Assembly (NCBI RefSeq): GCF_900198835.1
Contig: NZ_LT900021.1
Location: 434,001 to 498,000 of the forward strand
DNA: 64,000 bases
Origin: Thermococcus henrietii
Lineage (GTDB): Archaea > Methanobacteriota_B > Thermococci > Thermococcales > Thermococcaceae
Reading direction: 5' to 3'
The translations under genes were made by a program, and so were the position numbers. Below are positions 1 through 64,000 of the stretch, piece after piece (the stretch's first letter is position 1; each line of letters begins with the position of its first letter). The notes under the pieces were generated by a model that was given only the letters and a program-made list of their open reading frames with translations, was not told the origin of the DNA and did no database searches.

Positions 1-1029
1 GTCCTCGAGCGTTGGCTTGTCGGTTAATCCGAAGCCGAGGTGGTACCAGATGTTCTTAATCTCGTGGGGCTGGTCCTCGAAGAGCGGCGGCTTGCAGCGG
101 TTGCCGGCCTCAATGATAACGGGTAGAATCTCCTCCTCGACGACCCTTAAATCGCTCACGCAGTCCTTAACGCGGACGTCCTTCCTCGGCGGATTTGGAC
201 AGATGCGCGCGTAGCTCAGGAAGCTCGTTAAAAGGACCGTAATCGCATAGTTCCTCATTCCAGCGGGGACGCCTTTTAGGGCTTCTTTAACGCACGGCGG
301 GAAGAGGTCGAAGCGGAGCGGTTTCGCGCCAACCTTTCCGAGCTTCTCAAGCCTCTCCTTGAAGTACTCCCCGGCGAGCTCCTCAAGCTTCTCTTTGAGC
401 TCCTCGTAGAACCCGGGGAGTTCGTCCCTGACGTCCGCGAGAAGACCAACGGCCCTGTCGAAGCGCCTCTCGAAGGCCATCTCCCAGAGCTTTAACGCCT
501 CGTCCCAGCGGAGGTAGGCGTATCCTTTCCTCACGTAGACCTCTTTCAGCGACCCCTCCCAGAGCTCAAGGAACTCGCTCAAGTGCATTCTGTACTTCAG
601 CTTGAGTTTCCCCCTCTCCTCCTCGGGCAGACTTCTGTCCATCGCCCTCTCCAGTATCTTCCTGTCCCTTTCAGGTATTCCCTTTGCCGGCTCAATCTTT
701 AGAAGGCTACCCTCCAGCAAGCCCTTTCTCTCTATTCTCGCGCGGTAGAGCCTCGCGGTCGCTTTCTTCACGAACTCGGCCTCGATACCGTAAGGGGAGA
801 AAGCCAGCGCCCCGAGGAGGGCGTAGAATCGGAAAAGGTCTCTGAGCTCCTCAAGTGTGTCGACGGTGAGGAGGTTTTCGGGGGGCTCCTTTGATTCGAG
901 CATCCACCTGACGAGTGAGATGGCTTCATCTGGGTCTATGCTTGAGGGGATTCTCTCAAGGAGCGTTAAAACATCGCCGAATTCACGCCTTATTAGTTCC
1001 TGTGCCTCCCTTCCAAAGGGGTCGGGCAT
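1..1029 (-). CDS. priL: DNA primase large subunit PriL (partial, C-terminus beyond left edge)
   Basis: Large subunit of the archaeal PriSL primase, which helps the small catalytic subunit start primers for replication and repair. I read it from ATG 1029 leftwards; the frame stays open for 343 codons to base 1, and family members are about 400 residues, so only the extreme C-terminus is missing. A helical N-terminal domain is followed by the iron-sulphur domain, seen as FPPC (Cys about 246), ARICPNPP (Cys 277), VKDC (Cys 290) and NRCKPPLF (Cys 312), the spacing expected for a 4Fe-4S cluster. It is divergent from the KaiC-like gene. Identification is by motif recognition; the partner priS is not in the window. 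Confidence 0.93.
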   Translation of the reverse strand, partial: MPDPFGREAQELIRREFGDVLTLLERIPSSIDPDEAISLVRWMLESKEPPENLLTVDTLEELRDLFRFYALLGALAFSPYGIEAEFVKKATARLYRARIERKGLLEGSLLKIEPAKGIPERDRKILERAMDRSLPEEERGKLKLKYRMHLSEFLELWEGSLKEVYVRKGYAYLRWDEALKLWEMAFERRFDRAVGLLADVRDELPGFYEELKEKLEELAGEYFKERLEKLGKVGAKPLRFDLFPPCVKEALKGVPAGMRNYAITVLLTSFLSYARICPNPPRKDVRVKDCVSDLRVVEEEILPVIIEAGNRCKPPLFEDQPHEIKNIWYHLGFGLTDKPTLED

Positions 1030-1154
1030 GGTTTCACCTTGCTCTCACTTTGCCTTTTTCAATAAAACGTTTCCGCCCCGATGGTACCCCTTGGCGGTTT
1101 TGAGTGGGCCCCGTTGTAAATCTTCCATTGAAAGGGACTTTAGTTCCGTTATCT

Positions 1155-1170
1155 TCCAAAAGTTTTATAT
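1155..1170 (+). promoter_or_regulatory. BRE/TATA promoter of the KaiC-like gene
   Basis: The stretch CCAAAAGTTTTATAT at 1156-1170 is a strong archaeal BRE plus TATA box. The same 14-15 base string recurs in front of the TrmBL1 gene at 10836-10850. Transcription would begin near 1193, giving a leader of roughly 45 bases before ATG 1239. Confidence 0.7.
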
Positions 1171-1238
1171 CCACAAACCATCAAATAGCTATAGCGGATG
1201 AACTAAGGGATTCCCTAACAGCCATCACGGTGATTCGT

Positions 1239-1991
1239 ATGACCAGAGAGATGTGGCAAGTTCGCAGGGTCAAGACCGGGATTCCCGGTTTTGACGACCT
1301 CGTTGAGGGGGGATTCCCAGAGGGAACCACGGTCCTTGTAACCGGTCCCACCGGAAGCGGTAAGACAACGTTCGCGGTTCAGTTCGTTTACAAGGGTGTT
1401 GAACTCTACGATGAGCCTGGAGTGATAGTTACCCTAGAGGAGCGGGCACAGGACTTGAGAAGGGAGATGAGGACCTTCGGTTGGGATATTGAGCAGTACG
1501 AGAAACAGGGAAAGATAGCAATCGTTGACGGTGTCAGCGCGGTCGTTGGGCTCCCATCGGAGGAACAGTACGTTCTCGAGGGCAATCTCAACGCCGAGGA
1601 CTTCCTTCGTTACATCTACCGCGTCGTTAAGGCAATCAACGCCAGAAGGCTCGTTATAGATTCAATTCCCTCGATAGCCTTCCGCCTCAAGAAGGAGGAA
1701 GAAATCAGGGAAATGCTTCTTCAGCTCAATACGATACTTCTTGAGATGGGCGTCACGTCAATCCTCACAACCGAGGCTCCCGACCCCGGCAGGGGCAAAA
1801 TCAGCAGGTACGGCGTCGAGGAGTACATCTCCAGGGGCGTCATCCTTCTCGACTTCATCGAGAGGGAGGTTGAACTCAAGCGCTACCTCCTAATCAGGAA
1901 GATGCGCGAAACTCGGCACTCGATGAAGAAGTACCCCTTCGAGATAACCGAAGAGGGCATCGTCGTCTACCCAAGCGGGGAAATCTACTGA
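1239..1991 (+). CDS. KaiC-like RecA-superfamily ATPase (single KaiC domain)
   Basis: A 250-residue single-domain member of the archaeal KaiC-like ATPases, a RecA-fold group whose archaeal members have mostly unknown partners. Near the N-terminus it has VKTGIPGFDDLVEGGFP and the Walker A loop GPTGSGKTT; a Walker B-like strand RRLVIDSIP lies near residue 140, and the C-terminal half has the family GRGKISRYGVEEYISRGV segment. The start chosen is ATG 1239, preceded at five bases by GGTGA; the frame is open further upstream but without a ribosome site. It is monocistronic or read through into the next gene. Function is likely regulatory or signalling, by family only. Confidence 0.85.
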   Translation: MTREMWQVRRVKTGIPGFDDLVEGGFPEGTTVLVTGPTGSGKTTFAVQFVYKGVELYDEPGVIVTLEERAQDLRREMRTFGWDIEQYEKQGKIAIVDGVSAVVGLPSEEQYVLEGNLNAEDFLRYIYRVVKAINARRLVIDSIPSIAFRLKKEEEIREMLLQLNTILLEMGVTSILTTEAPDPGRGKISRYGVEEYISRGVILLDFIEREVELKRYLLIRKMRETRHSMKKYPFEITEEGIVVYPSGEIY

Positions 1992-2031
1992 TACCTAAAA
2001 TTTTTTAAGGTCTCCCTCCTTACCATTTTCA

Positions 2032-3195
2032 ATGGTTCAGCGGCGATTATTGGTATTCGTCCTGCTGTCCTCACTCTTCATCGTTTCCCTTTCGCTTAGC
2101 CGTTACTCCCCGGAGAAAGAGTCCTTCACCGGCCTCTGCGTTTACTCTTCCGGCTCCCTATCAGTTCTCTACAACGGCACCGCAACGGTTGCGCTCGGGA
2201 AGTCTTTGGAGCTCGGAAGGGTCTACACCGTCGAGGGCAGGCTCAGGGCAACCCACCGCGGTCTCTGGATGGACGTTTCCGCAGTAGTCCCTGCAAACGC
2301 GACGTTTCCCCTTGAGAGCCTTGAAGGGGCTTACTGGTACTCTAACGGCCCGGTTCTGCTAACCCCCTCGAGGGTCCTTCTTGCCTACGCACTCACCGTT
2401 CCGAAGGGAAGCCGCGTAAGGCTTGAGGGACTGACCTATGGCTCGAAGTTCTATCCCGTCAATGTTGAGGAGCTCGGCTATTTGAGGGAACCCAAAAACG
2501 GCATGCCCTACCCGCTTGAGGGCGTTGTTCTCTACGGTGGAAACCCCGCAGCAGTCTGGAACGGGAGCGAGGAGTTCAGGGTTTACCTCCCCCACGGCCT
2601 TTCCCTCAGACCGGGCCTTCGCGTCAAAGTCCTCGGCGTTGTGAGGCTTTACTCGACGATTACCCTCTACGTCGATTCCGTCAACGACGTTAATGTCCTT
2701 GGGTCTGCAGAGAAGAAACCCATCAATCTGGCCCAAATCGGGGATATAGCCACCGGCGAGTGTCTCGTTATCAAAAGTACCTCCCGCTACCTGAAGCTCG
2801 ACTGCACAAGCTTGAGGCTCTACGGTTTCCATGCGAGAACCGGCGACACGGTTCGTTTTGAGGCCCTGAGAAGGAAGTCCAGTTTGCTCTGCCTGAACTG
2901 CTCCATCGTGAAGCCCCGGGAGAAACTGCCCAACGGCATATGTTCCTTCAACGAAGGCTCCTTCGCGAGAATCTCGGGAAAAGTCACCTGGGTAACGGTT
3001 TACAGGAGCGGCTTTGGAATAGCAAACGTGACAAACGGCACCTGCTCGGTTCTCCTCAAGCTCCCATCGAGGCTCGGTGTCTCTCTGGCTGAAAACGAGA
3101 GCATAACCACCTACGGCTTCTTCACGACCTACAGGGGAAAGCCGGCGTTTGAAGTTCAGTCTGGTGAGGACCTTTGCTCCGGGAAGCACTGTTAG
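2032..3195 (+). CDS. Secreted protein with repeated OB-like beta domains
   Basis: Not recognised as a named family. The 387-residue product starts with a signal peptide (RRLLVFVLLSSLFIVSLSLS) and has several N-glycosylation sequons, so it is probably outside the membrane. The body appears to hold about four repeated beta-rich units, each with a phrase such as YTVEGRLRA, YPLEGVVLY, ARISGKVTW followed by a hydrophobic strand, which resembles OB-fold repeats. There are seven or more cysteines in the second half, including CLNC. ATG 2032 lacks a ribosome site but sits about 27 bases after a TATA-like TTTTTTAAGG (2001-2010), fitting a leaderless mRNA. It overlaps the next gene by 22 bases, suggesting coupling to the TctA-like permease. 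Confidence 0.75.
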   Translation: MVQRRLLVFVLLSSLFIVSLSLSRYSPEKESFTGLCVYSSGSLSVLYNGTATVALGKSLELGRVYTVEGRLRATHRGLWMDVSAVVPANATFPLESLEGAYWYSNGPVLLTPSRVLLAYALTVPKGSRVRLEGLTYGSKFYPVNVEELGYLREPKNGMPYPLEGVVLYGGNPAAVWNGSEEFRVYLPHGLSLRPGLRVKVLGVVRLYSTITLYVDSVNDVNVLGSAEKKPINLAQIGDIATGECLVIKSTSRYLKLDCTSLRLYGFHARTGDTVRFEALRRKSSLLCLNCSIVKPREKLPNGICSFNEGSFARISGKVTWVTVYRSGFGIANVTNGTCSVLLKLPSRLGVSLAENESITTYGFFTTYRGKPAFEVQSGEDLCSGKHC

Positions 3196-4298
3196 GCCTC
3201 CTGCTCGGCACTTTCACGGGAATAACGCCGGGAATTCATGTGAACACTTTGGCTTCCCTTCTCCGCGGTTTCGGCCTAAGCGCGGTCGTTCTCTTTGCGA
3301 TGGGATTAACTCACACGTTCCTCGACGTAATCCCTTCAACTTTTCTTGGAGTTCCCGATGAAGGAACGGCCCTCGGCGTTTTGCCGGCTCACCGGCTCGT
3401 GCTCAGCGGTAGGGGCCTTGAAGTCGTCAGGATAGCGCTCATCGCGAGTTTTCTGGCAGTCATTTTCTTCCTCCCGCTGGTCCCATTATACCTTCTCCTC
3501 GCCCCCCTCTACAGGCCGGCCTTTGGAAAGTTCGCCGTCCTGCTCCTAATAATTCTCCTCGTCTTCACAGAGCGGAGTGTGAAAAGGATTTATGCGCTCT
3601 TCGTGGTGCTCCTCTCCGGACTCCTGGGCCTTTTTATTCTCTCGCTCCCGCTGAACGAGCCATTTTATGTCCTCTTCACCGGGCTCTTCGGCGTTCCGGT
3701 TATAGTCTCCTCCCTCCTGGCCGGGGCCAAGCGGGTAGAGCCTGGCAGTCCGGAGCTCGAGATTACTCCCAGAAGGCTCACTCTGTTTTCTTTCATGGGG
3801 ACGCTCTTCGGTATGCTTGCTTCCCTCCTCCCGGCCTTCACGGCATCGCAGGCGGCCCTGCTCGGCTCGTTCATCTCCCGGGACGAGCGCTCGTTCCTGA
3901 CAATCGTCTATTCCGTCAACACCGCCAACTTCCTCTTCGCCTTCCTCAACTTCCTTGAAACGGGAAGGGAAAGAAACGGAGTGGTGACGCTGATGGAGCC
4001 CCTGAGCGTCAAAGCCCTCCCGGCGTTCCTACTCGTTGCGCTCTTCGTGGGCCTCGCGGTTCTCCTCTACGGCGAGTCCCTTGCGAGGTTTCTGGCGGGG
4101 GCCCTATCGAGGCTCCCGTACCGGTTTATCAACCTCACTGTTCTGGCGTTTCTGGTTCTCCTGGCCTTCATCTTCGACGGCCTTCCGGGCCTGTTCGCGC
4201 TGACCGCTTCCTCGATTGTGGGTTACCTAACCGTTCTCCTCGGGGTGAAGAGGACGGCCTGCATGGGCTCCCTGATGCTCCCGGTTCTGCTAAGATGA
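3174..4298 (+). CDS. TctA-like (DUF112 family) integral membrane permease
   Basis: A 374-residue polytopic membrane protein of the archaeal group related to TctA, the large permease of tripartite tricarboxylate transporters (COG1784-type). The N-terminal LLGTFTGITPGIHVNT segment is the family hallmark glycine-proline motif, and about nine to ten hydrophobic helices follow. I take TTG 3174 as start because GGTGA lies six bases upstream and no ATG fits; this places the start inside the preceding gene. No TctB or TctC partner is nearby, and the overlapping secreted OB-like protein could be a functional companion, which is inference. Substrate unknown. Confidence 0.82.
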   Translation: MLREALLGLLLGTFTGITPGIHVNTLASLLRGFGLSAVVLFAMGLTHTFLDVIPSTFLGVPDEGTALGVLPAHRLVLSGRGLEVVRIALIASFLAVIFFLPLVPLYLLLAPLYRPAFGKFAVLLLIILLVFTERSVKRIYALFVVLLSGLLGLFILSLPLNEPFYVLFTGLFGVPVIVSSLLAGAKRVEPGSPELEITPRRLTLFSFMGTLFGMLASLLPAFTASQAALLGSFISRDERSFLTIVYSVNTANFLFAFLNFLETGRERNGVVTLMEPLSVKALPAFLLVALFVGLAVLLYGESLARFLAGALSRLPYRFINLTVLAFLVLLAFIFDGLPGLFALTASSIVGYLTVLLGVKRTACMGSLMLPVLLR

Positions 4299-4302
4299 AA
4301 CG

Positions 4303-4611
4303 TCAGGCGGACTTCTCCTTCATAATCTTCTGGAACTCGGAGTAATCCGTCACGATTCTCTTGCCGTCGAGGGTCTCGAAGTACACCTTCTTGACCTTAA
4401 TCTTCTTGACGTCGGTGTACTTCATCTCGGGCGGGTCGTAGGAGCCTGGCTCCACAACCTCGTCCTCGACGACGTAGGTCTTCAGCTCGGGCTGGCCGAT
4501 GTATTTCCAAACCTCGTAGAAGACCTCGGGCTCGAGGTGGATTTCGCCGTCGAGCTCAATCCAGTCGGCGCCAATCTCTTCCAAGAACTCCTTTACAACG
4601 TCGAAGTGCAT
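4303..4611 (-). CDS. Conserved small protein of unknown function
   Basis: A 102-residue, acidic, soluble protein that I cannot assign to a function. It begins MHFDVVKEFLEEIGADWIEL and has an alternating beta/charged C-terminal half (VKKIKVKKVYFETLDG). The start is ATG 4611, preceded by GGTGG at five bases; an upstream in-frame GTG is part of that ribosome site and is rejected. Its stop lies four bases from the stop of the TctA-like gene, so the two are convergent. Composition matches its neighbours, so it is likely a normal lineage gene. Confidence 0.7.
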   Translation of the reverse strand: MHFDVVKEFLEEIGADWIELDGEIHLEPEVFYEVWKYIGQPELKTYVVEDEVVEPGSYDPPEMKYTDVKKIKVKKVYFETLDGKRIVTDYSEFQKIMKEKSA

Positions 4612-4705
4612 AGAAACCACCGCTCTAATATAGGGTTCCGGGGGTTAAATACCTATCGCCGGGCAGGTTTTTAAACCCCCTTCTCTAACCCCTCCGGTGG
4701 TGAGA

Positions 4706-5896
4706 ATGGCGAGGGTAATCGTTGACGCCCAGGCGGCGAGGGCCATAGGGAAGGGCGCGATGATAGTCTTCAAGAAGGGTGTCGTGAGAACCGAGGGGGA
4801 CTTTGAGCCCGGGGATATAGTAGAGGTCTACACGAGGGGAGGGAAGTTCCTCGGCAGGGGCTTCGTCAACCCCAACTCAAACATAATGGTCCGCCTGCTC
4901 ATCAAGGACAGGGAAACCCCGATAACGAAGGAGCTCTTCAAGGAGAGGATTAGGAAGGCCAACGAGTACAGGAAGAAGGTTCTCGGCTACGACAAGGCTT
5001 ACAGAATGGTCTACGGCGAGGCCGACTATCTGCCCGGCCTGATAGTCGACCGCTTCAACGAGATAGCCTCACTTCAGATTTCGAGCATCGGCATGGAGAA
5101 GTTTAAGCTCGATTTGGCCGAGGCCATAATGGAGGTCGAACCGGAAATAGAGACCGTTTTCGAGAAGAACACCGGAAGGAGCAGGCGCAGGGAGGGGTTA
5201 CCTGAAATCGAGCGCGTTCTCCTCGGTAAGGAGAAGTACAGAACGATAATCGAGGAAGGAAAGGCCAAGTTCATCGTCGACATGCGCGGTCAGAAAACGG
5301 GCTTCTTCCTCGACCAGCGCGAGAACAGGATAGCCCTGGAGAAGTACGTCAAGCCGGGAATGAGGGTTCTCGACGTCTTCACCTACACCGGTGGCTTCGC
5401 GATACACGCAGCGGTGGCTGGAGCCGAGGAAGTGGTTGCGGTTGACAAGTCCCCACGGGCCATTGAAACCGCCAAGGAGAACGCCAGGCTCAACGGCGTT
5501 GAAGATAAAATGAAGTTCATCGTCGGTTCCGCCTTCCCCGTTATGGAGGAGATGCTCAGGAGGGGCGAGAAGTTCGACATAGTTATCCTTGACCCACCTG
5601 CCTTCGTCCAGCACGAGAAGGACCTCCAGCGCGGACTCAGGGCTTACTTCAACGTCAACCACGCCGGCCTGAAGCTCGTTAAGGAGGGTGGAATCCTCGT
5701 CACCTGCTCCTGCTCCCAGCACGTTGACATGCAGGCCTTCAAGGACATGGTCATTGCCGCTGGGGCAAAGGCCGGCAAGTTCCTCAAGATGCTCGAGCCC
5801 TACAGGACTCAGGCCCCGGACCACCCGATACTCATGGCCTCGAAGGACACCGAATACCTTAAGTGTCTCTTCCTCTACGTTGAGGATATGCGCTGA
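4706..5896 (+). CDS. PUA-containing class I SAM methyltransferase (RlmI/COG1092 type)
   Basis: A 396-residue methyltransferase expected to place a methyl group on a cytosine of rRNA. Residues 1-70 form a PUA RNA-binding domain (ARAIGKGAMIVFKKGV, FEPGDIVEVY). The Rossmann domain follows, with the SAM loop VLDVFTYTGGFAIHAA near residue 220, acidic VDKS, the LDPPAF motif near residue 295 and a CSCSQH segment near residue 335 that carries the likely catalytic cysteine. This architecture matches bacterial RlmI and the structurally studied Pyrococcus homologue. The start is ATG 4706 with GGTGGTGAGA directly upstream. The exact target base cannot be read from sequence. Confidence 0.9.
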   Translation: MARVIVDAQAARAIGKGAMIVFKKGVVRTEGDFEPGDIVEVYTRGGKFLGRGFVNPNSNIMVRLLIKDRETPITKELFKERIRKANEYRKKVLGYDKAYRMVYGEADYLPGLIVDRFNEIASLQISSIGMEKFKLDLAEAIMEVEPEIETVFEKNTGRSRRREGLPEIERVLLGKEKYRTIIEEGKAKFIVDMRGQKTGFFLDQRENRIALEKYVKPGMRVLDVFTYTGGFAIHAAVAGAEEVVAVDKSPRAIETAKENARLNGVEDKMKFIVGSAFPVMEEMLRRGEKFDIVILDPPAFVQHEKDLQRGLRAYFNVNHAGLKLVKEGGILVTCSCSQHVDMQAFKDMVIAAGAKAGKFLKMLEPYRTQAPDHPILMASKDTEYLKCLFLYVEDMR

Positions 5897-5974
5897 AACT
5901 CGGGGACGATGACGAGAAAGCACCTCCACTGAGACCGGCGTGAGTGCTGAGACGCCCACGGTCCGAGTCCCGTT

Positions 5975-6061
5975 ATGGTCGCTCTATCGACCGAAATCCT
6001 TTTCTATTTGGTTGTTCAAACGACCAAAATTGCGGAAGTTATGGCTGTTACAACGACCATT
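5975..6061. repeat. Three imperfect palindromes at a 33-base period
   Basis: Three copies of a 21-base imperfect palindrome begin at 5975, 6008 and 6041, exactly 33 bases apart. A consensus is WTGGYYGYTNNAACGACCR; the middle copy (TTTGGTTGTT / AACGACCAAA, 6007-6028) is a ten-pair stem with one G-T pair. The array lies between the convergent ends of two methyltransferase genes and reaches the stop codon of the right one. It is not a CRISPR: linkers are only 12 bases. A phased protein-binding array or a set of RNA hairpins are both possible. Confidence 0.7.
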
Positions 6062-6803
6062 ACAGTCTGAGTATCAAACTGTGCCTCCACCGCGTCCCAG
6101 CTTTGAATTTGACGTCCTTTACGGAATAGCCCAGCTCTTCCCCCTTCTCGGCTATAACCCTTATCAGCTCCTCCTTGTCGGGAAGAAAGAGGGCCACCCT
6201 TCCGCCGGACCGTAGGTAGTCCCTCGCTTCCTCAATAAGTTTCACCGAGAAGGCCTCGCCGTACTTCCCACCGCCAACGCCTTCCCTCTCCGTTAAAACG
6301 CCTCTCGTCGGCCTCTCGTAGTAGGGAGGAGCCGAGAAGATGACGTCGAAGCGCTCTCCTTCGGGGATTACCCCCCGGATTATGCCTCCGTCGCTCTTGA
6401 TTAGCCTGACCTTTGCGCCGTTACGCTCGATGTTCCTCCGCGCGTACTCAAAGAACTCATCGTCCAGCTCCGTGGCCGTTACCTCACAGTCGAAAAGCCT
6501 CTCAGCCATAAGCGCCATCATCGCGGTGTGTCCGGTTCCAATCTCCAGAACCTTCTCCCCGCCCCTCAAAAACGTCTTAAGGAAGAGGTAGCGCGATATC
6601 GGGGGCGTCACGAGACCGCGCGGGTGGTATTCTATCTCCAGCCCGAAGAGGGCCTTCGCTATCGCCCTATTGTAGAGTATCCTCGCCCTCCTGTTCGAGA
6701 AGTCGAGCCTTCCGAGCTCGTCAACGTATTCCTCCAGCTCCGGAAAGAGCTTAACCGCTTCCCTCACAGGCAGTCCGAGCTTTCCGTCCTTCCAGAGGGG
6801 CAT
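6060..6803 (-). CDS. RlmF/METTL16-related N6-adenine-type methyltransferase
   Basis: A 247-residue SAM-dependent methyltransferase. It has a short N-terminal segment with LDFSNRRARILYNRAIAKA, a SAM loop EKVLEIGTGHTAMMALMAER near residue 85, and FSAPPYYERP near residue 160 in the place of the NPPF motif of adenine N6-methyltransferases, followed by GGGKYGEAFS, which resembles the GGE..F signature of RlmF and METTL16. Such enzymes modify an adenine in structured RNA; the substrate here is inferred from family only. It is convergent with the RlmI-like gene and starts at ATG 6803. Confidence 0.82.
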   Translation of the reverse strand: MPLWKDGKLGLPVREAVKLFPELEEYVDELGRLDFSNRRARILYNRAIAKALFGLEIEYHPRGLVTPPISRYLFLKTFLRGGEKVLEIGTGHTAMMALMAERLFDCEVTATELDDEFFEYARRNIERNGAKVRLIKSDGGIIRGVIPEGERFDVIFSAPPYYERPTRGVLTEREGVGGGKYGEAFSVKLIEEARDYLRSGGRVALFLPDKEELIRVIAEKGEELGYSVKDVKFKAGTRWRHSLILRL

Positions 6804-6839
6804 GGAAAGAGGTGGAAACTGGAAAGAAAAGGCTTTCGC

Positions 6840-8102
6840 TCAGCGCAGGGCGAGGTAGGTCATTACTTTGGCGTCCTCGACCATGTTGTCAATCTTGGCG
6901 TACTCGTTGGGCTGGTGGGCCATCTCGTCGAGCGTCGCCCAGACGACGGCCGGAATTCCCTTCCTCCTGAAGAACGCCGCGAAGGTTCCACCACCTATAC
7001 CACCAACCTTTGCTTCCTTCCCGCGTAGCTCCTTTATCGCCTCCTTCAGGAGCCTCACTATCTCACTGTTCGGGTCTGTCGGCGGTGCCGGGTCGCCCCT
7101 CTGGAGGACCTCCACCTCGATTTCGGGGAGAACCTTCCCGTCAAGCTCCTTCCTGTGCCTCTCCTTAACTTCCTTCGCGACGTCCTCGACGTCCCTGAGA
7201 ATATCGTCGAGGCTGTACCTCGGCAGAACCCTGCAGTCGAAAACGACCTCGTGCTCGCCGGGAATTATGTTGGGGCTGTCGGCCGGGTTTCCTCCCATCG
7301 TCGGCTCGAAGGTGCTCTCCTGCGGGTCAAAGAGCCCGTCCCTCTCGCTGTACTTCTCGTGAAGCCTTTTGTCGAGGTTGTAGGCCAAATCTAGTGCGAC
7401 GCGGTGCGCGTTTAAACCTTTGTCCGGCATGCTCGCGTGCACCTGCTGGCCCTTAACTTTGAACCTGAACCAGAGGATTCCCTTTTCGGCAACCTCTATG
7501 AACGTTCCGTCCTCGTTTCCGCCGTCCGGGACGAGCACGAGGTCGTCTTCCCTGAACAGCTCCGGGTGCTCCTTCATAAGCCACCCGATTCCGTACTTGC
7601 TCCCGGTTTCCTCGTCGCTGACGAAGGCCAAAATGACGGTTCTCTTCGGCCTTATCCCGAGGTTCATCATGGCCCTCACAGCGTAAAGCGAAGCAACCAA
7701 ACTCTGTCCGTTGTCCTCGCTTCCCCTGCCGTAAACCTTGCCGTCCTTCACGAGCGGTTTGAAGGGCTCCGTAACGGTCCACTTGCTCAGGTCCCCCGGC
7801 GGAACGACGTCGATGTGCGTGAGAATCCAGAGCCTCTCGCTCTCCTCGCCTTTCTCGCCGTAGTAATAGGCCAGTATATTCGGCCTGACCCCGTTCTTGG
7901 CCCTCTCGTCCGGGGCGTTGTAGACCTCGACCTTATCGAAGGGCCAGTCCCTGATAATCTCAAGCAGCTTCTGCGCCTTGTCGTACTCCCCCTCGTAGCC
8001 GTAGTCGGGGCTTATGGCCGGAATCTTAATCAGCTCGACGAGCGTCTTTACCATCTCATCCCTTAAGCTTTCAACTTCCTTCAGAACCCCTTCGAACTCC
8101 AT
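6840..8102 (-). CDS. M20-family metallopeptidase / amidohydrolase
   Basis: A 420-residue dinuclear zinc hydrolase of family M20 (ArgE/DapE/CPG2 group), acting on a peptide or N-acyl amino acid. Visible zinc ligands are His in LTHIDVV, Asp in GRGSEDNGQS, the catalytic Glu pair in SDEETGS, Asp in PDGGNEDG, and a C-terminal His in DEMAHQP; a lid/dimerisation domain lies between about residues 200 and 330. The gene is complete. The start ATG 8102 has GGTGG five bases upstream; the earlier GTG forms part of that site. It is divergent from the metallo-hydrolase gene. The substrate cannot be named from sequence. Confidence 0.9.
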   Translation of the reverse strand: MEFEGVLKEVESLRDEMVKTLVELIKIPAISPDYGYEGEYDKAQKLLEIIRDWPFDKVEVYNAPDERAKNGVRPNILAYYYGEKGEESERLWILTHIDVVPPGDLSKWTVTEPFKPLVKDGKVYGRGSEDNGQSLVASLYAVRAMMNLGIRPKRTVILAFVSDEETGSKYGIGWLMKEHPELFREDDLVLVPDGGNEDGTFIEVAEKGILWFRFKVKGQQVHASMPDKGLNAHRVALDLAYNLDKRLHEKYSERDGLFDPQESTFEPTMGGNPADSPNIIPGEHEVVFDCRVLPRYSLDDILRDVEDVAKEVKERHRKELDGKVLPEIEVEVLQRGDPAPPTDPNSEIVRLLKEAIKELRGKEAKVGGIGGGTFAAFFRRKGIPAVVWATLDEMAHQPNEYAKIDNMVEDAKVMTYLALR

Positions 8103-8151
8103 CAGAACCACCGCCACTACTTCTCCCCGGAGCTTAAACCGGTTTCGGAGC

Positions 8152-8160
8152 GCTTATATA
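8152..8160 (+). promoter_or_regulatory. TATA box of the MBL-fold gene
   Basis: GCTTATATA at 8152-8160 is a TATA box in the 106-base divergent region between the M20 peptidase and the MBL-fold gene. It would give a start near 8185 and a short leader containing GGAGGTGAGG. Confidence 0.55.
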
Positions 8161-8208
8161 CCCCACCGCCCAAACCCTACCGTCCGCAGAGGATACGGAG
8201 GTGAGGGA

Positions 8209-9024
8209 GTGATAGAGATAACCTTCCTCGGAAGCGGGGGCGGGAGGTTCATCACAATAACCCAGTTCCGCTCCACGGGGGGATTCCACATAAGGGCGAG
8301 CAGGAACGTTTACGTCGACCCCGGACCGGGAGCGCTCGTCAGGAGCTGGCGCTACAAGCTCGACCCGAGGAGGCTCGATGCTATCTTCGTCTCCCACAGG
8401 CACGTTGACCACTGCAACGACCTCGAGGTCATGGTCGAGGCCATGACAGGCGGTGCGCTCAAGAAGAGGGGAACGCTGATAGCTTCGAAGAGCGTCGTCT
8501 ATGGCGACGAGACTCATACACCTGCGATAAGCAAGTACCACATTGAGGTTCTTGAGAGCGTCCACACGCCAGAGCCGGGCAACAAGATAGCGATAGGCGA
8601 GGAGGAGTTCCTCATAACGCCGAGCCAGCACTCGGACCCCACAACCATCGGCTTCCGCATGAAGACCGCCTACGGCGACATCTCCTACATTCCCGACACG
8701 GCCTACTTCGACGGCCTGATAGAGTGGCACGACGGGGCGAGAGTTCTCATAGCTGCCATAACGCGCCCGAGGGACATGGGAATTCCCTACCACCTCAGCA
8801 CCGACGATGCCGTTGAGATGCTCAAGAGCATGGAGAAAAAGCCGGAAGTCCTGATAATGAGCCACATCGGCATGAAGATGCACTTCGCCAACCCCTACAA
8901 GGAGGCAAAGTACATCGAAACTGTAACGGGCGTCAAGACCTACGTCGCAAAGGAGGGCTTTAAGGTCATGATAGATAAAAGGGAAATAGCCGTCAGGACC
9001 CTTCGACCCGCGCGCTTCGTTTGA
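8209..9024 (+). CDS. MBL-fold metallo-hydrolase
   Basis: A 271-residue metallo-beta-lactamase-fold protein. The zinc-binding motif is intact: SHRHVDHCND near residue 63, a histidine in PSQHSDP, an aspartate in YIPDTAYFDG, and a late histidine in IMSHIGMKMH. Members hydrolyse phosphodiesters, lactones or thioesters; nothing here decides which. The start is GTG 8209, directly after GGAGGTGAGGGA; the frame is open upstream but that part overlaps the divergent gene. Its 3' end overlaps the phosphohexomutase gene by 32 bases in convergent orientation. Confidence 0.85.
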   Translation: MIEITFLGSGGGRFITITQFRSTGGFHIRASRNVYVDPGPGALVRSWRYKLDPRRLDAIFVSHRHVDHCNDLEVMVEAMTGGALKKRGTLIASKSVVYGDETHTPAISKYHIEVLESVHTPEPGNKIAIGEEEFLITPSQHSDPTTIGFRMKTAYGDISYIPDTAYFDGLIEWHDGARVLIAAITRPRDMGIPYHLSTDDAVEMLKSMEKKPEVLIMSHIGMKMHFANPYKEAKYIETVTGVKTYVAKEGFKVMIDKREIAVRTLRPARFV

Positions 9025-10363
9025 GCTTTTCCACTTCTTTTGCAACCGTTTTATAAGCTAACTCGAAGAGCTCGTCCCTTCTCTTTTCGCTCGGCCCCTC
9101 GACGACGACGCGAATCTTCGGCTCCGTCCCGCTCGGCCTGACGAGAACCCACGAGCCGTCCCTCAGCTGGAAGCGGTAGCCCGAAATCGTGAGGACTTCT
9201 TTGATTTCCTCCCCTAAGGCCTTCTCAAGCTCCTCTCTGGCCCTCTCGACGACCTTCCCCTTGAGTTCGTCCGGGCACGGAACGTTCTCCTTCCTCAAGT
9301 AATAGACCGGAATCTCCGAGACGAGCTTCGAGAGCGGGCCGTTCTCGTCAATCATCCTAATCAGGAGCGCCATCGTCACGAAGCTGTCAATCCAGTTGCC
9401 GAACTTTGGATGGACGAGCTTCCAGGGCTCGCCGGCGAAGATGGCGTTGTAGCGTTTTATGCCGTCGTGGGGCTGGCCGAGGGGAACGCGTACAACCTTC
9501 CCTCCGGCCTTTTCAACCACCTCATCAATCCTCGACCCGGTGTTTATCGACGTAACAACCGTTCCCCCGCCGTTTTCTTCAACGTAGTGCTTGGCGAAGA
9601 GCGCTATTACTGTATCCTCGTCAACGTAGTTACCCCTCTCGTCGAAGACCGCTATCCTGTCGGCGTCGCCGTCCTGAGCTATTGCCAAATCGACGCCGAG
9701 TTCTTTAACAAGCTCCCCGAGGTAGGCGATGTTTTCATAGCGGGGCTCTGGCTTCCTTCCCGGGAAGTGGCCGTCAACGTGGGCGTTCACGCTTATAACC
9801 TTGGCCCCCATCTCGCGGAGCAGGTAAGGAGCCAAAACGCTCCCGGAGCCGTTGGCCCCGTCGTAGAGGACTTTAAGGTCCGTCTCGTGGTTTACGAAGT
9901 CGAGAACCGCTCCGATGTAGTCGTTTATAACGTCGAGGGATTTAACCGTTTTAATCTCGTTCCACTCTGCCTTCCTGAAGTTCCCGGAGAAGATTATCTC
10001 CTCAAGCTCCCCCTCCTGCTCGACGTAGAATTCCGTCCCGTCGCCGTTGAAGACCTTTATCCCGTTGTCGGTCGGGGGATTGTGGGAGGCTGTAATCATA
10101 ACTCCAGCGTCGCCGTGCTCTCTCGTTGCCCAGGCTAAAGCTGGAGTTGGAATCAAATCGGCATCTAAAACCTCCATCCCGCTCGCGAGCAGACCGCTTA
10201 TCAGAGCGTTCTTGAGCATGATGCTTGAAGTCCTCCCGTCCCTCGCGACGACCGCTTTTCCGCTCCTGTAAGTTCCAACGGCCATTCCGACCTTCAACGC
10301 AAGCTCGGGCGTCACCTTCTCCCAGAGCCTTCCCCGAATCCCCGCGGTGCCGAAGAGCTTCAT
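8993..10363 (-). CDS. Phosphohexomutase (GlmM/ManB type)
   Basis: A 456-residue alpha-D-phosphohexomutase moving phosphate between C1 and C6 of a sugar phosphate. All four family elements are present: the phosphoserine loop TASHNPPTDNGIKVF near residue 90-104, metal-binding DGDADR near residue 230, the sugar-specificity loop around GEPWKLVHPKFGNW, and the phosphate loop RPSGTEPKIR near residue 415. Archaeal members act on glucosamine-, mannose- or glucose-phosphate, and a Thermococcus homologue has been reported as a phosphopentomutase, so specificity is open. A ribosome site GGTGGTGGT precedes ATG 10363. It could supply sugar phosphates to the glycan locus further right. Confidence 0.88.
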   Translation of the reverse strand: MKLFGTAGIRGRLWEKVTPELALKVGMAVGTYRSGKAVVARDGRTSSIMLKNALISGLLASGMEVLDADLIPTPALAWATREHGDAGVMITASHNPPTDNGIKVFNGDGTEFYVEQEGELEEIIFSGNFRKAEWNEIKTVKSLDVINDYIGAVLDFVNHETDLKVLYDGANGSGSVLAPYLLREMGAKVISVNAHVDGHFPGRKPEPRYENIAYLGELVKELGVDLAIAQDGDADRIAVFDERGNYVDEDTVIALFAKHYVEENGGGTVVTSINTGSRIDEVVEKAGGKVVRVPLGQPHDGIKRYNAIFAGEPWKLVHPKFGNWIDSFVTMALLIRMIDENGPLSKLVSEIPVYYLRKENVPCPDELKGKVVERAREELEKALGEEIKEVLTISGYRFQLRDGSWVLVRPSGTEPKIRVVVEGPSEKRRDELFELAYKTVAKEVEKLKRSARVEGS

Positions 10364-10385
10364 ACCACCACCGGCTTTAGTTCGC

Positions 10386-10784
10386 TCACGGCTTATAAAC
10401 GTATATCGCCAGTCCTTTATAGTTCACGAGCCTCATCTGTTTGGGCACGGAGTCACCGCTCAGGGGCAGAATCACGAGGGGAACGCCGGTTTTTTTGCTC
10501 AGCTCGACGATGGGCTTCATTATCTCGGGCGTCGGCCTTACTGAGTAGAGAACCACCGCGTCCCTGTAAAGGCTGACCCTCGGCCTGAAGAGGTCGTCGC
10601 GGACCGCTTTTATGCCAGCTTTCTTCGCGTTCTCAACGGCTCTCTCGTTCCAGTCTATCGCCAGAACGTCGTAGCCGAGCTCGGTCAGCCTTAAAGCCAC
10701 TTTCGTCTGGAAGCCTATGCCGAGCTCAACAGCCTTTCCCCTGGGGAAGTTCTCGGCTATGAAATCGGCGAGGGTTTCGAGCAT
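10386..10784 (-). CDS. UPF0146 family protein
   Basis: A 132-residue protein of the archaeal family UPF0146. It resembles a minimal Rossmann domain: VELGIGFQTKVALRL near residue 18 and LAIDWNERAVENAKKAG near residue 42 look like the SAM-binding part of a methyltransferase, but no catalytic segment is evident. The biochemical role is not known to me. It lies 22 bases from the phosphohexomutase start on the same strand and may be cotranscribed with it. Confidence 0.85.
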   Translation of the reverse strand: MLETLADFIAENFPRGKAVELGIGFQTKVALRLTELGYDVLAIDWNERAVENAKKAGIKAVRDDLFRPRVSLYRDAVVLYSVRPTPEIMKPIVELSKKTGVPLVILPLSGDSVPKQMRLVNYKGLAIYVYKP

Positions 10785-10835
10785 GATTTTGACCCCGTTT
10801 CCACCTCTTAAACGCCCCTTAAAAAAGGTTTGAAG

Positions 10836-10898
10836 CCAAAAGTTTTATACACCTACCGTGACCATATACCACTAAAGATGAATAAACTATCGTTAGTG
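10836..10898 (+). promoter_or_regulatory. TrmBL1 promoter with an inverted repeat
   Basis: CCAAAAGTTTTATAC at 10836-10850 is the BRE/TATA element. Downstream, CACTAA (10870-10875) and TTAGTG (10893-10898) form an inverted repeat with a 17-base gap around the expected transcription start. A ribosome site GGGGGAA follows before ATG 10918. The inverted repeat may be an autoregulatory site, but it does not match the known TATCAC-N5-GTGATA operator. Confidence 0.5.
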
Positions 10899-10917
10899 AA
10901 AGACAGGGGGAAGTAAA

Positions 10918-11943
10918 ATGAGGGAGGAGGAAATCATTGAGAAGCTCCAGAAGCTCGGACTCACGAAGTACGAGAGCTTAGCGTACATAACCCTTCTCAA
11001 GCTCGGCCCGAGCAAGGCCACCGACATAACCAAGGAGAGCGGAATTCCGCACACGAGGGTCTACGACGTCCTCAGCTCGCTCCACAGGAAGGGCTTCGTT
11101 GACGTTATGCACGGGACTCCGAGGCTCTACCGCCCGGTTAACCCCGAGGTCGTCCTCGAGCGCATAAAGGAGGAGTTCATTGAGGACATTGAGAAGCTCA
11201 AGGAGGCGTTCGTCGAGCTCTACAAGCAGACCCACGGGCAGGAGTTGCCCGAGATATGGACGATTCTCGGCTTCGACAACACCCTTGAGAGGGTTCAGCA
11301 CATAATAAGGACCGCCCGCTACGAGGTTCTAATCAACACGCCCTACGAGTTCCTCGAGCTTCTCAGACGGGACATAAAGGCCAGGAAGGACGTAATCTTC
11401 GTGATAATCACAAACCTGCCCGATGAAATCCCCGACTGGCTCAAGGCGGACAACATACTCCTCGCGAGAACCGGCGGTGCCCCCTGGCTCATGGCGAGCT
11501 GGATAATCGGCGACGCGGACTACTCGATATTCTTCGGCGCGATTCCCAAGGACAAGAGGCGGGAGAAGTTCTACTCCTTCTGGGCCAAGAGCCCCAGGGC
11601 GGTCTTCCAGTACATGCACTGGTTCTACACGATTTACTTCGACAACAGCGAGGTGGTCAAACCCATCAACTACGAGGCCCTCTCAAAGCCCCTGACCCTC
11701 GTGAACGTCAGGACCCTTATCACGATACTCAAACACGTTGGCCTTCCGAGGGAGGCCGAAATCGTTGGAAAGCTCGTCGATACGAGGGAGCCGGTGGAGC
11801 TCCACGGGAAGATTGTTGACTACGAGTACACCCCGCTCGTGGCCAACGTCACAATCGAGGCCGGTGGCAACCGCTGGAAGGTCGGCGGAATAAGCAGTTA
11901 CGTCGAGGACGTCGAGGGCGAGAAGTTCATACTCCTTGAGTGA
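10918..11943 (+). CDS. trmBL1: TrmB-family sugar-responsive transcription regulator (TrmBL1/Tgr type)
   Basis: A 341-residue TrmB-family regulator. Residues 1-80 are a winged helix (LQKLGLTKYESLAYITLLKL, then SGIPHTRVYDVLSSLHRKGF), followed by a short coiled segment and a C-terminal sugar-binding domain ending VEDVEGEKFILLE. In Pyrococcus and Thermococcus the orthologue (TrmBL1 or Tgr) represses glycolytic and sugar-uptake genes and activates gluconeogenic genes through TATCAC-N5-GTGATA sites, relieved by maltotriose-type sugars. A close match to this site lies before the GH57 gene at 23714. It is followed at once by glycogen synthase, which fits a regulator of polysaccharide use. Confidence 0.88.
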   Translation: MREEEIIEKLQKLGLTKYESLAYITLLKLGPSKATDITKESGIPHTRVYDVLSSLHRKGFVDVMHGTPRLYRPVNPEVVLERIKEEFIEDIEKLKEAFVELYKQTHGQELPEIWTILGFDNTLERVQHIIRTARYEVLINTPYEFLELLRRDIKARKDVIFVIITNLPDEIPDWLKADNILLARTGGAPWLMASWIIGDADYSIFFGAIPKDKRREKFYSFWAKSPRAVFQYMHWFYTIYFDNSEVVKPINYEALSKPLTLVNVRTLITILKHVGLPREAEIVGKLVDTREPVELHGKIVDYEYTPLVANVTIEAGGNRWKVGGISSYVEDVEGEKFILLE

Positions 11944-11948
11944 TGCCT

Positions 11949-13295
11949 ATGCGCGTCCTCATACTCTCTTTCGAATACCTGCCGGTTAAGGTCGGTGGTT
12001 TGGCGGAGGCCGTTACGAGCATAGCTGAAGGTCTTGTCGAGCTCGGCAACGAGGTAATCGTCTTCACCCCCGACCATGGGCGGAACCTCGGTGAGCCGTT
12101 TCTCACTTTCAGGCTCTCCTTTGAGGGCAGGACCGTCGAGGTAACCGCCAGAAAGAGGGAGCAGAACGGGGTCACGGTTTACACGCTCTCCGGAGACCTC
12201 CTCGACACCGACGTTTACCCCGACTGGGAGACCCTCCTCAGGAAGGCCGTCCTCTTCGGCAAAGCTTCGGCCGGTCTGCTCAACCACCTTATCGGGACCT
12301 TTAAGCCCGATGTCGTTCACGCCCACGACTGGCACACCGTCTTCGCCCTCGGACTTTTGAAGAAGTACTTCTCTCCCAAAGCCGTTTTCACGGTCCACAG
12401 GCTCAACAAGGCCAGGATTCCAGCGGGCTACTTCCACGAGGCCAACCTTGGTGAGCTCGCGCCTTACCCCGAGATAGACCCCGAGCACACCGCCTGCTAC
12501 ATAGCCGACGCGGTAACGACCGTTAGCAAAAGCTACCTCCTCGAGGAATGGGACTTCTTCAGGAACTTTGACGGCAAGGTGACGCACGTCTTCAACGGCA
12601 TAGACTGCTCCTTCTGGAGCGAGGAGCTCCTTGAGAACGCCGATAGGCCGAGGGAGGGGCGGAGACGGCTAATCCTCCAACGCTTTGGTTTGAGTGACGG
12701 AAAGGCCTTCATGTTCATCGGTCGCTTCGACAGGGCCCAGAAGGGCGTTGACACGCTCCTAAGGGCGATAGAGATACTCTCCGGGGACCCGTCTTTTAAG
12801 GAGATGCGCTTCATTATCGTCGGCAAGGGCGACCCGGGATTAGAGGCCTGGGCCAAAGCCGTTGAGAACCGCTTCCCTGAGAACGTCAAGGTAATCACCG
12901 ACGTCCTGCCGAGGGAAACCGTCCGCGAGCTGTACGGCTCGGTGGACTTCGTGGTGATTCCGTCTTACTTTGAGCCCTTTGGATTGGTTCAGCTTGAGGC
13001 GATGTGCCTCGGGGCGATTCCAATAGCGAGCGCCGTCGGTGGACTCAAGGACACGATAATAGACCTCAACATAGACCCTGAGAACGCCACCGGAATACTC
13101 GTCCCGCCGAGAGATGCATTCGCCCTCGCGAGGGCCATGGTTTCGGCTAAAGAGCTCAACGAAGGAACCCTCGCAAGGCTCCGTGAGAACGCCAAGAAGC
13201 GCGCGAGAAAGGACTTCGCCTGGGAGAAGGCCTGCAGGCGCTACCTGCTCGTTTACACAGGAGCAGTGGACAAGGCGATGCCCTTCCTGCTCTAA
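11949..13295 (+). CDS. glgA: Glycogen synthase (GT5 type)
   Basis: A 448-residue GT-B glycosyltransferase that extends alpha-1,4-glucan from a nucleotide-activated glucose. The GT5 hallmark KVGGLAEAV is near the N-terminus, [10 protein letters not shown] near residue 118, [10 protein letters not shown] near residue 215, and the retaining-enzyme [14 protein letters not shown] motif near residue 340. Start choice: ATG 11949 follows GAGTGATGCCT; ATG 11943 overlapping the TrmBL1 stop is also possible. It overlaps or abuts the regulator gene, so the two are one operon. Archaeal enzymes of this type are single proteins, shorter than plant or bacterial starch synthases. Confidence 0.9.
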
Positions 13296-13654
13296 CGCCA
13301 GCCGAATTTGGCTAAAAACTTCCTCTTCAGCCTTTTTATCGTCCCTGAAACTCCGAGCGTCCTGAAGATTGCCTTCGAGCCGTTTATCTCCGTCACAAGG
13401 GTTAGGGCAAACCTGAGCTCCTCGACGTGCTTTCTGTCAACCCTGACGATTCCGGTCTGGCTCTTCTCATCGAAGCGTATGAACCAGGGCTTTGCTTTAG
13501 CCGAGCCGAGGACTCCGAGCGTTGAGAGGCTTGCCTCCCATATCGCCCTCTTGACCTCGTCCTTCCGGAAGGGCCTCTCCCCAATCAGCTGGAAGGCTAT
13601 GTAGCGGTGCTTCTCGCGGAGTGTAGGGGGCAGATACTTTGGCTTCTCCCTCAT
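13292..13654 (-). CDS. rnp2: RNase P protein component 2 (Pop5 homologue)
   Basis: A 120-residue archaeal Pop5 homologue, one of the protein subunits that help RNase P RNA cut the 5' leader from tRNA precursors. The sequence begins [20 protein letters not shown] and ends with the strongly conserved [14 protein letters not shown]. The length equals that of Pyrococcus Pop5. I prefer ATG 13654; an in-frame ATG two codons upstream is equally permitted. It is convergent with glgA, overlapping by four bases, and divergent from the radical SAM gene. Confidence 0.9.
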
Positions 13655-13725
13655 AGGCATCGGACAACTTTGCCCGCCAACGTTTTTAAGGCCTGCCCCC
13701 GGGTTAGGGTTGGCGAGGTGTTGGC

Positions 13726-14811
13726 ATGGTATGGGAGACCCCTTACTTCTCATACGCCGTGAGGGAACTTCCGAAGGGCTGTGGGCTCTGCGTTAGGGGT
13801 GAGAAGCTCGTCCTCTTCACCACAGGGAAGTGTCCGAGGGACTGCTTCTACTGCCCGCTGAGCCCTTGGAGGAGGGAAGATGTTGTTTACGCCAACGAGA
13901 GACCCGTTAAGAGCGTTGATGACGTCATCGAGGAGGTGATGATTCAGGAGGCAAAGGGCGCGGGCGTCACCGGCGGGGACCCCCTCGCGAGGCTCGACAG
14001 AACGGTTCAATACATACGCGCCCTCAAGGAGGCCTTTGGTGAGGACTTTCACGTCCACCTCTACACCACCGGCGCTTTAGCGACCAAGAAGAACCTCGAA
14101 AAGCTCTACGATGCAGGCCTTGACGAGATACGCTTCCACCCCGACCTCTTCAATCCCAACTCGAAGCTCTTCAAGGTGGAAATAGAGAACATAAAGAACG
14201 CCTTCGACTTCGACTGGGACATCGGCGGGGAGATTCCCTCCGTCCCGGGCCAGTTCGAGAGGATGAAGTGGTACGCCGAATTCCTCGACAGCCTCGGTGC
14301 GAAGTTCCTCAACGTGAACGAGCTGGAGTTCAGCGAGACCAACCTCAGAAACCTTCTCGACAGGGGGTACCGGCCGATAAGCGACGAGAGCTCGGCCATA
14401 AAGGGTTCGCTTGAACTCGGGCTTAAACTCCTCGAGTGGGGTGAGGAAAACACCTCGCTGAGCTACCACCTCTGCACCGCGAAGCTCAAGGACGCCGTCC
14501 AGCTCAGGAACCGGTTGAGGAGAATGGCGAGGAGCGTGGCTAAGCCATACATGGAAATCACCGAAGACGGAACGCTCCGCTTTGGGATTGCCGAATACGA
14601 CGACCTGGACGAGCTTTACGAGTTCCTCGTCAGCGAGGCCGAGGTTCCGGAGGAATGGCTCCACGTGAACAAGGAAAAGGGCAGAATTGAGATGCCCGAG
14701 GAGGTGGCTTTAGAGCTGGCCGAGGCCATCGAAGGCGACGTGAGGTTCTTCATCGTCGAGGAGTACCCGACCTTCGACCGGATTGAGGTCGAGAGGATTC
14801 CTTTACCCTGA
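13726..14811 (+). CDS. Radical SAM protein (COG2108 type)
   Basis: A 361-residue radical SAM enzyme. The iron-sulphur motif is [14 protein letters not shown] (CxxxCxxC) near residue 34-45, followed by the SAM-binding [10 protein letters not shown], a HVHLYTTGA strand and [10 protein letters not shown], all typical of a partial TIM barrel. Two more cysteines near the N-terminus (GCGLC) may bind a further cluster or metal. It belongs to the group annotated as related to pyruvate formate-lyase activating enzymes, but no glycyl-radical partner is nearby and the substrate is unknown. ATG 13726 is preceded by GAGGTG. Confidence 0.85.
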
Positions 14812-14841
14812 ATTTCTCCTGAGTTCCTCTTTTGAGTTGTT

Positions 14842-14920
14842 ACTTATGGGGGCGTAAGTAACTTACGGGGGCGTAAGTTGTAAGGGCTTCGAAAAGGTTA
14901 TTTACCCCCGGGAATATTAA
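14842..14920. repeat. Direct repeat copy A with ACTTAC/GTAAGT sites
   Basis: This 79-base stretch aligns with 17422-17497 in the same orientation, with roughly four of five bases identical and one two-base gap. It starts with alternating ACTTAY and GTAAGT half-sites (GTAAGTAACTTAC at 14854-14866 is palindromic), then a shared TCGAAA, GGTTATTT and GGGAATATTA. On the plus strand GGTTATTTA is placed to drive the membrane protein at 14926 as a leaderless mRNA. On the minus strand the same element would read towards the end of the radical SAM gene, where no gene awaits it. Confidence 0.75.
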
Positions 14921-14925
14921 CGGCC

Positions 14926-15708
14926 ATGCGGGTCTTTGTTAGGGACTACCTCCTCCCATGGGCGTTCATCGTCGTATTTTGGCTCGTCCTCTGGCTTCTC
15001 ATCCCCCCAATGAGGGAACATCTAAACGCCGTGAACATCTTCGCGGTTTTCCTCCTTCTCATTCCGTTTCTCCTCGTGGCGCTTCACTTCGTTGGTAAGA
15101 CCCTCGAACGCTACGGCTACTCGCGGGAAGACATCAGAAGATTGCCCGAGATAATCGAGAAAACCCACGGCAGGCTCTACTTTCCAAAAGAGGTGTTTAA
15201 TATCATCGGCGACGCCATTATCTTCTGGGGACTCTTTGCGTGGGTTCTTCTGGCGACTGGAGACCCGATAATGGGACTTTTAAGCGGAGTCGCGATGTTT
15301 GCTGAAATCTTCGCCTTCTTCGTTCTTTTCGTCTCGATGGTCATTTGGGTTATTATCTTTCCCCACTCCCTTTACAGGCTCTTTACCGGGAGGGAACCCA
15401 GCAGGGACTTCCTGATTGAGCTGATAAGACAGAACCTTGTCCTCACGGCAATCCTCGTCGCGGTCAGGCTCATAGCACTCCATTCAAACTATCCGGCGGG
15501 TGATGATTTAATCGGGAAGATGATGGCCTTTGGACGGAAAACGGAGTTGGTAAGCCTGCTCCTTGAACTTTCTGGGCTGAACTTTCTCTTTGGCATTGTT
15601 AGCCTCTACGGGTCGAGGAAGAGCAGAAAGCTGACGGCGCTGGCGCTGACGGTCATCGTGTTCCTTCAGCTGTGGGTCGCGTGGAGGATTGTGGCGGACA
15701 AACTTTAA
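14926..15708 (+). CDS. Polytopic membrane protein of unknown function
   Basis: A 260-residue membrane protein with about six helices: two near residues 10-60, two around 105-150, and two or three in the last 100 residues, separated by a cytoplasmic-type segment (GKTLERYGYSREDIRRLPE). No catalytic motif or family is recognised. There is no ribosome site; the start ATG 14926 lies at the end of direct repeat A, so a leaderless mRNA is likely. It is the first gene of the repeat-bracketed mini-island, followed closely by vapBC. Confidence 0.65.
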   Translation: MRVFVRDYLLPWAFIVVFWLVLWLLIPPMREHLNAVNIFAVFLLLIPFLLVALHFVGKTLERYGYSREDIRRLPEIIEKTHGRLYFPKEVFNIIGDAIIFWGLFAWVLLATGDPIMGLLSGVAMFAEIFAFFVLFVSMVIWVIIFPHSLYRLFTGREPSRDFLIELIRQNLVLTAILVAVRLIALHSNYPAGDDLIGKMMAFGRKTELVSLLLELSGLNFLFGIVSLYGSRKSRKLTALALTVIVFLQLWVAWRIVADKL

Positions 15709-15715
15709 ATATTTC

Positions 15716-15729
15716 GTGCATGCATGCAC
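15716..15729. promoter_or_regulatory. 14-base perfect palindrome, candidate VapB operator
   Basis: GTGCATGCATGCAC at 15716-15729 is a perfect palindrome. It sits just after the TATA-like TTTAAATATT (15704-15713) and before the ribosome site GGTGG (15735-15739) of vapB, the usual place for an autoregulatory antitoxin operator. Confidence 0.6.
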
Positions 15730-15744
15730 TTATAGGTGGTGCCG

Positions 15745-15975
15745 TTGGGCAAGACGATAACGATAGCGGATGACGTTTACTACGAGCTCGTCAAGATGAA
15801 GGGGAACAAGAGCTTTTCCGAGCTTTTGAGAGAGCTCATAGGCAAGAAAAAGAAGGGCAATCTCGACGTGCTGATGATTGCCTTCGGGACGATGACGGAA
15901 GAGGAGGCCAAGGAATTTGAGAAGGAAATGAAGGAGGTTGAGGAATGGTTGAACTCTTGGACACCAGCGTGGTAA
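15745..15975 (+). CDS. vapB: VapB-type antitoxin (DUF217 family)
   Basis: A 76-residue antitoxin of the archaeal DUF217 group. The N-terminus [18 protein letters not shown] with [12 protein letters not shown] is the DNA-binding and dimerisation part; the acidic C-terminus ([18 protein letters not shown]) is the likely toxin-binding tail. I choose TTG 15745 because GGTGG lies five bases upstream; two GTG codons further up are inside that ribosome site. It overlaps vapC by 31 bases, the normal coupling. A perfect palindrome upstream probably is its operator. Confidence 0.85.
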
Positions 15976-16316
15976 TTGAACTGTTCAAGGGCAATCGGAG
16001 GGTTTCAATGCAACTCCCAGAAGATGCCGAGTATGCTCTCCCTTCGATAGTGCTCTTTGAGCTCCTCTGCGGAAAGCTCAAACCCCGACAGAGGCTGGCC
16101 CTTGAAAAGATGCCTGTGCTGAACTTTGATAGGGCAAGTGCGGAGATTGCGGGCGAGATATTCAGAGACCTGATGTCCAAGGGTCTGAGACCTCCAACAA
16201 AGGACCTTCTCATAGCTTCCACTGCCATAGCCCACAATGCGACGCTCTACACCTGCGATGAGGACTTCAAACGCTTCGAGGAGTACGGATTGAAGGTGAA
16301 AATTTTGGAAAAGTGA
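15945..16316 (+). CDS. vapC: VapC-type PIN-domain ribonuclease toxin
   Basis: A 123-residue PIN-domain toxin, a metal-dependent RNase that cuts specific RNAs when free of its antitoxin. Acidic active-site residues are seen in [14 protein letters not shown] (Asp near residue 6), LFELLCG (Glu near 40), [11 protein letters not shown] (Asp near 87) and YTCDEDF (Asp near 104). It overlaps vapB and lies inside the mini-island bracketed by the direct repeats. The toxin appears intact. Confidence 0.88.
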
Positions 16317-16367
16317 TGCGGCTGAATGGAAAAGAAAAAGCAAAAGCCCAACCAGTGTACTCGGGCT

Positions 16368-17423
16368 CTACGGTCCTCTCAGGATTAGCTTAACCACGGG
16401 GTCGGCCAGTCGGTACTCCCCGTTCTCCTCCTCAATCCACCCCATTTTCTTCAGGTTCTTGAGAAGTTCGTACAGCCTCGGTTCTGGAGTCTTCATACCC
16501 TTCACGGCGAGGTAGTCCCTTATCAGGCTCCACCTGTTGTAGCCGAGGGCTACCGCCCGTAAAATCTCCTTGTACCTCCTGCTCCTCCTTTCAAGCTCCC
16601 CCAGCTCACCGAACAGCAGGCCCTTTGCAACGTTAAGCGTCGCCTCCATTGCCTTTTCGAAGTCTTTCGTTTCAAGGTATTTCACGCCGAAGAGGACGAG
16701 CCAGCCAGGGATTCCGTCAAGGATTGATACGGCGCGGTCTATGGTCTCCTCAGACACATCAAGGCCAGCTTCTCTAAAGCCTGTTCTCAGGAACTCCTTT
16801 GAGGTTTTTCCGTCGAAGGGCCTGACGTAGATTTCGCCTCCAACCCTTCCGTAAAGCGGGCTCTCGTAGTCGTCTATGCCAAGAAAGTCGTGGAGCAGGC
16901 CGACTTCCGAGCCGGTCAGGATAATCCTGAGGTTCGGCAGACTGTCGTAGGCGTGGGCAAACAAAGCTAAGAGCTCCTTCCCGCCCCGTGAGCCGTAGAA
17001 GCGCAGGTACTGGGCCTCGTCAAAGGCTATTATGAACCTCCCCGTTTTCTCGCCGACTTCGTTCAGCTCCCTGAAGACCTCCCTCAGCGAGGCGTTCTCT
17101 GGTTCTATCTCAAGAAACCGAAGGTTCAGCTTTACCCTGAACCGGGCAAGGGTTCTCCGGAGGGGTCCCCTTTTCGACTGAATTTCCCTTATGAGATCTT
17201 CCTTCGTTATGTGCCCGCTCTCGGCGTAGAGCTCCCTGCAGTCTATCAGAATCCCGGGATTCTCGTTGAGGTAAGCCCTTAGTATCGAGCTCTTGCCCAC
17301 GCGCCTTATTCCGAGCAGAAGGGTTAGAGGATACCTCTCGACGCTTTTCTCAAGCTCCTCGAACTCTTTCTCCCTGTCAAAAATCTCCTCTCTCCTCTCC
17401 TTTGGCCTGAGGTCGAACAGCAC
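16368..17423 (-). CDS. Archaeal AAA ATPase (ATPase_2 family)
   Basis: A 351-residue P-loop ATPase of the archaeal ATPase_2 group, frequent and variable in Thermococcales. It has RPKERREEIFDREKEFEELE at the N-terminus, Walker A LLGIRRVGKSS near residue 40, Walker B RFIIAFDEAQ near residue 128, the sensor segment ILTGSEVGLL near residue 165, and a C-terminal winged helix (RLYELLKNLKKMGWIEEENG). GTG 17423 is the start, with GGTGG five bases upstream inside repeat copy B. The family is linked to mobile and defence contexts, but no function is established for this protein. Confidence 0.87.
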   Translation of the reverse strand: MLFDLRPKERREEIFDREKEFEELEKSVERYPLTLLLGIRRVGKSSILRAYLNENPGILIDCRELYAESGHITKEDLIREIQSKRGPLRRTLARFRVKLNLRFLEIEPENASLREVFRELNEVGEKTGRFIIAFDEAQYLRFYGSRGGKELLALFAHAYDSLPNLRIILTGSEVGLLHDFLGIDDYESPLYGRVGGEIYVRPFDGKTSKEFLRTGFREAGLDVSEETIDRAVSILDGIPGWLVLFGVKYLETKDFEKAMEATLNVAKGLLFGELGELERRSRRYKEILRAVALGYNRWSLIRDYLAVKGMKTPEPRLYELLKNLKKMGWIEEENGEYRLADPVVKLILRGP

Positions 17424-17497
17424 TTACGCCACCGTAAGTAACTTACTGGGGCATAAGTTATAAGGGTTTCGAAAGGGTTATTTGCCTGGGAATATTA
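17422..17497. repeat. Direct repeat copy B, promoter of the AAA ATPase
   Basis: Second copy of the element at 14842-14920. It carries ACTTAC-N6-GTAAGT, the palindrome GTAAGTAACTTAC and ACTTAC-N7-TAAGT, then TCGAAA, GGTTATTT and GGGAATATTA. On the minus strand CCCTTATAACTT is a good BRE/TATA box for the ATPase gene starting at 17423, so the ACTTAC/GTAAGT array lies at its transcription start. On the plus strand it faces only the 3' end of ileS. Confidence 0.75.
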
Positions 17498-17577
17498 GGA
17501 CGCCTGCCTTTGAAAGAAACAAAAATTGCGTGGGGGATTGTTTTTGGTTAGAACGAAAGAGAATAAGAAAGTAAAAA

Positions 17578-20500
17578 TCACCCCACCTTCTCAATCCCTA
17601 TCTTCGCCTGAACCTCGGGCCACTCGACGACGTAGCCCTTCGCCTCGCCGAAGACCACCTCAGTCGCCCTGGTTTCCTTCTTTATGTAGTCGAGGTTCTC
17701 CTCGAGCAGTTCGCGGTTCTCGTCGGTGGTCTCTATGGTGACGGCGATTCTGTCGTTCACGTCCAAATCAAGGCGCTTGCGCATCTCCTGTATCCTTCTG
17801 ACGAACTCCCTGGCGAGGCCTTCGGCGAGGAGCTCCCTGGTGAGGGTCTTGTCCACGAAGACCCTTCCACCCTCGAACTCCTCGCTAACGAAGAAGTCAG
17901 GCAGTTTCTCCTCGACTGTCAGGTGTTCCCTCGTGAGGTGGAATGTCTTTCCTTCGAGTTCAACGTCCATCTCGCCCTTCTCGTAGAGCTCCTTTCCGTG
18001 CTCGTTTATCCACGCTATCACGAGTTTGGCGTCGCCCTTGAACTCCGGACCAACTTTCGCGAAGTTCGGCTTGATGACGAGCTCGCGCTCGACCTTTCCG
18101 ACGACCACTTCTTTGGCGTTGAGTTGGTCGCGCAGGATTCTGTTGAGCCTCTCAACGGCCTTCTTTACTGTCTCGTCCTCGGTCTCGACGATTATCCTCC
18201 TGACCGGGTAGCGGAGCTTTATCTTGGCCCTTTGCCTGGCGCTTGAGCCCGCTTCGACTATCTTCCTTACCGCTTCCATCTCGCGCTCGAGCTCCTCGTC
18301 TATCGCGTTTTCGTCGGGCTTCGGCCAGTCGAGCATGTGGACGCTTTCCACGCCGAGGAACGGCCTGAGCATGTTCTGGTATATCTCCTCGGCTATGTAG
18401 GGCGTGAACGGAGCCATCAGCCTCAGCAGGACGTCGAAGACCTTCCAGACGGTGTAGTAAGAGGCCAGCTTGTCCGGGTCGTCGCCTTCAACCCACATGC
18501 GCTTCCTGATTAGGCGAACGTACCACCTGCTCAGGTCCTCGACGACGAAGTTGTATATCGCTCTCGTCGCTTTCGTCAGCCTGAAGGTCTCTATACCCTC
18601 TTCGACGTCCTTTATGAGCCCGTTGACCCTGCTGAGTATCCACCTGTCCTCCTCGCGGAACGGAAGCTCCTCGGGCTTGAGCTTGGTCGGGTCGAAGTTG
18701 TCGAGGCTCATGTAGGTGGCGCTGAGCACGTAAACGTTCCAGAGTATATTGAGCATTCTCTTGACCTGAGCCAGTCCCTTCCAGCTGAAGCGGAGGTTCT
18801 CCCAGGGGTTGGTTGCCCAGAGCATGTAGAACCTGAACGGGTCCCTTCCCTCCCTCTGGACGACCTCCTCGGGCCTTATGATGTTGCCGAGGCTCTTGCT
18901 CATCTTGTCGCCCTTTTCATCTAGAACGTAGCCGTGCATGGCGACCGCTCTATACGGGACGGTGTCGAAGGCTATCACCGAAGCGGCCTGCTGGGAGTAG
19001 AACCACTTGGTGACCTGGTCTTCGCCCTCGACTATGAAGTCGGCCGGCCAGAGCTTCTCAAAGAGCTCCTTGTTCCTTGGATAGTCGAGCGAAGCCCAGC
19101 TCGCTATACCACTGTCGAACCAGACGTCAACGACGTCCCTGACGCGCTTCATCTCCTTGCCGTTGACCCTTATGATGAAGGCATCGACGTAGGGCCTGTG
19201 CAAGTCTTCTGGGCCAAGCTTCTCCTCTATGACCCTGAGCTTTTCGTTGTAGTCCTCCGGGAGTTCAACGCGCTCGCCGTTAACCTCTATCGCAACGGCG
19301 AGCTTGACAAGCTCCTCAAAGCTTCCAACGACGTATATCTCGCCGTCCTCGCTCTGCCATATCGGAAGCGGTATTCCCCAGTACCTCTGCCTGCTTATGA
19401 CCCAGTCGCCAGAATTGAGAACGCCGTTGTCGTATCTGACCTTCACCCAGTCCGGATACCAGGTGACCTTCTCGTCGTTCTCCTTGATTATCTTGTCCTT
19501 GACTTTACTCACCTTGAGGAACCACTGGTCGGTCGCCCTGAAAATCAGCGGGGTCTTACAGCGCCAGCAGTGCGGGTACTTGTGTTCTATCGTTCCGGCC
19601 TTCACGAGGTAGCCCTTCTCCTTGAGGTGCTCGATTATCTCCGGGTCGGCGTCCTTGACGTAGACGCCCTTCCACCTGCCCTCGGTGTAGCGACCCTGGT
19701 CGTCGACCGGGCTGTAGACAGGCAGACCGTACTTCTGCCCGACCTCGAAGTCCTCCTCACCGTGGCCCGGCGCGGTGTGAACCAGTCCGGTACCGTCCTC
19801 AAGGGTTACATGCTCGCCGAGGATTACGCGGTGCGCCCACTCGTACTTCTCGCGGAACTCCCTCTGCCTCGGATACTCGTCGAGAAGGACGTGGGTATAG
19901 CGAATCCCCTCAAGCTCCTCGCCCTTGAACTCCTCGACCACCTCACCCTTGACCCCAACCTCGCTCAGAACGCGCTCGACGAGGGCCTTCGCGATTATCC
20001 AGTACTCCTCGCCGTTCTCGGTCTCGACCCTAACCCTCGCGTAGTCGTACTCGGGGTGAACGGTAACGGCTAAGTTGGCCGGAAGCGTCCAGGGTGTGGT
20101 AGTCCAGATGAGAAGATACTCTTTCTCCTTTCCTTCAACCGGGAACTTGACGTAGATGCTCGGGTCCTTCCTGACCTTGTACTCACCGCGAACCTCGTGC
20201 TCGGCCAGAGCGGTTTCACAGCGCGGGCACCAGTGCAAAACCCTCTTGTCCTTTTCCAAAAGCCCCTTCTCCCAGGCTTTCTTGAGGGTAAACCAGCCCG
20301 ATTCGATGTACTCGTTCTTTATCGTCATGTAGGGGTTGTCCCAGTCCATCCAGATTCCGAGCATCTTGAACTGCTCGGTCATGACCTTGAGGTTGTTAAG
20401 GGCGAACTCCTTACACTTCTTGATGAAGTTGTCAACGCCTATCTCGGTCTCGATGTCCTTCTTGGTTTTGAGTCCAAGGGCCTGCTCGACCTTGACCTCT

Positions 20501-20778
20501 ATCGGCAGGCCGTGCATGTCGAAGCCCGGCTGTCTGCGAACGTTGTAGCCCTGCATCGTCCTGAAGCGGATTATCATGTCCTTGATTATCTTGTTCCAGG
20601 CCGTTCCAAGGTGTATTGCACCGCTCACGTACGGCGGTCCGTCGAGGAAGTAGTACTTCGGGCCGTTCGCCCTGCTGGCCTTGACCTTCTCGTAGGTGTC
20701 GTTCTCCTTCCAAAAGGCCTCTATCTTCTCCTCCAGCTTGCCTGGGTTGTATTCCCTAAACTCCGGCTCCTTAATCAT
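17578..20778 (-). CDS. ileS: Isoleucyl-tRNA synthetase
   Basis: A complete 1066-residue class Ia synthetase charging tRNA-Ile. The HIGH-like motif is GAIHLGTAWNK near residue 53, the CP1 editing domain spans about 190-400 with TTTPWTLPANLA, the cysteine knuckle HCWRCKTP is near 405, and KMSKS (GDKMSKSLGN) near 600. The anticodon-binding domain and the long archaeal/eukaryal-type C-terminus complete it. The gene stands alone; the 80 bases between its stop and repeat copy B hold nothing recognisable. No sign of truncation. Confidence 0.97.
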   Translation of the reverse strand: MIKEPEFREYNPGKLEEKIEAFWKENDTYEKVKASRANGPKYYFLDGPPYVSGAIHLGTAWNKIIKDMIIRFRTMQGYNVRRQPGFDMHGLPIEVKVEQALGLKTKKDIETEIGVDNFIKKCKEFALNNLKVMTEQFKMLGIWMDWDNPYMTIKNEYIESGWFTLKKAWEKGLLEKDKRVLHWCPRCETALAEHEVRGEYKVRKDPSIYVKFPVEGKEKEYLLIWTTTPWTLPANLAVTVHPEYDYARVRVETENGEEYWIIAKALVERVLSEVGVKGEVVEEFKGEELEGIRYTHVLLDEYPRQREFREKYEWAHRVILGEHVTLEDGTGLVHTAPGHGEEDFEVGQKYGLPVYSPVDDQGRYTEGRWKGVYVKDADPEIIEHLKEKGYLVKAGTIEHKYPHCWRCKTPLIFRATDQWFLKVSKVKDKIIKENDEKVTWYPDWVKVRYDNGVLNSGDWVISRQRYWGIPLPIWQSEDGEIYVVGSFEELVKLAVAIEVNGERVELPEDYNEKLRVIEEKLGPEDLHRPYVDAFIIRVNGKEMKRVRDVVDVWFDSGIASWASLDYPRNKELFEKLWPADFIVEGEDQVTKWFYSQQAASVIAFDTVPYRAVAMHGYVLDEKGDKMSKSLGNIIRPEEVVQREGRDPFRFYMLWATNPWENLRFSWKGLAQVKRMLNILWNVYVLSATYMSLDNFDPTKLKPEELPFREEDRWILSRVNGLIKDVEEGIETFRLTKATRAIYNFVVEDLSRWYVRLIRKRMWVEGDDPDKLASYYTVWKVFDVLLRLMAPFTPYIAEEIYQNMLRPFLGVESVHMLDWPKPDENAIDEELEREMEAVRKIVEAGSSARQRAKIKLRYPVRRIIVETEDETVKKAVERLNRILRDQLNAKEVVVGKVERELVIKPNFAKVGPEFKGDAKLVIAWINEHGKELYEKGEMDVELEGKTFHLTREHLTVEEKLPDFFVSEEFEGGRVFVDKTLTRELLAEGLAREFVRRIQEMRKRLDLDVNDRIAVTIETTDENRELLEENLDYIKKETRATEVVFGEAKGYVVEWPEVQAKIGIEKVG

Positions 20779-20938
20779 CCCAGAACCCTCCAGAAGTGAT
20801 AGTTAAGGCTAACCCAGAAGAGGGCTCAAGCCTCGAAACGGGCGGAGCGAAGGATAAAACACTCCCCCCTCATGGGTATCGGGGCAGAGTTGGGAAGTTA
20901 GCTTATAAGGTTTTCTGCCAAGCCGTTTCGGTGGTGGC

Positions 20939-21481
20939 ATGAGAATCGCGGTCGGCTCTACCAATCCGACGAAGGTTAAGGCCGTTGAGAACGTGATGCA
21001 GAGGATTTACGGCGACGTTGATGTGGTCGGCGTTGAAGTTGACAGCGGGGTTTCAGACCAGCCGATTGGAATCGAGGAGATAGCGAGGGGTGCTATAAAC
21101 AGGGCGAAGAGGGCTTTGGAGAAGACCAACGCTGACCTTGGCGTCGGAATTGAGGCCGGAATCTACCCCTTCCCCGGGACGCTGACGGGCTACCTCGACG
21201 TTCAGGTCTGCGCAGTTGTTAGTCCCGACGGGAGGATAACGATAGGCCACAGCCCTGGCTTTGAGTATCCGCCTGTTGTAATCAAGAGAATCATTAAAGA
21301 GGGAGTTGAGGCAGGCGTGGCGATGGGCGAGCTCGTCAGAGACCCAGAACTCAAGAGGAAGGTCGGCGCGATAGGCGTTCTCAGCAAAGGATTGCTCACG
21401 AGAACCGAGCTCAACGAGATTGCAGTCCTGATGGCGATGATACCGAGACTGAATCAGGAGCTGTTCTTCGGGAGAAAATGA
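20939..21481 (+). CDS. Inosine/xanthosine triphosphatase (YjjX/DUF84 family)
   Basis: A 180-residue enzyme of the YjjX family that hydrolyses non-canonical purine triphosphates (ITP, XTP), keeping deaminated purines out of nucleic acids. Recognisable are [16 protein letters not shown] at the N-terminus, SGVSDQPIG near residue 40, the [12 protein letters not shown] helix and [12 protein letters not shown] near residue 70, and a terminal [14 protein letters not shown]. Length matches the family. GGTGG lies upstream of ATG 20939. It is likely monocistronic. Confidence 0.92.
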
Positions 21482-21487
21482 GGCTGT

Positions 21488-21541
21488 GCCCTCCCCGACC
21501 GTCCCCCGGTCACCCCTCCCGGAGGCGTGAGAGGGGAGGGC
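21488..21541. other. GC-rich nested inverted repeat, possible structured RNA or terminator
   Basis: GCCCTCCCC (21488-21496) pairs with GGGGAGGGC (21533-21541). Inside lie two smaller hairpins: GACCG/CGGTC (21497-21501 with 21507-21511) and CCTC/GAGG around 21515-21525. Together they would form a three-way junction in RNA. It begins seven bases after the YjjX-family stop codon. No sRNA family is recognised. Confidence 0.5.
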
Positions 21542-21650
21542 GGTTAAGGTTAGGCCGGTGAGAATTTTAAGCTTTTGCGGAACTCACGTGCAAACATTGC
21601 CAACGGTAGGGTTTTATAATCCGTCGCGGATAAAAAGAATGGGGAGAGTT

Positions 21651-21992
21651 ATGGCGTCTGATGTGAGGGCGATTGAGTTAATGCTTAAGACCGACGAAGA
21701 GGCCAGGCGTTCGGTCAGTGAATGGATTGTCCAGCTCGCGAGGAAAATTCATGAGAAGCCTGAGGACATAGTGTGGTTTTTTGAGATGAAACGACTGATG
21801 AAGGAAGTTGAAAGGCTGGCCACTACCGTTACTGATGAAGAGCTTGAAAAGTGGGAGATAGAAATGGAAGAAGAACTGAGAAACTCTGAACCAGTAGAGC
21901 AGAGTCTTGAGACGTTGATGGAGATTGGCGAGAAGAGTTTTAGGAAGTTCAAGCGCATCGAGGCAAAGCTGAAGGGGCTGGGGGGCATTTGA
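21651..21992 (+). CDS. Small helical protein of unknown function
   Basis: A 113-residue, strongly charged, helix-rich protein with no recognised family. The sequence alternates acidic and basic helices (KTDEEARRSVSEWIVQLARK, then EKWEIEMEEELRNS) and may form a coiled coil or a partner-binding bundle. ATG 21651 is chosen because GGGGAG lies five bases upstream and a TATA-like GTTTTATAAT is at 21610-21619; upstream ATGs in the frame precede the promoter. The last 35 bases before the next convergent gene contain nothing else. Confidence 0.6.
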   Translation: MASDVRAIELMLKTDEEARRSVSEWIVQLARKIHEKPEDIVWFFEMKRLMKEVERLATTVTDEELEKWEIEMEEELRNSEPVEQSLETLMEIGEKSFRKFKRIEAKLKGLGGI

Positions 21993-22027
21993 TAACCTAT
22001 TAAAAATGGAAGTTTGTAAGAGAAGCC

Positions 22028-22411
22028 TTACGATGAAGCTTTCTCCTCGACCTGCCTCTCCTCCTCGGGCTCGCCCTTTCTCCTGCTCTCGTTCTTGATG
22101 ACCTGTATCACGTAGTCTATGAACTTTCTGACCTCCTCAAGCTCCTCCTCTGGGATGTCCTGAATCTTCTTGTTCTTGCTCTTGTAGGTGAGCAGTTTGA
22201 GGAGCGCGAGCCTTCCAAGGGCCGTCCTCGTGCTTATCTCCCCGTTCTTCCAGTCGCGCCATATGGCGTTCGCTATGCCGTAGAACTCGGGGATGCTGTC
22301 GAGTCCCGGGTCTCCAACGTCTATGACCTCCTTTCCAAGGTACTTGTAGCGCTTCTCCTTCTCCTCCTTTGATAACTCCTTGGTGCGGTCCTTTATGTAC
22401 TCGTGCACCAT
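22028..22411 (-). CDS. Hypothetical soluble protein
   Basis: A 127-residue protein, not recognised. It has a basic, helical N-terminus (VHEYIKDRTKELSKEEKEKR), a central segment with IPEFYGIANAIWRDWKNGEI, another helix ALGRLALLKLLTYKSKN, and a charged tail rich in Glu and Arg. The start is ATG 22411, six bases after GGAGGTGA; the ATG at 22417 touches that site and is rejected. It is convergent with the helical protein on the left and lies close downstream of the EamA permease gene's end on the same strand. Confidence 0.65.
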   Translation of the reverse strand: MVHEYIKDRTKELSKEEKEKRYKYLGKEVIDVGDPGLDSIPEFYGIANAIWRDWKNGEISTRTALGRLALLKLLTYKSKNKKIQDIPEEELEEVRKFIDYVIQVIKNESRRKGEPEEERQVEEKASS

Positions 22412-22461
22412 GACCATCACCTCCGCTTTAAGAATAGGTGGAAGTTTTTATTAACCTTTCG

Positions 22462-23289
22462 TTAGTTTTTCCTTATCTCGTTCCAAACGCCTGCCATTAT
22501 GAGGAACGCGCCCGCCAGGGCCCTCCTCGTGAACCTCTCGCCGAGGAGGACGAAGGCCGACAGAGAACCGAAGATTGGTTCCATCGAATAGATGAGAGCC
22601 GCCTTGTATGCTGTCGTGTGCTTCTGGTACTTGACCTGAAGGGTGAAAGCCACAACCGTTCCGAAGACGGCCGTATAGAGCAGTCCGAGCCAGGGGAGCA
22701 GCTCCCTCGGAAAAACCTTGGGCTCGAACGCCAGAGCGAAGATTAAGGAAAAGACGAAGTTCCAGAAAATCTGCCAGAAGGCCAGGCTGAGGTAGTCCTT
22801 CTCGCCGAAGCGCTGGACGAGGACTATCTGAAATGCAAAGCTAACCGCGCAGAGGGCCGTTAGGAGGTCGCCGTAGCCGATGCTCGAGCTTGCCCCTGAG
22901 ATGAGGTACAGCCCGGTAAGGGCGATGGCGAGCGACAGAACGTCTCTCGCTTTTACCCTTTCCCCGAGGAGGAAGTAGGCTATGAAGGGTGTGAACACGA
23001 CGTAGAGAGACGTTATGAAGGCCGAGTTCGACGCGGTGGTGTACTTGAGGCCGACAATCTGGAAGCCGTGGCCAAAGAATAGTGTAAGCCCGAGGAGGAA
23101 GCCCTCGCGCAGAGTTTCCTTCCTGAGAACCTTCGAGCGGAAGAGGATTAGCATTAGAAGCGACGCGATACCGAAGCGATAAGCCAAGAAGAGAATCGGC
23201 GGAAGGTAGTCCAGACTGACCTTCATCGCCGGAAAGGTGAGGCCCCACATGGCGGTTATCGTGAGAAGTATGAGTTCGGCCCTCTTCAT
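22462..23289 (-). CDS. EamA/DMT-family permease
   Basis: A 275-residue drug/metabolite transporter superfamily protein with ten predicted helices in two EamA repeats. The first repeat starts LILLTITAMWGLTFPAMKVS and the second includes IYSMEPIFGSLSAFVLLGE, the usual motif before the last two helices. These proteins export or import small metabolites; substrate unknown. ATG 23289 has no ribosome site and lies about 24 bases after a TATA-like CTTTTTAAATT on the minus strand, consistent with a leaderless transcript. Confidence 0.9.
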   Translation of the reverse strand: MKRAELILLTITAMWGLTFPAMKVSLDYLPPILFLAYRFGIASLLMLILFRSKVLRKETLREGFLLGLTLFFGHGFQIVGLKYTTASNSAFITSLYVVFTPFIAYFLLGERVKARDVLSLAIALTGLYLISGASSSIGYGDLLTALCAVSFAFQIVLVQRFGEKDYLSLAFWQIFWNFVFSLIFALAFEPKVFPRELLPWLGLLYTAVFGTVVAFTLQVKYQKHTTAYKAALIYSMEPIFGSLSAFVLLGERFTRRALAGAFLIMAGVWNEIRKN

Positions 23290-23319
23290 CGAGCCGAGTT
23301 GCTACCGGAATTTAAAAAG

Positions 23320-23628
23320 CTACTCCCCGGGTCCATTGATGCAGGACATGTTCATTGAAAGGAGCATCTCCACGTAACCGCTTTCGAGGTTCTCGCGGAT
23401 TTTACCGGCCAGCTCTCTGAGCTCCTCCTCTTCAAGCGGTTTCTTCGTTTTCAGCCACTTTATCAGCCCGTCCCTCTTGTCGAGGATTACGACGTCTCCT
23501 TCGGTGATGAGCGGGACGTAGTTCATCTTTATTCCGTAAAGCTCCTCCGCGAAGGCCAGCTTCGCCCTCAGCAGTTCGAGGTAGTTGGCCAGCTCCTCCC
23601 CAAGGAGTTCCCTCAAGAGCCTTTTCAT
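23320..23628 (-). CDS. Hypothetical 102-residue protein
   Basis: Small soluble protein, family not recognised. It has a helical N-terminus (RLLRELLGEELANYLELLRA), a beta section (YVPLITEGDVVILDKRDGLI) and a helical C-terminus with two methionine-rich turns (MLLSMNMSC). GGTGGGAGA directly precedes ATG 23628. The upstream side is shared with the divergent GH57 gene, so expression of the two could be linked. Confidence 0.65.
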   Translation of the reverse strand: MKRLLRELLGEELANYLELLRAKLAFAEELYGIKMNYVPLITEGDVVILDKRDGLIKWLKTKKPLEEEELRELAGKIRENLESGYVEMLLSMNMSCINGPGE

Positions 23629-23713
23629 TCTCCCACCACATGTGCTTTGCTGGACAGCTTTATTAACCTATCGGGCAGATATGGGTAGGAAAAGGCGATA
23701 AGGGTTGAGGACG

Positions 23714-23730
23714 TATCACTATCGGTGAGA
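23714..23730 (+). promoter_or_regulatory. Candidate TrmBL1/Tgr operator (TGM) before the GH57 gene
   Basis: TATCAC at 23714-23719, five bases, then GTGAGA at 23725-23730 matches the Thermococcales glycolytic motif TATCAC-N5-GTGATA at 11 of 12 positions. It overlaps the ribosome site of the GH57 gene and lies downstream of a likely TATA (CTTTATTAA near 23656-23664). A site downstream of the TATA box is the repressive arrangement for Tgr. Confidence 0.65.
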
Positions 23731-23732
23731 CC

Positions 23733-25460
23733 ATGTTCATGAAGTACGCCCACCACTTTCACGCCTACCAGCCGGGCGACATAGTTTACGTTGAGGACGG
23801 CGACGGCTCCGGGCCGATAGAGTACGAGGAGCGGAAAAGCCCGGTCGCGATTAGAATCGGCGATGAGGACGTTAGGGGCGAGAACTGGACACGGGCGATG
23901 CTCTACTCCTATGAGCGGATTTCCGATGTTCTCTCAAGGCTCAGGGGAGTCAGCGTCGATATCGAGCCCTTCACGTTCCTCATGCTCCTTAAGTACAGGA
24001 GGAATGTCTTTGAAGATGCCGTTGAGCTTCTTAAGAACCTTGACGCCGTTCCGACGGTTCCCTTCCACCCGATAATGCCCCACCTCGACGAGTTTGAGCA
24101 GAGAATCCTTGCAAGGGTTTCCTTTGACTTCTACGCCCCTCTGATTGGCGACAAAAGCGTCATCGGCTACTGGCTTCCGGAAGCCGTGATAACGAGAAGG
24201 ACCGTTCAGCTCATTGAATCCCTCACTGATAGGAAGCTCGTCTTCCTGCTCGATGAAAGACAGCTACTCTACGACTTCCCGCAGGCGAAGTATTCGTGCA
24301 ACCGCTACTCCAACTCCTTCGTCTTCGGTCGTGAGTGGGGCCTGAGCGACGCCTTCGCCTTCAACATCCTTGATGTCCAAGGGCTGGTGAGCGAGACACT
24401 CTCTCGGAGGGACGACTACAAGGAGAACCTAGGCGTTCCCTACCTGGTCTTCACCGCGAGCGACCTCGAGAGCCTGCTCGGAAATCCTGCACAGCTCGAG
24501 CGCTTCGTTGCCTGGATGGAGGGCCTTGAGAGAAACGGAGTTGAACGGATTTCGGCGCCTTCCTTCGTCTGGAAGAAGCTCTCCGGCGAATTCAAGCGCC
24601 TCAAGGGCGAGTGCTCCTTCGAGATGCCCGTCAAAGAGTTCTCCAGCTGGAGCGACTACCTCGACCTGAGCCTTGACGGCAAGACGAGCGACTCGCGCTG
24701 GCTCGGTTACCGAAGGGCCGATGGAAGGGTCTTCGCGAGGGAAATAAACGGAAGAAAAATCTCCCAGCTCTGGAAGGTAGCCTTCACGCGCCTTTTCGGC
24801 GAGCTCAACAGGACGGTGAGGCTCGGCGTTTTAAAGGGTCTGAAAGAGCTTAACGCCGACCCCGAGGAGTTCCTGGTCAGGTATGCGCGGGTCTTCTTCA
24901 GGGATTACTACGACTACTTCGGCCTGAGCACGTCTCTCAACTACGTCCTCGAGCCTGCCGACGGCGATATGGACGCCCTACCGCTCGGCAGAGCATACTA
25001 CCTCATGCTCCTCGCCAACCACTCCTGCCCGCGCTTCTGGGAGAACCTCGACACCCGCGTTGCCTTCTCCAACGTCTCGGTCATGGCGAAGGCTCTGATT
25101 GAGCTGATGAAGTATTTCGAGGGAAGCGAGCTTCAGTCGCTCTTTATCGGGGCGTATCTCAAGATGCTCCGCTTTGAGGACCTCTACCACGTATGGAACC
25201 TTTCCGCGATGCCGTCAATCGAGGGCTGGGAGACGGGTGAAGAGGCCTGGCGCGAGGCTTTGAAGCCCGAGGTTCCAACGAGCGGCTACAACGTCGTGAC
25301 GAGAGCCGCGCTCTACGTAGGAAAACGTGACCTCTGGGGCGACCTGAGAAGCCTCATTGAAGGCTACAACCTCGAGTGGGCAACCGCGGACACCGGCCAC
25401 ATCCCCGGCGAAAGGCACGGCCTTTGGGAGAACTCGGAGTACTGCGAACACCGGGGGTAG
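23733..25460 (+). CDS. Glycoside hydrolase family 57 protein
   Basis: A 575-residue GH57 enzyme, a family of heat-stable amylases, amylopullulanases, 4-alpha-glucanotransferases and branching enzymes. The N-terminal HFHAYQPGD is the first GH57 motif, GYWLPEAV near residue 145 the third (region of the glutamate nucleophile in the family), and FTASDLE near 243 the probable fourth with its acid aspartate. The helical C-terminal part is long. ATG 23733 is chosen for spacing from GGTG; ATG 23739 is possible. The overlapping TrmBL1-type operator suggests induction by malto-oligosaccharides. No signal peptide, so cytoplasmic. Confidence 0.87.
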   Translation: MFMKYAHHFHAYQPGDIVYVEDGDGSGPIEYEERKSPVAIRIGDEDVRGENWTRAMLYSYERISDVLSRLRGVSVDIEPFTFLMLLKYRRNVFEDAVELLKNLDAVPTVPFHPIMPHLDEFEQRILARVSFDFYAPLIGDKSVIGYWLPEAVITRRTVQLIESLTDRKLVFLLDERQLLYDFPQAKYSCNRYSNSFVFGREWGLSDAFAFNILDVQGLVSETLSRRDDYKENLGVPYLVFTASDLESLLGNPAQLERFVAWMEGLERNGVERISAPSFVWKKLSGEFKRLKGECSFEMPVKEFSSWSDYLDLSLDGKTSDSRWLGYRRADGRVFAREINGRKISQLWKVAFTRLFGELNRTVRLGVLKGLKELNADPEEFLVRYARVFFRDYYDYFGLSTSLNYVLEPADGDMDALPLGRAYYLMLLANHSCPRFWENLDTRVAFSNVSVMAKALIELMKYFEGSELQSLFIGAYLKMLRFEDLYHVWNLSAMPSIEGWETGEEAWREALKPEVPTSGYNVVTRAALYVGKRDLWGDLRSLIEGYNLEWATADTGHIPGERHGLWENSEYCEHRG

Positions 25461-25561
25461 TTTCCTAATTTTATCCCTTGAAACGCGGTCTTGGCCATTA
25501 TAACCAACCAGAACGGTAGGTTTATATTTTGTCTTCCCTAACTTCGTAACTGGTGGTTCCA

Positions 25562-25780
25562 ATGAAATCCGAAGAAAAGGTCGAGTTTGGGGAGTCTCAT
25601 CTACTCGAATGCCTACTCAAGGGCATTGACTGCAGAAGGTGCATGGAGCTCAAGCGGGCGCTTGAGGGTATACGGGAGAAGGTTCAAGGTCGAGAGCTCC
25701 TTTTACTCCTTGAGATTCCACTTCTCCTTGCTCAGGAAGAGATAAGCCTCACGCTCAAGCTCCTTGGGAACGTAATTTAG
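25562..25780 (+). CDS. Small CxxC protein, 3' end antisense to cca
   Basis: A 72-residue reading frame with its own promoter (GTTTATATTTT near 25518-25528) and ribosome site (GGTGG five bases before ATG 25562). The first 45 residues are charged with a CRRC pair (GIDCRRCMELKRALEG). The last 26 residues (RELLLLLEIPLLLAQEEIS and onwards) are translated from the strand opposite the end of cca, and their leucine-rich character is what that antisense gives. I read it as a real gene whose original 3' end was lost or altered; no family recognised. Confidence 0.5.
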   Translation: MKSEEKVEFGESHLLECLLKGIDCRRCMELKRALEGIREKVQGRELLLLLEIPLLLAQEEISLTLKLLGNVI

Positions 25781-27067
25781 TAAAATATCCGCCTCCCTCA
25801 CCGCGTCTCTTATCCCTTTTCCGAGCGACACCTGGTTTTTGTCGAGGAGTTCGATTATGACCTCCACAACGCTCTCCCGGACAGCCTTTTCGGAGTAGAG
25901 CCTCTTTCCAATAACCCAGACCTTCCCGTTCTTCCGGTAGAAGTTCCGTCCCCGCTCGGTGAAGAACTCCGGGCCGGCCTTAATCTTGACTTTCTCGCGC
26001 GTGTCTCTATCAAGTTCGAGCATTATGAAGGCCTTGCTCTTTCTCCCGACGTCCCAGCCGAGGACGCGGAAGCCTTCCCTCTCAAGGGCCTTCTCAAAGC
26101 CCCTCGCGCTCCTCTCCAGCTGGGGCAGGAGAATGTCGTCCACCATATCCGGGGCATTGATTAGGAGCGTTACAAGGGCGGTTCCCCTCTTCCTCAGCTC
26201 GTCGAGGTAGTTTCCCTTAGACTTCTCCGGTGGGAAGAAGAACTTGACCGAGGGGTTCTCTAGGAACTCCATCGTCTTGAAGTAGAAGCGCCCGTACTTC
26301 TCCCAGCTTAAGTTGGCCGAAACGTTCCGCCTCGGATCGACGGGGTCTATCACTACCAGCGGTCTGTCCTCCTCGGTTTCCCTCTTCACTGTCTTAAGCG
26401 CGGTTTCCGGCTCTTCCCTCAGCCAGTCCGCCGGGTCTATTACCTTCTGCCTCAGTATGAAGTCCGCTTTCTCGACGACATCGAGGAAAGAACCGTACTT
26501 GATGACGAGGATTTCGGCCAAATAGCCGGAAAAGCCCCTTACGTAAATCTCGCTCCCGTAGGCGTTGATGCCCTTCAGGAAGCGCTTGAGGAGCCTTACC
26601 TCATCGTTCCGCCCCCTGAGGTGCTCGTTCACCCAGCGCGTGTGGAGTATCGAGCGGTCAACGGCGGTTCTAACGTCCCTCCAATTTCTGACGTCGTAGC
26701 AGGGCACGAGGTCAACGCTTACCCCCCTGTATCTCGCCCGGACGTATGGGTGCTCCGCGTAGGCTATCTCGTAGGAGTCGAGCTTCTCCGCTATGGCTTT
26801 TCCGAGTTCCAGACCTTTTTTCCTCAGCTCCTCAAGGGGGGTTTCGAGGGGGAAGGCTAAGAACAGGTCAACGTCGTGGTCTCCGGCTAAGTATGTGTCC
26901 TTCGCGAGCGAGCCGACGAAGTACGGCCTGACATCGAGGTCGAGTTCGTTTATCTTTTCCTCAGTTATAGTTCTCAGCTCCTCCATGAGGGTCTTAACGA
27001 AGGTTCTCTCCTCCTCGCTAGGCCTTATCTTGGAGAGCACTTTTTCTAGAACCTCGTCAACCTGCAT
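25703..27067 (-). CDS. cca: CCA-adding tRNA nucleotidyltransferase, class I
   Basis: A complete 454-residue archaeal class I CCA enzyme, which builds or repairs the 3' CCA of tRNA without a template. The catalytic GS motif and carboxylates are YFVGSLAKDTYLAGDHDVDL near residues 49-68 with a third aspartate in VSVDLVPCYDV near 117. The neck, body and RNA-binding tail domains follow. GGTGAGGGA precedes ATG 27067. In Pyrococcus the gene is next to the 2'-5' RNA phosphodiesterase gene; here an ATPase gene separates them. Confidence 0.96.
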   Translation of the reverse strand: MQVDEVLEKVLSKIRPSEEERTFVKTLMEELRTITEEKINELDLDVRPYFVGSLAKDTYLAGDHDVDLFLAFPLETPLEELRKKGLELGKAIAEKLDSYEIAYAEHPYVRARYRGVSVDLVPCYDVRNWRDVRTAVDRSILHTRWVNEHLRGRNDEVRLLKRFLKGINAYGSEIYVRGFSGYLAEILVIKYGSFLDVVEKADFILRQKVIDPADWLREEPETALKTVKRETEEDRPLVVIDPVDPRRNVSANLSWEKYGRFYFKTMEFLENPSVKFFFPPEKSKGNYLDELRKRGTALVTLLINAPDMVDDILLPQLERSARGFEKALEREGFRVLGWDVGRKSKAFIMLELDRDTREKVKIKAGPEFFTERGRNFYRKNGKVWVIGKRLYSEKAVRESVVEVIIELLDKNQVSLGKGIRDAVREADILLNYVPKELEREAYLFLSKEKWNLKE

Positions 27068-27080
27068 TCCCTCACCTATT

Positions 27081-27110
27081 GATTTAAAACTATCAAAATA
27101 TTTATATATC
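27081..27110. promoter_or_regulatory. Divergent promoter between cca and the inserted ATPase gene
   Basis: A very AT-rich block holds AAATATTTATATATC (27096-27110), a TATA box usable in both directions, and the inverted repeat TTGAT/ATCAA (27079-27095). It can drive cca leftwards and the ATPase gene rightwards. Confidence 0.55.
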
Positions 27111-27142
27111 TTTTGTTAGCTAGCTATCAAGTAGGTGCGAGC

Positions 27143-28462
27143 ATGGAGGGGCTTGCCGTCGTTCAGAACCCCTGGTGGAGTGACGCGGACGCGATTTACC
27201 TTGACGATAGGGTTAAACGGGCGCTCTCAAGGAAACCTCGGCTTCTGTATCGATTTAAGCCCGTGAATAAAATCCTGATAGGGCCTAGGCAGGTTGGCAA
27301 GACAACTTACATGAAGCTTTCAATAGCCCATCTCATTGAATCCGGTGTTAATCCGAGAAACATCATGTACTTCTCCTGCGACCTCCTGAGGGACTACAGA
27401 GAAATCGTCTCCATTGTTCGCTCGTTTCTGAGGAGGACTTCCGGGAAGGCCTACGTTTTTCTCGACGAGGTTACGTTCGTTGATGGCTGGGAGCGGGCGG
27501 TTAAGTTTCTCCTAGATTCACCTCTGGCCTCGAGGATGGTCCTTCAGGTTACGGGCTCGACGTCGGCCGGTCTTAAGAGGGAGAGCTTTCCGGGCCGAGA
27601 AATCAAAGTTGAGGAGTTCCTCCCTGTAGATTTTAGGCTCGTTGCGTCCATTTATCGACCCAAACTAAGTGGAATCCAACTCCTTCACGGGAATCCCACG
27701 ACTCCAAAAGAGTTCTACGAAAACGCCCTCGAGCTGTATCCTTACCTCGATGACCTCTACGGAGCGTTTGACCTCTACCTGAGTTCCGGTGGCTATCCCC
27801 GTGCAATCTATGAGCTCTTAGATGGTGAAATCTCGCCCGAAACCTATGAGATGGTCTACAATGCAACGGTTCTCGACGTTGTGAAGCTGGGAAGGAGTGA
27901 GAGAATTGCTCTCTCGCTCATCCTCGGTCTGCTCAGGCGCTACGGTGACAGGGTGAGCCTCAACTCCCTCGCCAAGGAGCTTGAAATCGGTTCCCACGTG
28001 ACTGTCAGGGATTATTTGGAGCTCTTTGAGGAGCTCTTCATCGGCAGGAACTACTTCCAGGTGAGGCTCCACGACATGACGCCCCTGTTCAGAAGGGAGC
28101 GGAAGTTTTACTTCTTGGACCCCTTGGTACTCAGGACTTTTTCTCGGCTCTTCGGCGTGGCCGTGGACGAGCCAAGGGTCGTTGAGGGTGTCGTGGGTGA
28201 ACATCTAAGCAGGCTCTTTCCCACTTACTACTTCTACGGCTCGAAGGAGGTTGATTTCATAGCCGGAAACCTTGGGGTTGAGGTAAAATGGAGGAAAAGC
28301 GTCTCTTCATCAGACTTTCCAAGGGTTGGCATAAAGAACAAAATCCTGCTTTCAAAGGCCGACCTTGACTTTGTGGAATCCCGGAACCTTGCGATAATTC
28401 CCGTCCCGCTGTTCCTCTTCCAGCTTCATTCAGCGAGCTCGAACCTCGCAACGGTCTCGTAA
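27143..28462 (+). CDS. AAA_14/DUF4143-type ATPase
   Basis: A 439-residue ATPase of the AAA_14 plus DUF4143 type. Walker A is [14 protein letters not shown] near residue 55, Walker [16 protein letters not shown] near residue 110, the sensor is [11 protein letters not shown] near 142, a winged helix ([20 protein letters not shown]) lies near 280, and the C-terminus has the nuclease-like [16 protein letters not shown] fold. ATG 27143 follows AGGTG by five bases. Such proteins are frequent, patchily distributed accessory genes in archaea without an agreed function. It lies between cca and thpR on the opposite strand, and its end overlaps thpR by 37 bases. Confidence 0.87.
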
Positions 28463-28980
28463 ATCGGGCCCTTCGGCGTCGGCGTGCTCTTCTTCAGCTC
28501 TATCGCCTCGACATTGAACTCGCCGAAGTCCTCGTTGGCGAGGTCTTTGAGCGCCATCGCCAGTTCAACCTTATCGCGGACGAACTTGACGCGCCCGATT
28601 GTTATGTGGGCCACGAAGTCCTTGTCCTTCTTGAAGCCGAGCCTTCTCATCTCGCGCTCGACGTCGTTCGCTATCGCCTTTATCCCCTCGTCGTTTTCGA
28701 TTCCGGCCCAGATAACCCTCACGTAGTTTGGGTTCGGGAAGACGCCGATTCCCTTGACGCGAACGCGGTGCTTTTTGTGCTTCCTCGCTATCTCCGCCAG
28801 GGCCTTCTTGACTTCCTCCGCCGTTATCTCGTCAATCTCCCCAAGGAACTTGAGCGTCACGTGGAAGTTCTCCCGCTCGACGAACTTTATCTTCGCCGAC
28901 TTGTTCCCTATCCTCTCCTGGGCCTTCAGGAGGTTGTCGCGAACCTCTTCGCTCACATCTATCGCTATGAACGCCCTCAT
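28426..28980 (-). CDS. thpR: RNA 2',3'-cyclic phosphodiesterase (ThpR/LigT)
   Basis: A 184-residue 2H phosphoesterase, which opens 2',3'-cyclic phosphate ends of RNA and can join tRNA halves by a 2'-5' bond in vitro. Both catalytic motifs are intact: [10 protein letters not shown] near residue 39 and [11 protein letters not shown] near residue 124. Length equals that of the Pyrococcus protein. The start is ATG 28980, with GGTGGTGGT upstream. It would normally follow or precede cca directly. Confidence 0.95.
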
Positions 28981-29039
28981 ACCACCACCGAGAAAAGTTG
29001 GAGGGAGGGGTTAAAGGGGTTTTCGTGTTCGTTACAAGC

Positions 29040-30431
29040 TCAACGGCGGTCGGCTTCGACATAGAGACCAACTGGGACGTTCACTCTTTCATAACCTGTG
29101 CCGTACCAGTGGTGTACCGGGATTTCCACCGTGTAGTTGCTTTCCATGGCGTAGAATATCACGTCACTTGATGGTCCGTTGTTTTTGACGTGGCCGAGCA
29201 TAACGTAGCTTGAGTAGTCGCTGACGCTGAACCCGACGGTTATTGTCGCGAACCATGGGGGGAGACTACCCCGGGCGAGAGCGTCCAGAATTGCTCCTAT
29301 GGGGATTCCAACGCCAAAGCTGTGACCGTCGCTTCCTGCGTAAATTTTGCCGTAGAACTCCGAGAGAGATACGGGGTCGTTTATTCCAACTGATATTCCC
29401 CTTGACTTCTCCATCCAACTATTGGGGAAACTGTATGGTGGTTCTCCGAGTGTTGAGCCGCTCTCTATGTGTTCGACGTTTCCGCTTACCCTGTCTATGG
29501 TGAAGCTGTCTATTTTTGCGAAGTATCTTTCGTTTCCCGTTGGCGAACACAGTACTTGTCCGTGTGAGTCTCTCTCACACATGTATTCCTTCTGGTATAT
29601 GTAGTGCACCGTCCCCTTAATCCATACGTAGCCCCAGGAATACCCTTTTGGAACCGTTATATCGTCTCCTCCCGCGAAGTAGTTGGTTATGGACCTTCCA
29701 AGGACTTTGACGGTTATTGAACTCGGGTCGAACTCAACTTTTTCTGATATCCTATCCCCCATTGCAACTGTCACGTCCGGACCCCAGTACTTCTGGACTG
29801 TTATCCCAATGTCTGCCGTGCCGAAGATGTCGCTCTGCGCGTTGTTGTGGATTATCAGAACAGGTATTTTGACGTTTTGAAACCTCTGCTCTCTTACCGT
29901 TCTCCATTCAAACCACGGGGGATTTATGTAGCCTTCGGGTTGTACGCCGGCCTTTCTCTCAATTTCTGCGAGTGGGGTTCTTTTAGCTTCCCTGAGGTCG
30001 AAGTTTAGTTTTACAGTTTTCGGGAGAGTGTTCTGCCGGGGGGTTACTTCAAAGCTGTCCGGTGGTAACGTATAAACCGCACCGTTCTTCACGACCCAGA
30101 CGTCCACGCCGATGAAGGCGGTTTTTGAGCCTGTTTTCCCTGCAATTACTCTGGCCTCGTTGAGGGTGTTTGAGGATATCCTTATGGTGTTTTCTGAGAA
30201 GAGGAGTCTCCTTTCGAGGGAGCCCCTTTCGAGGACTTTAATGCTCCCTTTCTCGTCAAACGTCCAGATGGTGTAGTAGACTTTCCCTTGTCCTGTTAAT
30301 GCGTTTCCATCTCTATCGAGAAGAACCACTTTGGCACCGCCTATGGGTGTTGCGTAAATATACCCCAGAACGCTGGTCATCAGCAGTCCCAACAGGGCTG
30401 CTAATAGTGGCCTCCACCGTAAGTGGTTCAC
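29040..30431 (-). CDS. Secreted or membrane-anchored beta-rich protein
   Basis: A 463-residue protein that I cannot name. The N-terminus RPLLAALLGLLMTSVLGY is a signal peptide, and the rest is beta-rich with few cysteines (a CERDSHGQVLC loop near residue 296). A segment GGAKVVLLDRDGNALTGQGK near residue 32 looks like an Ig/carboxypeptidase-regulatory-like beta fold, and GVGIPIGAILDALARGS is glycine-rich. The start GTG 30431 has weak ribosome-site support. It stands alone on its strand, with AT-richer spacers on both sides, and may be an acquired surface protein. Confidence 0.7.
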   Translation of the reverse strand: MNHLRWRPLLAALLGLLMTSVLGYIYATPIGGAKVVLLDRDGNALTGQGKVYYTIWTFDEKGSIKVLERGSLERRLLFSENTIRISSNTLNEARVIAGKTGSKTAFIGVDVWVVKNGAVYTLPPDSFEVTPRQNTLPKTVKLNFDLREAKRTPLAEIERKAGVQPEGYINPPWFEWRTVREQRFQNVKIPVLIIHNNAQSDIFGTADIGITVQKYWGPDVTVAMGDRISEKVEFDPSSITVKVLGRSITNYFAGGDDITVPKGYSWGYVWIKGTVHYIYQKEYMCERDSHGQVLCSPTGNERYFAKIDSFTIDRVSGNVEHIESGSTLGEPPYSFPNSWMEKSRGISVGINDPVSLSEFYGKIYAGSDGHSFGVGIPIGAILDALARGSLPPWFATITVGFSVSDYSSYVMLGHVKNNGPSSDVIFYAMESNYTVEIPVHHWYGTGYERVNVPVGLYVEADRR

Positions 30432-30628
30432 CCCCTTACAGTTTTTGTATTACTATTTGGATGATTTATCCCTTATAAGTTTTTCCTCTTGTTATTAGTA
30501 ACGTTTCTTCCTTTCTTTTTTGAGTATGAATCTATTCTAACACGGATTTTCCTTACAGAATTCTCCAAAAGAAGCTCGAGTAAAAAGAGCTGCACGGAGA
30601 TGCAAAGAAAGTGCAGAGGCAGAAAAAC

Positions 30629-31093
30629 TCACTCCCTCACCACAACCGGGAACTCCTCCCAGGGGAATACTATCCACTTGTCCGTGCGGAAGACGTAGAA
30701 GTCGGGAACGACCTTGGTCCAGGGCTTCATGCTGAGACAGGCGACCTTAACCTCCTTCGCCCCTGCCTTCTTGACCTCCTCGATGACGACCTCAAGTGTC
30801 TTTCCGGTGTCGCTGACGTCATCCACGATGACGACCTTCTTGCCCTCCAGCGAGCCGTGAAGGGGAATCGTTATCACTGGCTTCTCCATCCTCTCGTCGA
30901 TGCCCTTGTAGAACTTGACGTCTATGACCTTGAACTCCACATCACCCAAAACGTGGCTCAGCCTCACAGCTGGGATAAGCCCGCCCCTCGCGATTCCAAC
31001 TATCACGTCGGGCATGAAGTGCTTTCTCAGTTCTTCGGCGAGCGCGAAGACGGCCCTATCAATTTGCCACCAGGTCAGGTAAACCTTGTCCAT
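30629..31093 (-). CDS. Purine-type phosphoribosyltransferase (COG2236)
   Basis: A 154-residue type I phosphoribosyltransferase, which transfers ribose-5-phosphate from PRPP to a free base, probably xanthine, guanine or hypoxanthine. The PRPP loop is KVVIVDDVSDTGKT near residues 85-98; VIVGIARGGLIPAVRL near residue 30 holds the pyrophosphate-binding turn, and WIVFPWEEFP near the end is the usual base-stacking region. GGAGGTG lies upstream of ATG 31093. Exact base specificity is not decided by the sequence. Confidence 0.9.
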   Translation of the reverse strand: MDKVYLTWWQIDRAVFALAEELRKHFMPDVIVGIARGGLIPAVRLSHVLGDVEFKVIDVKFYKGIDERMEKPVITIPLHGSLEGKKVVIVDDVSDTGKTLEVVIEEVKKAGAKEVKVACLSMKPWTKVVPDFYVFRTDKWIVFPWEEFPVVVRE

Positions 31094-31254
31094 GGGAACA
31101 CCTCCGAATAGCGTGAGTTCTCAACGCCGAACTTAAGCTTTGGGTGAGTGGTGGAAGTTAAAAGAAAGGCCTTAAAAAACCTATTTTGGCAGGAGAATGT
31201 TAAAAGATGTCTGGAGGAACGAAATTAAGGGGGCAAAGAAAACGGAAGAAACCC

Positions 31255-37044
<5,790 letters not shown>

Positions 37045-37048
<4 letters not shown>

Positions 37049-37842
37049 TCCACAACCCTCAGGTAGTCCAGGAGTTCCCTTACGCTCGGCAGGACGAGGT
37101 CCGGCTTAATCTCGCTCCGCTCGACGTCCTCTAATGTGCTCACGCCTGTGAGAACCATTATCGCCTTCATGCCGAAGCGCTTCGCGAAGGCAATGTCTGT
37201 GTCAAGCCTGTCCCCGACCATCCATACCTCGTCAACTGGCCCGAGCTTTTCCATCACTACTTCATAGGCCGGTTCGTTGGGCTTTCCTATGATTAGGGGC
37301 TCCCTCTCACTTGAAGCCTTCAGCGACGCTATTATCGCCCCCGCCCCGGGGTAGAGTCCCTCCTCCGCCGGGTACGTGGTGTCGGGGTTCGTTCCGATAA
37401 AGCTCGCCCCGTTCCTTATCGCCAGCGTCCCGTACTTGAGCTTCTCGTAGGTTAGCTCGGGGTCAAGGCCAACCACAACGTGCTCGATTTCCTTCCATTT
37501 CCCTTCCCTGCACTCCCCGATGCTTACAACGCCCCAGCCGAGCCTTTTCATCTCCTCGTGGAGGCCCTCCCCCCCGATGACGAAAACCTTCCCCGGTTTG
37601 AGGTGCTTTGCCATGTAGAGTCTCGTGGCGAGGCCAGAGGGGACTATTCTCTCCGCCGGGACGTCTATACCCATCGAGAGGAGCTTCTGCCGGTAGGCCT
37701 CCGGTGTTTTCGTTGAGTTGTTGGTGAGAAATACGAAGGGAATCCCCTTTTCCTTCAGGTATTTGATTACCTCCCGCGAACCCTCAATTGGTCGGTTTCC
37801 GCGGTAGAGGACGCCGTCCATGTCGAACACTATTCCAATCAT
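37045..37842 (-). CDS. NagD-like HAD-superfamily phosphatase
   Basis: A 265-residue HAD phosphatase with the C2B cap of the NagD/4-nitrophenylphosphatase group. Motif I is VFDMDGVLYRGN near residue 6, motif II FLTNNSTKTP near 40, motif III Lys in IIGKPNEPAY near 183 and motif IV MVGDRLDTDI near 208. Physiological substrates are probably sugar or nucleotide monophosphates; not resolved from sequence. It starts at ATG 37842 and is the first gene of the pair with the ferritin-like protein. Confidence 0.92.
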
Positions 37843-37881
37843 GCTCCCACCGGAGGGAGAAGGTGGGGGAAGTATAAAAGC

Positions 37882-38448
37882 TCACTGGCTCGCGTCGAGC
37901 CTCAGCGTCACCTCTATCCCGTCGGTCTGACACTCGTTGCCGGCCTTTTTCGGCAGTTCCAGGTTCATCTCGACCCTTGCCTTCTCCCCTGGCTTGAGCT
38001 TTACCGGCAGGGTGATTGCCCTACCGTTGAGGTCGTCGAGGGTTTTGTTCACGAGCACGGACTTCCCGTTCACGCTGATTGTTTTCAGAACCAGCCACTT
38101 TCCAAGCTCTCCGACCTTGGGCGTTGAATCGACGTCCTTCTCGGCATTGGACATTTTGACCTCGTAATCCCTTACCGTGAGGGTCAGGGTCAGTCGCCCT
38201 ATGGCCACGGTGCCTCCGTTCTTCACGTAGAAGCCGACCCTTCTGGCGTCGCCGGGGACGAGGTTCTTGAGCTCGAAGAGCTTCAGGCTGTGGTAGAAGC
38301 GCTTCCCGTCCCTGCTTATGGTAACGCTCAGCTCCCCGCTCGTTATCCTGTTTCCCTTTGAGAGCGCCGAGTCCGTAAAGAGGGAGCGGGAGACGCCCGC
38401 GACGAGGAGCAGACAGAACAACGTGGCAACTAACAGTGAGCGTTTCAT
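37882..38448 (-). CDS. TasA-like secreted fibre-subunit candidate
   Basis: A 188-residue secreted protein resembling the TasA/CalY (camelysin) group, processed in bacteria by the SipW signal peptidase and polymerised into biofilm fibres; archaeal relatives form bundling pili. The N-terminus RSLLVATLFCLLLVAGVSRS, then LFTDSALSKGNRITSGELSV is the typical signal-to-first-strand pattern, followed by a beta-sandwich with FELKNLVPGDARRVGFYVKN and a late VKLKPGEKARVEMNLEL strand. It lies downstream of the DUF1616 gene on the same strand. No SipW-like peptidase is in the window. Assignment is by pattern, so moderate. Confidence 0.7.
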   Translation of the reverse strand: MKRSLLVATLFCLLLVAGVSRSLFTDSALSKGNRITSGELSVTISRDGKRFYHSLKLFELKNLVPGDARRVGFYVKNGGTVAIGRLTLTLTVRDYEVKMSNAEKDVDSTPKVGELGKWLVLKTISVNGKSVLVNKTLDDLNGRAITLPVKLKPGEKARVEMNLELPKKAGNECQTDGIEVTLRLDASQ

Positions 38449-38525
38449 CTTGACTGCCTCCGGTGGTAGTCACTGGGGGTTGGCGTTCATCCCTTATATT
38501 CTTTTCGCTTATTCGTTGTAATTAC

Positions 38526-39527
38526 TCACTTATGAACGTAGATATTGAGCTTAAGACTCTGTATTGTTCCGTTGACGGCCTTCAGGATGAGCTCCTTTGC
38601 CGGTGTTTCGGCGTAGTTTCCGTCCCGCGGCGCCGGCGGGAGTTTTGGCTGGCGGTCCTTGAACAGGAGGAACCAGAGCTGCCACCTGCCCGGCCTGTCT
38701 ATCCTGAAGGTGTACCTCTTCTCGAACTCGGGCGTCCAGTTGCCCTCGAGCTTCACCGGAACCGGTGGAAGGGTGACGTTGAACCAGCCGGGCATGGGGT
38801 ACATCTCGTGGATTATCGTCGTGTTCGTCCTGTTGTCCCAGGTTAAGTTCACGAGCCAAATCTGGACGTAGTAGGTGACGTTCCTGTGTTCGTGGTTTAC
38901 GATTCCTATTATGACTGTTGCGTTCTGTCCGACTGTCAGGTTGGTGGGGTAGTCGCTCGCCTTGCCGTTCGGGCCGAGGATGTAGAACTCTGTGAAAGCT
39001 TCTCCGGGCTTCGGATGGGTCACGACGTAGGCCAAGACTCCCACGGAGGTCACGATTGCGATTATCAGAATCACGGTGAGCGCTTTGTCGAGCCTGCTCG
39101 CCTCCTCCCACTCGAGCTCCCTCTTAATGTCCTCAGGGGTTATCCAGGGAATCCAGGGCTCGATTGCGTTCTTCCTCCTGTAAACCGCCGCGAGGGCGAA
39201 GATTATGTTGAAGAGGGTCAGGCTGACGAGGATTGGCTTGAGCCTTATCCCCCAGGGAGTGTAGTTGAGGGCGAGGCCTATGAGGGGGACTATCGCTATG
39301 CTGAGACCGAAGCTCAGCGCCAGCCTCTCGAGGTTGTCAAGCTCCTTCCTCTCGGGGAAGAGGGCCGTTACGAAGGCGTAGCCCGGGAAGAAGAGTACGA
39401 ACGCCAAACCGAGTGCCTTCCTTGCAAGGCTGTCAGGGAAGGCCGCTATCAGGACGTCCATGAGGATGGAGAGGCCTATGAGCGTCAGCAGGTCCCAGTA
39501 GCGCCAGACTCCCTCAGGTTTTTCCAC
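38526..39527 (-). CDS. DUF1616 membrane protein
   Basis: A 333-residue protein of family DUF1616. Four helices occupy the first 110 residues, with the family motif VLFFPGYAFVTALFPER near residue 45; another helix lies near residues 150-170, and the last 160 residues form an outside beta domain with several N-glycosylation sequons (NATV, NVTY, NLTW, NRTN). Function is unknown. GTG 39527 follows AAGGTGA closely and abuts the preceding small membrane gene, so the cluster is one operon leading to the TasA-like gene. Confidence 0.85.
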   Translation of the reverse strand: MEKPEGVWRYWDLLTLIGLSILMDVLIAAFPDSLARKALGLAFVLFFPGYAFVTALFPERKELDNLERLALSFGLSIAIVPLIGLALNYTPWGIRLKPILVSLTLFNIIFALAAVYRRKNAIEPWIPWITPEDIKRELEWEEASRLDKALTVILIIAIVTSVGVLAYVVTHPKPGEAFTEFYILGPNGKASDYPTNLTVGQNATVIIGIVNHEHRNVTYYVQIWLVNLTWDNRTNTTIIHEMYPMPGWFNVTLPPVPVKLEGNWTPEFEKRYTFRIDRPGRWQLWFLLFKDRQPKLPPAPRDGNYAETPAKELILKAVNGTIQSLKLNIYVHK

Positions 39528-39776
39528 TCACCTTCCCCCCGAGAGGATTGAGTACACCTTTGCCATGACTATGATGACGAACACCACAATCAGGAGCTCT
39601 ATGAGGGGTTTTAAACCCTCCTTCTGCTCCCTGCTCAGGAAGAGGCTTCCCACCTCAACGGTAATCAGGAGGCCTATGAGCGTTAGGGTCAGGAATACGC
39701 CCACGCTCGACGTTGCCAGGGCTGAAATCAAAACCCACGCCGACAGGAAGAGGAGCATGAGGTCCTCTACATCCAT
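39528..39776 (-). CDS. Small membrane protein
   Basis: An 82-residue protein with two to three hydrophobic helices (LMLLFLSAWVLISALA, then LTLTLIGLLITVEVGSLF, then LIELLIVVFVIIVMAKV). No family recognised. It overlaps the upstream gene by ten bases and ends directly before the DUF1616 start, so it is translated as part of the same operon and may be a small subunit of a membrane complex. Confidence 0.7.
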   Translation of the reverse strand: MDVEDLMLLFLSAWVLISALATSSVGVFLTLTLIGLLITVEVGSLFLSREQKEGLKPLIELLIVVFVIIVMAKVYSILSGGR

Positions 39777-40513
39777 TCCTCGACTCCCCCGAGCTTCCTG
39801 ACGGTTGCCTCAATCCCGTAGTCCTTCTCCTCGATGGACTCTACCGCGAGCACCTGACCCGTCCCCTTGGCGAGCGCGAGGAGAACGGAGGAGCACACCG
39901 GACAGGGGACCTTTTCGCAGTTCTCCGGTTTGCACCCGATTGTCGGTCGAATCACCACGCGGAATCCCTCGTCCTTTTCCTCTATGTACACCCTGTCCGC
40001 GAGTTCGAGGTACCTGAGAACCGAGCCGGCGACGCTCTCAACGGCACCGCTCCCGGCCCCGTCGAGCGGTCCTTCAAAGTGCTCCTCGAACTTCTCGACG
40101 AGGGAGTCTCCAAAGGGGCCCAGGAAGAGCCCCATTGCCCTGTCATTGGGAACGTCGGTCAGGAAGACCGTCTTCTCGTCCAGCCTCGCCAGGTCGAGTT
40201 CAAACTTCTCGTGGAGCGGCACGAAGAGTCCGCCCCTCGGAAGGTTCTCGTAGGGTGGTATGAAAACGGCGTTGCCCTCAAGGTAGAGGTTGTCGGCGAA
40301 GGTCGAGAAAACCCTCCTGTATGGTTCCATGAGGGCGTTAACGCTCTCCCTTTTGACGTACTCGCTCGATTTGAACGTAAGGACGACGAGACCCAAGAAA
40401 ACGCCGGCTATGCCAAGGTTCGTCAGTTTGACTTCGGCGTTGAGGAAGCCCACGATGCCGATGACCGCGCCGAGGGTTATAAGAACGGCGCCGATGACGT
40501 TTTTTGCCTCCAT
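39767..40513 (-). CDS. Membrane-anchored protein of unknown function
   Basis: A 248-residue protein with two N-terminal helices (VIGAVLITLGAVIGIVGF, LGIAGVFLGLVVLTF) and a soluble, probably cytoplasmic domain. That domain includes RGGLFVPLHEKFELDLARLD and a cysteine cluster CKPENCEKVPCPVCSS near residue 200 that could bind zinc. The start is ATG 40513 after GGGAGG; the frame upstream is not supported. It is the first gene of the DUF1616/TasA-like operon and divergent from the DUF4129 operon. Confidence 0.7.
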   Translation of the reverse strand: MEAKNVIGAVLITLGAVIGIVGFLNAEVKLTNLGIAGVFLGLVVLTFKSSEYVKRESVNALMEPYRRVFSTFADNLYLEGNAVFIPPYENLPRGGLFVPLHEKFELDLARLDEKTVFLTDVPNDRAMGLFLGPFGDSLVEKFEEHFEGPLDGAGSGAVESVAGSVLRYLELADRVYIEEKDEGFRVVIRPTIGCKPENCEKVPCPVCSSVLLALAKGTGQVLAVESIEEKDYGIEATVRKLGGVEEWM

Positions 40514-40540
40514 TTTCCCTCCCAGAGGAGAAACCACTAA

Positions 40541-40552
40541 CCTTATAAAAGG
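40541..40552. promoter_or_regulatory. Near-symmetric TATA element between the two divergent surface operons
   Basis: CCTTATAAAAGG at 40541-40552 is close to symmetric and can serve as TATA box both ways: 30 bases before ATG 40582 (near-leaderless) and about 28 bases before ATG 40513. It couples expression of the DUF1616 and the MoxR sides. Confidence 0.6.
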
Positions 40553-40581
40553 TTTTTCTTGTTAATGAACCTTGATACAAA

Positions 40582-42321
40582 ATGAAAAAGAGAGCCGCAT
40601 CCTTCTTCCTGCTGGTGCTCCTTGTGCTCTGGACTCCATCGGTTCAGGCCCAGCCCCAGGGTAGGGACGACTCCGGGGCCTACGTCTACTTCGGCGGTCT
40701 CCTCAACATGAGCGTTTCCGCGCTCCACTCGGTTCTTGACGGCAACACCTCCCTCGAAGGCGCCGTCCGCCTCTGGAACGCCACGAACATTACCTACTCT
40801 GCGGTTCTCGTCTACGGCCTTAGGGGCCCAGTGGCCGCCCTCGCCGGTGCCTTCAACGACCTCGGTAGGGGAGTCTATCTAATCTCGCTCGGGGCCGCTG
40901 AGTTCACCAACTACACCCGGGCCGGTGACTACGCGGATGCGGGTTCGGCGGTCCTCCTCGTCGAGGAGGGCTACGCCCTGTCAAGACGGGCCCTCACCGT
41001 TATTTCCTCCGTGCGGCTCTCGGTGAACGGTTCCGAGAAGACGCTTCCGACCGATTCCCTGAACGATGCCCTGAACCGCGTGGGCTCGCTGATAAGTGAG
41101 TATCACTCGATTCTGAGCTCCAGGTGGCATCCGTCGAGCCTCGTCGTTTTCTCCTCCAAGGAGTCCCCCTACGTCTTCGAGAACGTTACCTTCTTCGGCT
41201 ACGCGCCCAACATGAGCACCGTTAGGCTCTGGGTTGGGGACAGGTCCTTCACCCTTAAAGTCTCAAACGGGACGTTCTCGATGACCTACGCCTTCAGCGA
41301 CGTTGGCACCTACGAGGTTTACGCCGTCGGTGTGAACTCAACCGGAACCTTCAAGTCCAACATCCTCAGGATTAGGGTGTCGAGGATTCCGACGAGGATA
41401 GTGGCGTCGGAGAAGAGGGAGAGGAAGGCCGTTGTAGTCGGCTACGTCCTCGACGCCTGGGGCAGGGGCGTTCCCAACGCAACGGTCTTCGTGGTTGCTG
41501 GAAAGGTTTACAAGGGCCTGACCGGAGCCAACGGAAGTTTTAGGATAACCGTTCACCTGAACTCGACCGTGAACGGGACGGTTGCCTTCTTAGGTAACAG
41601 CTTCTACGGCCCCTCAACGCTCGTCCTGCCGCTCGTCCCGGCGAAATCACCCCTACTGATTAAGGTCTCCTCGTCGTTCGACCCGCTCTCGGGCGCCCTC
41701 ACCCTAAAGGGGACGCTCTCTCCGAAACCTGACTACCCCATTACCCTGGGGGTATACGTCGATGGCAAGAGGCGCTCCGAGGTTACGGTTAGTGGAGGGA
41801 AGTTCGAGGTCCGGCTCAAGCTGGGCGGTGGTGAGCACGAGGTCTACGTCCTCTTTCCGGGCGATGATAACTACCTGCCCGCGAAGTCCAACGTTCTCGA
41901 CGTTACGGTTTCGAGCACCAGCTACGTTGCAAGACTGCTCGGTTTAGCGGCCCTTGTCATCGTCGCTTTCATCGTCTACAGGCGTGTGAGGGGTGGGAAG
42001 AAGGTCCCCGCTCCGGAGGCAGTCCCAGAGGTTAGGACCGAGGAAGGGCCCGGCGGCGAGGTTCCAAAGAGCGTCCGCGAGGTTTATCTGACCGTTTACC
42101 GGGCCCTCCTGCGCCTCCTTCATCTGCCGCCCTCTGTCACCCCGAGGGAGCTCCTCTCGAGGTTTCAGGGCTCCGGCCTTTACCCGAGGCTCAAGGCCCT
42201 GACGGTCCTCCACGAGAGGGAGGTCTACGCGGGGGTCAGGATGAAGGCAAACGCCGTAAAGGGTGCACTCAAGGCCGCGGCCAACCTGATAGTATCGCTC
42301 TTCGTGGGGGAGGAGCTGTGA
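40582..42321 (+). CDS. Secreted/membrane protein with Ig-like repeats and C-terminal DUF4129
   Basis: A 579-residue protein: signal peptide (AASFFLLVLLVLWTPSVQAQ), a helical outside region, two or three Ig-like beta domains (one with the carboxypeptidase-regulatory-like VVGYVLDAWGRGVPNATVFV), a single membrane helix near residue 455 (LLGLAALVIVAFIVYRRVR), and a cytoplasmic DUF4129 domain (VREVYLTVYRALLRLLHLPP with TPRELL). In bacteria DUF4129 sits with transglutaminase-like, MoxR and DUF58 genes. Here it heads such an operon, but no transglutaminase is present. There is no ribosome site; the mRNA is near-leaderless. Confidence 0.8.
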   Translation: MKKRAASFFLLVLLVLWTPSVQAQPQGRDDSGAYVYFGGLLNMSVSALHSVLDGNTSLEGAVRLWNATNITYSAVLVYGLRGPVAALAGAFNDLGRGVYLISLGAAEFTNYTRAGDYADAGSAVLLVEEGYALSRRALTVISSVRLSVNGSEKTLPTDSLNDALNRVGSLISEYHSILSSRWHPSSLVVFSSKESPYVFENVTFFGYAPNMSTVRLWVGDRSFTLKVSNGTFSMTYAFSDVGTYEVYAVGVNSTGTFKSNILRIRVSRIPTRIVASEKRERKAVVVGYVLDAWGRGVPNATVFVVAGKVYKGLTGANGSFRITVHLNSTVNGTVAFLGNSFYGPSTLVLPLVPAKSPLLIKVSSSFDPLSGALTLKGTLSPKPDYPITLGVYVDGKRRSEVTVSGGKFEVRLKLGGGEHEVYVLFPGDDNYLPAKSNVLDVTVSSTSYVARLLGLAALVIVAFIVYRRVRGGKKVPAPEAVPEVRTEEGPGGEVPKSVREVYLTVYRALLRLLHLPPSVTPRELLSRFQGSGLYPRLKALTVLHEREVYAGVRMKANAVKGALKAAANLIVSLFVGEEL

Positions 42322-43349
42322 GGAGGGTCGCCTACGTAATCCTGGTCATCATAGGGATATTCCTCCTCGTCATGCCCCTCAGCGTTCCGAGGTTCAAGAG
42401 CGACGCGCCCTACAGCGTCCTGAACACCGGGCCGAAGGGGACGTCGAGCTTCGGCGTTCTTCTCTACCACTCCGGGAAGGTCGTCCCAGTCCTCTTTCCC
42501 TACTCGGGTTCCGACTTCTCCTCGAAGAACGGGACGCTCATCGTAATAGCCCCCGACGTCGGGTTCTCGAAGCGGGAGGTTGACGTGCTGAAGTCGTTCC
42601 TCTCCTCCGGCGGAACGCTCCTCCTGGCCGACAACTTCAACGAGGGGAACGCCCTCCTCGAGGCCCTAGGCGTTCCCGACAGGCTCTCCCGCGAGCCAGT
42701 CGTCAGCGTGACGTACAACTCGAGCTCCGCCTACCCTGTAACAAGGGCCCTCTCCCCGAGCCTCTCGAGGGGCGTTTCGTACCTCGTCCTCCACAGGCCG
42801 GCCGCGATACTTAACGCCCAGCATCCCCTGGCCTTCACGAGCAACGCCACGCTCTTCAACGGAACCTACGGGGCCGTCCCGATAATCGACGAGGTAAAAT
42901 ACGGTAAGGGGATGATAATCCTCGTCTCCGACCCGGACGTTTTCACGAACGCCCTCTTCAGGCAGAACGAGCCCTTCCTCCGCGACCTGGTTTCCTACCT
43001 TCCCGGCAAGGTGTTCTACATAGACGAGGCCCACCACAGGGACCTCAACCCGTACTCGTCCGGAACGATCGTCATCCAGCGCGCCGTCAGCAGGGGCGAC
43101 GTCTTCTACTACATACTCTTCGTTGCGCTGCTGGCCTTCTTCGTCGAGTCGGGCCTCGCCTCAAGGCTCCTCTTCGCGGCCCTTGGACTGGCGCTGGGGA
43201 TCCTCGAAAGGCTCTTTGGAACCGAGGAGGAGGGCCTTGAGGACGTAATCAGGAAGCTCGAGGAGAGGGGCTACGACGGGGATAAGTTAAAAAGACTCGT
43301 CGAGGAAATCGAAACCGGTTCAAAGTTAGGTGGTGCCCATGGACGGTAA
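42318..43349 (+). CDS. DUF4350 domain membrane protein
   Basis: A 343-residue protein with an N-terminal helix (AYVILVIIGIFLLVMPLS), an outside domain of the DUF4350/GATase-like type (LIVIAPDVGFSKREVDVLKS, then SGGTLLLADNFNEGNALLEA) and a second helix pair near residue 265-300, ending in a charged cytoplasmic tail. The start GTG 42318 overlaps the DUF4129 stop (GTGA). DUF4350 is a regular companion of MoxR and DUF58 genes; its molecular job is not known. Confidence 0.82.
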   Translation: MRRVAYVILVIIGIFLLVMPLSVPRFKSDAPYSVLNTGPKGTSSFGVLLYHSGKVVPVLFPYSGSDFSSKNGTLIVIAPDVGFSKREVDVLKSFLSSGGTLLLADNFNEGNALLEALGVPDRLSREPVVSVTYNSSSAYPVTRALSPSLSRGVSYLVLHRPAAILNAQHPLAFTSNATLFNGTYGAVPIIDEVKYGKGMIILVSDPDVFTNALFRQNEPFLRDLVSYLPGKVFYIDEAHHRDLNPYSSGTIVIQRAVSRGDVFYYILFVALLAFFVESGLASRLLFAALGLALGILERLFGTEEEGLEDVIRKLEERGYDGDKLKRLVEEIETGSKLGGAHGR

Positions 43350-44268
43350 GGAGTTCATCGAGGCCCTGAAGGCCGAGGTTTCGAAGGCAGTCGTTGGAAG
43401 GGAGGAAGTGATTGAGCTCCTCACGATAGCACTCCTGACCGAGGGTCACGTCCTTCTCGAGGGGATTCCGGGGGTTGCCAAGACAACCATAGCCAAGGCC
43501 TTTGCCTCGGCCATAGGCCTGAGCTTCTCGAGGATACAGTTCACGCCCGACCTCCTTCCCGCCGACATAATAGGGGTTCGCTACTACGACCAGAAGACCG
43601 GCGAGTGGGTAGTTAAGATGGGACCTGTTTTTGCGAACGTCGTGCTCGCGGACGAGATAAACCGCGCCCAGCCGAAGACGCAGAGCGCTCTGCTCGAGGC
43701 GATGCAGGAGAGGCAGGTGACGATAGAGGGCAACACCTACGAGCTCCCCAGGCCCTTCCTCGTGATAGCGACCATGAACCCCCTCGAGCAGGAAGGCGTT
43801 TACCCCCTCCCAGAGGCCCAGATTGACAGGTTCATGCTCAAGGTCGAGATGGGCTACCCGAGCAGGGAGGAGGAGCTGACGCTCCTGAGGCGGAAGAGCA
43901 CCGGCGACTTCGGCGACGTTTCCCCCGTTGTTGATGGGGATGAGCTCTTCTCGCTCATGGAGGCCGTTCGGTCGGTCAGAGTTGGCGACGAGGTCATCGA
44001 GTACATCTACGCCCTCATCTCCGCAACGAGGAGCGACGAGAGGCTTCTCTTCGGCGCCTCGCCGAGGGCCGGCGAGCACCTCCTCTACGGCGCCAAAGCC
44101 GTTGCGTTCCTTGACGGGAGGGACTACGTGATTCCGGACGACGTTAAGAGGGTTGCCTTACCGACCTTGGCCCATAGGCTCGTTCTCCGCGTTGACTACG
44201 AGCTCGAAGGCCTCAAGCCCAGGGACGTCATCGAGGACATCCTGAGAAGAACCCCGGTTCCGGTGTAG
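43339..44268 (+). CDS. MoxR-family AAA+ ATPase
   Basis: A 309-residue MoxR ATPase, thought to act as a chaperone that installs metals or assembles complexes together with VWA/DUF58 proteins. Walker A is LLEGIPGVAKTTIAKA near residue 38, Walker B VVLADEINRAQPKTQS near residue 103, and sensor and arginine-finger segments QIDRFMLKVEMGYPS and ASPRAGEHLL follow. ATG 43339 is chosen, with AGGTGG upstream; it overlaps the DUF4350 end by 11 bases. Confidence 0.93.
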   Translation: MDGKEFIEALKAEVSKAVVGREEVIELLTIALLTEGHVLLEGIPGVAKTTIAKAFASAIGLSFSRIQFTPDLLPADIIGVRYYDQKTGEWVVKMGPVFANVVLADEINRAQPKTQSALLEAMQERQVTIEGNTYELPRPFLVIATMNPLEQEGVYPLPEAQIDRFMLKVEMGYPSREEELTLLRRKSTGDFGDVSPVVDGDELFSLMEAVRSVRVGDEVIEYIYALISATRSDERLLFGASPRAGEHLLYGAKAVAFLDGRDYVIPDDVKRVALPTLAHRLVLRVDYELEGLKPRDVIEDILRRTPVPV

Positions 44269-44271
44269 CGT

Positions 44272-45567
44272 ATGGACAGGGAAGACCTCCTTGTGATGAC
44301 CGCGTTCCTCCTCATGCTCGAGGGCTACCTTTCGAGCAACGTTCTCCCGGGTTTCATAGGCTTAGCCGTCCTCCTGTACCTGACCCTCGTCAGGTCCTCG
44401 ACAGTCTTCTCTCTGGGGGCCTCGCCCCTCCTCCCGGAGGGTCCCCTCGAGGCCGGTAACGAGTACGAGTTCGGGATTCGGGTTTCGAACGGGGGAAGCG
44501 CCGTCGAGCTCAGGCCCCGCGTTCTCGGGAGGGGGCTGAGGGTGGAGGCCGGTGATCTCTTCCTCGGCCCGGGGGAGGAGGCCGTCCTCCGCGGCCGGCT
44601 GAAGCCCCTCGAGAAGGGCGACGTGCTCATCGAGTCCATAACCCTCACCGCGGAGGACGAGAGGGGCCTCTACTTCGAGGAGTTCCCCGTGGCCTCCGAG
44701 GTGGTCTTCCGCGTCTACCCGTCGCTGAAGGAGATTGAAGAAGCGGCGCGGGTCGACAGGAACCTCCGGCTGGCCGAGCTATACCGGGCCGGCCGCTTCT
44801 TCGGGAGCGAGGGCCTTGACTTCAAGGATCTGAGGGAGTACCAGCACGGCGACGACTTCAGGAGGATAGACTGGAAGGCAAGCCTCCGCCTCGGCGAGCT
44901 CATAGTGAGGGAGTTCCTCAGGGAGGAGAACGTCGACGTCTACATCTTCCTCGACAACACGAGGGAGATGAGGAAGGGCATAAAGCGGGCCAAGGTGGAC
45001 TACGGCTCGACCCTCGTCCTCCAGCTGGCGTCCGTGCTCCTGCGGAAGTACCGCGTGGGCCTCGTCGTCTACGATGACGTCGGCGCGAGGCTCGTCGAAG
45101 CGTCGAGGGGCGCCGGCCAGCTCGAGGCAATCCGGCGGAACCTCGGGATAAAGCGCGAGAGGGGTTTGATGAGCCTGAAGTTCAGTGCTGCTTCCGGCCT
45201 CGGGGAGAGGGCGAGGGAGTTCGTTTCAAAGGTCCTCCCCCTGAAGAAGGGCAGGCGCGGCTCTTCGGGCCTCGTTGAGGCCTTCTCACTCCTCAAAAGC
45301 CCCTCCTTCGTAATCCTCATCACAGACCTCAACAACCCGAGGGAGGTCTACGGGGCGGTTTCAAAGGCACTGCGGAAGCACAGGGTCCTCATACTCTCCC
45401 CGAACCCGGTCCTCTTCTACTCCGGGAGGCTTGACGAGAGAACCCTCGAGCGGCTTTACAGAGCCTACGAGGAGCGCGAGAGGCTTATAAGGAAGTTCAA
45501 CGCCCTCGTTCCGACGATAGACCTCGGGCCGAGCGACTACCTCAGGGAGATAGCGAGGGTGGTGTGA
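44272..45567 (+). CDS. DUF58 (VWA-like) protein
   Basis: A 431-residue DUF58 protein, the usual partner of MoxR. Two N-terminal helices are followed by a beta domain (ALLS-type arrangement with EAGNEYEFGIRVSNGG) and the family signature EYQHGDDFRRIDWKASLRLG near residue 188, then a VWA-like fold with VDVYIFLDNTREMRKG (metal site is DxxxE rather than the full DxSxS). Three bases separate it from moxR. A chaperone-target or adaptor role is inferred from the family. Confidence 0.92.
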   Translation: MDREDLLVMTAFLLMLEGYLSSNVLPGFIGLAVLLYLTLVRSSTVFSLGASPLLPEGPLEAGNEYEFGIRVSNGGSAVELRPRVLGRGLRVEAGDLFLGPGEEAVLRGRLKPLEKGDVLIESITLTAEDERGLYFEEFPVASEVVFRVYPSLKEIEEAARVDRNLRLAELYRAGRFFGSEGLDFKDLREYQHGDDFRRIDWKASLRLGELIVREFLREENVDVYIFLDNTREMRKGIKRAKVDYGSTLVLQLASVLLRKYRVGLVVYDDVGARLVEASRGAGQLEAIRRNLGIKRERGLMSLKFSAASGLGERAREFVSKVLPLKKGRRGSSGLVEAFSLLKSPSFVILITDLNNPREVYGAVSKALRKHRVLILSPNPVLFYSGRLDERTLERLYRAYEERERLIRKFNALVPTIDLGPSDYLREIARVV

Positions 45568-46113
45568 GTGATAGGGGTGATAGCGTCGATAGTGGCGTTC
45601 TACGCCGCCGGGAGCTACGTGGGCATCCTGTCGGCGGTTCCGTGGCTAATCTCACTCAAGAACAGGGACGCCGGACTCATAGCTTTCCTCCTCTACGTCC
45701 TCTACGCCTCCAACTCCGTAAGCTTCCAGACGGTTTACTCATACGCCTCCCTCGTCAGGGGCTCCGCCGTGGCCCTCGCGACGCTCATCCTCCTCGACGA
45801 CGTTCTGAGGGTGAGGCACATTCCGAGCAGGAGGGAGCTCGCCTCCCTGCCTTTCCTCCTCCTGGGCGTTCTCTTCCCTGAGTCGGTCATCGTGGGCTCC
45901 CTACTCGCCCTGGCGATAAGGCTGTCGCCTAACGTTTTCATGCCCGCCGTTCTCTTGGGCTTGGCGGCGGTTTTTGCCATCTTCAGGCAATCGCTTGATT
46001 ACGCGGGCTCCGCTCCAACCCAGGTCGCCGTTATGTCGGCCTTTGGTATTTTTATAACGTTTCTGCTCTTCGTCTGGAAAACTTTTAAAAAGCGAGAGTT
46101 GTTTAATAGTTAA
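45568..46113 (+). CDS. Multispan membrane protein ending the MoxR operon
   Basis: A 181-residue membrane protein with about five to six helices, nothing recognised in the loops. GTG 45568 follows the DUF58 stop directly, so it is certainly cotranscribed. It may form the membrane channel or anchor for the DUF4129/DUF4350/MoxR/DUF58 assembly, which is inference from the operon. Confidence 0.72.
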   Translation: MIGVIASIVAFYAAGSYVGILSAVPWLISLKNRDAGLIAFLLYVLYASNSVSFQTVYSYASLVRGSAVALATLILLDDVLRVRHIPSRRELASLPFLLLGVLFPESVIVGSLLALAIRLSPNVFMPAVLLGLAAVFAIFRQSLDYAGSAPTQVAVMSAFGIFITFLLFVWKTFKKRELFNS

Positions 46114-46144
46114 TGGGTTCCAGAAGACAGGGGGATGAGGCAAG

Positions 46145-47074
46145 GTGAAAACACTGACTCCCGAGGAAGTTACAATCCTCATACCAACGAAGAACGAGGA
46201 AGAGGGAATCGGATGGGTTATTGACGAGTTCAAAAAACTTGGGTACACCAACATTCTGGTTGTGGATGGTCACAGCACCGACAGAACGAGGGAGATTGCC
46301 AAGGAGAAAGGGGCGACGGTCATAGTTCAGAGCGGTAAAGGCAAAGGGCAGGCGGTCGCGGAGGCCTTTAGTGTCATAGACACGCCTGTTGTTGTCATGA
46401 TTGACGGCGATGGCACCTACGACCCAAAGGACGTTAAAAAGCTCCTTCAGCCTATCGAGAGGGGTATAGCCGAGCACGTTATAGGGAACCGTTTGATTAA
46501 CTTTGAAAAGGGGGCGTTTACTCGGTTAAACCTGATTGGTAACAAGATTTTCAACGCGCTCTTTAGGACGATTTACGGCGTTGAAGTTCATGACATTCTC
46601 AGCGGTTATCGGGCCCTAACAAAGGACCTCTATAAGACGGTGAACCTTAAGAAGCACGGCTTTGAAGTCGAGACCGAGCTGACCGTTGAGACGATAGCCA
46701 ACGGCTTCAGGATATTCGAGGTTCCGATTAACTATTACAAACGCAAGGGTCGGGCAAACCTTCACCCGATAAAGGACGGCTGGAGAATTGGGAAGACGAT
46801 ACTCGAGCTCCTCACTCGGTATAACCCTGGTAAGTACCTGTATTTCATTGGAACGTTCTTCCTTCTCGTGGGTCTCTTCACGGGAATTTATGTCGTCAAA
46901 GACTGGATGAGGGGCATAACCCATTACCTGCTTGCCCCCCTGACGTCCACTTTCGTTATCGTTGGTATCAACCTCATCGTCTTTGGGTTTATCGTCGGTT
47001 ACATCTTTAAGAGCATTGCGGAGTTGAAGAGGGAGATAAGGACCATTGCGCTAAAGCAAGATAACCAGTGGTGA
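46145..47074 (+). CDS. GT2 dolichol-phosphate-type glycosyltransferase (AglJ/DPM1-like)
   Basis: A 309-residue family 2 glycosyltransferase that probably loads the first sugar on dolichol phosphate for N-glycan or surface glycan assembly. The nucleotide-binding start TILIPTKNEEEGIGWVI and NILVVDGHSTDRT, the metal-binding VVMIDGDGTYDP near residue 88 and HDILSGYRALTKD near residue 150 are conserved; two membrane helices lie at the C-terminus (YFIGTFFLLVGLFTGIYV). GTG 46145 starts it. It opens the glycan locus and still has normal GC content. Confidence 0.85.
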   Translation: MKTLTPEEVTILIPTKNEEEGIGWVIDEFKKLGYTNILVVDGHSTDRTREIAKEKGATVIVQSGKGKGQAVAEAFSVIDTPVVVMIDGDGTYDPKDVKKLLQPIERGIAEHVIGNRLINFEKGAFTRLNLIGNKIFNALFRTIYGVEVHDILSGYRALTKDLYKTVNLKKHGFEVETELTVETIANGFRIFEVPINYYKRKGRANLHPIKDGWRIGKTILELLTRYNPGKYLYFIGTFFLLVGLFTGIYVVKDWMRGITHYLLAPLTSTFVIVGINLIVFGFIVGYIFKSIAELKREIRTIALKQDNQW

Positions 47075-47080
47075 CAGTGT

Positions 47081-48253
47081 ATGCATAAAAAACCTTCTAT
47101 AGCGATAATCGGTCTTAGGGGCATCCCATCAAAGTACGGTGGCACTGAAACGTTTGTGGAGGAACTTACCAAGAGGTTAAAGGATAAGTTTCTCTTCTAT
47201 GTGATGCACGAGGACAGGACTTTTTTTGAGGACGAGTACAATGGGATTGTCCGTGTTCACTCCTTTTCAGTTGAGAGCAAAAGCACAAGTATTCCTTCAA
47301 TCAATGATTTTCTGAATACCTTGTACATGCTTTCCAAGCATAAAAGAGATATCTCCCTCATGTACTTTTTGGGCCCGGATAGCTCCCTTGCGGCGATTCT
47401 TGCCCGGCTCGCAAAGAAGAGGCTCTTGATAAACCCAGACGGTGTTGAATGGAGGCGTTTGATAAAGAGAAGCCGCTTTGTTCCGTTCTACGTGTTTCCC
47501 CTCTACATGGCTACCATGCTTTACATGTACCTAATGGAATATCTCTCGTGCAAGCTTCCTGATGTTGTGGTTGCCGATTCTATGGGAATCAAGGAACATC
47601 TTGAGAGACATTATAATCCCAGAAGGGTTGTTTACATTGCCTACGGGGCAAGGGAGCTTTTGCCTTCTCAGTTATCTCGGGAGGAGGAGTTACGGATTCT
47701 CGAAAAGTTTGGCATTGAACCAAACGGGTACTACCTGACGGTTGCTCGTATCGTGGCCGAGAACAACATTCACGTGGAAGTTGAAGGATTCAAGATGGCG
47801 AACTCCGGTAAAAAGCTGGCCATAGTAGGGAACTTCAACAGACGGGATCCGTACACTCGGCATCTCCTTAAGTTAAAGGGGGATAGAAATGAGATACTGT
47901 TCCTTGACCCAATTTATGATAGGGAGGTCCTTGGTGTTTTGAGGAAGAACTGCTTTGCCTACATTCACGCCTATGAGGTTGGGGGTACTAATCCTTCTCT
48001 ACTTGAACAGATGCTCTTTAGAAGACCGATACTGGCTTATGACGTGCCGTTCAACAAGGAGGTTCTTCAAGAGGGAGGGATTTATTTCAAGGATGCTGAG
48101 GACTTGGCGAGGAAAATGGAGATGCTTGAAGGTGGCTATTACGACTTAAAACTTATAAAGAAGACCCAGATTAAAAGGATACGAAGGCAGTACAACTGGG
48201 ACAAGGTCGCGAGGGAGTATGTGAGAGTGTTTAGGAGTTTGATGAGGTGGTAG
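47081..48253 (+). CDS. GT4-type glycosyltransferase with DUF1972 start
   Basis: A 390-residue GT-B glycosyltransferase. The N-terminus AIIGLRGIPSKYGGTETFVE is the DUF1972 signature found in rhamnosyl- and related transferases; the C-terminal domain has YYLTVARIVAENNI and HAYEVGGTNPSLLEQM, the donor-binding glutamate motif. ATG 47081 lies a few bases after the preceding stop with GGTGACAG upstream. It probably uses a nucleotide sugar, perhaps dTDP-rhamnose made by the rml genes at the far end of the locus; this is inference. Confidence 0.87.
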   Translation: MHKKPSIAIIGLRGIPSKYGGTETFVEELTKRLKDKFLFYVMHEDRTFFEDEYNGIVRVHSFSVESKSTSIPSINDFLNTLYMLSKHKRDISLMYFLGPDSSLAAILARLAKKRLLINPDGVEWRRLIKRSRFVPFYVFPLYMATMLYMYLMEYLSCKLPDVVVADSMGIKEHLERHYNPRRVVYIAYGARELLPSQLSREEELRILEKFGIEPNGYYLTVARIVAENNIHVEVEGFKMANSGKKLAIVGNFNRRDPYTRHLLKLKGDRNEILFLDPIYDREVLGVLRKNCFAYIHAYEVGGTNPSLLEQMLFRRPILAYDVPFNKEVLQEGGIYFKDAEDLARKMEMLEGGYYDLKLIKKTQIKRIRRQYNWDKVAREYVRVFRSLMRW

Positions 48254-48256
48254 TGA

Positions 48257-49387
48257 GTGAGACTCCTTTTAATTAATTACATGGAAACCACAGCGCCTGG
48301 GGGGATTAACAAAGTAGTGTTTGAAATTGCTAGATGGATGTCTAAGTGGGGTCATGATGTCGTTGTTTTCAACCCTGCGTGGGATAAGGAGAAAGAGTTG
48401 ACCACTGAGGAGATAGAAGGATTTAAATTAATTAGAGGATATAAATACTCCCCTTTGACATATGGCATGTATCTAAGGAATGCTAAGATCCTTAGAAATT
48501 TAATCAAGGAGTTTCATCCAGATGTAATTCATATTCATGGTGCTCATACAGTTTTTTCAGGAGAGACTATTCTTCTCTTAAAAAAATTAAAAAAACATCG
48601 GTATGTTCCAATAATATTTACTCCACATTATGACCCTCTAAATAGGAATACATTGGGAGGTATGTTATTTGGAAAATTTTATGATACTACCATTAACAAG
48701 TATGCAATTAGTTTGGTGGACTTTATTATCTCAATCTCGTATTTTGAAGCTGCTAACGTAATGTCCGTCTTTAAAGTTCCTGGATATAAAATAAAAGTAA
48801 TCCCACATGGGGTTCCGATAGTGCCTAAACCAACTAAAAAAAAGTTTGAAGGTCAATTGAGGCTATTGTATGTGGGATATTTAAATCATTATAAGGGCAT
48901 CCATTATATAATTCAGACATTATACTATCTTGTTCATGAATTTGGGTATACAAACGTTACCCTGACTATTGTTGGAGATGGTCCAGAAAAGAATTATCTA
49001 ATGAACTTAGCCAAAAAACTAAATGTTGATAGATTTATACTCTGGCTTCCTTTCATGCCGCATGATAAAGTTATTGCTACAATGAGAACTTCGGATATTT
49101 TATTATTACTCTCCAAGTCTGAGGGTTATGGTATTGTAGTTGCTGAGGCCCTTGCTGTTGGTGTTCCTGCTATTGTCACAAAAGGTACTGCTCTTGAGGA
49201 GTTCATATGGGAGCCTGGATGTTTTGGGGTGAAATACCCTCCTAATCCGCGGGATGTTGCTGGGCTAATATCAAAGATTGTGAACAGCGATGTTAGAGTA
49301 GGCCCATTCAGTAAAAAAATCAGGACTTGGGATGAAGTTGTAAAAGATTATGAAGATGTATACTTCAAACTTATTAACAGCAGGTGA
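48257..49387 (+). CDS. GT4 glycosyltransferase
   Basis: A 376-residue GT4 enzyme. Recognised segments are ETTAPGGINKVVFEIARWMS near the N-terminus, DVIHIHGAHT near residue 89, PHGVPIV near 190, RLLYVGYLNHYKGIHYI near 202 and LLLSKSEGYGIVVAEALAVG near 285. GTG 48257 starts it, three bases after the previous gene. From here the DNA becomes much AT-richer than the genes to the left, a sign of transfer from a different genome. Confidence 0.9.
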   Translation: MRLLLINYMETTAPGGINKVVFEIARWMSKWGHDVVVFNPAWDKEKELTTEEIEGFKLIRGYKYSPLTYGMYLRNAKILRNLIKEFHPDVIHIHGAHTVFSGETILLLKKLKKHRYVPIIFTPHYDPLNRNTLGGMLFGKFYDTTINKYAISLVDFIISISYFEAANVMSVFKVPGYKIKVIPHGVPIVPKPTKKKFEGQLRLLYVGYLNHYKGIHYIIQTLYYLVHEFGYTNVTLTIVGDGPEKNYLMNLAKKLNVDRFILWLPFMPHDKVIATMRTSDILLLLSKSEGYGIVVAEALAVGVPAIVTKGTALEEFIWEPGCFGVKYPPNPRDVAGLISKIVNSDVRVGPFSKKIRTWDEVVKDYEDVYFKLINSR

Positions 49388-49392
49388 AAGCT

Positions 49393-50607
49393 ATGAAAGT
49401 TTTGTTTATAACTCAGGAGATTCCAAATCCAACCGATGGGACGGGGATTAGATCTTACAATTTCATTAAATACTTATCAAATTTTTATGATATATATTTA
49501 ATATCCTATTTATCACCTAAAGAATATCTCGAAAAATACTACAATGAGATGAAACAATTATGTAAACACATTTATATAATAAAACGGAACAATACAAGCT
49601 TATATTTTAGTACAATCAAAAATCTATTTCAATATCTGTTTTTTGGATGGAGGTTTACCTATGGAAGAATAGACCCTCTGGGTGCTATGTACTCTATTAA
49701 AATGGCTAAGTTGATTGAGGATGTTATCTCAGAAATAAAACCTAACGTGATTGTCTCAGATAATACTATGGCGTACTATGTAGCAAAGGCTCCAGTCAAG
49801 AAAATTGTAGACGCCACAGATTGTAATTCCAAGTTATGGGTGGATTTGTATTGGGCATCAACATCCTTTTTAGAGAAAACTTTTTGGGCTATTGAGTTCA
49901 TTAGGGAAGTGTATAAGGAACTGTTTGTATATTCCCTCTACGACCGGGTTATTGTAGTAACTAACGAAGACAAGAGACTTCTTTCAAGAAGAGTGTCTCC
50001 TTATAAAATTACTGTGATACCCAATGGCATTGAAGGAATAAAACAAAGCTCCCAAATACGGATACGTGAATATCCCCTATCTATAGCATATATTGGACAC
50101 TTGGGAGATAAAAAGAACATCGATTCCATCATGTACTTTTATTATAATATATACAAGCATATAAAAAAGGAAATTCCAACAATACGACTTTATCTAATCG
50201 GAAAAGAGCCCTCTCCAGTTTTAGAGAAAATAGAAAAAATGGATAAAAGCGTTATAATCACGGGGTTTGTTAAAGATATTGAAAAGTACGTATCTAGAGT
50301 CTCTGTAGTAGTCGTTCCAACTGTGTATGGAACTGGAATCAAAAACAAAATGCTTCTAGCCTTGGCCCTAGGAAAACCTGTTGTGGCAACCTCGGTTGGT
50401 GCTCTCGGCATCAATGGTAAGACTAATCACCACTTTTTAGTTACCGACGATCCGAAACAATTCAGTAGATATATTATAGATATTCTCCAAAGTGCTACAA
50501 AACGAAGAAAGCTTGGTTACTGTGGAACTAAGTTAGTTAAGGACAAGTATACATGGGAAAACGCAGGAAGATTGTTAAAATATGAAATCGAGAAATTGGT
50601 TGATTAG
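49393..50607 (+). CDS. GT4 glycosyltransferase
   Basis: A 404-residue GT-B enzyme with the family start VLFITQEIPNPTDGTGIRSY, a central VTVIPNGIEG-like segment (KITVIPNGIEGI near residue 208), LSIAYIGHLGDKKNIDSI near 228 and VVVVPTVYGTGIKNKMLLAL near 308. ATG 49393 follows AGGTGAAAG; the upstream GTG is in the ribosome site. Strongly AT-rich with many isoleucine and lysine codons. Its 3' end meets the convergent GT2 gene with a four-base overlap. Confidence 0.88.
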   Translation: MKVLFITQEIPNPTDGTGIRSYNFIKYLSNFYDIYLISYLSPKEYLEKYYNEMKQLCKHIYIIKRNNTSLYFSTIKNLFQYLFFGWRFTYGRIDPLGAMYSIKMAKLIEDVISEIKPNVIVSDNTMAYYVAKAPVKKIVDATDCNSKLWVDLYWASTSFLEKTFWAIEFIREVYKELFVYSLYDRVIVVTNEDKRLLSRRVSPYKITVIPNGIEGIKQSSQIRIREYPLSIAYIGHLGDKKNIDSIMYFYYNIYKHIKKEIPTIRLYLIGKEPSPVLEKIEKMDKSVIITGFVKDIEKYVSRVSVVVVPTVYGTGIKNKMLLALALGKPVVATSVGALGINGKTNHHFLVTDDPKQFSRYIIDILQSATKRRKLGYCGTKLVKDKYTWENAGRLLKYEIEKLVD

Positions 50608-51650
50608 TTTGTAATTCCGTCTAAGATGCCCTTTAAATACGACAAATACAAATCCCAATTAGTATGATAGATAACGAAAACACCAAAATAAAACCATATT
50701 TCCCAAGTAAACGTATATAACAAACTAACATTTAAGAATTTAATTAGGCTATTTTTCTTTAAAAACCAAAATCTATTTCGTATCATATGATAAATAAAGA
50801 ATGAACTTTTGGGGCCTCCACTGGAAGCTGCTACTTTGTGCCATATCTTTGCAGTGGGCACATAGACTAGTGTATAACCTTCTCTTTTTGTTCTAAAATC
50901 TAAATCTGTCTCCTCCCAATAACAGAAAAATCTTTCATCAAAGAGCCCAATTTTTTCTAGAACTTCTTTTTTAATCAGCATGCAAGATCCCTCAATTTTA
51001 TCAACACTCATAAGTTTATTCCATTGCCCTTGATCCACCTCATTAAAACCGTATCTTTTCTCTGTGCCTCTCCAAAGAACTAAATCTGCTCCAGTAAAGT
51101 TAATTACGTCATTCCTACTGTTATAATCATAGTAATAAATCTTTGGCCCTGTAATTCCAATTTTTTCATCATTTTCAGCAACATTAACGAGCTCGTCTAG
51201 AAAGTGTGGGTCTACTACAGTATCATTGTTCAAAAGTAAGATATAATCTGGATTTAATGTACTTAGAGCAAACTTCATACCAATGTTATTACCCCCAGCA
51301 AAACCGTAGTTGTTTTTGTTTTTAATTAAAATCATTCTTCTATCTATATCACACTTTTCATAAAGTGCTTTTTTGTTAAATCGTCCATGCTTTGCATCAT
51401 TCTCACTAATTTCAAACACTTTAATTGGCTTATTATACGGATTATATTCAAAGAATTTTGAGTTAACCTGCATTCTTCCGGAAGCGTATTCTTTGATATT
51501 CTTAATTGAGTTATCACTAGAACCATTGTCAACAACGATAACATCGTAGTTAGGGTATGTTATTCTATACACTGACTCTAGGCACTCTATTGTGTCTCTC
51601 CAGCCGTTCCAGTTAAGGATTATTATAGTAACTCTCGGGGCGGTCATCAT
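50604..51650 (-). CDS. GT2 glycosyltransferase (rhamnosyltransferase-like)
   Basis: A GT-A family 2 enzyme of about 348 residues. VTIIILNWNGWRDTIECLES and VIVVDNGSSDNS form the nucleotide-binding half, LLLNNDTVVDPHFLDEL near residue 135 holds the metal-binding acidic pair, and FFCYWEETDLDFRTKREGY near 245 carries the catalytic ED motif of rhamnosyl- and galactofuranosyl-type transferases. ATG 51650 is chosen; ATG 51647 is equally good. It is the only left-reading gene in this stretch and is divergent from the DUF2206 gene. Confidence 0.87.
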   Translation of the reverse strand: MMTAPRVTIIILNWNGWRDTIECLESVYRITYPNYDVIVVDNGSSDNSIKNIKEYASGRMQVNSKFFEYNPYNKPIKVFEISENDAKHGRFNKKALYEKCDIDRRMILIKNKNNYGFAGGNNIGMKFALSTLNPDYILLLNNDTVVDPHFLDELVNVAENDEKIGITGPKIYYYDYNSRNDVINFTGADLVLWRGTEKRYGFNEVDQGQWNKLMSVDKIEGSCMLIKKEVLEKIGLFDERFFCYWEETDLDFRTKREGYTLVYVPTAKIWHKVAASSGGPKSSFFIYHMIRNRFWFLKKNSLIKFLNVSLLYTFTWEIWFYFGVFVIYHTNWDLYLSYLKGILDGITN

Positions 51651-51668
51651 TATGGTACCGGTCAAAAA

Positions 51669-51679
51669 CATTATAAAGA
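51669..51679 (+). promoter_or_regulatory. TATA box of the DUF2206 gene
   Basis: CATTATAAAGA at 51669-51679 gives a start near 51698, followed by GGAGTG and ATG 51712. This supports the internal start over longer reading frames that overlap the divergent GT2 gene. Confidence 0.5.
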
Positions 51680-51711
51680 CTTTTCTATGGTATTATGCTT
51701 GGAGTGTGGGA

Positions 51712-53814
51712 ATGAGCAAAAGGAAGGAAATTATAATTACAATTTCAATCCTGCTAGGATTAAATTCGTCAATAATTGCAGGTTATTTAGGGATTCATAT
51801 TCCTTTGGCTAGGTACGTTTTTGGGTTTCTTGTGTTAACATTTTTGCCTGGTTATCTCTTATTAGCTATATCCGGAGCAACCTTCGATAGCTTTTCAGAG
51901 CGGGTATTTATGAGTGTTGCTCTGAGTATCTCCGTCATCATGCTTGTGGGAATTTTTGCTAATTTTGTATATCCCCTTCTTGGAGTGGATAAGCCGATTA
52001 CTCTCTGGTCAATTTTAGTGACCATTAACTTGATTATCCTATCTCTTGTTATGATGTATAAGAAAATTGGATTTAGTGTTTCTGATAATTACACAAACAA
52101 AAAGATAGTTCTTTCAAAATTGGATTTTCCCTTTATCCTCCTACCAATTTGGTCTCTACTTGGTGCTTATCGTTTTAGTCATTATGGAGATAATAAGGGG
52201 TTGCTTTTCTTGTATCTCGTTATTTCTTTTACCCCTATACTCTTTTTTAGATATAAAACTTTTAACAAAACTTTTGCTATATGGTCTATTGCCATCTCTT
52301 TAATATGGTCCACTACTTTTGGAGTGTCCTGGGGGTATATTTGGGGATACGATATAAATGGCGAGTATCATTATGCTAACTTAGTGCTTTCAAGTGGGAT
52401 TTGGAATATTTCAACATACTATCAATACAACACAATTGCAAGCGATAATATTTTGGCACCGGTTTATTCTTTGATTTTAAGTGTTAATATAATATGGATC
52501 TTTAAAATTATATATCCCTTATTTCTTTCATTAGTTCCTGTAATTTTGCTTAAAGCATATGAAAAACTTCTAAAAAATAAAATGTTGGCAGAATTTTCAG
52601 TGCTTTTCTTTGTTTTTTTATCAACCTTTTTTACAGAGCTAGTCCAACTAGCAAGACAAATGATAGCAGAACTATACTTAGCTCTCTTAGTTTACATGCT
52701 TATAACGAGAGTAAACAAAACCTTTGTACTTCTTTTTTTGATATCACTTGCAGTTTCCCATTATGGGACAGCATACCTAGTTATGTTCGCTTTTTTGTTC
52801 ATCTCTTTCCTTAAAGCATTTAGCCCTAACATCAAACAAAAATTTAGTAATACCCTAGTGATGGTTTTCTCTGTTGTTACGATACTTTGGTACTCCTATG
52901 CTGGAAGAGGAGTTCAATTCACTAACCTGACTCTTATTGGATATCAGACACTGATAATGCTTAAGAATATATTTAATCCTCAGTATTCTCAGGGACTTGA
53001 ACTTATAGTTTCTAAAACAACCCTTGGGTGGGAAATTGCAAAATGGGTAAATATAATTGCACAGATTATGATCATGATTGGCATAATGAAAACGGTGTAT
53101 AATGCTAAAGATAACAAGAAATACCTTGAATTTTATATCCTCTCCTTTGTCTTTTTCCTTTATGATATCGCGGGAATTGTAGTGCCATACTTCTCAAACA
53201 GACTTAATGCTACACGACTGTATCAAATAACTTTGTTTTTCCTATCACCATATTTCACTATTGGAATCACTACGCTTATAACATTGCTAAGAAAAATTTT
53301 GCCGTTTAAAAAGATTGGAACTATCGAGAAAAAAGCCACTAGGGTCATAGCAATTTTTCTGGTTATATACTTCTTATCAAATTCAGGGATCATAGTGGTG
53401 GCATTACATGACCCTCATCCTCCAATATGGTTAGAGAAAATCAATGGTCCATACTGGGACTCTAGCGAAATATATGGGGGTAAGTGGCTTGTCATCCACA
53501 AAGGTAATAACATGAAAATATATTCTGATCAAGACCATGCCTTAATATTTCTCGGTCTTATTGGTCAGCCAATTTCGGGGGTATCCTTTAGAGGAAATTT
53601 AAATGAGGATATAATTCTTAATCTTCCTAACAAAGATGCATATTTATACTTTGGATCAATTGAAGTTGTTAGAAAAAAAGTACCTGTACAAGTTTGGTTT
53701 GGTTCTATTAGTAAGGTAAAGTATGTGTCTCTATATAACCCTACACTATTCAGATATCTCCTAAATTCACAAAAAATATATGCCTCAAACTCAGTTTGGA
53801 TATACAAGGTTTAA
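51712..53814 (+). CDS. DUF2206-type multispan membrane protein
   Basis: A 700-residue membrane protein with about 15 or more helices and a C-terminal outside domain, resembling the archaeal DUF2206 family found in glycan loci. The first luminal loop has WGYDINGEYHYANLVLSSG near residue 220 with acidic and histidine residues, and VSHYGTAYLVM near 345; large proteins of this shape include GT-C transferases and polymerases. The start ATG 51712 is supported by TATA and GGAGTG; longer frames overlap the divergent gene. AT-rich, like its neighbours. Confidence 0.78.
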   Translation: MSKRKEIIITISILLGLNSSIIAGYLGIHIPLARYVFGFLVLTFLPGYLLLAISGATFDSFSERVFMSVALSISVIMLVGIFANFVYPLLGVDKPITLWSILVTINLIILSLVMMYKKIGFSVSDNYTNKKIVLSKLDFPFILLPIWSLLGAYRFSHYGDNKGLLFLYLVISFTPILFFRYKTFNKTFAIWSIAISLIWSTTFGVSWGYIWGYDINGEYHYANLVLSSGIWNISTYYQYNTIASDNILAPVYSLILSVNIIWIFKIIYPLFLSLVPVILLKAYEKLLKNKMLAEFSVLFFVFLSTFFTELVQLARQMIAELYLALLVYMLITRVNKTFVLLFLISLAVSHYGTAYLVMFAFLFISFLKAFSPNIKQKFSNTLVMVFSVVTILWYSYAGRGVQFTNLTLIGYQTLIMLKNIFNPQYSQGLELIVSKTTLGWEIAKWVNIIAQIMIMIGIMKTVYNAKDNKKYLEFYILSFVFFLYDIAGIVVPYFSNRLNATRLYQITLFFLSPYFTIGITTLITLLRKILPFKKIGTIEKKATRVIAIFLVIYFLSNSGIIVVALHDPHPPIWLEKINGPYWDSSEIYGGKWLVIHKGNNMKIYSDQDHALIFLGLIGQPISGVSFRGNLNEDIILNLPNKDAYLYFGSIEVVRKKVPVQVWFGSISKVKYVSLYNPTLFRYLLNSQKIYASNSVWIYKV

Positions 53815-53829
53815 GGGAGAGTGATTAGA

Positions 53830-55194
53830 ATGGACTGCCCTAATGTAATGTTTATTATTGTAGACACCCTTAGAGATGACTATGCTAAGTCCTTAAAAAG
53901 CGAACTTAAGAAACTGGGGTTTATCCCCTATGAGAATGTTATTGCAACTGCATCTTGGACGACTCCAAGCCATGCATCAATTTTCACAGGAATGTATCCA
54001 GCATTCCATGAAGCTCATGAAACTAAGGATAAAAAAGATGTTAAAGTAAGGCTTAACATCAAACGAAACCTTTTGAGTTTTAAATTACGAGAACTAGGTT
54101 ATGACACATATTTGTTAAGTGCAAATCCATATATTCGTCCTGAATTTGGATTTGTGGGCTTTGATAACTTTTATGACAGTATGTACTTGCCACAGTTTTC
54201 TTTGTTATCATCAACTGAGAAAACTTTAATAAAACGGCTTGAGAACCACTATAAATCCAAATTAAAGCTAATCTGGGGCTTTGTACAAAATAGATATTTT
54301 AACCTTTTGATTAAAGCTAGTCTTAGTTATTTAGTTAGTAAACCTTATTTGTATATTTATTCAGCGTTAAAAAGATGGCCTAAGGACAAAGGGGCAACTG
54401 ATATTATAAAAGTTCTAAAACAATATCTCTCGTCTGCTGAGAGTATCCCGAAATTTGTCTTTATTAATTTCATGGAGGTTCATGAGCCTTATTTTTTGGG
54501 TGATGATTTAGGTGGAACCGGGTTCAGGGAGAATTTGAAAACAAATACTCTCAAATGGGAATTTGTTCAAAAATGGACAAAGTTATATCCAAATGAAGTT
54601 TTATATATAACTAAAAAAATCATAGATATAATGAAATTCTTAAAAGAAAAACGGACTTTTGATGATTTCCTTATTATAGTAACTAGTGATCATGGTCAAT
54701 TATTAGGTGAACACAACAGAATAGGGCATGGAACGTTCTTATACGATGAATTGCTTAGAGTCCCTTTGTTAGTAAAATATCCCAAATGTCATGAGTTAGA
54801 ACTATTGGATCCAAATAATAAACTACAACAATATGTTAGCTTAACGAAACTTAAACCATTTATTCTTGGGTTGATTGATAATAAATTTTCAGATGATAGT
54901 GTTTTGTATAACGATACCGTATTTGCTGAATCCTATGGAATTCATCAAAATGTTGGAAAGCCCCGTAATGAAATAGAACGAAAAAACATCGAGGAACTTG
55001 AAAAATACCGTATTGCTATTTACTACAAAAACTTCAAGGGCATCTTCAACGTCACAGACTGGAAATTTGAGAAAATCATTTCCTATGACCCTAACATTGA
55101 GGTTACAGAAGACATCGTTAAGCATATGAAAAAAGAAGTCATTAAGTTCCTCAAAATGGCCACAGCTACGAAGGTCCCAAAGATTAAGTTTTAA
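53830..55194 (+). CDS. Alkaline-phosphatase-superfamily (sulfatase-like) enzyme
   Basis: A 454-residue protein of the sulfatase/phosphatase superfamily. Metal-site motifs are NVMFIIVDTLRDDY at the N-terminus and VTSDHGQLLGEHNRIGHG near residue 285. The nucleophile region reads SWTTPSHASIFTG: threonine stands where sulfatases have the cysteine that becomes formylglycine. It may therefore be a phospho-transferase or phosphodiesterase decorating the glycan rather than a sulfatase. No signal peptide seen. AT-rich, directly after the DUF2206 gene. Confidence 0.82.
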   Translation: MDCPNVMFIIVDTLRDDYAKSLKSELKKLGFIPYENVIATASWTTPSHASIFTGMYPAFHEAHETKDKKDVKVRLNIKRNLLSFKLRELGYDTYLLSANPYIRPEFGFVGFDNFYDSMYLPQFSLLSSTEKTLIKRLENHYKSKLKLIWGFVQNRYFNLLIKASLSYLVSKPYLYIYSALKRWPKDKGATDIIKVLKQYLSSAESIPKFVFINFMEVHEPYFLGDDLGGTGFRENLKTNTLKWEFVQKWTKLYPNEVLYITKKIIDIMKFLKEKRTFDDFLIIVTSDHGQLLGEHNRIGHGTFLYDELLRVPLLVKYPKCHELELLDPNNKLQQYVSLTKLKPFILGLIDNKFSDDSVLYNDTVFAESYGIHQNVGKPRNEIERKNIEELEKYRIAIYYKNFKGIFNVTDWKFEKIISYDPNIEVTEDIVKHMKKEVIKFLKMATATKVPKIKF

Positions 55195-56720
55195 CAAAGC
55201 TTCCCGAGAATCTTTTCCAATATTTTCAATCTAATCCCCGTCTTCTTCTCCACGGCTTTGAGCACATCCACGTCTTCCCTTTCAATACTCCGGGTCAGGA
55301 GGATGAGGATTAGATAGACACCAATAATGCCAGCGGTGATAACGAGGGCGCTCCAGATACTCCTCGTGGAAACGTGAAGGTCCAGAGCCATCCCCAAAAG
55401 GCCAGCCCCGCAGAGGAGTACTTTGGTGTAGCTTCTGCTGAACGGATGAACCCCAACCTTCTTGTACAGTCTCGCGGAGTTGAGGACGTTTACCGTGAGG
55501 TACGACACTGCGGTTGCAACGGCCGCACCGTTTATCCCGTAAGCGGGTATTAGGAGTGCGTTTAGGACAACGTTCGTCCCCGCGGACAGCAGGTTTGAGG
55601 ACATTATGAAACCGTTATCCCCTATGACTATCAGGCTCAACCCGTTTAACCCAAGGAGTGTGTGGAACATAAACCCAGCCGCCAGAATCTGGAGGGCGGT
55701 TGCTGCGGGGGTGTACTTGGGGCCGAAGAAGAACCCTATCGTTGCCGCCGGGAACAGGAACATGAGGGCAAAGAGGGGGAACGTTGCTATGAATATCCAC
55801 TTGGTGAGAACTTGGTAAACCCTCTTGAATTCTTCGAGCTGTCCCCTCGCATAGAGGGCCGTTGCGAGGGGAGGGAAGATTACTCCCGCGGAGTTCAGAA
55901 AGATGGGTAAGAGCTTCGCAATAGGCGCGGCACCGTTGTAGAGGCCGGCCGCCCCCGGTCCGAGGTAGTGGCCGAGCATTAGCGTATCCGTCCAGGTCAT
56001 TATGAAGCTCGCCAGTCCCGTCAGCATGAGGGGAACGGAGAACTTAACCAATTCCTTCCCAATTTTCGAATCCAACGCGGGCTTTACGTCGAAGGTTCTT
56101 ACCCTTAGAACGTCAAGTGTGAGGGTCGCAAAGGTCACTGCCTGCGCGAGAACGTAGGCTAGGAAGACGAACTCAAAGGAGAACCCAAGCACTACACCAA
56201 CCACCACAAAGGCCAAGAACAGCGCGGGATACGCCACGTTCTGGAAATACACCTGCTCCCTAACCCGTCCGAATCCCCTGGATATCGATACCATGACCGA
56301 GACCAGTGCGGAAAACGGCAGGGCGAAGGCAAGTATTCTGAGTGCGTGTGCGAGTGCTCCTCCACCGAAGAGGCCGGCGACCTCGGGGGAACCCGCGAAG
56401 AGGAAGCCCGCCCATACCAGTCCGCTGATTAACGTCAGCGTGATGGCTGTGGATGTCAGTTGCCCCACCTTCGATGGGTCCTTCTCACGGTAAAACGCGA
56501 CCTCCCTCGGGAGGGAATTCGGGAAGCCGAGGGTCGCGACGACGAGGGCTATGCTCAGAACGGTTAAGGCGAGGTTGAAGACGCCGTAGTCCGACGTCGA
56601 GAAGTGCCTCGCTATTATCGCTCTGCTGACGAACTGCAGGAGCATCGAGATTACGGTGCCTGCGAAAACGATTCCGGTCCCCCTGGCGATTTTCTGGAGC
56701 GCTTGGCTTGCCTCGCTCAT
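55191..56720 (-). CDS. Polysaccharide/oligosaccharide flippase (Wzx-type, MOP superfamily)
   Basis: A 509-residue membrane protein with about 14 helices, of the family that flips lipid-linked oligosaccharides. It starts SEASQALQKIARGTGIVFAG and continues with SRAIIARHFSTSDYGVFNLA, the usual first-helix motif, and has the second-half helices with GINGAAVATAVSYLTVNVLN. ATG 56720 is chosen because AAGGTGA lies five bases upstream. GC content returns to normal here. A 5' fragment of a second, similar flippase gene remains at 57686-57877. Confidence 0.92.
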   Translation of the reverse strand: MSEASQALQKIARGTGIVFAGTVISMLLQFVSRAIIARHFSTSDYGVFNLALTVLSIALVVATLGFPNSLPREVAFYREKDPSKVGQLTSTAITLTLISGLVWAGFLFAGSPEVAGLFGGGALAHALRILAFALPFSALVSVMVSISRGFGRVREQVYFQNVAYPALFLAFVVVGVVLGFSFEFVFLAYVLAQAVTFATLTLDVLRVRTFDVKPALDSKIGKELVKFSVPLMLTGLASFIMTWTDTLMLGHYLGPGAAGLYNGAAPIAKLLPIFLNSAGVIFPPLATALYARGQLEEFKRVYQVLTKWIFIATFPLFALMFLFPAATIGFFFGPKYTPAATALQILAAGFMFHTLLGLNGLSLIVIGDNGFIMSSNLLSAGTNVVLNALLIPAYGINGAAVATAVSYLTVNVLNSARLYKKVGVHPFSRSYTKVLLCGAGLLGMALDLHVSTRSIWSALVITAGIIGVYLILILLTRSIEREDVDVLKAVEKKTGIRLKILEKILGKLC

Positions 56721-56732
56721 GGGAGTCACCTT

Positions 56733-56769
56733 TTGACTCATTTGACTCAGGGTTGACTCATGTTGAGTC
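56733..56769 (-). repeat. TGAGTCAA repeats upstream of the flippase gene
   Basis: On the minus strand TGAGTCAA occurs three times (ends at 56733, 56742, 56753) and a related GACTCAA once (56763-56769), all within 37 bases before the flippase ribosome site. In one frame they encode HESTLSQMSQK, so they may be the decayed end of a coding sequence (see the HTH remnant) or may act as binding sites. Confidence 0.55.
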
Positions 56770-56926
56770 TTTAGTTTATACTTGCCCCTTTCAACACACT
56801 CGAAACTTTCTTAACCAGATTGCCAAGATCCCTTGTCGCTGTTTGTCTTGAAACTTTAAACAGCTCCTGGTATTCCTTATTCGTTATACTGCCTTTTCCT
56901 TCACATAGAGTACTACCCTGAAATTA
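56735..56926 (-). pseudogene. Remnant of an HTH-ended protein (AlbA_2/Fic-type C-terminus)
   Basis: Reading leftwards from about 56926, one frame gives GKGSITNKEYQELFKVSRQ and TATRDLGNLVKK, the winged-helix segment found at the C-terminus of AlbA_2-type regulators and Fic proteins. It then runs into unrelated residues and a stop at 56771. A second frame takes over with ECVERGKYKLKTQHE and SQMSQK, which matches the expected end of the same domain and is in frame with the flippase. The original gene therefore has a frameshift and has lost its N-terminal part. No intact copy is in the window. Confidence 0.6.
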
Positions 56927-56956
56927 TGAAAATCGGAGGATTCTCTTTGATTCCAT

Positions 56957-57337
56957 CTAGACACTGATAGAAGTGACTGCCGTAGGAAGGCCGACGTTTG
57001 CCATTTCCAGTACCCTTGAGCGCTCACGTTCCTTTTTTCTCTGGACTACAACTATTGAAATCATCATTTCAACCCGGTCTTCGCTGATCTTAATCTCCGC
57101 GTGGAGCCTCCTAATGTTCCTGAGCAGGCCTTTGTCCAATCCGAACTTCTTGGATGCCCCAAGTATCTCAAAACCGATGACGTCCAGCTTATCCCCACCC
57201 GAAAGCCGGCCAAAGTCAAGAATAACATCGTCCCCAAGCATAACGGAATGCTCATACTTGCCCTCCGGCACCACTACAAAGAGTGAATCGACGAGGGGAT
57301 CGTAATCCACGGGTCTGAACTCAATCTTCTCCCCCAT
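56957..57337 (-). CDS. DUF2283 protein, putative antitoxin
   Basis: A 126-residue protein resembling DUF2283, which is usually found as the partner of DUF4258 toxins. The family-like portion is FRPVDYDPLVDSLFVVVPEG followed by VILDFGRLSGGDKLDVIGFE and ILGASKKFG; the C-terminal third is a charged beta extension. ATG 57337 has GGTGAAAGA upstream and overlaps the preceding gene by 17 bases. The overlap and pairing suggest a toxin-antitoxin unit with the toxin gene first. Confidence 0.7.
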   Translation of the reverse strand: MGEKIEFRPVDYDPLVDSLFVVVPEGKYEHSVMLGDDVILDFGRLSGGDKLDVIGFEILGASKKFGLDKGLLRNIRRLHAEIKISEDRVEMMISIVVVQRKKERERSRVLEMANVGLPTAVTSISV

Positions 57338-57653
57338 ACTCTTTCACCTTCGTTCTCCTCTTGGAGGGTTGCGGAAACACCGTCACCACGGTTAATTTTA
57401 ATTTGCTCTTAACATGCCTTGCATCCACTATTATTATCAGGTCCTTATCCTCAGTATACGCGTAATATAACTTAAACCTCCCCTCAGGCTCTTGCTGGAG
57501 CACGCCTCTGAGTCTCTGTGGGTTATAAAGCAGTTCTTCCACCAAATCCTTTGAAATTCCCCTAATCTGGAGGCGATATTCACAGTGATGTGTAACTGTA
57601 ACCTCAGAGATGCTTTTGGATCTCAACAGAGCCACGAACTTGGTGAAATCCAT
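57321..57653 (-). CDS. DUF4258-like protein, putative toxin
   Basis: A 110-residue protein like DUF4258, related to RelE/BrnT-type RNase toxins. The pattern VTHHCEYRLQIRGISKDLVE, a conserved His followed by a helix, then GRFKLYYAYTEDKDLIIIVD and VKSKLKLTVVTVFPQ fits the family; the expected conserved His and Arg near residue 22-28 are present. ATG 57653 lies about 35 bases after the TATA-like ATATTTAAAT, nearly leaderless. Paired with the DUF2283 gene. Confidence 0.7.
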   Translation of the reverse strand: MDFTKFVALLRSKSISEVTVTHHCEYRLQIRGISKDLVEELLYNPQRLRGVLQQEPEGRFKLYYAYTEDKDLIIIVDARHVKSKLKLTVVTVFPQPSKRRTKVKEYGGED

Positions 57654-57685
57654 GTTTCTTCGAATATTGTATCCAAACCGAGAAT

Positions 57686-57877
57686 TTAAATATTACGTTT
57701 CTGGAGCCTCTCCCTGAATGAAGCTTTCAAAAAAGCAACGTAAAGATTAGAGCTTCGCTTATGAGGACTCATGAGCCTTTTCCACGTGACAGACCAGAAA
57801 ACATCAAACCTACGTCCAGCAAAAACGATTCCAGTTCCCCTAGCAATCTTCTGCAGGGCCTGGCTTGCCTCGCTCAT
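57686..57877 (-). pseudogene. 5' fragment of a second flippase gene
   Basis: Starting at ATG 57877 with AGGTGACCCTC, the first 21 codons encode the same residues as the intact flippase at 56720 (SEASQALQKIARGTGIVFAG after Met). Over 59 aligned bases I count nine differences, all synonymous. After codon 21 the similarity stops and the frame runs on for 43 unrelated codons. It follows the nucleotidyltransferase stop by five bases, so a flippase gene once formed an operon with the HTH/nucleotidyltransferase pair and was deleted. Confidence 0.75.
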
Positions 57878-57882
57878 GAGGG

Positions 57883-58569
57883 TCACCTACTTATTTCTTT
57901 CAGATATTGCATGAGACGTATGAGTCCTCTTACAGTTCCAATTTGTTGCATTAAAATGTCAACACGATTTATTATCCTCGGGACTAGGCTCCTGAGTGAT
58001 TCATCCTTTGAGAGCTGATTTCCAAGCTCACGAATAATTACCTCATAATCCAGCCCGGTTTCAACGAGTGCAATCAGGTCCTCAATGTCCCTCATCCGTT
58101 CCATTGAAGTTGCACTTTTAAACAAAAAGATGTCTTCTTTTGAAACCAAGTGTATCTTGAAGAACTCGTGATATTCAAAATCTCTAGGAACTTTAGCTCT
58201 TGGGATCATACTATCAGATAGGTACAGCTTGTTGAGAACTCTCTTCACAAAAACATCGAAACCAAACCCGTATAAAGGGTGCAGGTACTTAGCACTCATA
58301 CCCAAATCATAATCCCATTGTGACCTGTACTGCCTCACATAAATTGGTAGTTTTGACAGTGGAGTTTCTAGAAGGTTCTGCATAAGAGAGAATTGTTTCC
58401 TGCTTAACAGTACAACGTCAATATCCTTTGTCGCACTTTTGAGCCCTCTGAGAGCCAGATTCCCACCACCAATCAAGTAGACTTCCAGAGGCTCGATGTT
58501 AAGTAGCTTTGCCTTTTTCTCCAGCAAGTGGAATTCAGATATTATCTTTCCTCTGGTTACTGCACTCAC
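57883..58569 (-). CDS. Nucleotidyltransferase-fold protein (AbiEii/DUF6036-like)
   Basis: A 228-residue protein with a nucleotidyltransferase core: EVYLIGGGNLALRGLKSATK then DIDVVLLS near residues 28-55 match the GG...LRG...T.DID pattern of DUF6036 and AbiEii-type proteins. A third acidic position may be in FGFDVFVKRV near residue 103, and VSKEDIFLFKSATSMERMRD is the usual later motif. The start GTG 58569 overlaps the stop of the HTH gene. Such pairs include type IV toxin-antitoxin and abortive-infection systems; activity is unproven here. Confidence 0.78.
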   Translation of the reverse strand: MSAVTRGKIISEFHLLEKKAKLLNIEPLEVYLIGGGNLALRGLKSATKDIDVVLLSRKQFSLMQNLLETPLSKLPIYVRQYRSQWDYDLGMSAKYLHPLYGFGFDVFVKRVLNKLYLSDSMIPRAKVPRDFEYHEFFKIHLVSKEDIFLFKSATSMERMRDIEDLIALVETGLDYEVIIRELGNQLSKDESLRSLVPRIINRVDILMQQIGTVRGLIRLMQYLKEISR

Positions 58570-59501
58570 TTCTCTTCACCGAAGTACATTTTGAGGATTT
58601 CTTTCACTTCCTTCATAGGGGGATAGGGATATTTTTTAACCTCTTTGTCTCTGAGGTATTCCAACAACCCGCTCACACTAACGTCATATTTTCTACCGAG
58701 CTCAATAAGTTTCTTTTGATTTATCTCCTCTCTATGCGCCAACAGCAGGACAATTGAATACAGAATCGTCCTCGGGCTGAAATCAATTAGCAGTGCATGC
58801 ACAATAACATCTTCCAGCGAAAGTCCCTCCGTTTTCTCAGAATAATAATAGTGGTATTGTCCGATTCCAATAAGCCCCACTCCAAAATCGCTGAATCTTT
58901 CAAGCCCAGTTAGATGAAAATTCCCGATATCTTTTCCTCTGTACGCTCCAGTCTCCAGGATAAACTCCCCGACTCCACTCCACACCAAGGCGGAATCCTC
59001 GGAGAACTCCCTTGCTTTGATGGAATTTTGTAGCTCATAAAATTCCTCTGCAAACTCGTGAAACAGGCTATATCTCTCCACTAGAAAATACTTTTCATCT
59101 TTCTTCCCGAGGATACCGTAATTGGAGAGCTTGTTAACTACATGGTAGAACGTGCTTCTTGAAAGGTTGCCCTTTATGCGGAGCTCATGGGCACTCAACG
59201 GGACGGGCTTGAGAACCGCGAGGAGGGTGAGGTTCTTTCCGCTCAGGATTTCATCAAGGGGCATGTGACCAAACTTGGAGGTCAATTTTCTAAAAAGTTC
59301 TGCGGGCTTTGTCTCGTTTAGTGATGCTATCTTGCATCTCCCCTTTTTTTCCGTCTTTACTAGGCCCTTTCTTTCAAGAGATGCAATGAGAATAGAGGTT
59401 CGGTAAATGGATAGGTCCAGTTCGTTGGCTAACTCGGTTATGGTTTTTCTGGCTTTAAGCTTTAAAAGTACCCTAACTTCCATTTTTGAAAGGGGTTTCA
59501 T
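58566..59501 (-). CDS. Winged-helix transcription regulator paired with the nucleotidyltransferase
   Basis: A 311-residue protein with two N-terminal winged helices: KMEVRVLLKLKARKTITELA with YRTSILIASLERKGLVKTEK, and LRIKGNLSRSTFYHVVNKLS near residue 108. The C-terminal half is not a recognised ligand domain. ATG 59501 has no ribosome site and lies 25 bases after TATATATAA (59522-59530), a classic leaderless start. A four-base overlap with the nucleotidyltransferase gene makes it the likely antitoxin or repressor of the pair, resembling AbiEi/AbiEii in layout. Confidence 0.75.
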   Translation of the reverse strand: MKPLSKMEVRVLLKLKARKTITELANELDLSIYRTSILIASLERKGLVKTEKKGRCKIASLNETKPAELFRKLTSKFGHMPLDEILSGKNLTLLAVLKPVPLSAHELRIKGNLSRSTFYHVVNKLSNYGILGKKDEKYFLVERYSLFHEFAEEFYELQNSIKAREFSEDSALVWSGVGEFILETGAYRGKDIGNFHLTGLERFSDFGVGLIGIGQYHYYYSEKTEGLSLEDVIVHALLIDFSPRTILYSIVLLLAHREEINQKKLIELGRKYDVSVSGLLEYLRDKEVKKYPYPPMKEVKEILKMYFGEEK

Positions 59502-59520
59502 GTACAAAAATTAGAAAATA

Positions 59521-59530
59521 TTATATATAA
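59521..59530 (-). promoter_or_regulatory. Strong TATA box of the HTH/nucleotidyltransferase operon
   Basis: TTATATATAA at 59521-59530, read leftwards, is a strong TATA box 25 bases from ATG 59501. Transcription would begin at or within a base or two of the start codon. Confidence 0.65.
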
Positions 59531-59531
59531 C

Positions 59532-59929
59532 ACTTTCGGTTTTTTAGATTGTTCGATTATGGACACTCCTCAATAAAACCCTCTAGGTCTCTAATTCGCC
59601 CCGCGTGGCGTCCATTGTGTTGCTTATCAGCCGGGAGTTCCGCCCTCTGGTGCATTCTGTTGCATGAGTGCAACAGAAACGCACCGTTCATGCAACGGGC
59701 GATGAGCTTGTAGCTCGTATTTGCTAATCTAAACGGAAAAGTATTGCCTGTTGAATACATGTTCGTGTGTGGTGTGCGCTCCCAGTAAATTCTCTCCTCA
59801 GTTTGTATACCTTAAGAGGTCGCGTTAGTTTCTGACGCGACTTATCGATGATGGTGGAGTTTTCACCGGCTTTGAAACCTGAAAGAAAAGTAGTAATTTT
59901 TCTCAATGGTGACCGTTTTGGCCACTGGC
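59532..59929. other. Gene-free 400-base stretch with two strong hairpins
   Basis: No credible gene is seen between the HTH promoter and rmlD. Hairpin 1: GGTGC-A-TTCTGTTGCA, loop TGAG, TGCAACAGAA-AC-GCACC (59649-59685), a 15-pair stem with a small bulge. Hairpin 2: GTCGCGTTAG, loop TTT, CTGACGCGAC (59819-59841), ten pairs with one G-T. Short frames across it have no ribosome sites or family likeness. It may hold a small RNA or scars of past insertions. Confidence 0.5.
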
Positions 59930-60787
59930 CTACCAAACTTTTCGACCCAAATACTCCCTCAGCCCCTCCCTCCAGTTCGGCATCCTCAGGTCGAGCTCGT
60001 GAAGCTTTCTGTTCTCCAGCGCCGAGAACCTCGGCCTCCTCGCGAGCCTGTCCAGCTCGCCGGAGCTTATCGGCTCGACCTCAACGTCCCAGCCGAGGAT
60101 TCTGAAAACCTCGAGGGTGAACTCGTACCAGGAGCAGTGCCCTTCATTCACCATATGGTAGACCCCGTACTCAGGCTCAATCTTCAGGAACTCCACCAGG
60201 GTTCTGGCCACGTCGAGGGTGTGGGTCGGGCTCATGACCTGATCGTTAACTATCCTGAGCCTCTCCCCGCGCTTCGCCTTCTCGATGACCCAGTTCACGA
60301 AGTTCCCGCCCTTTCCGCTCGCCCCGGCTTTACCGTAGAGGCTCGCGACACGTATGATGTAATGTCTCCTCGAATAGTTTCGCGTGAAAACCTCGCCGGC
60401 GAGCTTGCTCGTCCCGTAGACGTTTATCGGGTTTGGGACGTCGTCCTCGGTGTACGGCTCTCCTTTCTCTCCGTCGAAGACGTAGTCCGTGCTGATATAA
60501 ACGTTCACCGCTCCAACTTCCTCCGCAGCCCTCGCGACGTTGAGCGCTCCGACCGCGTTCACCGAGAAGGCCTTCTCCGGGTAACGCTCGGCATCGTCGA
60601 CGCGGACGTAGGCGGCCGTGTTGATTATGACTTCGGGCTTGACCTCCTTCAGAATCCTCAGGCTCTCGGGAACAGTCACGTCGAGGTCCCTGTGGGTCAG
60701 CGGAACGACATCAAATCCTTTCTCCCTAAAAACCTCAACCAAATCCGTCCCGAGCTGGCCGTTTGCCCCTATGATTGCGACCCTCAT
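59930..60787 (-). CDS. rmlD: dTDP-4-dehydrorhamnose reductase
   Basis: A 285-residue short-chain dehydrogenase/reductase catalysing the last step to dTDP-L-rhamnose. RVAIIGANGQLGTDLVEVFR is the NAD(P) loop, INTAAYVRVDDAERYPEKA near residue 65, YISTDYVFDGEKGEPYTEDD near 102 and VYGTSKLAGEV near 128 hold the catalytic Thr, Tyr and Lys. The start ATG 60787 has GGTGG upstream and overlaps the vapC stop by four bases. It is the last gene of the rml operon, separated from rmlC by a VapBC pair. Confidence 0.95.
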   Translation of the reverse strand: MRVAIIGANGQLGTDLVEVFREKGFDVVPLTHRDLDVTVPESLRILKEVKPEVIINTAAYVRVDDAERYPEKAFSVNAVGALNVARAAEEVGAVNVYISTDYVFDGEKGEPYTEDDVPNPINVYGTSKLAGEVFTRNYSRRHYIIRVASLYGKAGASGKGGNFVNWVIEKAKRGERLRIVNDQVMSPTHTLDVARTLVEFLKIEPEYGVYHMVNEGHCSWYEFTLEVFRILGWDVEVEPISSGELDRLARRPRFSALENRKLHELDLRMPNWREGLREYLGRKVW

Positions 60788-61272
60788 GAGGAACCACCAT
60801 TTTTGATGACTTCTTCCAGTTTTTCTTTGCTGTCCACAAGCGTTATTCCTTTCCCTTCGCACGCTTTTCCAAAGTCGCTGTCAAACGATATCAGGTACCT
60901 AACCCCGTAGAACTTACAGGTTGCGAGAATAATCGCGTCAGTTGGCAGGAGTCCATATGTACCCATGAGCACTATCGCATCCTCTCCGATAAGCATATTA
61001 TCAGAGAGGTAGGAAAACTCATCAAGAATTGAATAAAGGGGGCTTCTGCCAACGTTCTTGACGAGCGAAGGTTTGTGCTTTAAAGTGTAGCTCTTTTCTC
61101 CGGTCGAGTCCTTCAGGTACCTGATTGAGACCTCGGTTAGGACAATACCGTTTATGAAAACGTCACCAAGGCTTTTTGCGGCCTCTATTATCTCCTTTGC
61201 ACGATTTTCCCCGTAAAAGTAGTCCAGGATAACATTGCTGTCAATGAAAAACCTAAACCTCCCACTCGTCAT
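60784..61272 (-). CDS. vapC: PIN-domain toxin (VapC type) between rmlC and rmlD
   Basis: A 162-residue PIN-domain ribonuclease. Acidic residues lie in FFIDSNVILDYFYGENR (Asp near residue 10), VLTEVSIRYL (Glu near 44), LPTDAIILATCK (Asp near 114) and ISFDSDFGKA (Asp near 132). It overlaps the upstream antitoxin gene by 20 bases and rmlD by four, so toxin, antitoxin and rmlD are translated from one message. Somewhat longer than usual VapC because of an extended middle. Confidence 0.85.
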   Translation of the reverse strand: MTSGRFRFFIDSNVILDYFYGENRAKEIIEAAKSLGDVFINGIVLTEVSIRYLKDSTGEKSYTLKHKPSLVKNVGRSPLYSILDEFSYLSDNMLIGEDAIVLMGTYGLLPTDAIILATCKFYGVRYLISFDSDFGKACEGKGITLVDSKEKLEEVIKNGGSS

Positions 61273-61450
61273 AGATATCAGCCTCAATCTCATCGATGCT
61301 TTTCTTTTTCCCTTTTAGAATCCCGAAGGTGTCTTTGAAATCCTTGGCGGAGATTTTTCGTACTATGAACCGGGCCTCCCTCTCTAGGAGCGACTTAACG
61401 AACTCCTCCATGCCGTCGGGAACGTTGAGAGTAATCACCACTTTGCCCAC
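61253..61450 (-). CDS. vapB: Antitoxin (VapB-like) between rmlC and rmlD
   Basis: A 65-residue antitoxin. VVITLNVPDGMEEFVKSLLE is the short N-terminal strand-helix part; DTFGILKGKKKSIDEIEADI with the terminal DEWEV is the toxin-wrapping tail typical of VapB proteins. GTG 61450 follows GAGGTGATAAT. It overlaps vapC by 20 bases. No obvious separate promoter palindrome is seen; a weak AT-rich stretch lies at 61460-61500. Confidence 0.8.
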   Translation of the reverse strand: MGKVVITLNVPDGMEEFVKSLLEREARFIVRKISAKDFKDTFGILKGKKKSIDEIEADIYDEWEV

Positions 61451-61504
61451 ATTATCACCTCTTTTTATCTGGACACCGGAGCTAAAAAATTTGTGAGAAT
61501 CACC

Positions 61505-62062
61505 TCAGAACACCCAGCCCCTCTCGACGGCCTCCTTCAGCGTCGGCCACTTCCTGTCCTTCTCCGAGATTATCGGCTCATCAACCGGCCAGTCTATGCT
61601 TAGCTCGGGGTCGTTCCAGATTATTCCCCCCTCGTAGTCGGGGGCGTAAACGTTGTCCACCTTGTAGACCACGTCGGCAACCTCGCTGAGGACGACGAAG
61701 CCATGGGCGAAGCCCCTCGGGACGTAGAGCTGCCATTTGTTGAACTCGGACAGAATAACTCCGACCCACCTTCCGAACGTCGGCGAGTTTTTTCTCAGGT
61801 CAACGGCCACGTCGTAGATAACCCCCCTGACAACGCGGACAATCTTCGCCTGGGCGTAGGGCTCGCGCTGGAAGTGCAGACCGCGGAGCACGCCGTACCG
61901 GGAGCGGGAGTGGTTGTCCTGGACGAACTCCCCCTTTATCCCAGCGCTCTCGAAGTCGGGCTTCTTGTAGGTCTCCATAAAGAAGCCCCTCTCGTCGCCG
62001 AATACCTTCGGCTTGATGAGTACAACGTCCGGAATCTCAAGCCTCTCGAACTCGAAGGGCAT
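61505..62062 (-). CDS. rmlC: dTDP-4-dehydrorhamnose 3,5-epimerase
   Basis: A 185-residue cupin epimerase that makes dTDP-4-dehydro-L-rhamnose. Catalytic segments are DERGFFMETYKKPDF near residue 24, QDNHSRSRYGVLRGLHFQ near 50 (catalytic His), VYDVAVDLR-like IYDVAVDLRKNSPTFGRW near 82 and YVPRGFAHGFVVLSE near 112. ATG 62062 follows AAGGTGATGGCG; the vapC stop lies in that ribosome site, so translation is coupled to the VapBC pair upstream. Confidence 0.96.
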   Translation of the reverse strand: MPFEFERLEIPDVVLIKPKVFGDERGFFMETYKKPDFESAGIKGEFVQDNHSRSRYGVLRGLHFQREPYAQAKIVRVVRGVIYDVAVDLRKNSPTFGRWVGVILSEFNKWQLYVPRGFAHGFVVLSEVADVVYKVDNVYAPDYEGGIIWNDPELSIDWPVDEPIISEKDRKWPTLKEAVERGWVF

Positions 62063-62067
62063 CGCCA

Positions 62068-62403
62068 TCACCTTAACTCAAGTTTAAGTTCGGGCGCCAC
62101 TTTCTTTACCTCACTGAAGTGTTTATCCATCGTTACCAGCGTTAGCTCCCTGCTAATGGCAACGGCGGCAATTACTACGTCCACGGCGGGAACTGGAGTC
62201 CCCCTCTTTACGAGCTTTTCCGAAAGCTCAACTGCCAATGCGTACTCCCTGGGTGTGGGGATTAGAATCCCCAGGTCAAGAACAACGGCTTTTGGATACT
62301 CGACGAGGTTGAGGGTCGTCGTGTACCCCCTGCTGGCGTTTATCGTTCCTTTGACCATCTCAATCAGGACGTTCGTGTCGTAAAGCTTTCTGTCCTCTCC
62401 CAT
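62068..62403 (-). CDS. vapC: PIN-domain toxin (VapC type) between rmlB and rmlC
   Basis: A 111-residue PIN-domain ribonuclease: KLYDTNVLIEMVKG at the N-terminus (Asp near residue 9), LNLVEYPKA (Glu near 35), PAVDVVIAAVA (Asp near 75) and LVTMDKHFSE (Asp near 93). It overlaps its antitoxin gene by 40 bases and ends inside the rmlC ribosome site. Compact and apparently intact. Confidence 0.87.
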   Translation of the reverse strand: MGEDRKLYDTNVLIEMVKGTINASRGYTTTLNLVEYPKAVVLDLGILIPTPREYALAVELSEKLVKRGTPVPAVDVVIAAVAISRELTLVTMDKHFSEVKKVAPELKLELR

Positions 62404-62648
62404 TCGAGCTCCCTCGCTTTTTTGTAGTTCATTTCATACTCATCAGCGGGAGTCGATGATATCTCGTCGAGTACGTTCTTCCCCAGGATTTTCCTGAATT
62501 CCTCCATTGACATCTCGGTTCTGGAGTTCTCAAGCTCTCTGAGGTATTCGGCTATTGCCCTTCTTGCAACTTCACTCCACTTTATCTCTGGGTGTTCCTT
62601 CATCTTCCTGTACAGGTCGGGGGGTATCGAGAGCGTCATCGTTGGCAT
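62364..62648 (-). CDS. vapB: Ribbon-helix-helix antitoxin (VapB type) between rmlB and rmlC
   Basis: A 94-residue antitoxin with a ribbon-helix-helix start, TMTLSIPPDLYRKMKEHPE then KWSEVARRAIAEYLREL, and a charged toxin-binding tail (MNYKKARELEWERTESF). GGTGGTGCC precedes ATG 62648. The stretch to the rmlB stop (62649-62693) is AT-rich, with TATGTGTAATCACATA (62668-62683), an inverted repeat TATGTG/CACATA that could be its operator. Confidence 0.85.
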   Translation of the reverse strand: MPTMTLSIPPDLYRKMKEHPEIKWSEVARRAIAEYLRELENSRTEMSMEEFRKILGKNVLDEISSTPADEYEMNYKKARELEWERTESFTTRTS

Positions 62649-62667
62649 GGCACCACCGTACATAATT

Positions 62668-62683
62668 ATGTGTAATCACATAC
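62668..62683. promoter_or_regulatory. Inverted repeat before the vapB next to rmlB
   Basis: TATGTGTAATCACATA at 62668-62683 has TATGTG and CACATA as inverted half-sites with a four-base centre. It sits 20 bases upstream of vapB (ATG 62648) in the short AT-rich gap after rmlB, the right place for antitoxin autoregulation and for an internal promoter in the rml operon. Confidence 0.5.
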
Positions 62684-62693
62684 TTAAGTTTTC

Positions 62694-64000
62694 TCACCAT
62701 CCCAGCTTCCACGGCGTCGGGTGGAGGACCTTCTCGTTCACCAGCGGCCTCCACCAGTCCTCGTTCCTCAGGTACCACTCGACGGTCAGCTTTATGCCCT
62801 CCTCAAAACTCACCTTCGGACGCCACTTCAGGTCCCTCGTTATCTTCCAGGAGTCGAGGGAGTACCTCAGGTCGTGTCCGGGTCTGTCCTCGACGAACTC
62901 TATCAGCGACTCGTCCTTTCCGAGGAGTTTGAGAATCGTCCTGACGACCTCTAGGTTCGTCTTCTCCTCGCCGGCAGAGACGTTGTAGACCTCCCTCGGT
63001 TCACCCTTCAGCAGAACCCTCTCGACGGCCCTCACGTGGTCCTCAACGTAAATCCAGTCCCTGACGTTCTGGCCGGTGCCGTAGATTGGAACCTTGAGCC
63101 CCATGTTGGCCCTTATTATTGTCTTGGGTATGAGCTTCTCCGGGAACTGGTAGGGGCCGTAGTTGTTTGTGCATCTCGTTATCGAGGCGTTGAGCTTGTA
63201 AGTCCTTGCCCATCCGAGGACGAGGGTGTCGGCGGCAGCTTTGGTGGCGGAGTATGGGGAGGAGGGCTTCAGCGCGTCTTCCTCCCTGAAGGAGCCCTCG
63301 AGTATGTCACCGTAGACCTCGTCTGTGCTTATGTGGACGAGCCTCGCCTCGGGGTTCTCCTTTCGTATCGCCTCGAGGATTGTGTAAACGCCAATCACGT
63401 TGCTCCTGAGGAAGTGGTCAGGACTTGAGATGCTTCTGTCGACGTGGGTGTTGTGGGCTACTATGTTCCCGACACCAGCTATAAAGTTGTGAGATCTTTC
63501 GACCTCTAAGTCATAGACGTAGCCCTCGTACTCGATTTCAATTATCTCCCTTTTCCCAGCGGAAACGTTGTAAAACAGCCTTGTCCTGATGGTGTATGAA
63601 GTATGGTTCCCATTTCTCGGCTTGCTTATATGGTACGTGTAATCAACACCCATCAGTGCCAGGAGCAATCCCAGCCCAGCTGCCAGTCTTCTTGAGACCG
63701 TTGTATACTCGGCAGTCTTATCTCTTTTCCAGCGCCTATACGTTCCGTCTCCTTCTAACAACGTTTCCCAGAATAACGTCTGATACTTCTTGTCCAGTCC
63801 GTACACGAAATCTGGAAGTCTTTTTTCTGGGGCATTTTTGCCGCAGAGCCTTATGCACATTTGGTAAAATTCTTTGCTGTTTAGTTCCAGCTGATAAACT
63901 CCGTGTTTTCGTTTTATAATTGAGTATGAGCCGTTCGAAATTAGCCTATAATCTTCAGCCAAGCTCTTTAGCCAATCTTCGTTGCTATTATTTATGACCA
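62694..64000 (-). CDS. rmlB: dTDP-glucose 4,6-dehydratase with intein (partial, N-terminus beyond right edge)
   Basis: Converts dTDP-glucose to dTDP-4-keto-6-deoxyglucose, the second step of rhamnose synthesis. The visible extein begins THVDRSISSPDHFLRSNVIG, then HISTDEVYGDI (catalytic Thr-Asp-Glu), SSPYSATKAAADTLVLGW (Tyr and Lys), NNYGPYQFPEKLIP and the terminal NEDWWRPLVN. The NAD-binding N-terminus is outside the window. The frame is open to base 64000; the segment from 63450 rightwards is intein. The stop is followed by the first VapBC pair. Confidence 0.94.
   Translation of the reverse strand, partial: VINNSNEDWLKSLAEDYRLISNGSYSIIKRKHGVYQLELNSKEFYQMCIRLCGKNAPEKRLPDFVYGLDKKYQTLFWETLLEGDGTYRRWKRDKTAEYTTVSRRLAAGLGLLLALMGVDYTYHISKPRNGNHTSYTIRTRLFYNVSAGKREIIEIEYEGYVYDLEVERSHNFIAGVGNIVAHNTHVDRSISSPDHFLRSNVIGVYTILEAIRKENPEARLVHISTDEVYGDILEGSFREEDALKPSSPYSATKAAADTLVLGWARTYKLNASITRCTNNYGPYQFPEKLIPKTIIRANMGLKVPIYGTGQNVRDWIYVEDHVRAVERVLLKGEPREVYNVSAGEEKTNLEVVRTILKLLGKDESLIEFVEDRPGHDLRYSLDSWKITRDLKWRPKVSFEEGIKLTVEWYLRNEDWWRPLVNEKVLHPTPWKLGW
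63450..64000 (-). other. Intein in RmlB, C-terminal part
   Basis: At least 183 residues of intein are in view. A LAGLIDADG-type motif, ETLLEGDGTYRRW, is followed by TVSRRLAAGLGLLLALMGVD; block F is YEGYVYDLEVERSHNFIAG and block G is NIVAHN, directly followed by extein Thr of THVDRS. The intein N-terminus and first endonuclease motif lie beyond the edge. Splicing would restore the conserved AxxTHVDRS region of RmlB. Confidence 0.9.

Follow-up and report, generated by a model that had tools for sequence, protein, structure and literature searches.

What could have placed two similar DNA elements, in the same orientation, around four genes between a radical SAM gene and ileS of Thermococcus henrietii? 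The window, which is the whole stretch of 64,000 nucleotides that was analysed, holds these elements (E1 and E2) at 14842 and 17422, and the preliminary description took the segment between them for a small circular or modular element that had been integrated there. The elements themselves were borne out, since 14842–14906 and 17422–17486 are direct repeats of 65 nt with 83% identity at a spacing of 2580. A membrane protein (MP), VapBC and an ATPase do lie between them, as had been stated, although MP had no match in the Pfam search. The locus is composed of the following parts.

13726–14811, plus strand: radical SAM gene (rSAM; Pfam PF04055), the left border of the conserved site, found in 90 of the 94 genomes of the order
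14842–14878, no strand: E1, double palindrome and hybrid scar, with a left flank like a 3' copy and a right flank like a 5' copy
14879–14925, plus strand: promoter side of E1 reading into MP, CGAAAAGGTTATTTA, recognized by eye
14926–15708, plus strand: MP, a fast-evolving helical integral membrane protein (AlphaFold model all-helical, pLDDT 85; 24-row alignment)
15736–15975, plus strand: VapB antitoxin (PF02697, 5e-25)
15945–16316, plus strand: VapC toxin, PIN domain (PF01850, 1.4e-14)
16368–17423, minus strand: ATPase_2, type A, with a C-terminal winged helix (wHTH) and a GTG start overlapping E2
17422–17458, no strand: E2, double palindrome, putative operator at the ATPase start codon
17457–17497, both strands: core promoter of the ATPase predicted from the sequence (minus strand, CGAAACCCTTATAA), overlapping a relic of an MP promoter (plus strand)
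17525–17563, plus strand: relic of a second MP gene, now lost, of which the 3' end remains
17578–20778, minus strand: ileS, the right border of the conserved site

The core of E in both copies consists of two tandem 18-bp palindromes, ACTTAY-N6-RTAAGT, with 1 bp between them. With at most one mismatch allowed, the window holds four occurrences of this pattern where 0.09 would be expected, a count reached in none of 100 shuffles. Only four double palindromes exist genome-wide, namely the window pair and a pair at C1:1842634 and 1843760, which brackets exactly one further ATPase_2 gene, with 43% identity between its product and the window ATPase. The start codon of that gene is abutted by the 5' copy and its stop codon lies inside the 3' copy, which sits between two convergent genes and therefore could hardly be a promoter. 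Promoter-like boxes in both directions, as claimed earlier for each element, were recognized by eye in the window, with a BRE/TATA, CGAAACCCTTATAA, leading to the ATPase at E2 and CGAAAAGGTTATTTA leading to MP at E1, where the leftward TATA is degraded to TTACAA.

The ATPase belongs to the ATPase_2 family (PF01637, residues 15–243, 82.3 bits against the Pfam cut-off of 33.2) and matches the solved chain 2QEN over its full length (E 1.9e-166), and also 2FNA. PF02697 and PF01850, together with ORFs overlapping at 15945–15975, identify VapBC as a toxin-antitoxin pair. A separate palindrome, TGCATGCATGCA, at 15715–15735 just upstream of VapB recurs before VapBC in relatives (G050, G055, G031 and G024, for example) and is probably the VapBC operator.

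The site between rSAM and ileS was compared among relatives, which are partly represented by draft MAGs. The common order is rSAM> <ATPase E >MP >VapBC <ileS with a single E between the ATPase and MP, and was seen in G039, G042, G054, G070, G047 and further genomes, which differ in whether VapBC is present, has decayed or is missing. The locus has long existed in Thermococcus, and its common order, in which E appears from its sequence to be a divergent promoter used by both the ATPase and MP, is presumably ancestral. A circle holding MP, VapBC, the ATPase and one E, integrated between rSAM and ileS by recombination of E with E, might explain the geometry of the two direct repeats and the single-E sites of relatives, and a circle excised from the window would restore the order ATPase–E–MP. 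The geometry pointed out in the preliminary description, with one element between the ATPase and MP, therefore holds, but it equals the common order of relatives. Many Thermococcus genomes have the same genes at rSAM–ileS, in divergent order and with just one E, and relics of a duplicated module flank E2. No integrase or other recombinase gene was found between the repeats, where there are only MP, VapB, VapC and ATPase_2; the E pattern had no exact match in viral contigs, nor had the ATPase protein a match in phage records. Rather than a unit that is wholly absent from some genomes or resides at other sites, we found its genes at rSAM–ileS in other orders and subsets. The synteny in relatives rules out the integration of a circle or island as the main explanation, and we consider it very improbable that the four genes arrived as one inserted unit. 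Carriage by viruses or plasmids was also rejected, as the only protein matches, about 24% identical, were on three haloarchaeal plasmids.

The preliminary description had expected a single repeat or none between the radical SAM gene and ileS in strains lacking the island. Single-copy sites exist, with or without MP, in G030, G013, G028, G038, G040 and G043; the first five of these carry neither the ATPase nor MP, and two further genomes (G034 and G087) have no E at all between rSAM and ileS. Single-E sites are better explained by loss than by an integrated unit.

Two relatives connect the common order with that of the window. The near relative G024 has kept both MP genes and two copies of E in the order rSAM> E MP1> <ATPase E MP2> VapBC> <ileS, and G062 has the gene order of the window, followed by relics of MP, VapB and VapC after the second E. 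In the window itself, E2 is followed by a relic of an MP-type promoter at 17459–17497 and by the tail of an MP gene at 17525–17563, which scored 23.5 against the 3' end of G024 MP1, compared with a shuffle maximum of 12. The MP-type promoter and the MP tail after E2 suggest that both window copies formerly served two genes. We regard it as likely from these comparisons that E is the operator and core promoter of an ATPase_2 gene and that the window presents a rearranged, duplicated module with losses. We infer the following order of events, which needs no circular element. The common module would have been rearranged into the tandem double version; the first ATPase would then have been lost by recombination between its bracketing copies of E, leaving E1, and the second MP would have decayed, leaving E2 with the MP promoter relic and tail. 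The earlier observation that each element is used on one side only stands, yet its cause would be the loss of a partner gene, the left ATPase at E1 and the right MP at E2, and not the geometry of a circle.

MP had no convincing match in Pfam, NCBIfam or PADLOC profile searches, and its AlphaFold model (pLDDT 85) had no significant match in the PDB. Its identity between species is 50–90% in the alignment of relatives, far more variable than the adjacent radical SAM gene, and MP appears to be mosaic between lineages. Distant relatives of MP form tandem arrays elsewhere, as at G024:C1:1597514–1601176. Two MP lineages coexist in the species group of the window, whose MP tail resembles that of G024 MP2. 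VapBC of the window is nearest to that of G054 (99/92% identity) whereas its MP is just 62% identical to G054 MP, which indicates separate histories of MP and VapBC. Together with the G024-MP2-like tail, this points to more exchanges than the simplest story needs.

The other ATPase_2 genes also bear on the role proposed for E. When those of the T. henrietii genome were inspected by eye, a palindrome or a pair of half-sites was seen to separate the TATA box from the start codon in most of them, and its sequence differed from gene to gene. A palindrome next to the start codon reached p≤0.05 in 76 of 80 related Thermococcaceae ATPase genes and p≤0.01 in 57 of them; among 225 neighbouring genes taken as controls, these thresholds were reached by eight and one, respectively. 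The half-site follows the ATPase clade: types A and B share ACTTAY, type C has ACTTGC, type D GTATCG, type E GTAACG/GTAATG, type F ACTTCT and type G CACCAGT. The start of the presumed recognition helix also varies with the clade. The preliminary description had held that its reading would be refuted if the repeat were found only as a generic promoter of every ATPase_2 gene; this comes close to what was found, in that every ATPase_2 paralogue carries a version of the operator of its own. Similar start-codon palindromes accompany ATPase relatives in Staphylothermus, Ignisphaera, a Thermotogales MAG and a Methanoculleus MAG. The loci in the latter two (L293 and L295) share a near-identical ATPase and the same start-codon double palindrome, AGTTCTGAGGTCAGAACTGGTTCTGATATCAGAACT, which suggests that the ATPase passed recently between bacteria and archaea, or that contigs were mis-binned. 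A PADLOC match of the window ATPase, PDC-S27 (E 2.5e-13), was taken to reflect the common ATPase domain and serves as a lead only.

E is probably bound by the ATPase whose gene it precedes, and autoregulation through private operators is the simplest reading of these sequences. With the TATA box on one side and the start codon on the other, the tandem palindromes cover the expected transcription start of the ATPase gene, so that binding of E by the C-terminal winged helix would shut the ATPase's own promoter. In the common order, the ATPase on E would also control the divergent MP promoter, and both genes would be adjusted according to its nucleotide state, the presumed signal. Alternatively, an unrelated host factor might bind E, or E might be a boundary or terminator, and border ATPase genes by chance. 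Binding by the ATPase is, after all, what we infer, and the 3' copies between convergent genes are placed where a boundary or terminator would fit. However, a single outside factor would not make the half-sites of one genome differ from one ATPase clade to the next, and the double palindrome occurs nowhere else in this genome. We therefore hold this alternative to be very unlikely and retain the ATPase as the probable ligand of its own operator.

Operators at both ends of the gene might explain how an ATPase could be lost exactly. In at least five subfamilies (types A, B, C, G and H), the ATPase's own palindrome stands at each end of the ORF, one copy at the start and one at the stop. A significant 3' copy was found for 22 of the 80 ATPases, in types A, B and G, and a genome scan added a bracketed case of type C (L294) and those of type H (L303, L306 and L307), a further subfamily, whose start and stop codons both lie near a different palindrome, TGGACATCCCCCATAATGGGG.... 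In G047, G050 and G055, the type A ORF lies between two copies of E that share 26 identical bases. Genomes without the ATPase (G043, G044, G017, G025 and others) have only one E; compared with bracketed genomes, it resembles the 3' copy on its left flank and the 5' copy on its right. E1 has the same hybrid character, as its left flank (14 bases) shares 71% identity with the G050 3' copy and 14% with E2, and its right flank (40 bases) shares 88% with the G024 E2 flank and 20–30% with 3' copies. Intact type B genes also carry E on both sides; where the gene was lost, one E remains at the HDAC stop codon in G043, G062, G019 and G051, that of G051 being an exact hybrid, and the junctions in G068, G023 and G027 are clean. 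Exact hybrid scars are thus found at two sites, of type A and type B. Recombination at the repeat, as the preliminary description had supposed, has left clean traces, although the recombining unit, an ATPase ORF with one E, is narrower than its island. The window ATPase itself has no 3' copy of E, and the lost first ATPase was therefore reconstructed from relatives. Type A ATPases have a second home beside a valS-like gene whose product is 29% identical to IleS (L105, L124 and L198–L202), and both homes adjoin aminoacyl-tRNA synthetase genes, perhaps by chance.

The hybrid scars reflect recombination between direct repeats or, conceivably, a unit resembling an integron cassette. Such a unit would be an excisable, promoterless ATPase ORF with one E, moved by specific recombination at E, perhaps aided by the ATPase. 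The presence of E at both ends of the ORF in types A, B, C, G and H, the exact hybrid scars at two sites and the retention of the promoter outside E in the scar agree with this proposal, and one ORF plus one site with the TATA outside is what types A and B have, though not the window's own ATPase. On the other hand, no recombinase was seen next to the sites inspected, type B keeps to one site in Thermococcus and type A mainly to two, losses are clear and no gain was seen, and ordinary recombination between direct repeats suffices for the scars. Type B was rejected as a hopping element, as it keeps its position next to IorB and HDAC/TBP in Thermococcus. We consider cassette-like movement improbable. 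It is equally doubtful that ATPase_2 genes of Thermococcales are self-bracketing cassettes, with each ATPase knowing its private palindrome at both ORF ends and joining in its own excision and perhaps re-insertion; if true, the operator would be the recombination site, and an integron-like system would have been built on a STAND-like ATPase without an integrase. Under the favoured reading, with E as operator and core promoter, recombination of E with E would occasionally delete the ATPase exactly, and the single remaining operator would still drive MP.

An apparent mini-island has thereby turned into a rule for ATPase_2 genes. This large archaeal ATPase family, with a solved structure and a function undescribed in the literature searched, seems to be made up of regulators whose operators are private and clade-specific, giving each ATPase a directly testable DNA target. 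The bracketing copies and scars demonstrate a route to the exact loss of single genes, in which the ATPase may take part. ATPase_2, the winged helix, VapBC, operator palindromes and loss by direct-repeat recombination are all of known kinds. For the private operators and ORF-bracketing copies of ATPase_2, we found no prior description in the open literature, in a search that reached few subscription papers; this absence is weak evidence for novelty.

The window ATPase is of the same family as 2QEN, named Walker-type ATPase, and 2FNA, a conserved hypothetical protein. In the literature searched, neither an operator nor a bracketing repeat was found for this family. Phr and LrpA of Pyrococcus are presented, in the passages of PMC6316755 that cite them, as negatively autoregulated archaeal regulators with an operator at or beyond the TATA box. 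The ATPase_2 system resembles them in that the operator overlaps the expected transcription start and the product has a DNA-binding winged helix. It differs in that the product is a STAND-like ATPase, the half-site is private to each paralogue, and some clades have a second operator copy at the stop codon. Integron gene cassettes comprise one ORF and one palindromic site, with the promoter outside and exact loss. The bracketed ATPase_2 unit shares all of these features, but its sites lack a known integron integrase and an array of different cassettes, and occur at the two ends, start and stop, of genes from a single family. In REP/RAYT systems, a single transposase gene has palindromes on both sides. 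ATPase_2 is likewise a single gene with palindromes on both sides, yet it encodes an ATPase instead of a transposase, and there are only four double palindromes per genome rather than dispersed solo copies.

Follow-up and report, generated by a model that had tools for sequence, protein, structure and literature searches.

In the 64-kb window, by which we mean the whole 64,000-nucleotide stretch of Thermococcus henrietii DNA analysed here, a gene for a GH57 enzyme, psmA, is preceded by a palindrome resembling the operator of the regulator TrmBL1 (Tgr), and a gene for this regulator lies in the same window. The locus therefore raises the question of whether the palindrome is an operator through which TrmBL1 controls psmA, or whether the same letters serve another gene, another regulator or no regulator at all. 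On the evidence below, we consider it highly probable that positions 23714–23730 form a TrmBL1 (Tgr) operator that represses psmA and is released by malto-oligosaccharide, a prediction drawn from sequence comparison.

A TGM palindrome precedes psmA

On the forward strand, positions 23714–23730 read TATCACTATCGGTGAGA (TATCAC-TATCG-GTGAGA). This predicted TrmBL1 site agrees with the consensus of the Thermococcales glycolytic motif (TGM), TATCACN5GTGATA, at 11 of 12 positions, as the initial annotation had claimed; the lone mismatch is at position 16, where G takes the place of T. It begins 19 bp ahead of the psmA ATG at 23733 and is the only site with one mismatch or fewer in the window. Under a first-order model, 64 kb should contain 0.044 such sites, and the 45 positions ahead of any single gene about 3 × 10⁻⁵. 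A scan of the window allowing three mismatches was barely above chance, yielding 20 sites against a shuffle mean of 13.6, with 5 of 100 shuffles as high. Because the G at position 16 falls outside the motif obtained by chromatin immunoprecipitation (ChIP) in P. furiosus, which has T or A there (PMC4706686), the affinity of the operator may be lower. Some motif matches, fbp among them, were reported as unbound in the same study.

The gene that follows (psmA, 23733–25460, forward strand) encodes a protein of 575 aa. The earlier GH57 label for this gene holds and can be refined to a PSMA-like maltose-forming amylase homologue: the product matches the PSMA-like N and C domains in Pfam (PF22159, 545.7 bits; PF22160, 372.5 bits) and can be aligned end to end with PDB 4cmr. 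Its catalytic pair, E150 and D244, aligns with residues 153 and 253 of 4cmr and is invariant across nine aligned homologues; provided that 4cmr is numbered in the same way, these residues are equivalent to the catalytic pair E153/D253 described in a homologue (PMC8790579). The two domains and the catalytic Glu and Asp together predict maltose-forming activity. In a related Thermococcus, levels of a PSMA homologue were reported to be higher on xylan than on glucose, cellulose or xylose, although the comparison with xylose did not reach significance (PMC8790579), an observation that does not bear directly on malto-oligosaccharide control. In one other genome (G028:C1:545448-547160), psmA is found in four matched pieces, two of them with an in-frame stop, behind an intact TGM promoter.

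The site lies downstream of conserved promoter elements

Upstream of the site, the psmA promoter has a BRE-like element, GGAAAAGG (23688–23695, forward strand), and a TATA-like element, GATAAG (23697–23702, forward strand). Both look weak in the window, and their GAAA and ATAA letters are kept at the same fixed spacing in relatives. Combining this conserved spacing with the published T. kodakarensis medians to the start site (33 bp for BRE and 23 bp for TATA; PMC4247193) puts the predicted psmA transcription start near 23724, on the initial G of GGTGA. The base before it is a pyrimidine, for which a preference at −1 has been reported (PMC5316973). Relative to this predicted start, the operator would span about −10 to +7 and the psmA mRNA would carry a 9-nt leader, next to reported median leader lengths of 16 nt in T. 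kodakarensis and 12 nt in T. onnurineus. The likely Shine–Dalgarno sequence of the open reading frame (ORF) starting at 23733 is GGTGA (23724–23728, forward strand), which overlaps the proximal half of the operator, so that the proposed overlap with the ribosome site is confirmed.

In P. furiosus, 21 of 28 promoter TGM sites are reported to lie directly downstream of BRE/TATA, a TGM downstream of the promoter is associated with repression, and 9 of 9 such templates were repressed in vitro (PMC4706686). The psmA site is likewise downstream of BRE/TATA, and the conserved elements together with the predicted start support the earlier proposal that it occupies the repressing position. Given this placement together with the evidence below, psmA is very probably repressed by TrmBL1/Tgr.

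The site is conserved with psmA within the genus

Relatives of psmA were found in 84 of 94 genomes. We read the upstream region in 82 of these, 52 of which belong to the same genus, and omitted G048 and G085 as fragments. Most orthologues within the genus conserve the site: in 42 of the 52 genomes a match with no more than two mismatches lies no further than 60 bp from the start (38 with one mismatch, 4 with two), and the other 10 lack it. All 42 share the same left half and GGTGA, whereas the 5-nt spacer comes in 15 versions; position 16 is G in 40 of them and A in 2. Among 23 non-redundant promoters, 6 of 6 left-half columns were invariant, compared with 6 of 87 columns outside the site. None of the 30 genomes outside the genus has a site with one mismatch or better, and two-mismatch sites occur there in G087 and G089.

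Within the genus, a shorter psmA type (74–100% identity to the window protein) is present in 44 of 52 genomes, 41 of them with the site, and a longer type (57–59% identity) in 8 of 52, one with the site. Three short-type genes lack it: in G049 the site seems to have been shortened by one spacer base, and in G046 and G063 psmA is preceded by another gene, KaiC-like as read. At several loci where the site is absent (L137, L139, L140, L141, L142, L143 and L146), psmA follows an ORF that looks by eye like a KaiC-like ATPase, sometimes with a small ORF, in an apparent operon.

The 104-bp intergenic region is shared with a divergent gene of 102 aa (23320–23628, minus strand), whose product has no Pfam or NCBIfam match. 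Its TATA-like element, TTAATAAA on the minus strand (23659–23666), is similar, by eye, in most of the 23 promoters, and the gene keeps its position in 50 of the 52 same-genus genomes. The site might mainly serve this gene, with TrmBL1 bound about 60 bp upstream of its TATA activating it on peptides and psmA being repressed too or only incidentally. We regard this as unlikely. In its favour, the TGM is upstream of the divergent promoter, the position reported as activating in P. furiosus, where such sites lie up to 156 bp upstream and one is thought to act both ways (PF1538/PF1539). Against it, the divergent pair persists without a TGM (for example in G020, G027, G073–G082 and G084). The spacing also differs between the two genes: the site is 19–22 bp from the psmA start (34 in three genomes with a different chosen start), whereas the divergent gene lies anywhere from about 103 to 143 bp away.

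The same motif precedes glycolytic genes

The 2.16-Mb genome to which the window belongs contains 13 sites with at most one mismatch, compared with 3 for the reversed pattern and 1.5 expected from the first-order model. Eleven of the 13 precede ORFs matching glycolytic, gluconeogenic or alpha-glucan genes, namely GH57 amylase, GAPN, GAPOR, FBPase, enolase, TIM, psmA, ADP-glucokinase, maltodextrin phosphorylase, iPGM and FBA. These names rest on partial ORFs, except for psmA, whose whole ORF was matched to Pfam, and many of the matches fall below curated whole-protein cut-offs because the ORFs were read in part only. No target gene could be named at L124 (C1:1411202) or L126 (C1:1957712), and a search with the neighbouring ORF, made for L126 only, gave no hit. 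As read from the sequence, the FBPase site precedes the TATA of that gene, the arrangement expected where a gluconeogenic gene is activated. A TrmBL1/Tgr gene and copies of the motif ahead of glycolytic genes thus occur in the same genome.

Two-mismatch sites were rejected as evidence, being mostly noise (52 in this genome versus 47 for the reversed pattern). Two such sites with a merged Shine–Dalgarno sequence lie before an ATP-grasp acyl-CoA-ligase-type gene (L133, G000:C1:1930021) and before porD (L127, G000:C1:158102); the por delta gene is reported to carry a TrmBL1 site in P. furiosus.

Across the 94 genomes of the family, we counted 1,216 sites with at most one mismatch versus 284 for the control, and 70 of 74 high-quality genomes have a TrmBL1 match at E ≤ 1e-80. 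Three genomes without such a match (G004, G006 and G008; 99% complete, in few contigs) had 1, 1 and 3 sites versus 5, 3 and 2 for the control, and no merged operator and Shine–Dalgarno site. All three belong to group g3, whose TrmBL1-bearing members also show little excess (sites/control: G005 5/6, G007 6/4, G009 7/9, G010 3/0, G011 6/2 and G012 6/5), so the dependence on TrmBL1 across genomes is confounded with genus. Outside g3, some TrmBL1-bearing genomes lack an excess (G082 4/5 and G075 10/9). The last of the four high-quality genomes without a TrmBL1 match is G065, which is 91% complete in about 210 contigs and has 9 sites versus 3 for the control. The fragmentary G035 and G051, also without a match, have 10 versus 2 each; missing contigs may well be the reason for the absent match. 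This comparison, confounded as it is with genus, weakly suggests that the motif excess depends on TrmBL1, in the same direction as the other tests. The g3 genomes (G004–G012) show little or no TGM excess even with TrmBL1, and their regulon may be much reduced or their motif diverged.

The predicted operator overlaps the Shine–Dalgarno sequence

The pattern TATCAC-N4-GGTGA-N3–6-ATG has 261 matches in the 94 genomes, versus 19 with one permuted left half. Requiring the exact left half and allowing any base before GTGA, we found an ATG 3–6 nt on in 235 matches among 61 same-genus genomes; the same search gave 44 further matches with an ATG at 7–10 nt (65 of 109 rows being second ATGs of counted sites) and 76 at 11–14 nt with second ATGs still included, all of these being counts of matches and not of sites, as the palindrome can match both strands and one site can have two ATGs. 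In the genome of the window, 7 of the 13 one-mismatch sites contain GGTGA and end 2–4 nt before the ATG (those of enolase, TIM, psmA, glucokinase, PGM, aldolase and GAPN); in the window, GGTGA occurs in the last 16 nt before only 5 of 32 hand-picked ORF starts.

These counts bear on the idea that the stretch is only a core promoter element joined to a Shine–Dalgarno sequence, which we judge very unlikely. TATCAC does lie near −10 relative to the predicted start, a region in which a promoter-proximal element has been reported (PMC5316973), but an A/T-rich element would not require this exact hexamer. GGTGA fits the reported Shine–Dalgarno consensus GGDGRD, and group g3 has little motif excess with or without TrmBL1; yet none of the 42 orthologues departs from the left half even as the flanks drift, and the motif precedes glycolytic genes. 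The single permuted control and the strict conservation of the left half thus argue against a core promoter and Shine–Dalgarno sequence alone, and in favour of an operator.

The window encodes a full-length match to TrmBL1

The regulator gene that had been placed at 10.9 kb is indeed trmBL1 (10918–11943, forward strand; 341 aa). The NCBIfam TrmBL1 equivalog NF047390 is its best family, spanning residues 1–341 with a score of 628.1 bits, below the curated cut-off of 650, and the next family scores 139 bits. The product also has the TrmB helix–turn–helix and sugar-binding domains (PF01978, 91.1 bits; PF11495, 176.1 bits) and is the only full-length TrmBL1 match in the genome. Within residues 1–80, 76 of 80 are identical to the protein of G023, and the Y49-D50 pair, residues named in PMC4158304, is present in TrmBL1 at 30 of 30 loci examined, the window included. 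Although the regulator gene is only 13 kb from psmA, this nearness says nothing about binding and was set aside as evidence.

Downstream of trmBL1 is a glgA-type glycogen synthase gene (11943–13295, forward strand), whose start codon overlaps the trmBL1 stop by one base (11941–11943, TGATG). The initial annotation described the regulator as fused by overlap to glycogen synthase; the overlap is real, and the genes are not fused, as stop and start merely share one base. We examined the context of trmBL1 at 30 loci, from 83 genomes with TrmBL1, and found glgA at 21, although some loci may end too early. The one-base spacing occurs at 7 of these 21 (the six closest loci, L001 and L086–L090, a set that includes the window; and L107, where the glgA match starts only at residue 3), and the other 14 have a gap of 30–54 nt after trmBL1, so the overlap was rejected as a general feature. 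A TGM-like site upstream of trmBL1 (10867–10883, forward strand) has four mismatches in the window and in five close loci, and two or three in the other 24 of 30; this erosion suggests that self-regulation of trmBL1 may be weakened in this sub-clade.

A different TrmB-family protein, or some other regulator, could use the psmA site, but we find this very improbable given a TrmBL1 DNA-binding domain that is nearly unchanged and other sites in the genome that precede the classical Tgr/TrmBL1 kinds of gene. The idea draws on two further matches in the genome to the N-terminal part of TrmBL1 (query residues 4–133 and 4–140), on the confounding of the motif–TrmBL1 link with genus, and on the T. kodakarensis RuBisCO gene, whose TGM-like site has been proposed to bind a repressor other than Tgr (PMC12628685). 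Finally, it is scarcely credible that the inverted repeat acts in RNA, UCAC pairing with GUGA to hide the Shine–Dalgarno sequence: a 5-bp hairpin is possible in psmA RNA, but its minimum free energy (MFE) of −3.2 kcal/mol at 37 °C is no better than that of shuffles (z +0.88), and the heat at which the organism grows would weaken it further. In addition, a transcript from the predicted start would not include the left half, and column counts of the 42 orthologues contain no compensatory changes, so this candidate was rejected.

The earlier assignment of the GH57 enzyme to the malto-oligosaccharide regulon is thus supported, as a prediction, by orthologue conservation, the company of the motif in the genome, promoter geometry and the near-unchanged DNA-binding domain of the regulator.

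A model for control of psmA

In P. furiosus, TrmBL1 was reported to be bound under gluconeogenic conditions and unbound under glycolytic conditions (PMC4706686); Tgr is released by maltotriose, and TrmBL1 by maltose, maltotriose and fructose (PMC4158304). By analogy with such release at other promoters, we propose that when malto-oligosaccharides are scarce, as on peptides or pyruvate, TrmBL1 would sit on the site at about −10 to +7 and keep RNA polymerase off the psmA promoter. Binding of maltotriose or maltose would cause TrmBL1 to leave, and an mRNA with a 9-nt leader starting GGUGA would then be made and translated into maltose-forming amylase. The predicted use of psmA is accordingly on when malto-oligosaccharides are available and off on peptides.

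The position of GGTGA also leads us to a tentative proposal, which we hold as a possibility: many TrmBL1 operators in Thermococcus may have the Shine–Dalgarno sequence itself as their promoter-proximal half, so that one stretch of DNA is both operator and translation signal. Because that sequence already spells half of the palindrome, a gene would join the regulon by gaining just TATCAC at the right distance, as psmA would have done in this genus and not in sister lineages. In a sister group (for example G074, G077 and G080), psmA keeps GGTGATA and the left half is absent, which fits an operator built on a pre-existing Shine–Dalgarno sequence. If the proposal is true, repressor strength and translation rate cannot evolve independently. 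Operator mutants in such promoters should also keep GGTGA; otherwise, a change in translation could be mistaken for a change in repression. A search of three papers on TrmBL1/TGM (PMC4706686, PMC4158304 and PMC10667668) found no mention of the term Shine–Dalgarno, a narrow basis for novelty.

Comparison with known systems

The psmA product shares both Pfam domains and the catalytic Glu and Asp with PSMA-type GH57 enzymes of Pyrococcus sp. ST04 (PDB 4cmr) and Thermococcus sp. 2319x1E (EGIDFPOO_00674). It differs in being 22 residues shorter than the 4cmr chain (575 versus 597) and is 54–59% identical to six longer homologues aligned; in the portions of the PSMA literature that we compared, we found no description of a shorter-type enzyme.

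Like TrmBL1 and Tgr, the regulator in the window is a full-length match, with a DNA-binding domain nearly identical to that of G023. Unlike them, its gene adjoins glgA with a one-base overlap and has an eroded TGM of its own. T. kodakarensis TK1769 is reported to adjoin the MD operon (PMC4158304), whereas trmBL1 in the window has no such neighbour among the ORFs scanned. Those ORFs, a part of the ones between 1.1 and 15.7 kb, include no maltodextrin transporter, a neighbour that is not strictly defining for the regulator.

The selected ChIP table for P. furiosus has no entry labelled as a PSMA homologue, a comparison that covers its labelled entries, hypothetical proteins aside. Against this background, and with the original T. 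kodakarensis Tgr microarray tables outside the comparison, psmA is a well-supported new predicted member of a known regulon and a fairly ordinary target within it, which would bring into this well-studied archaeal regulon an alpha-glucan enzyme whose homologue has a solved structure. Its site shares the pattern TATCAC-N5-GTGATA with the TGM of TrmBL1 (P. furiosus PF0124) and Tgr (T. kodakarensis TK1769), is placed just downstream of BRE/TATA as at most promoter sites in P. furiosus, and belongs to a set of motif sites that keep the same gene company. The site departs from the known TGM in having GTGAGA in place of GTGATA, and in an operator half merged with the Shine–Dalgarno sequence, a small structural novelty.
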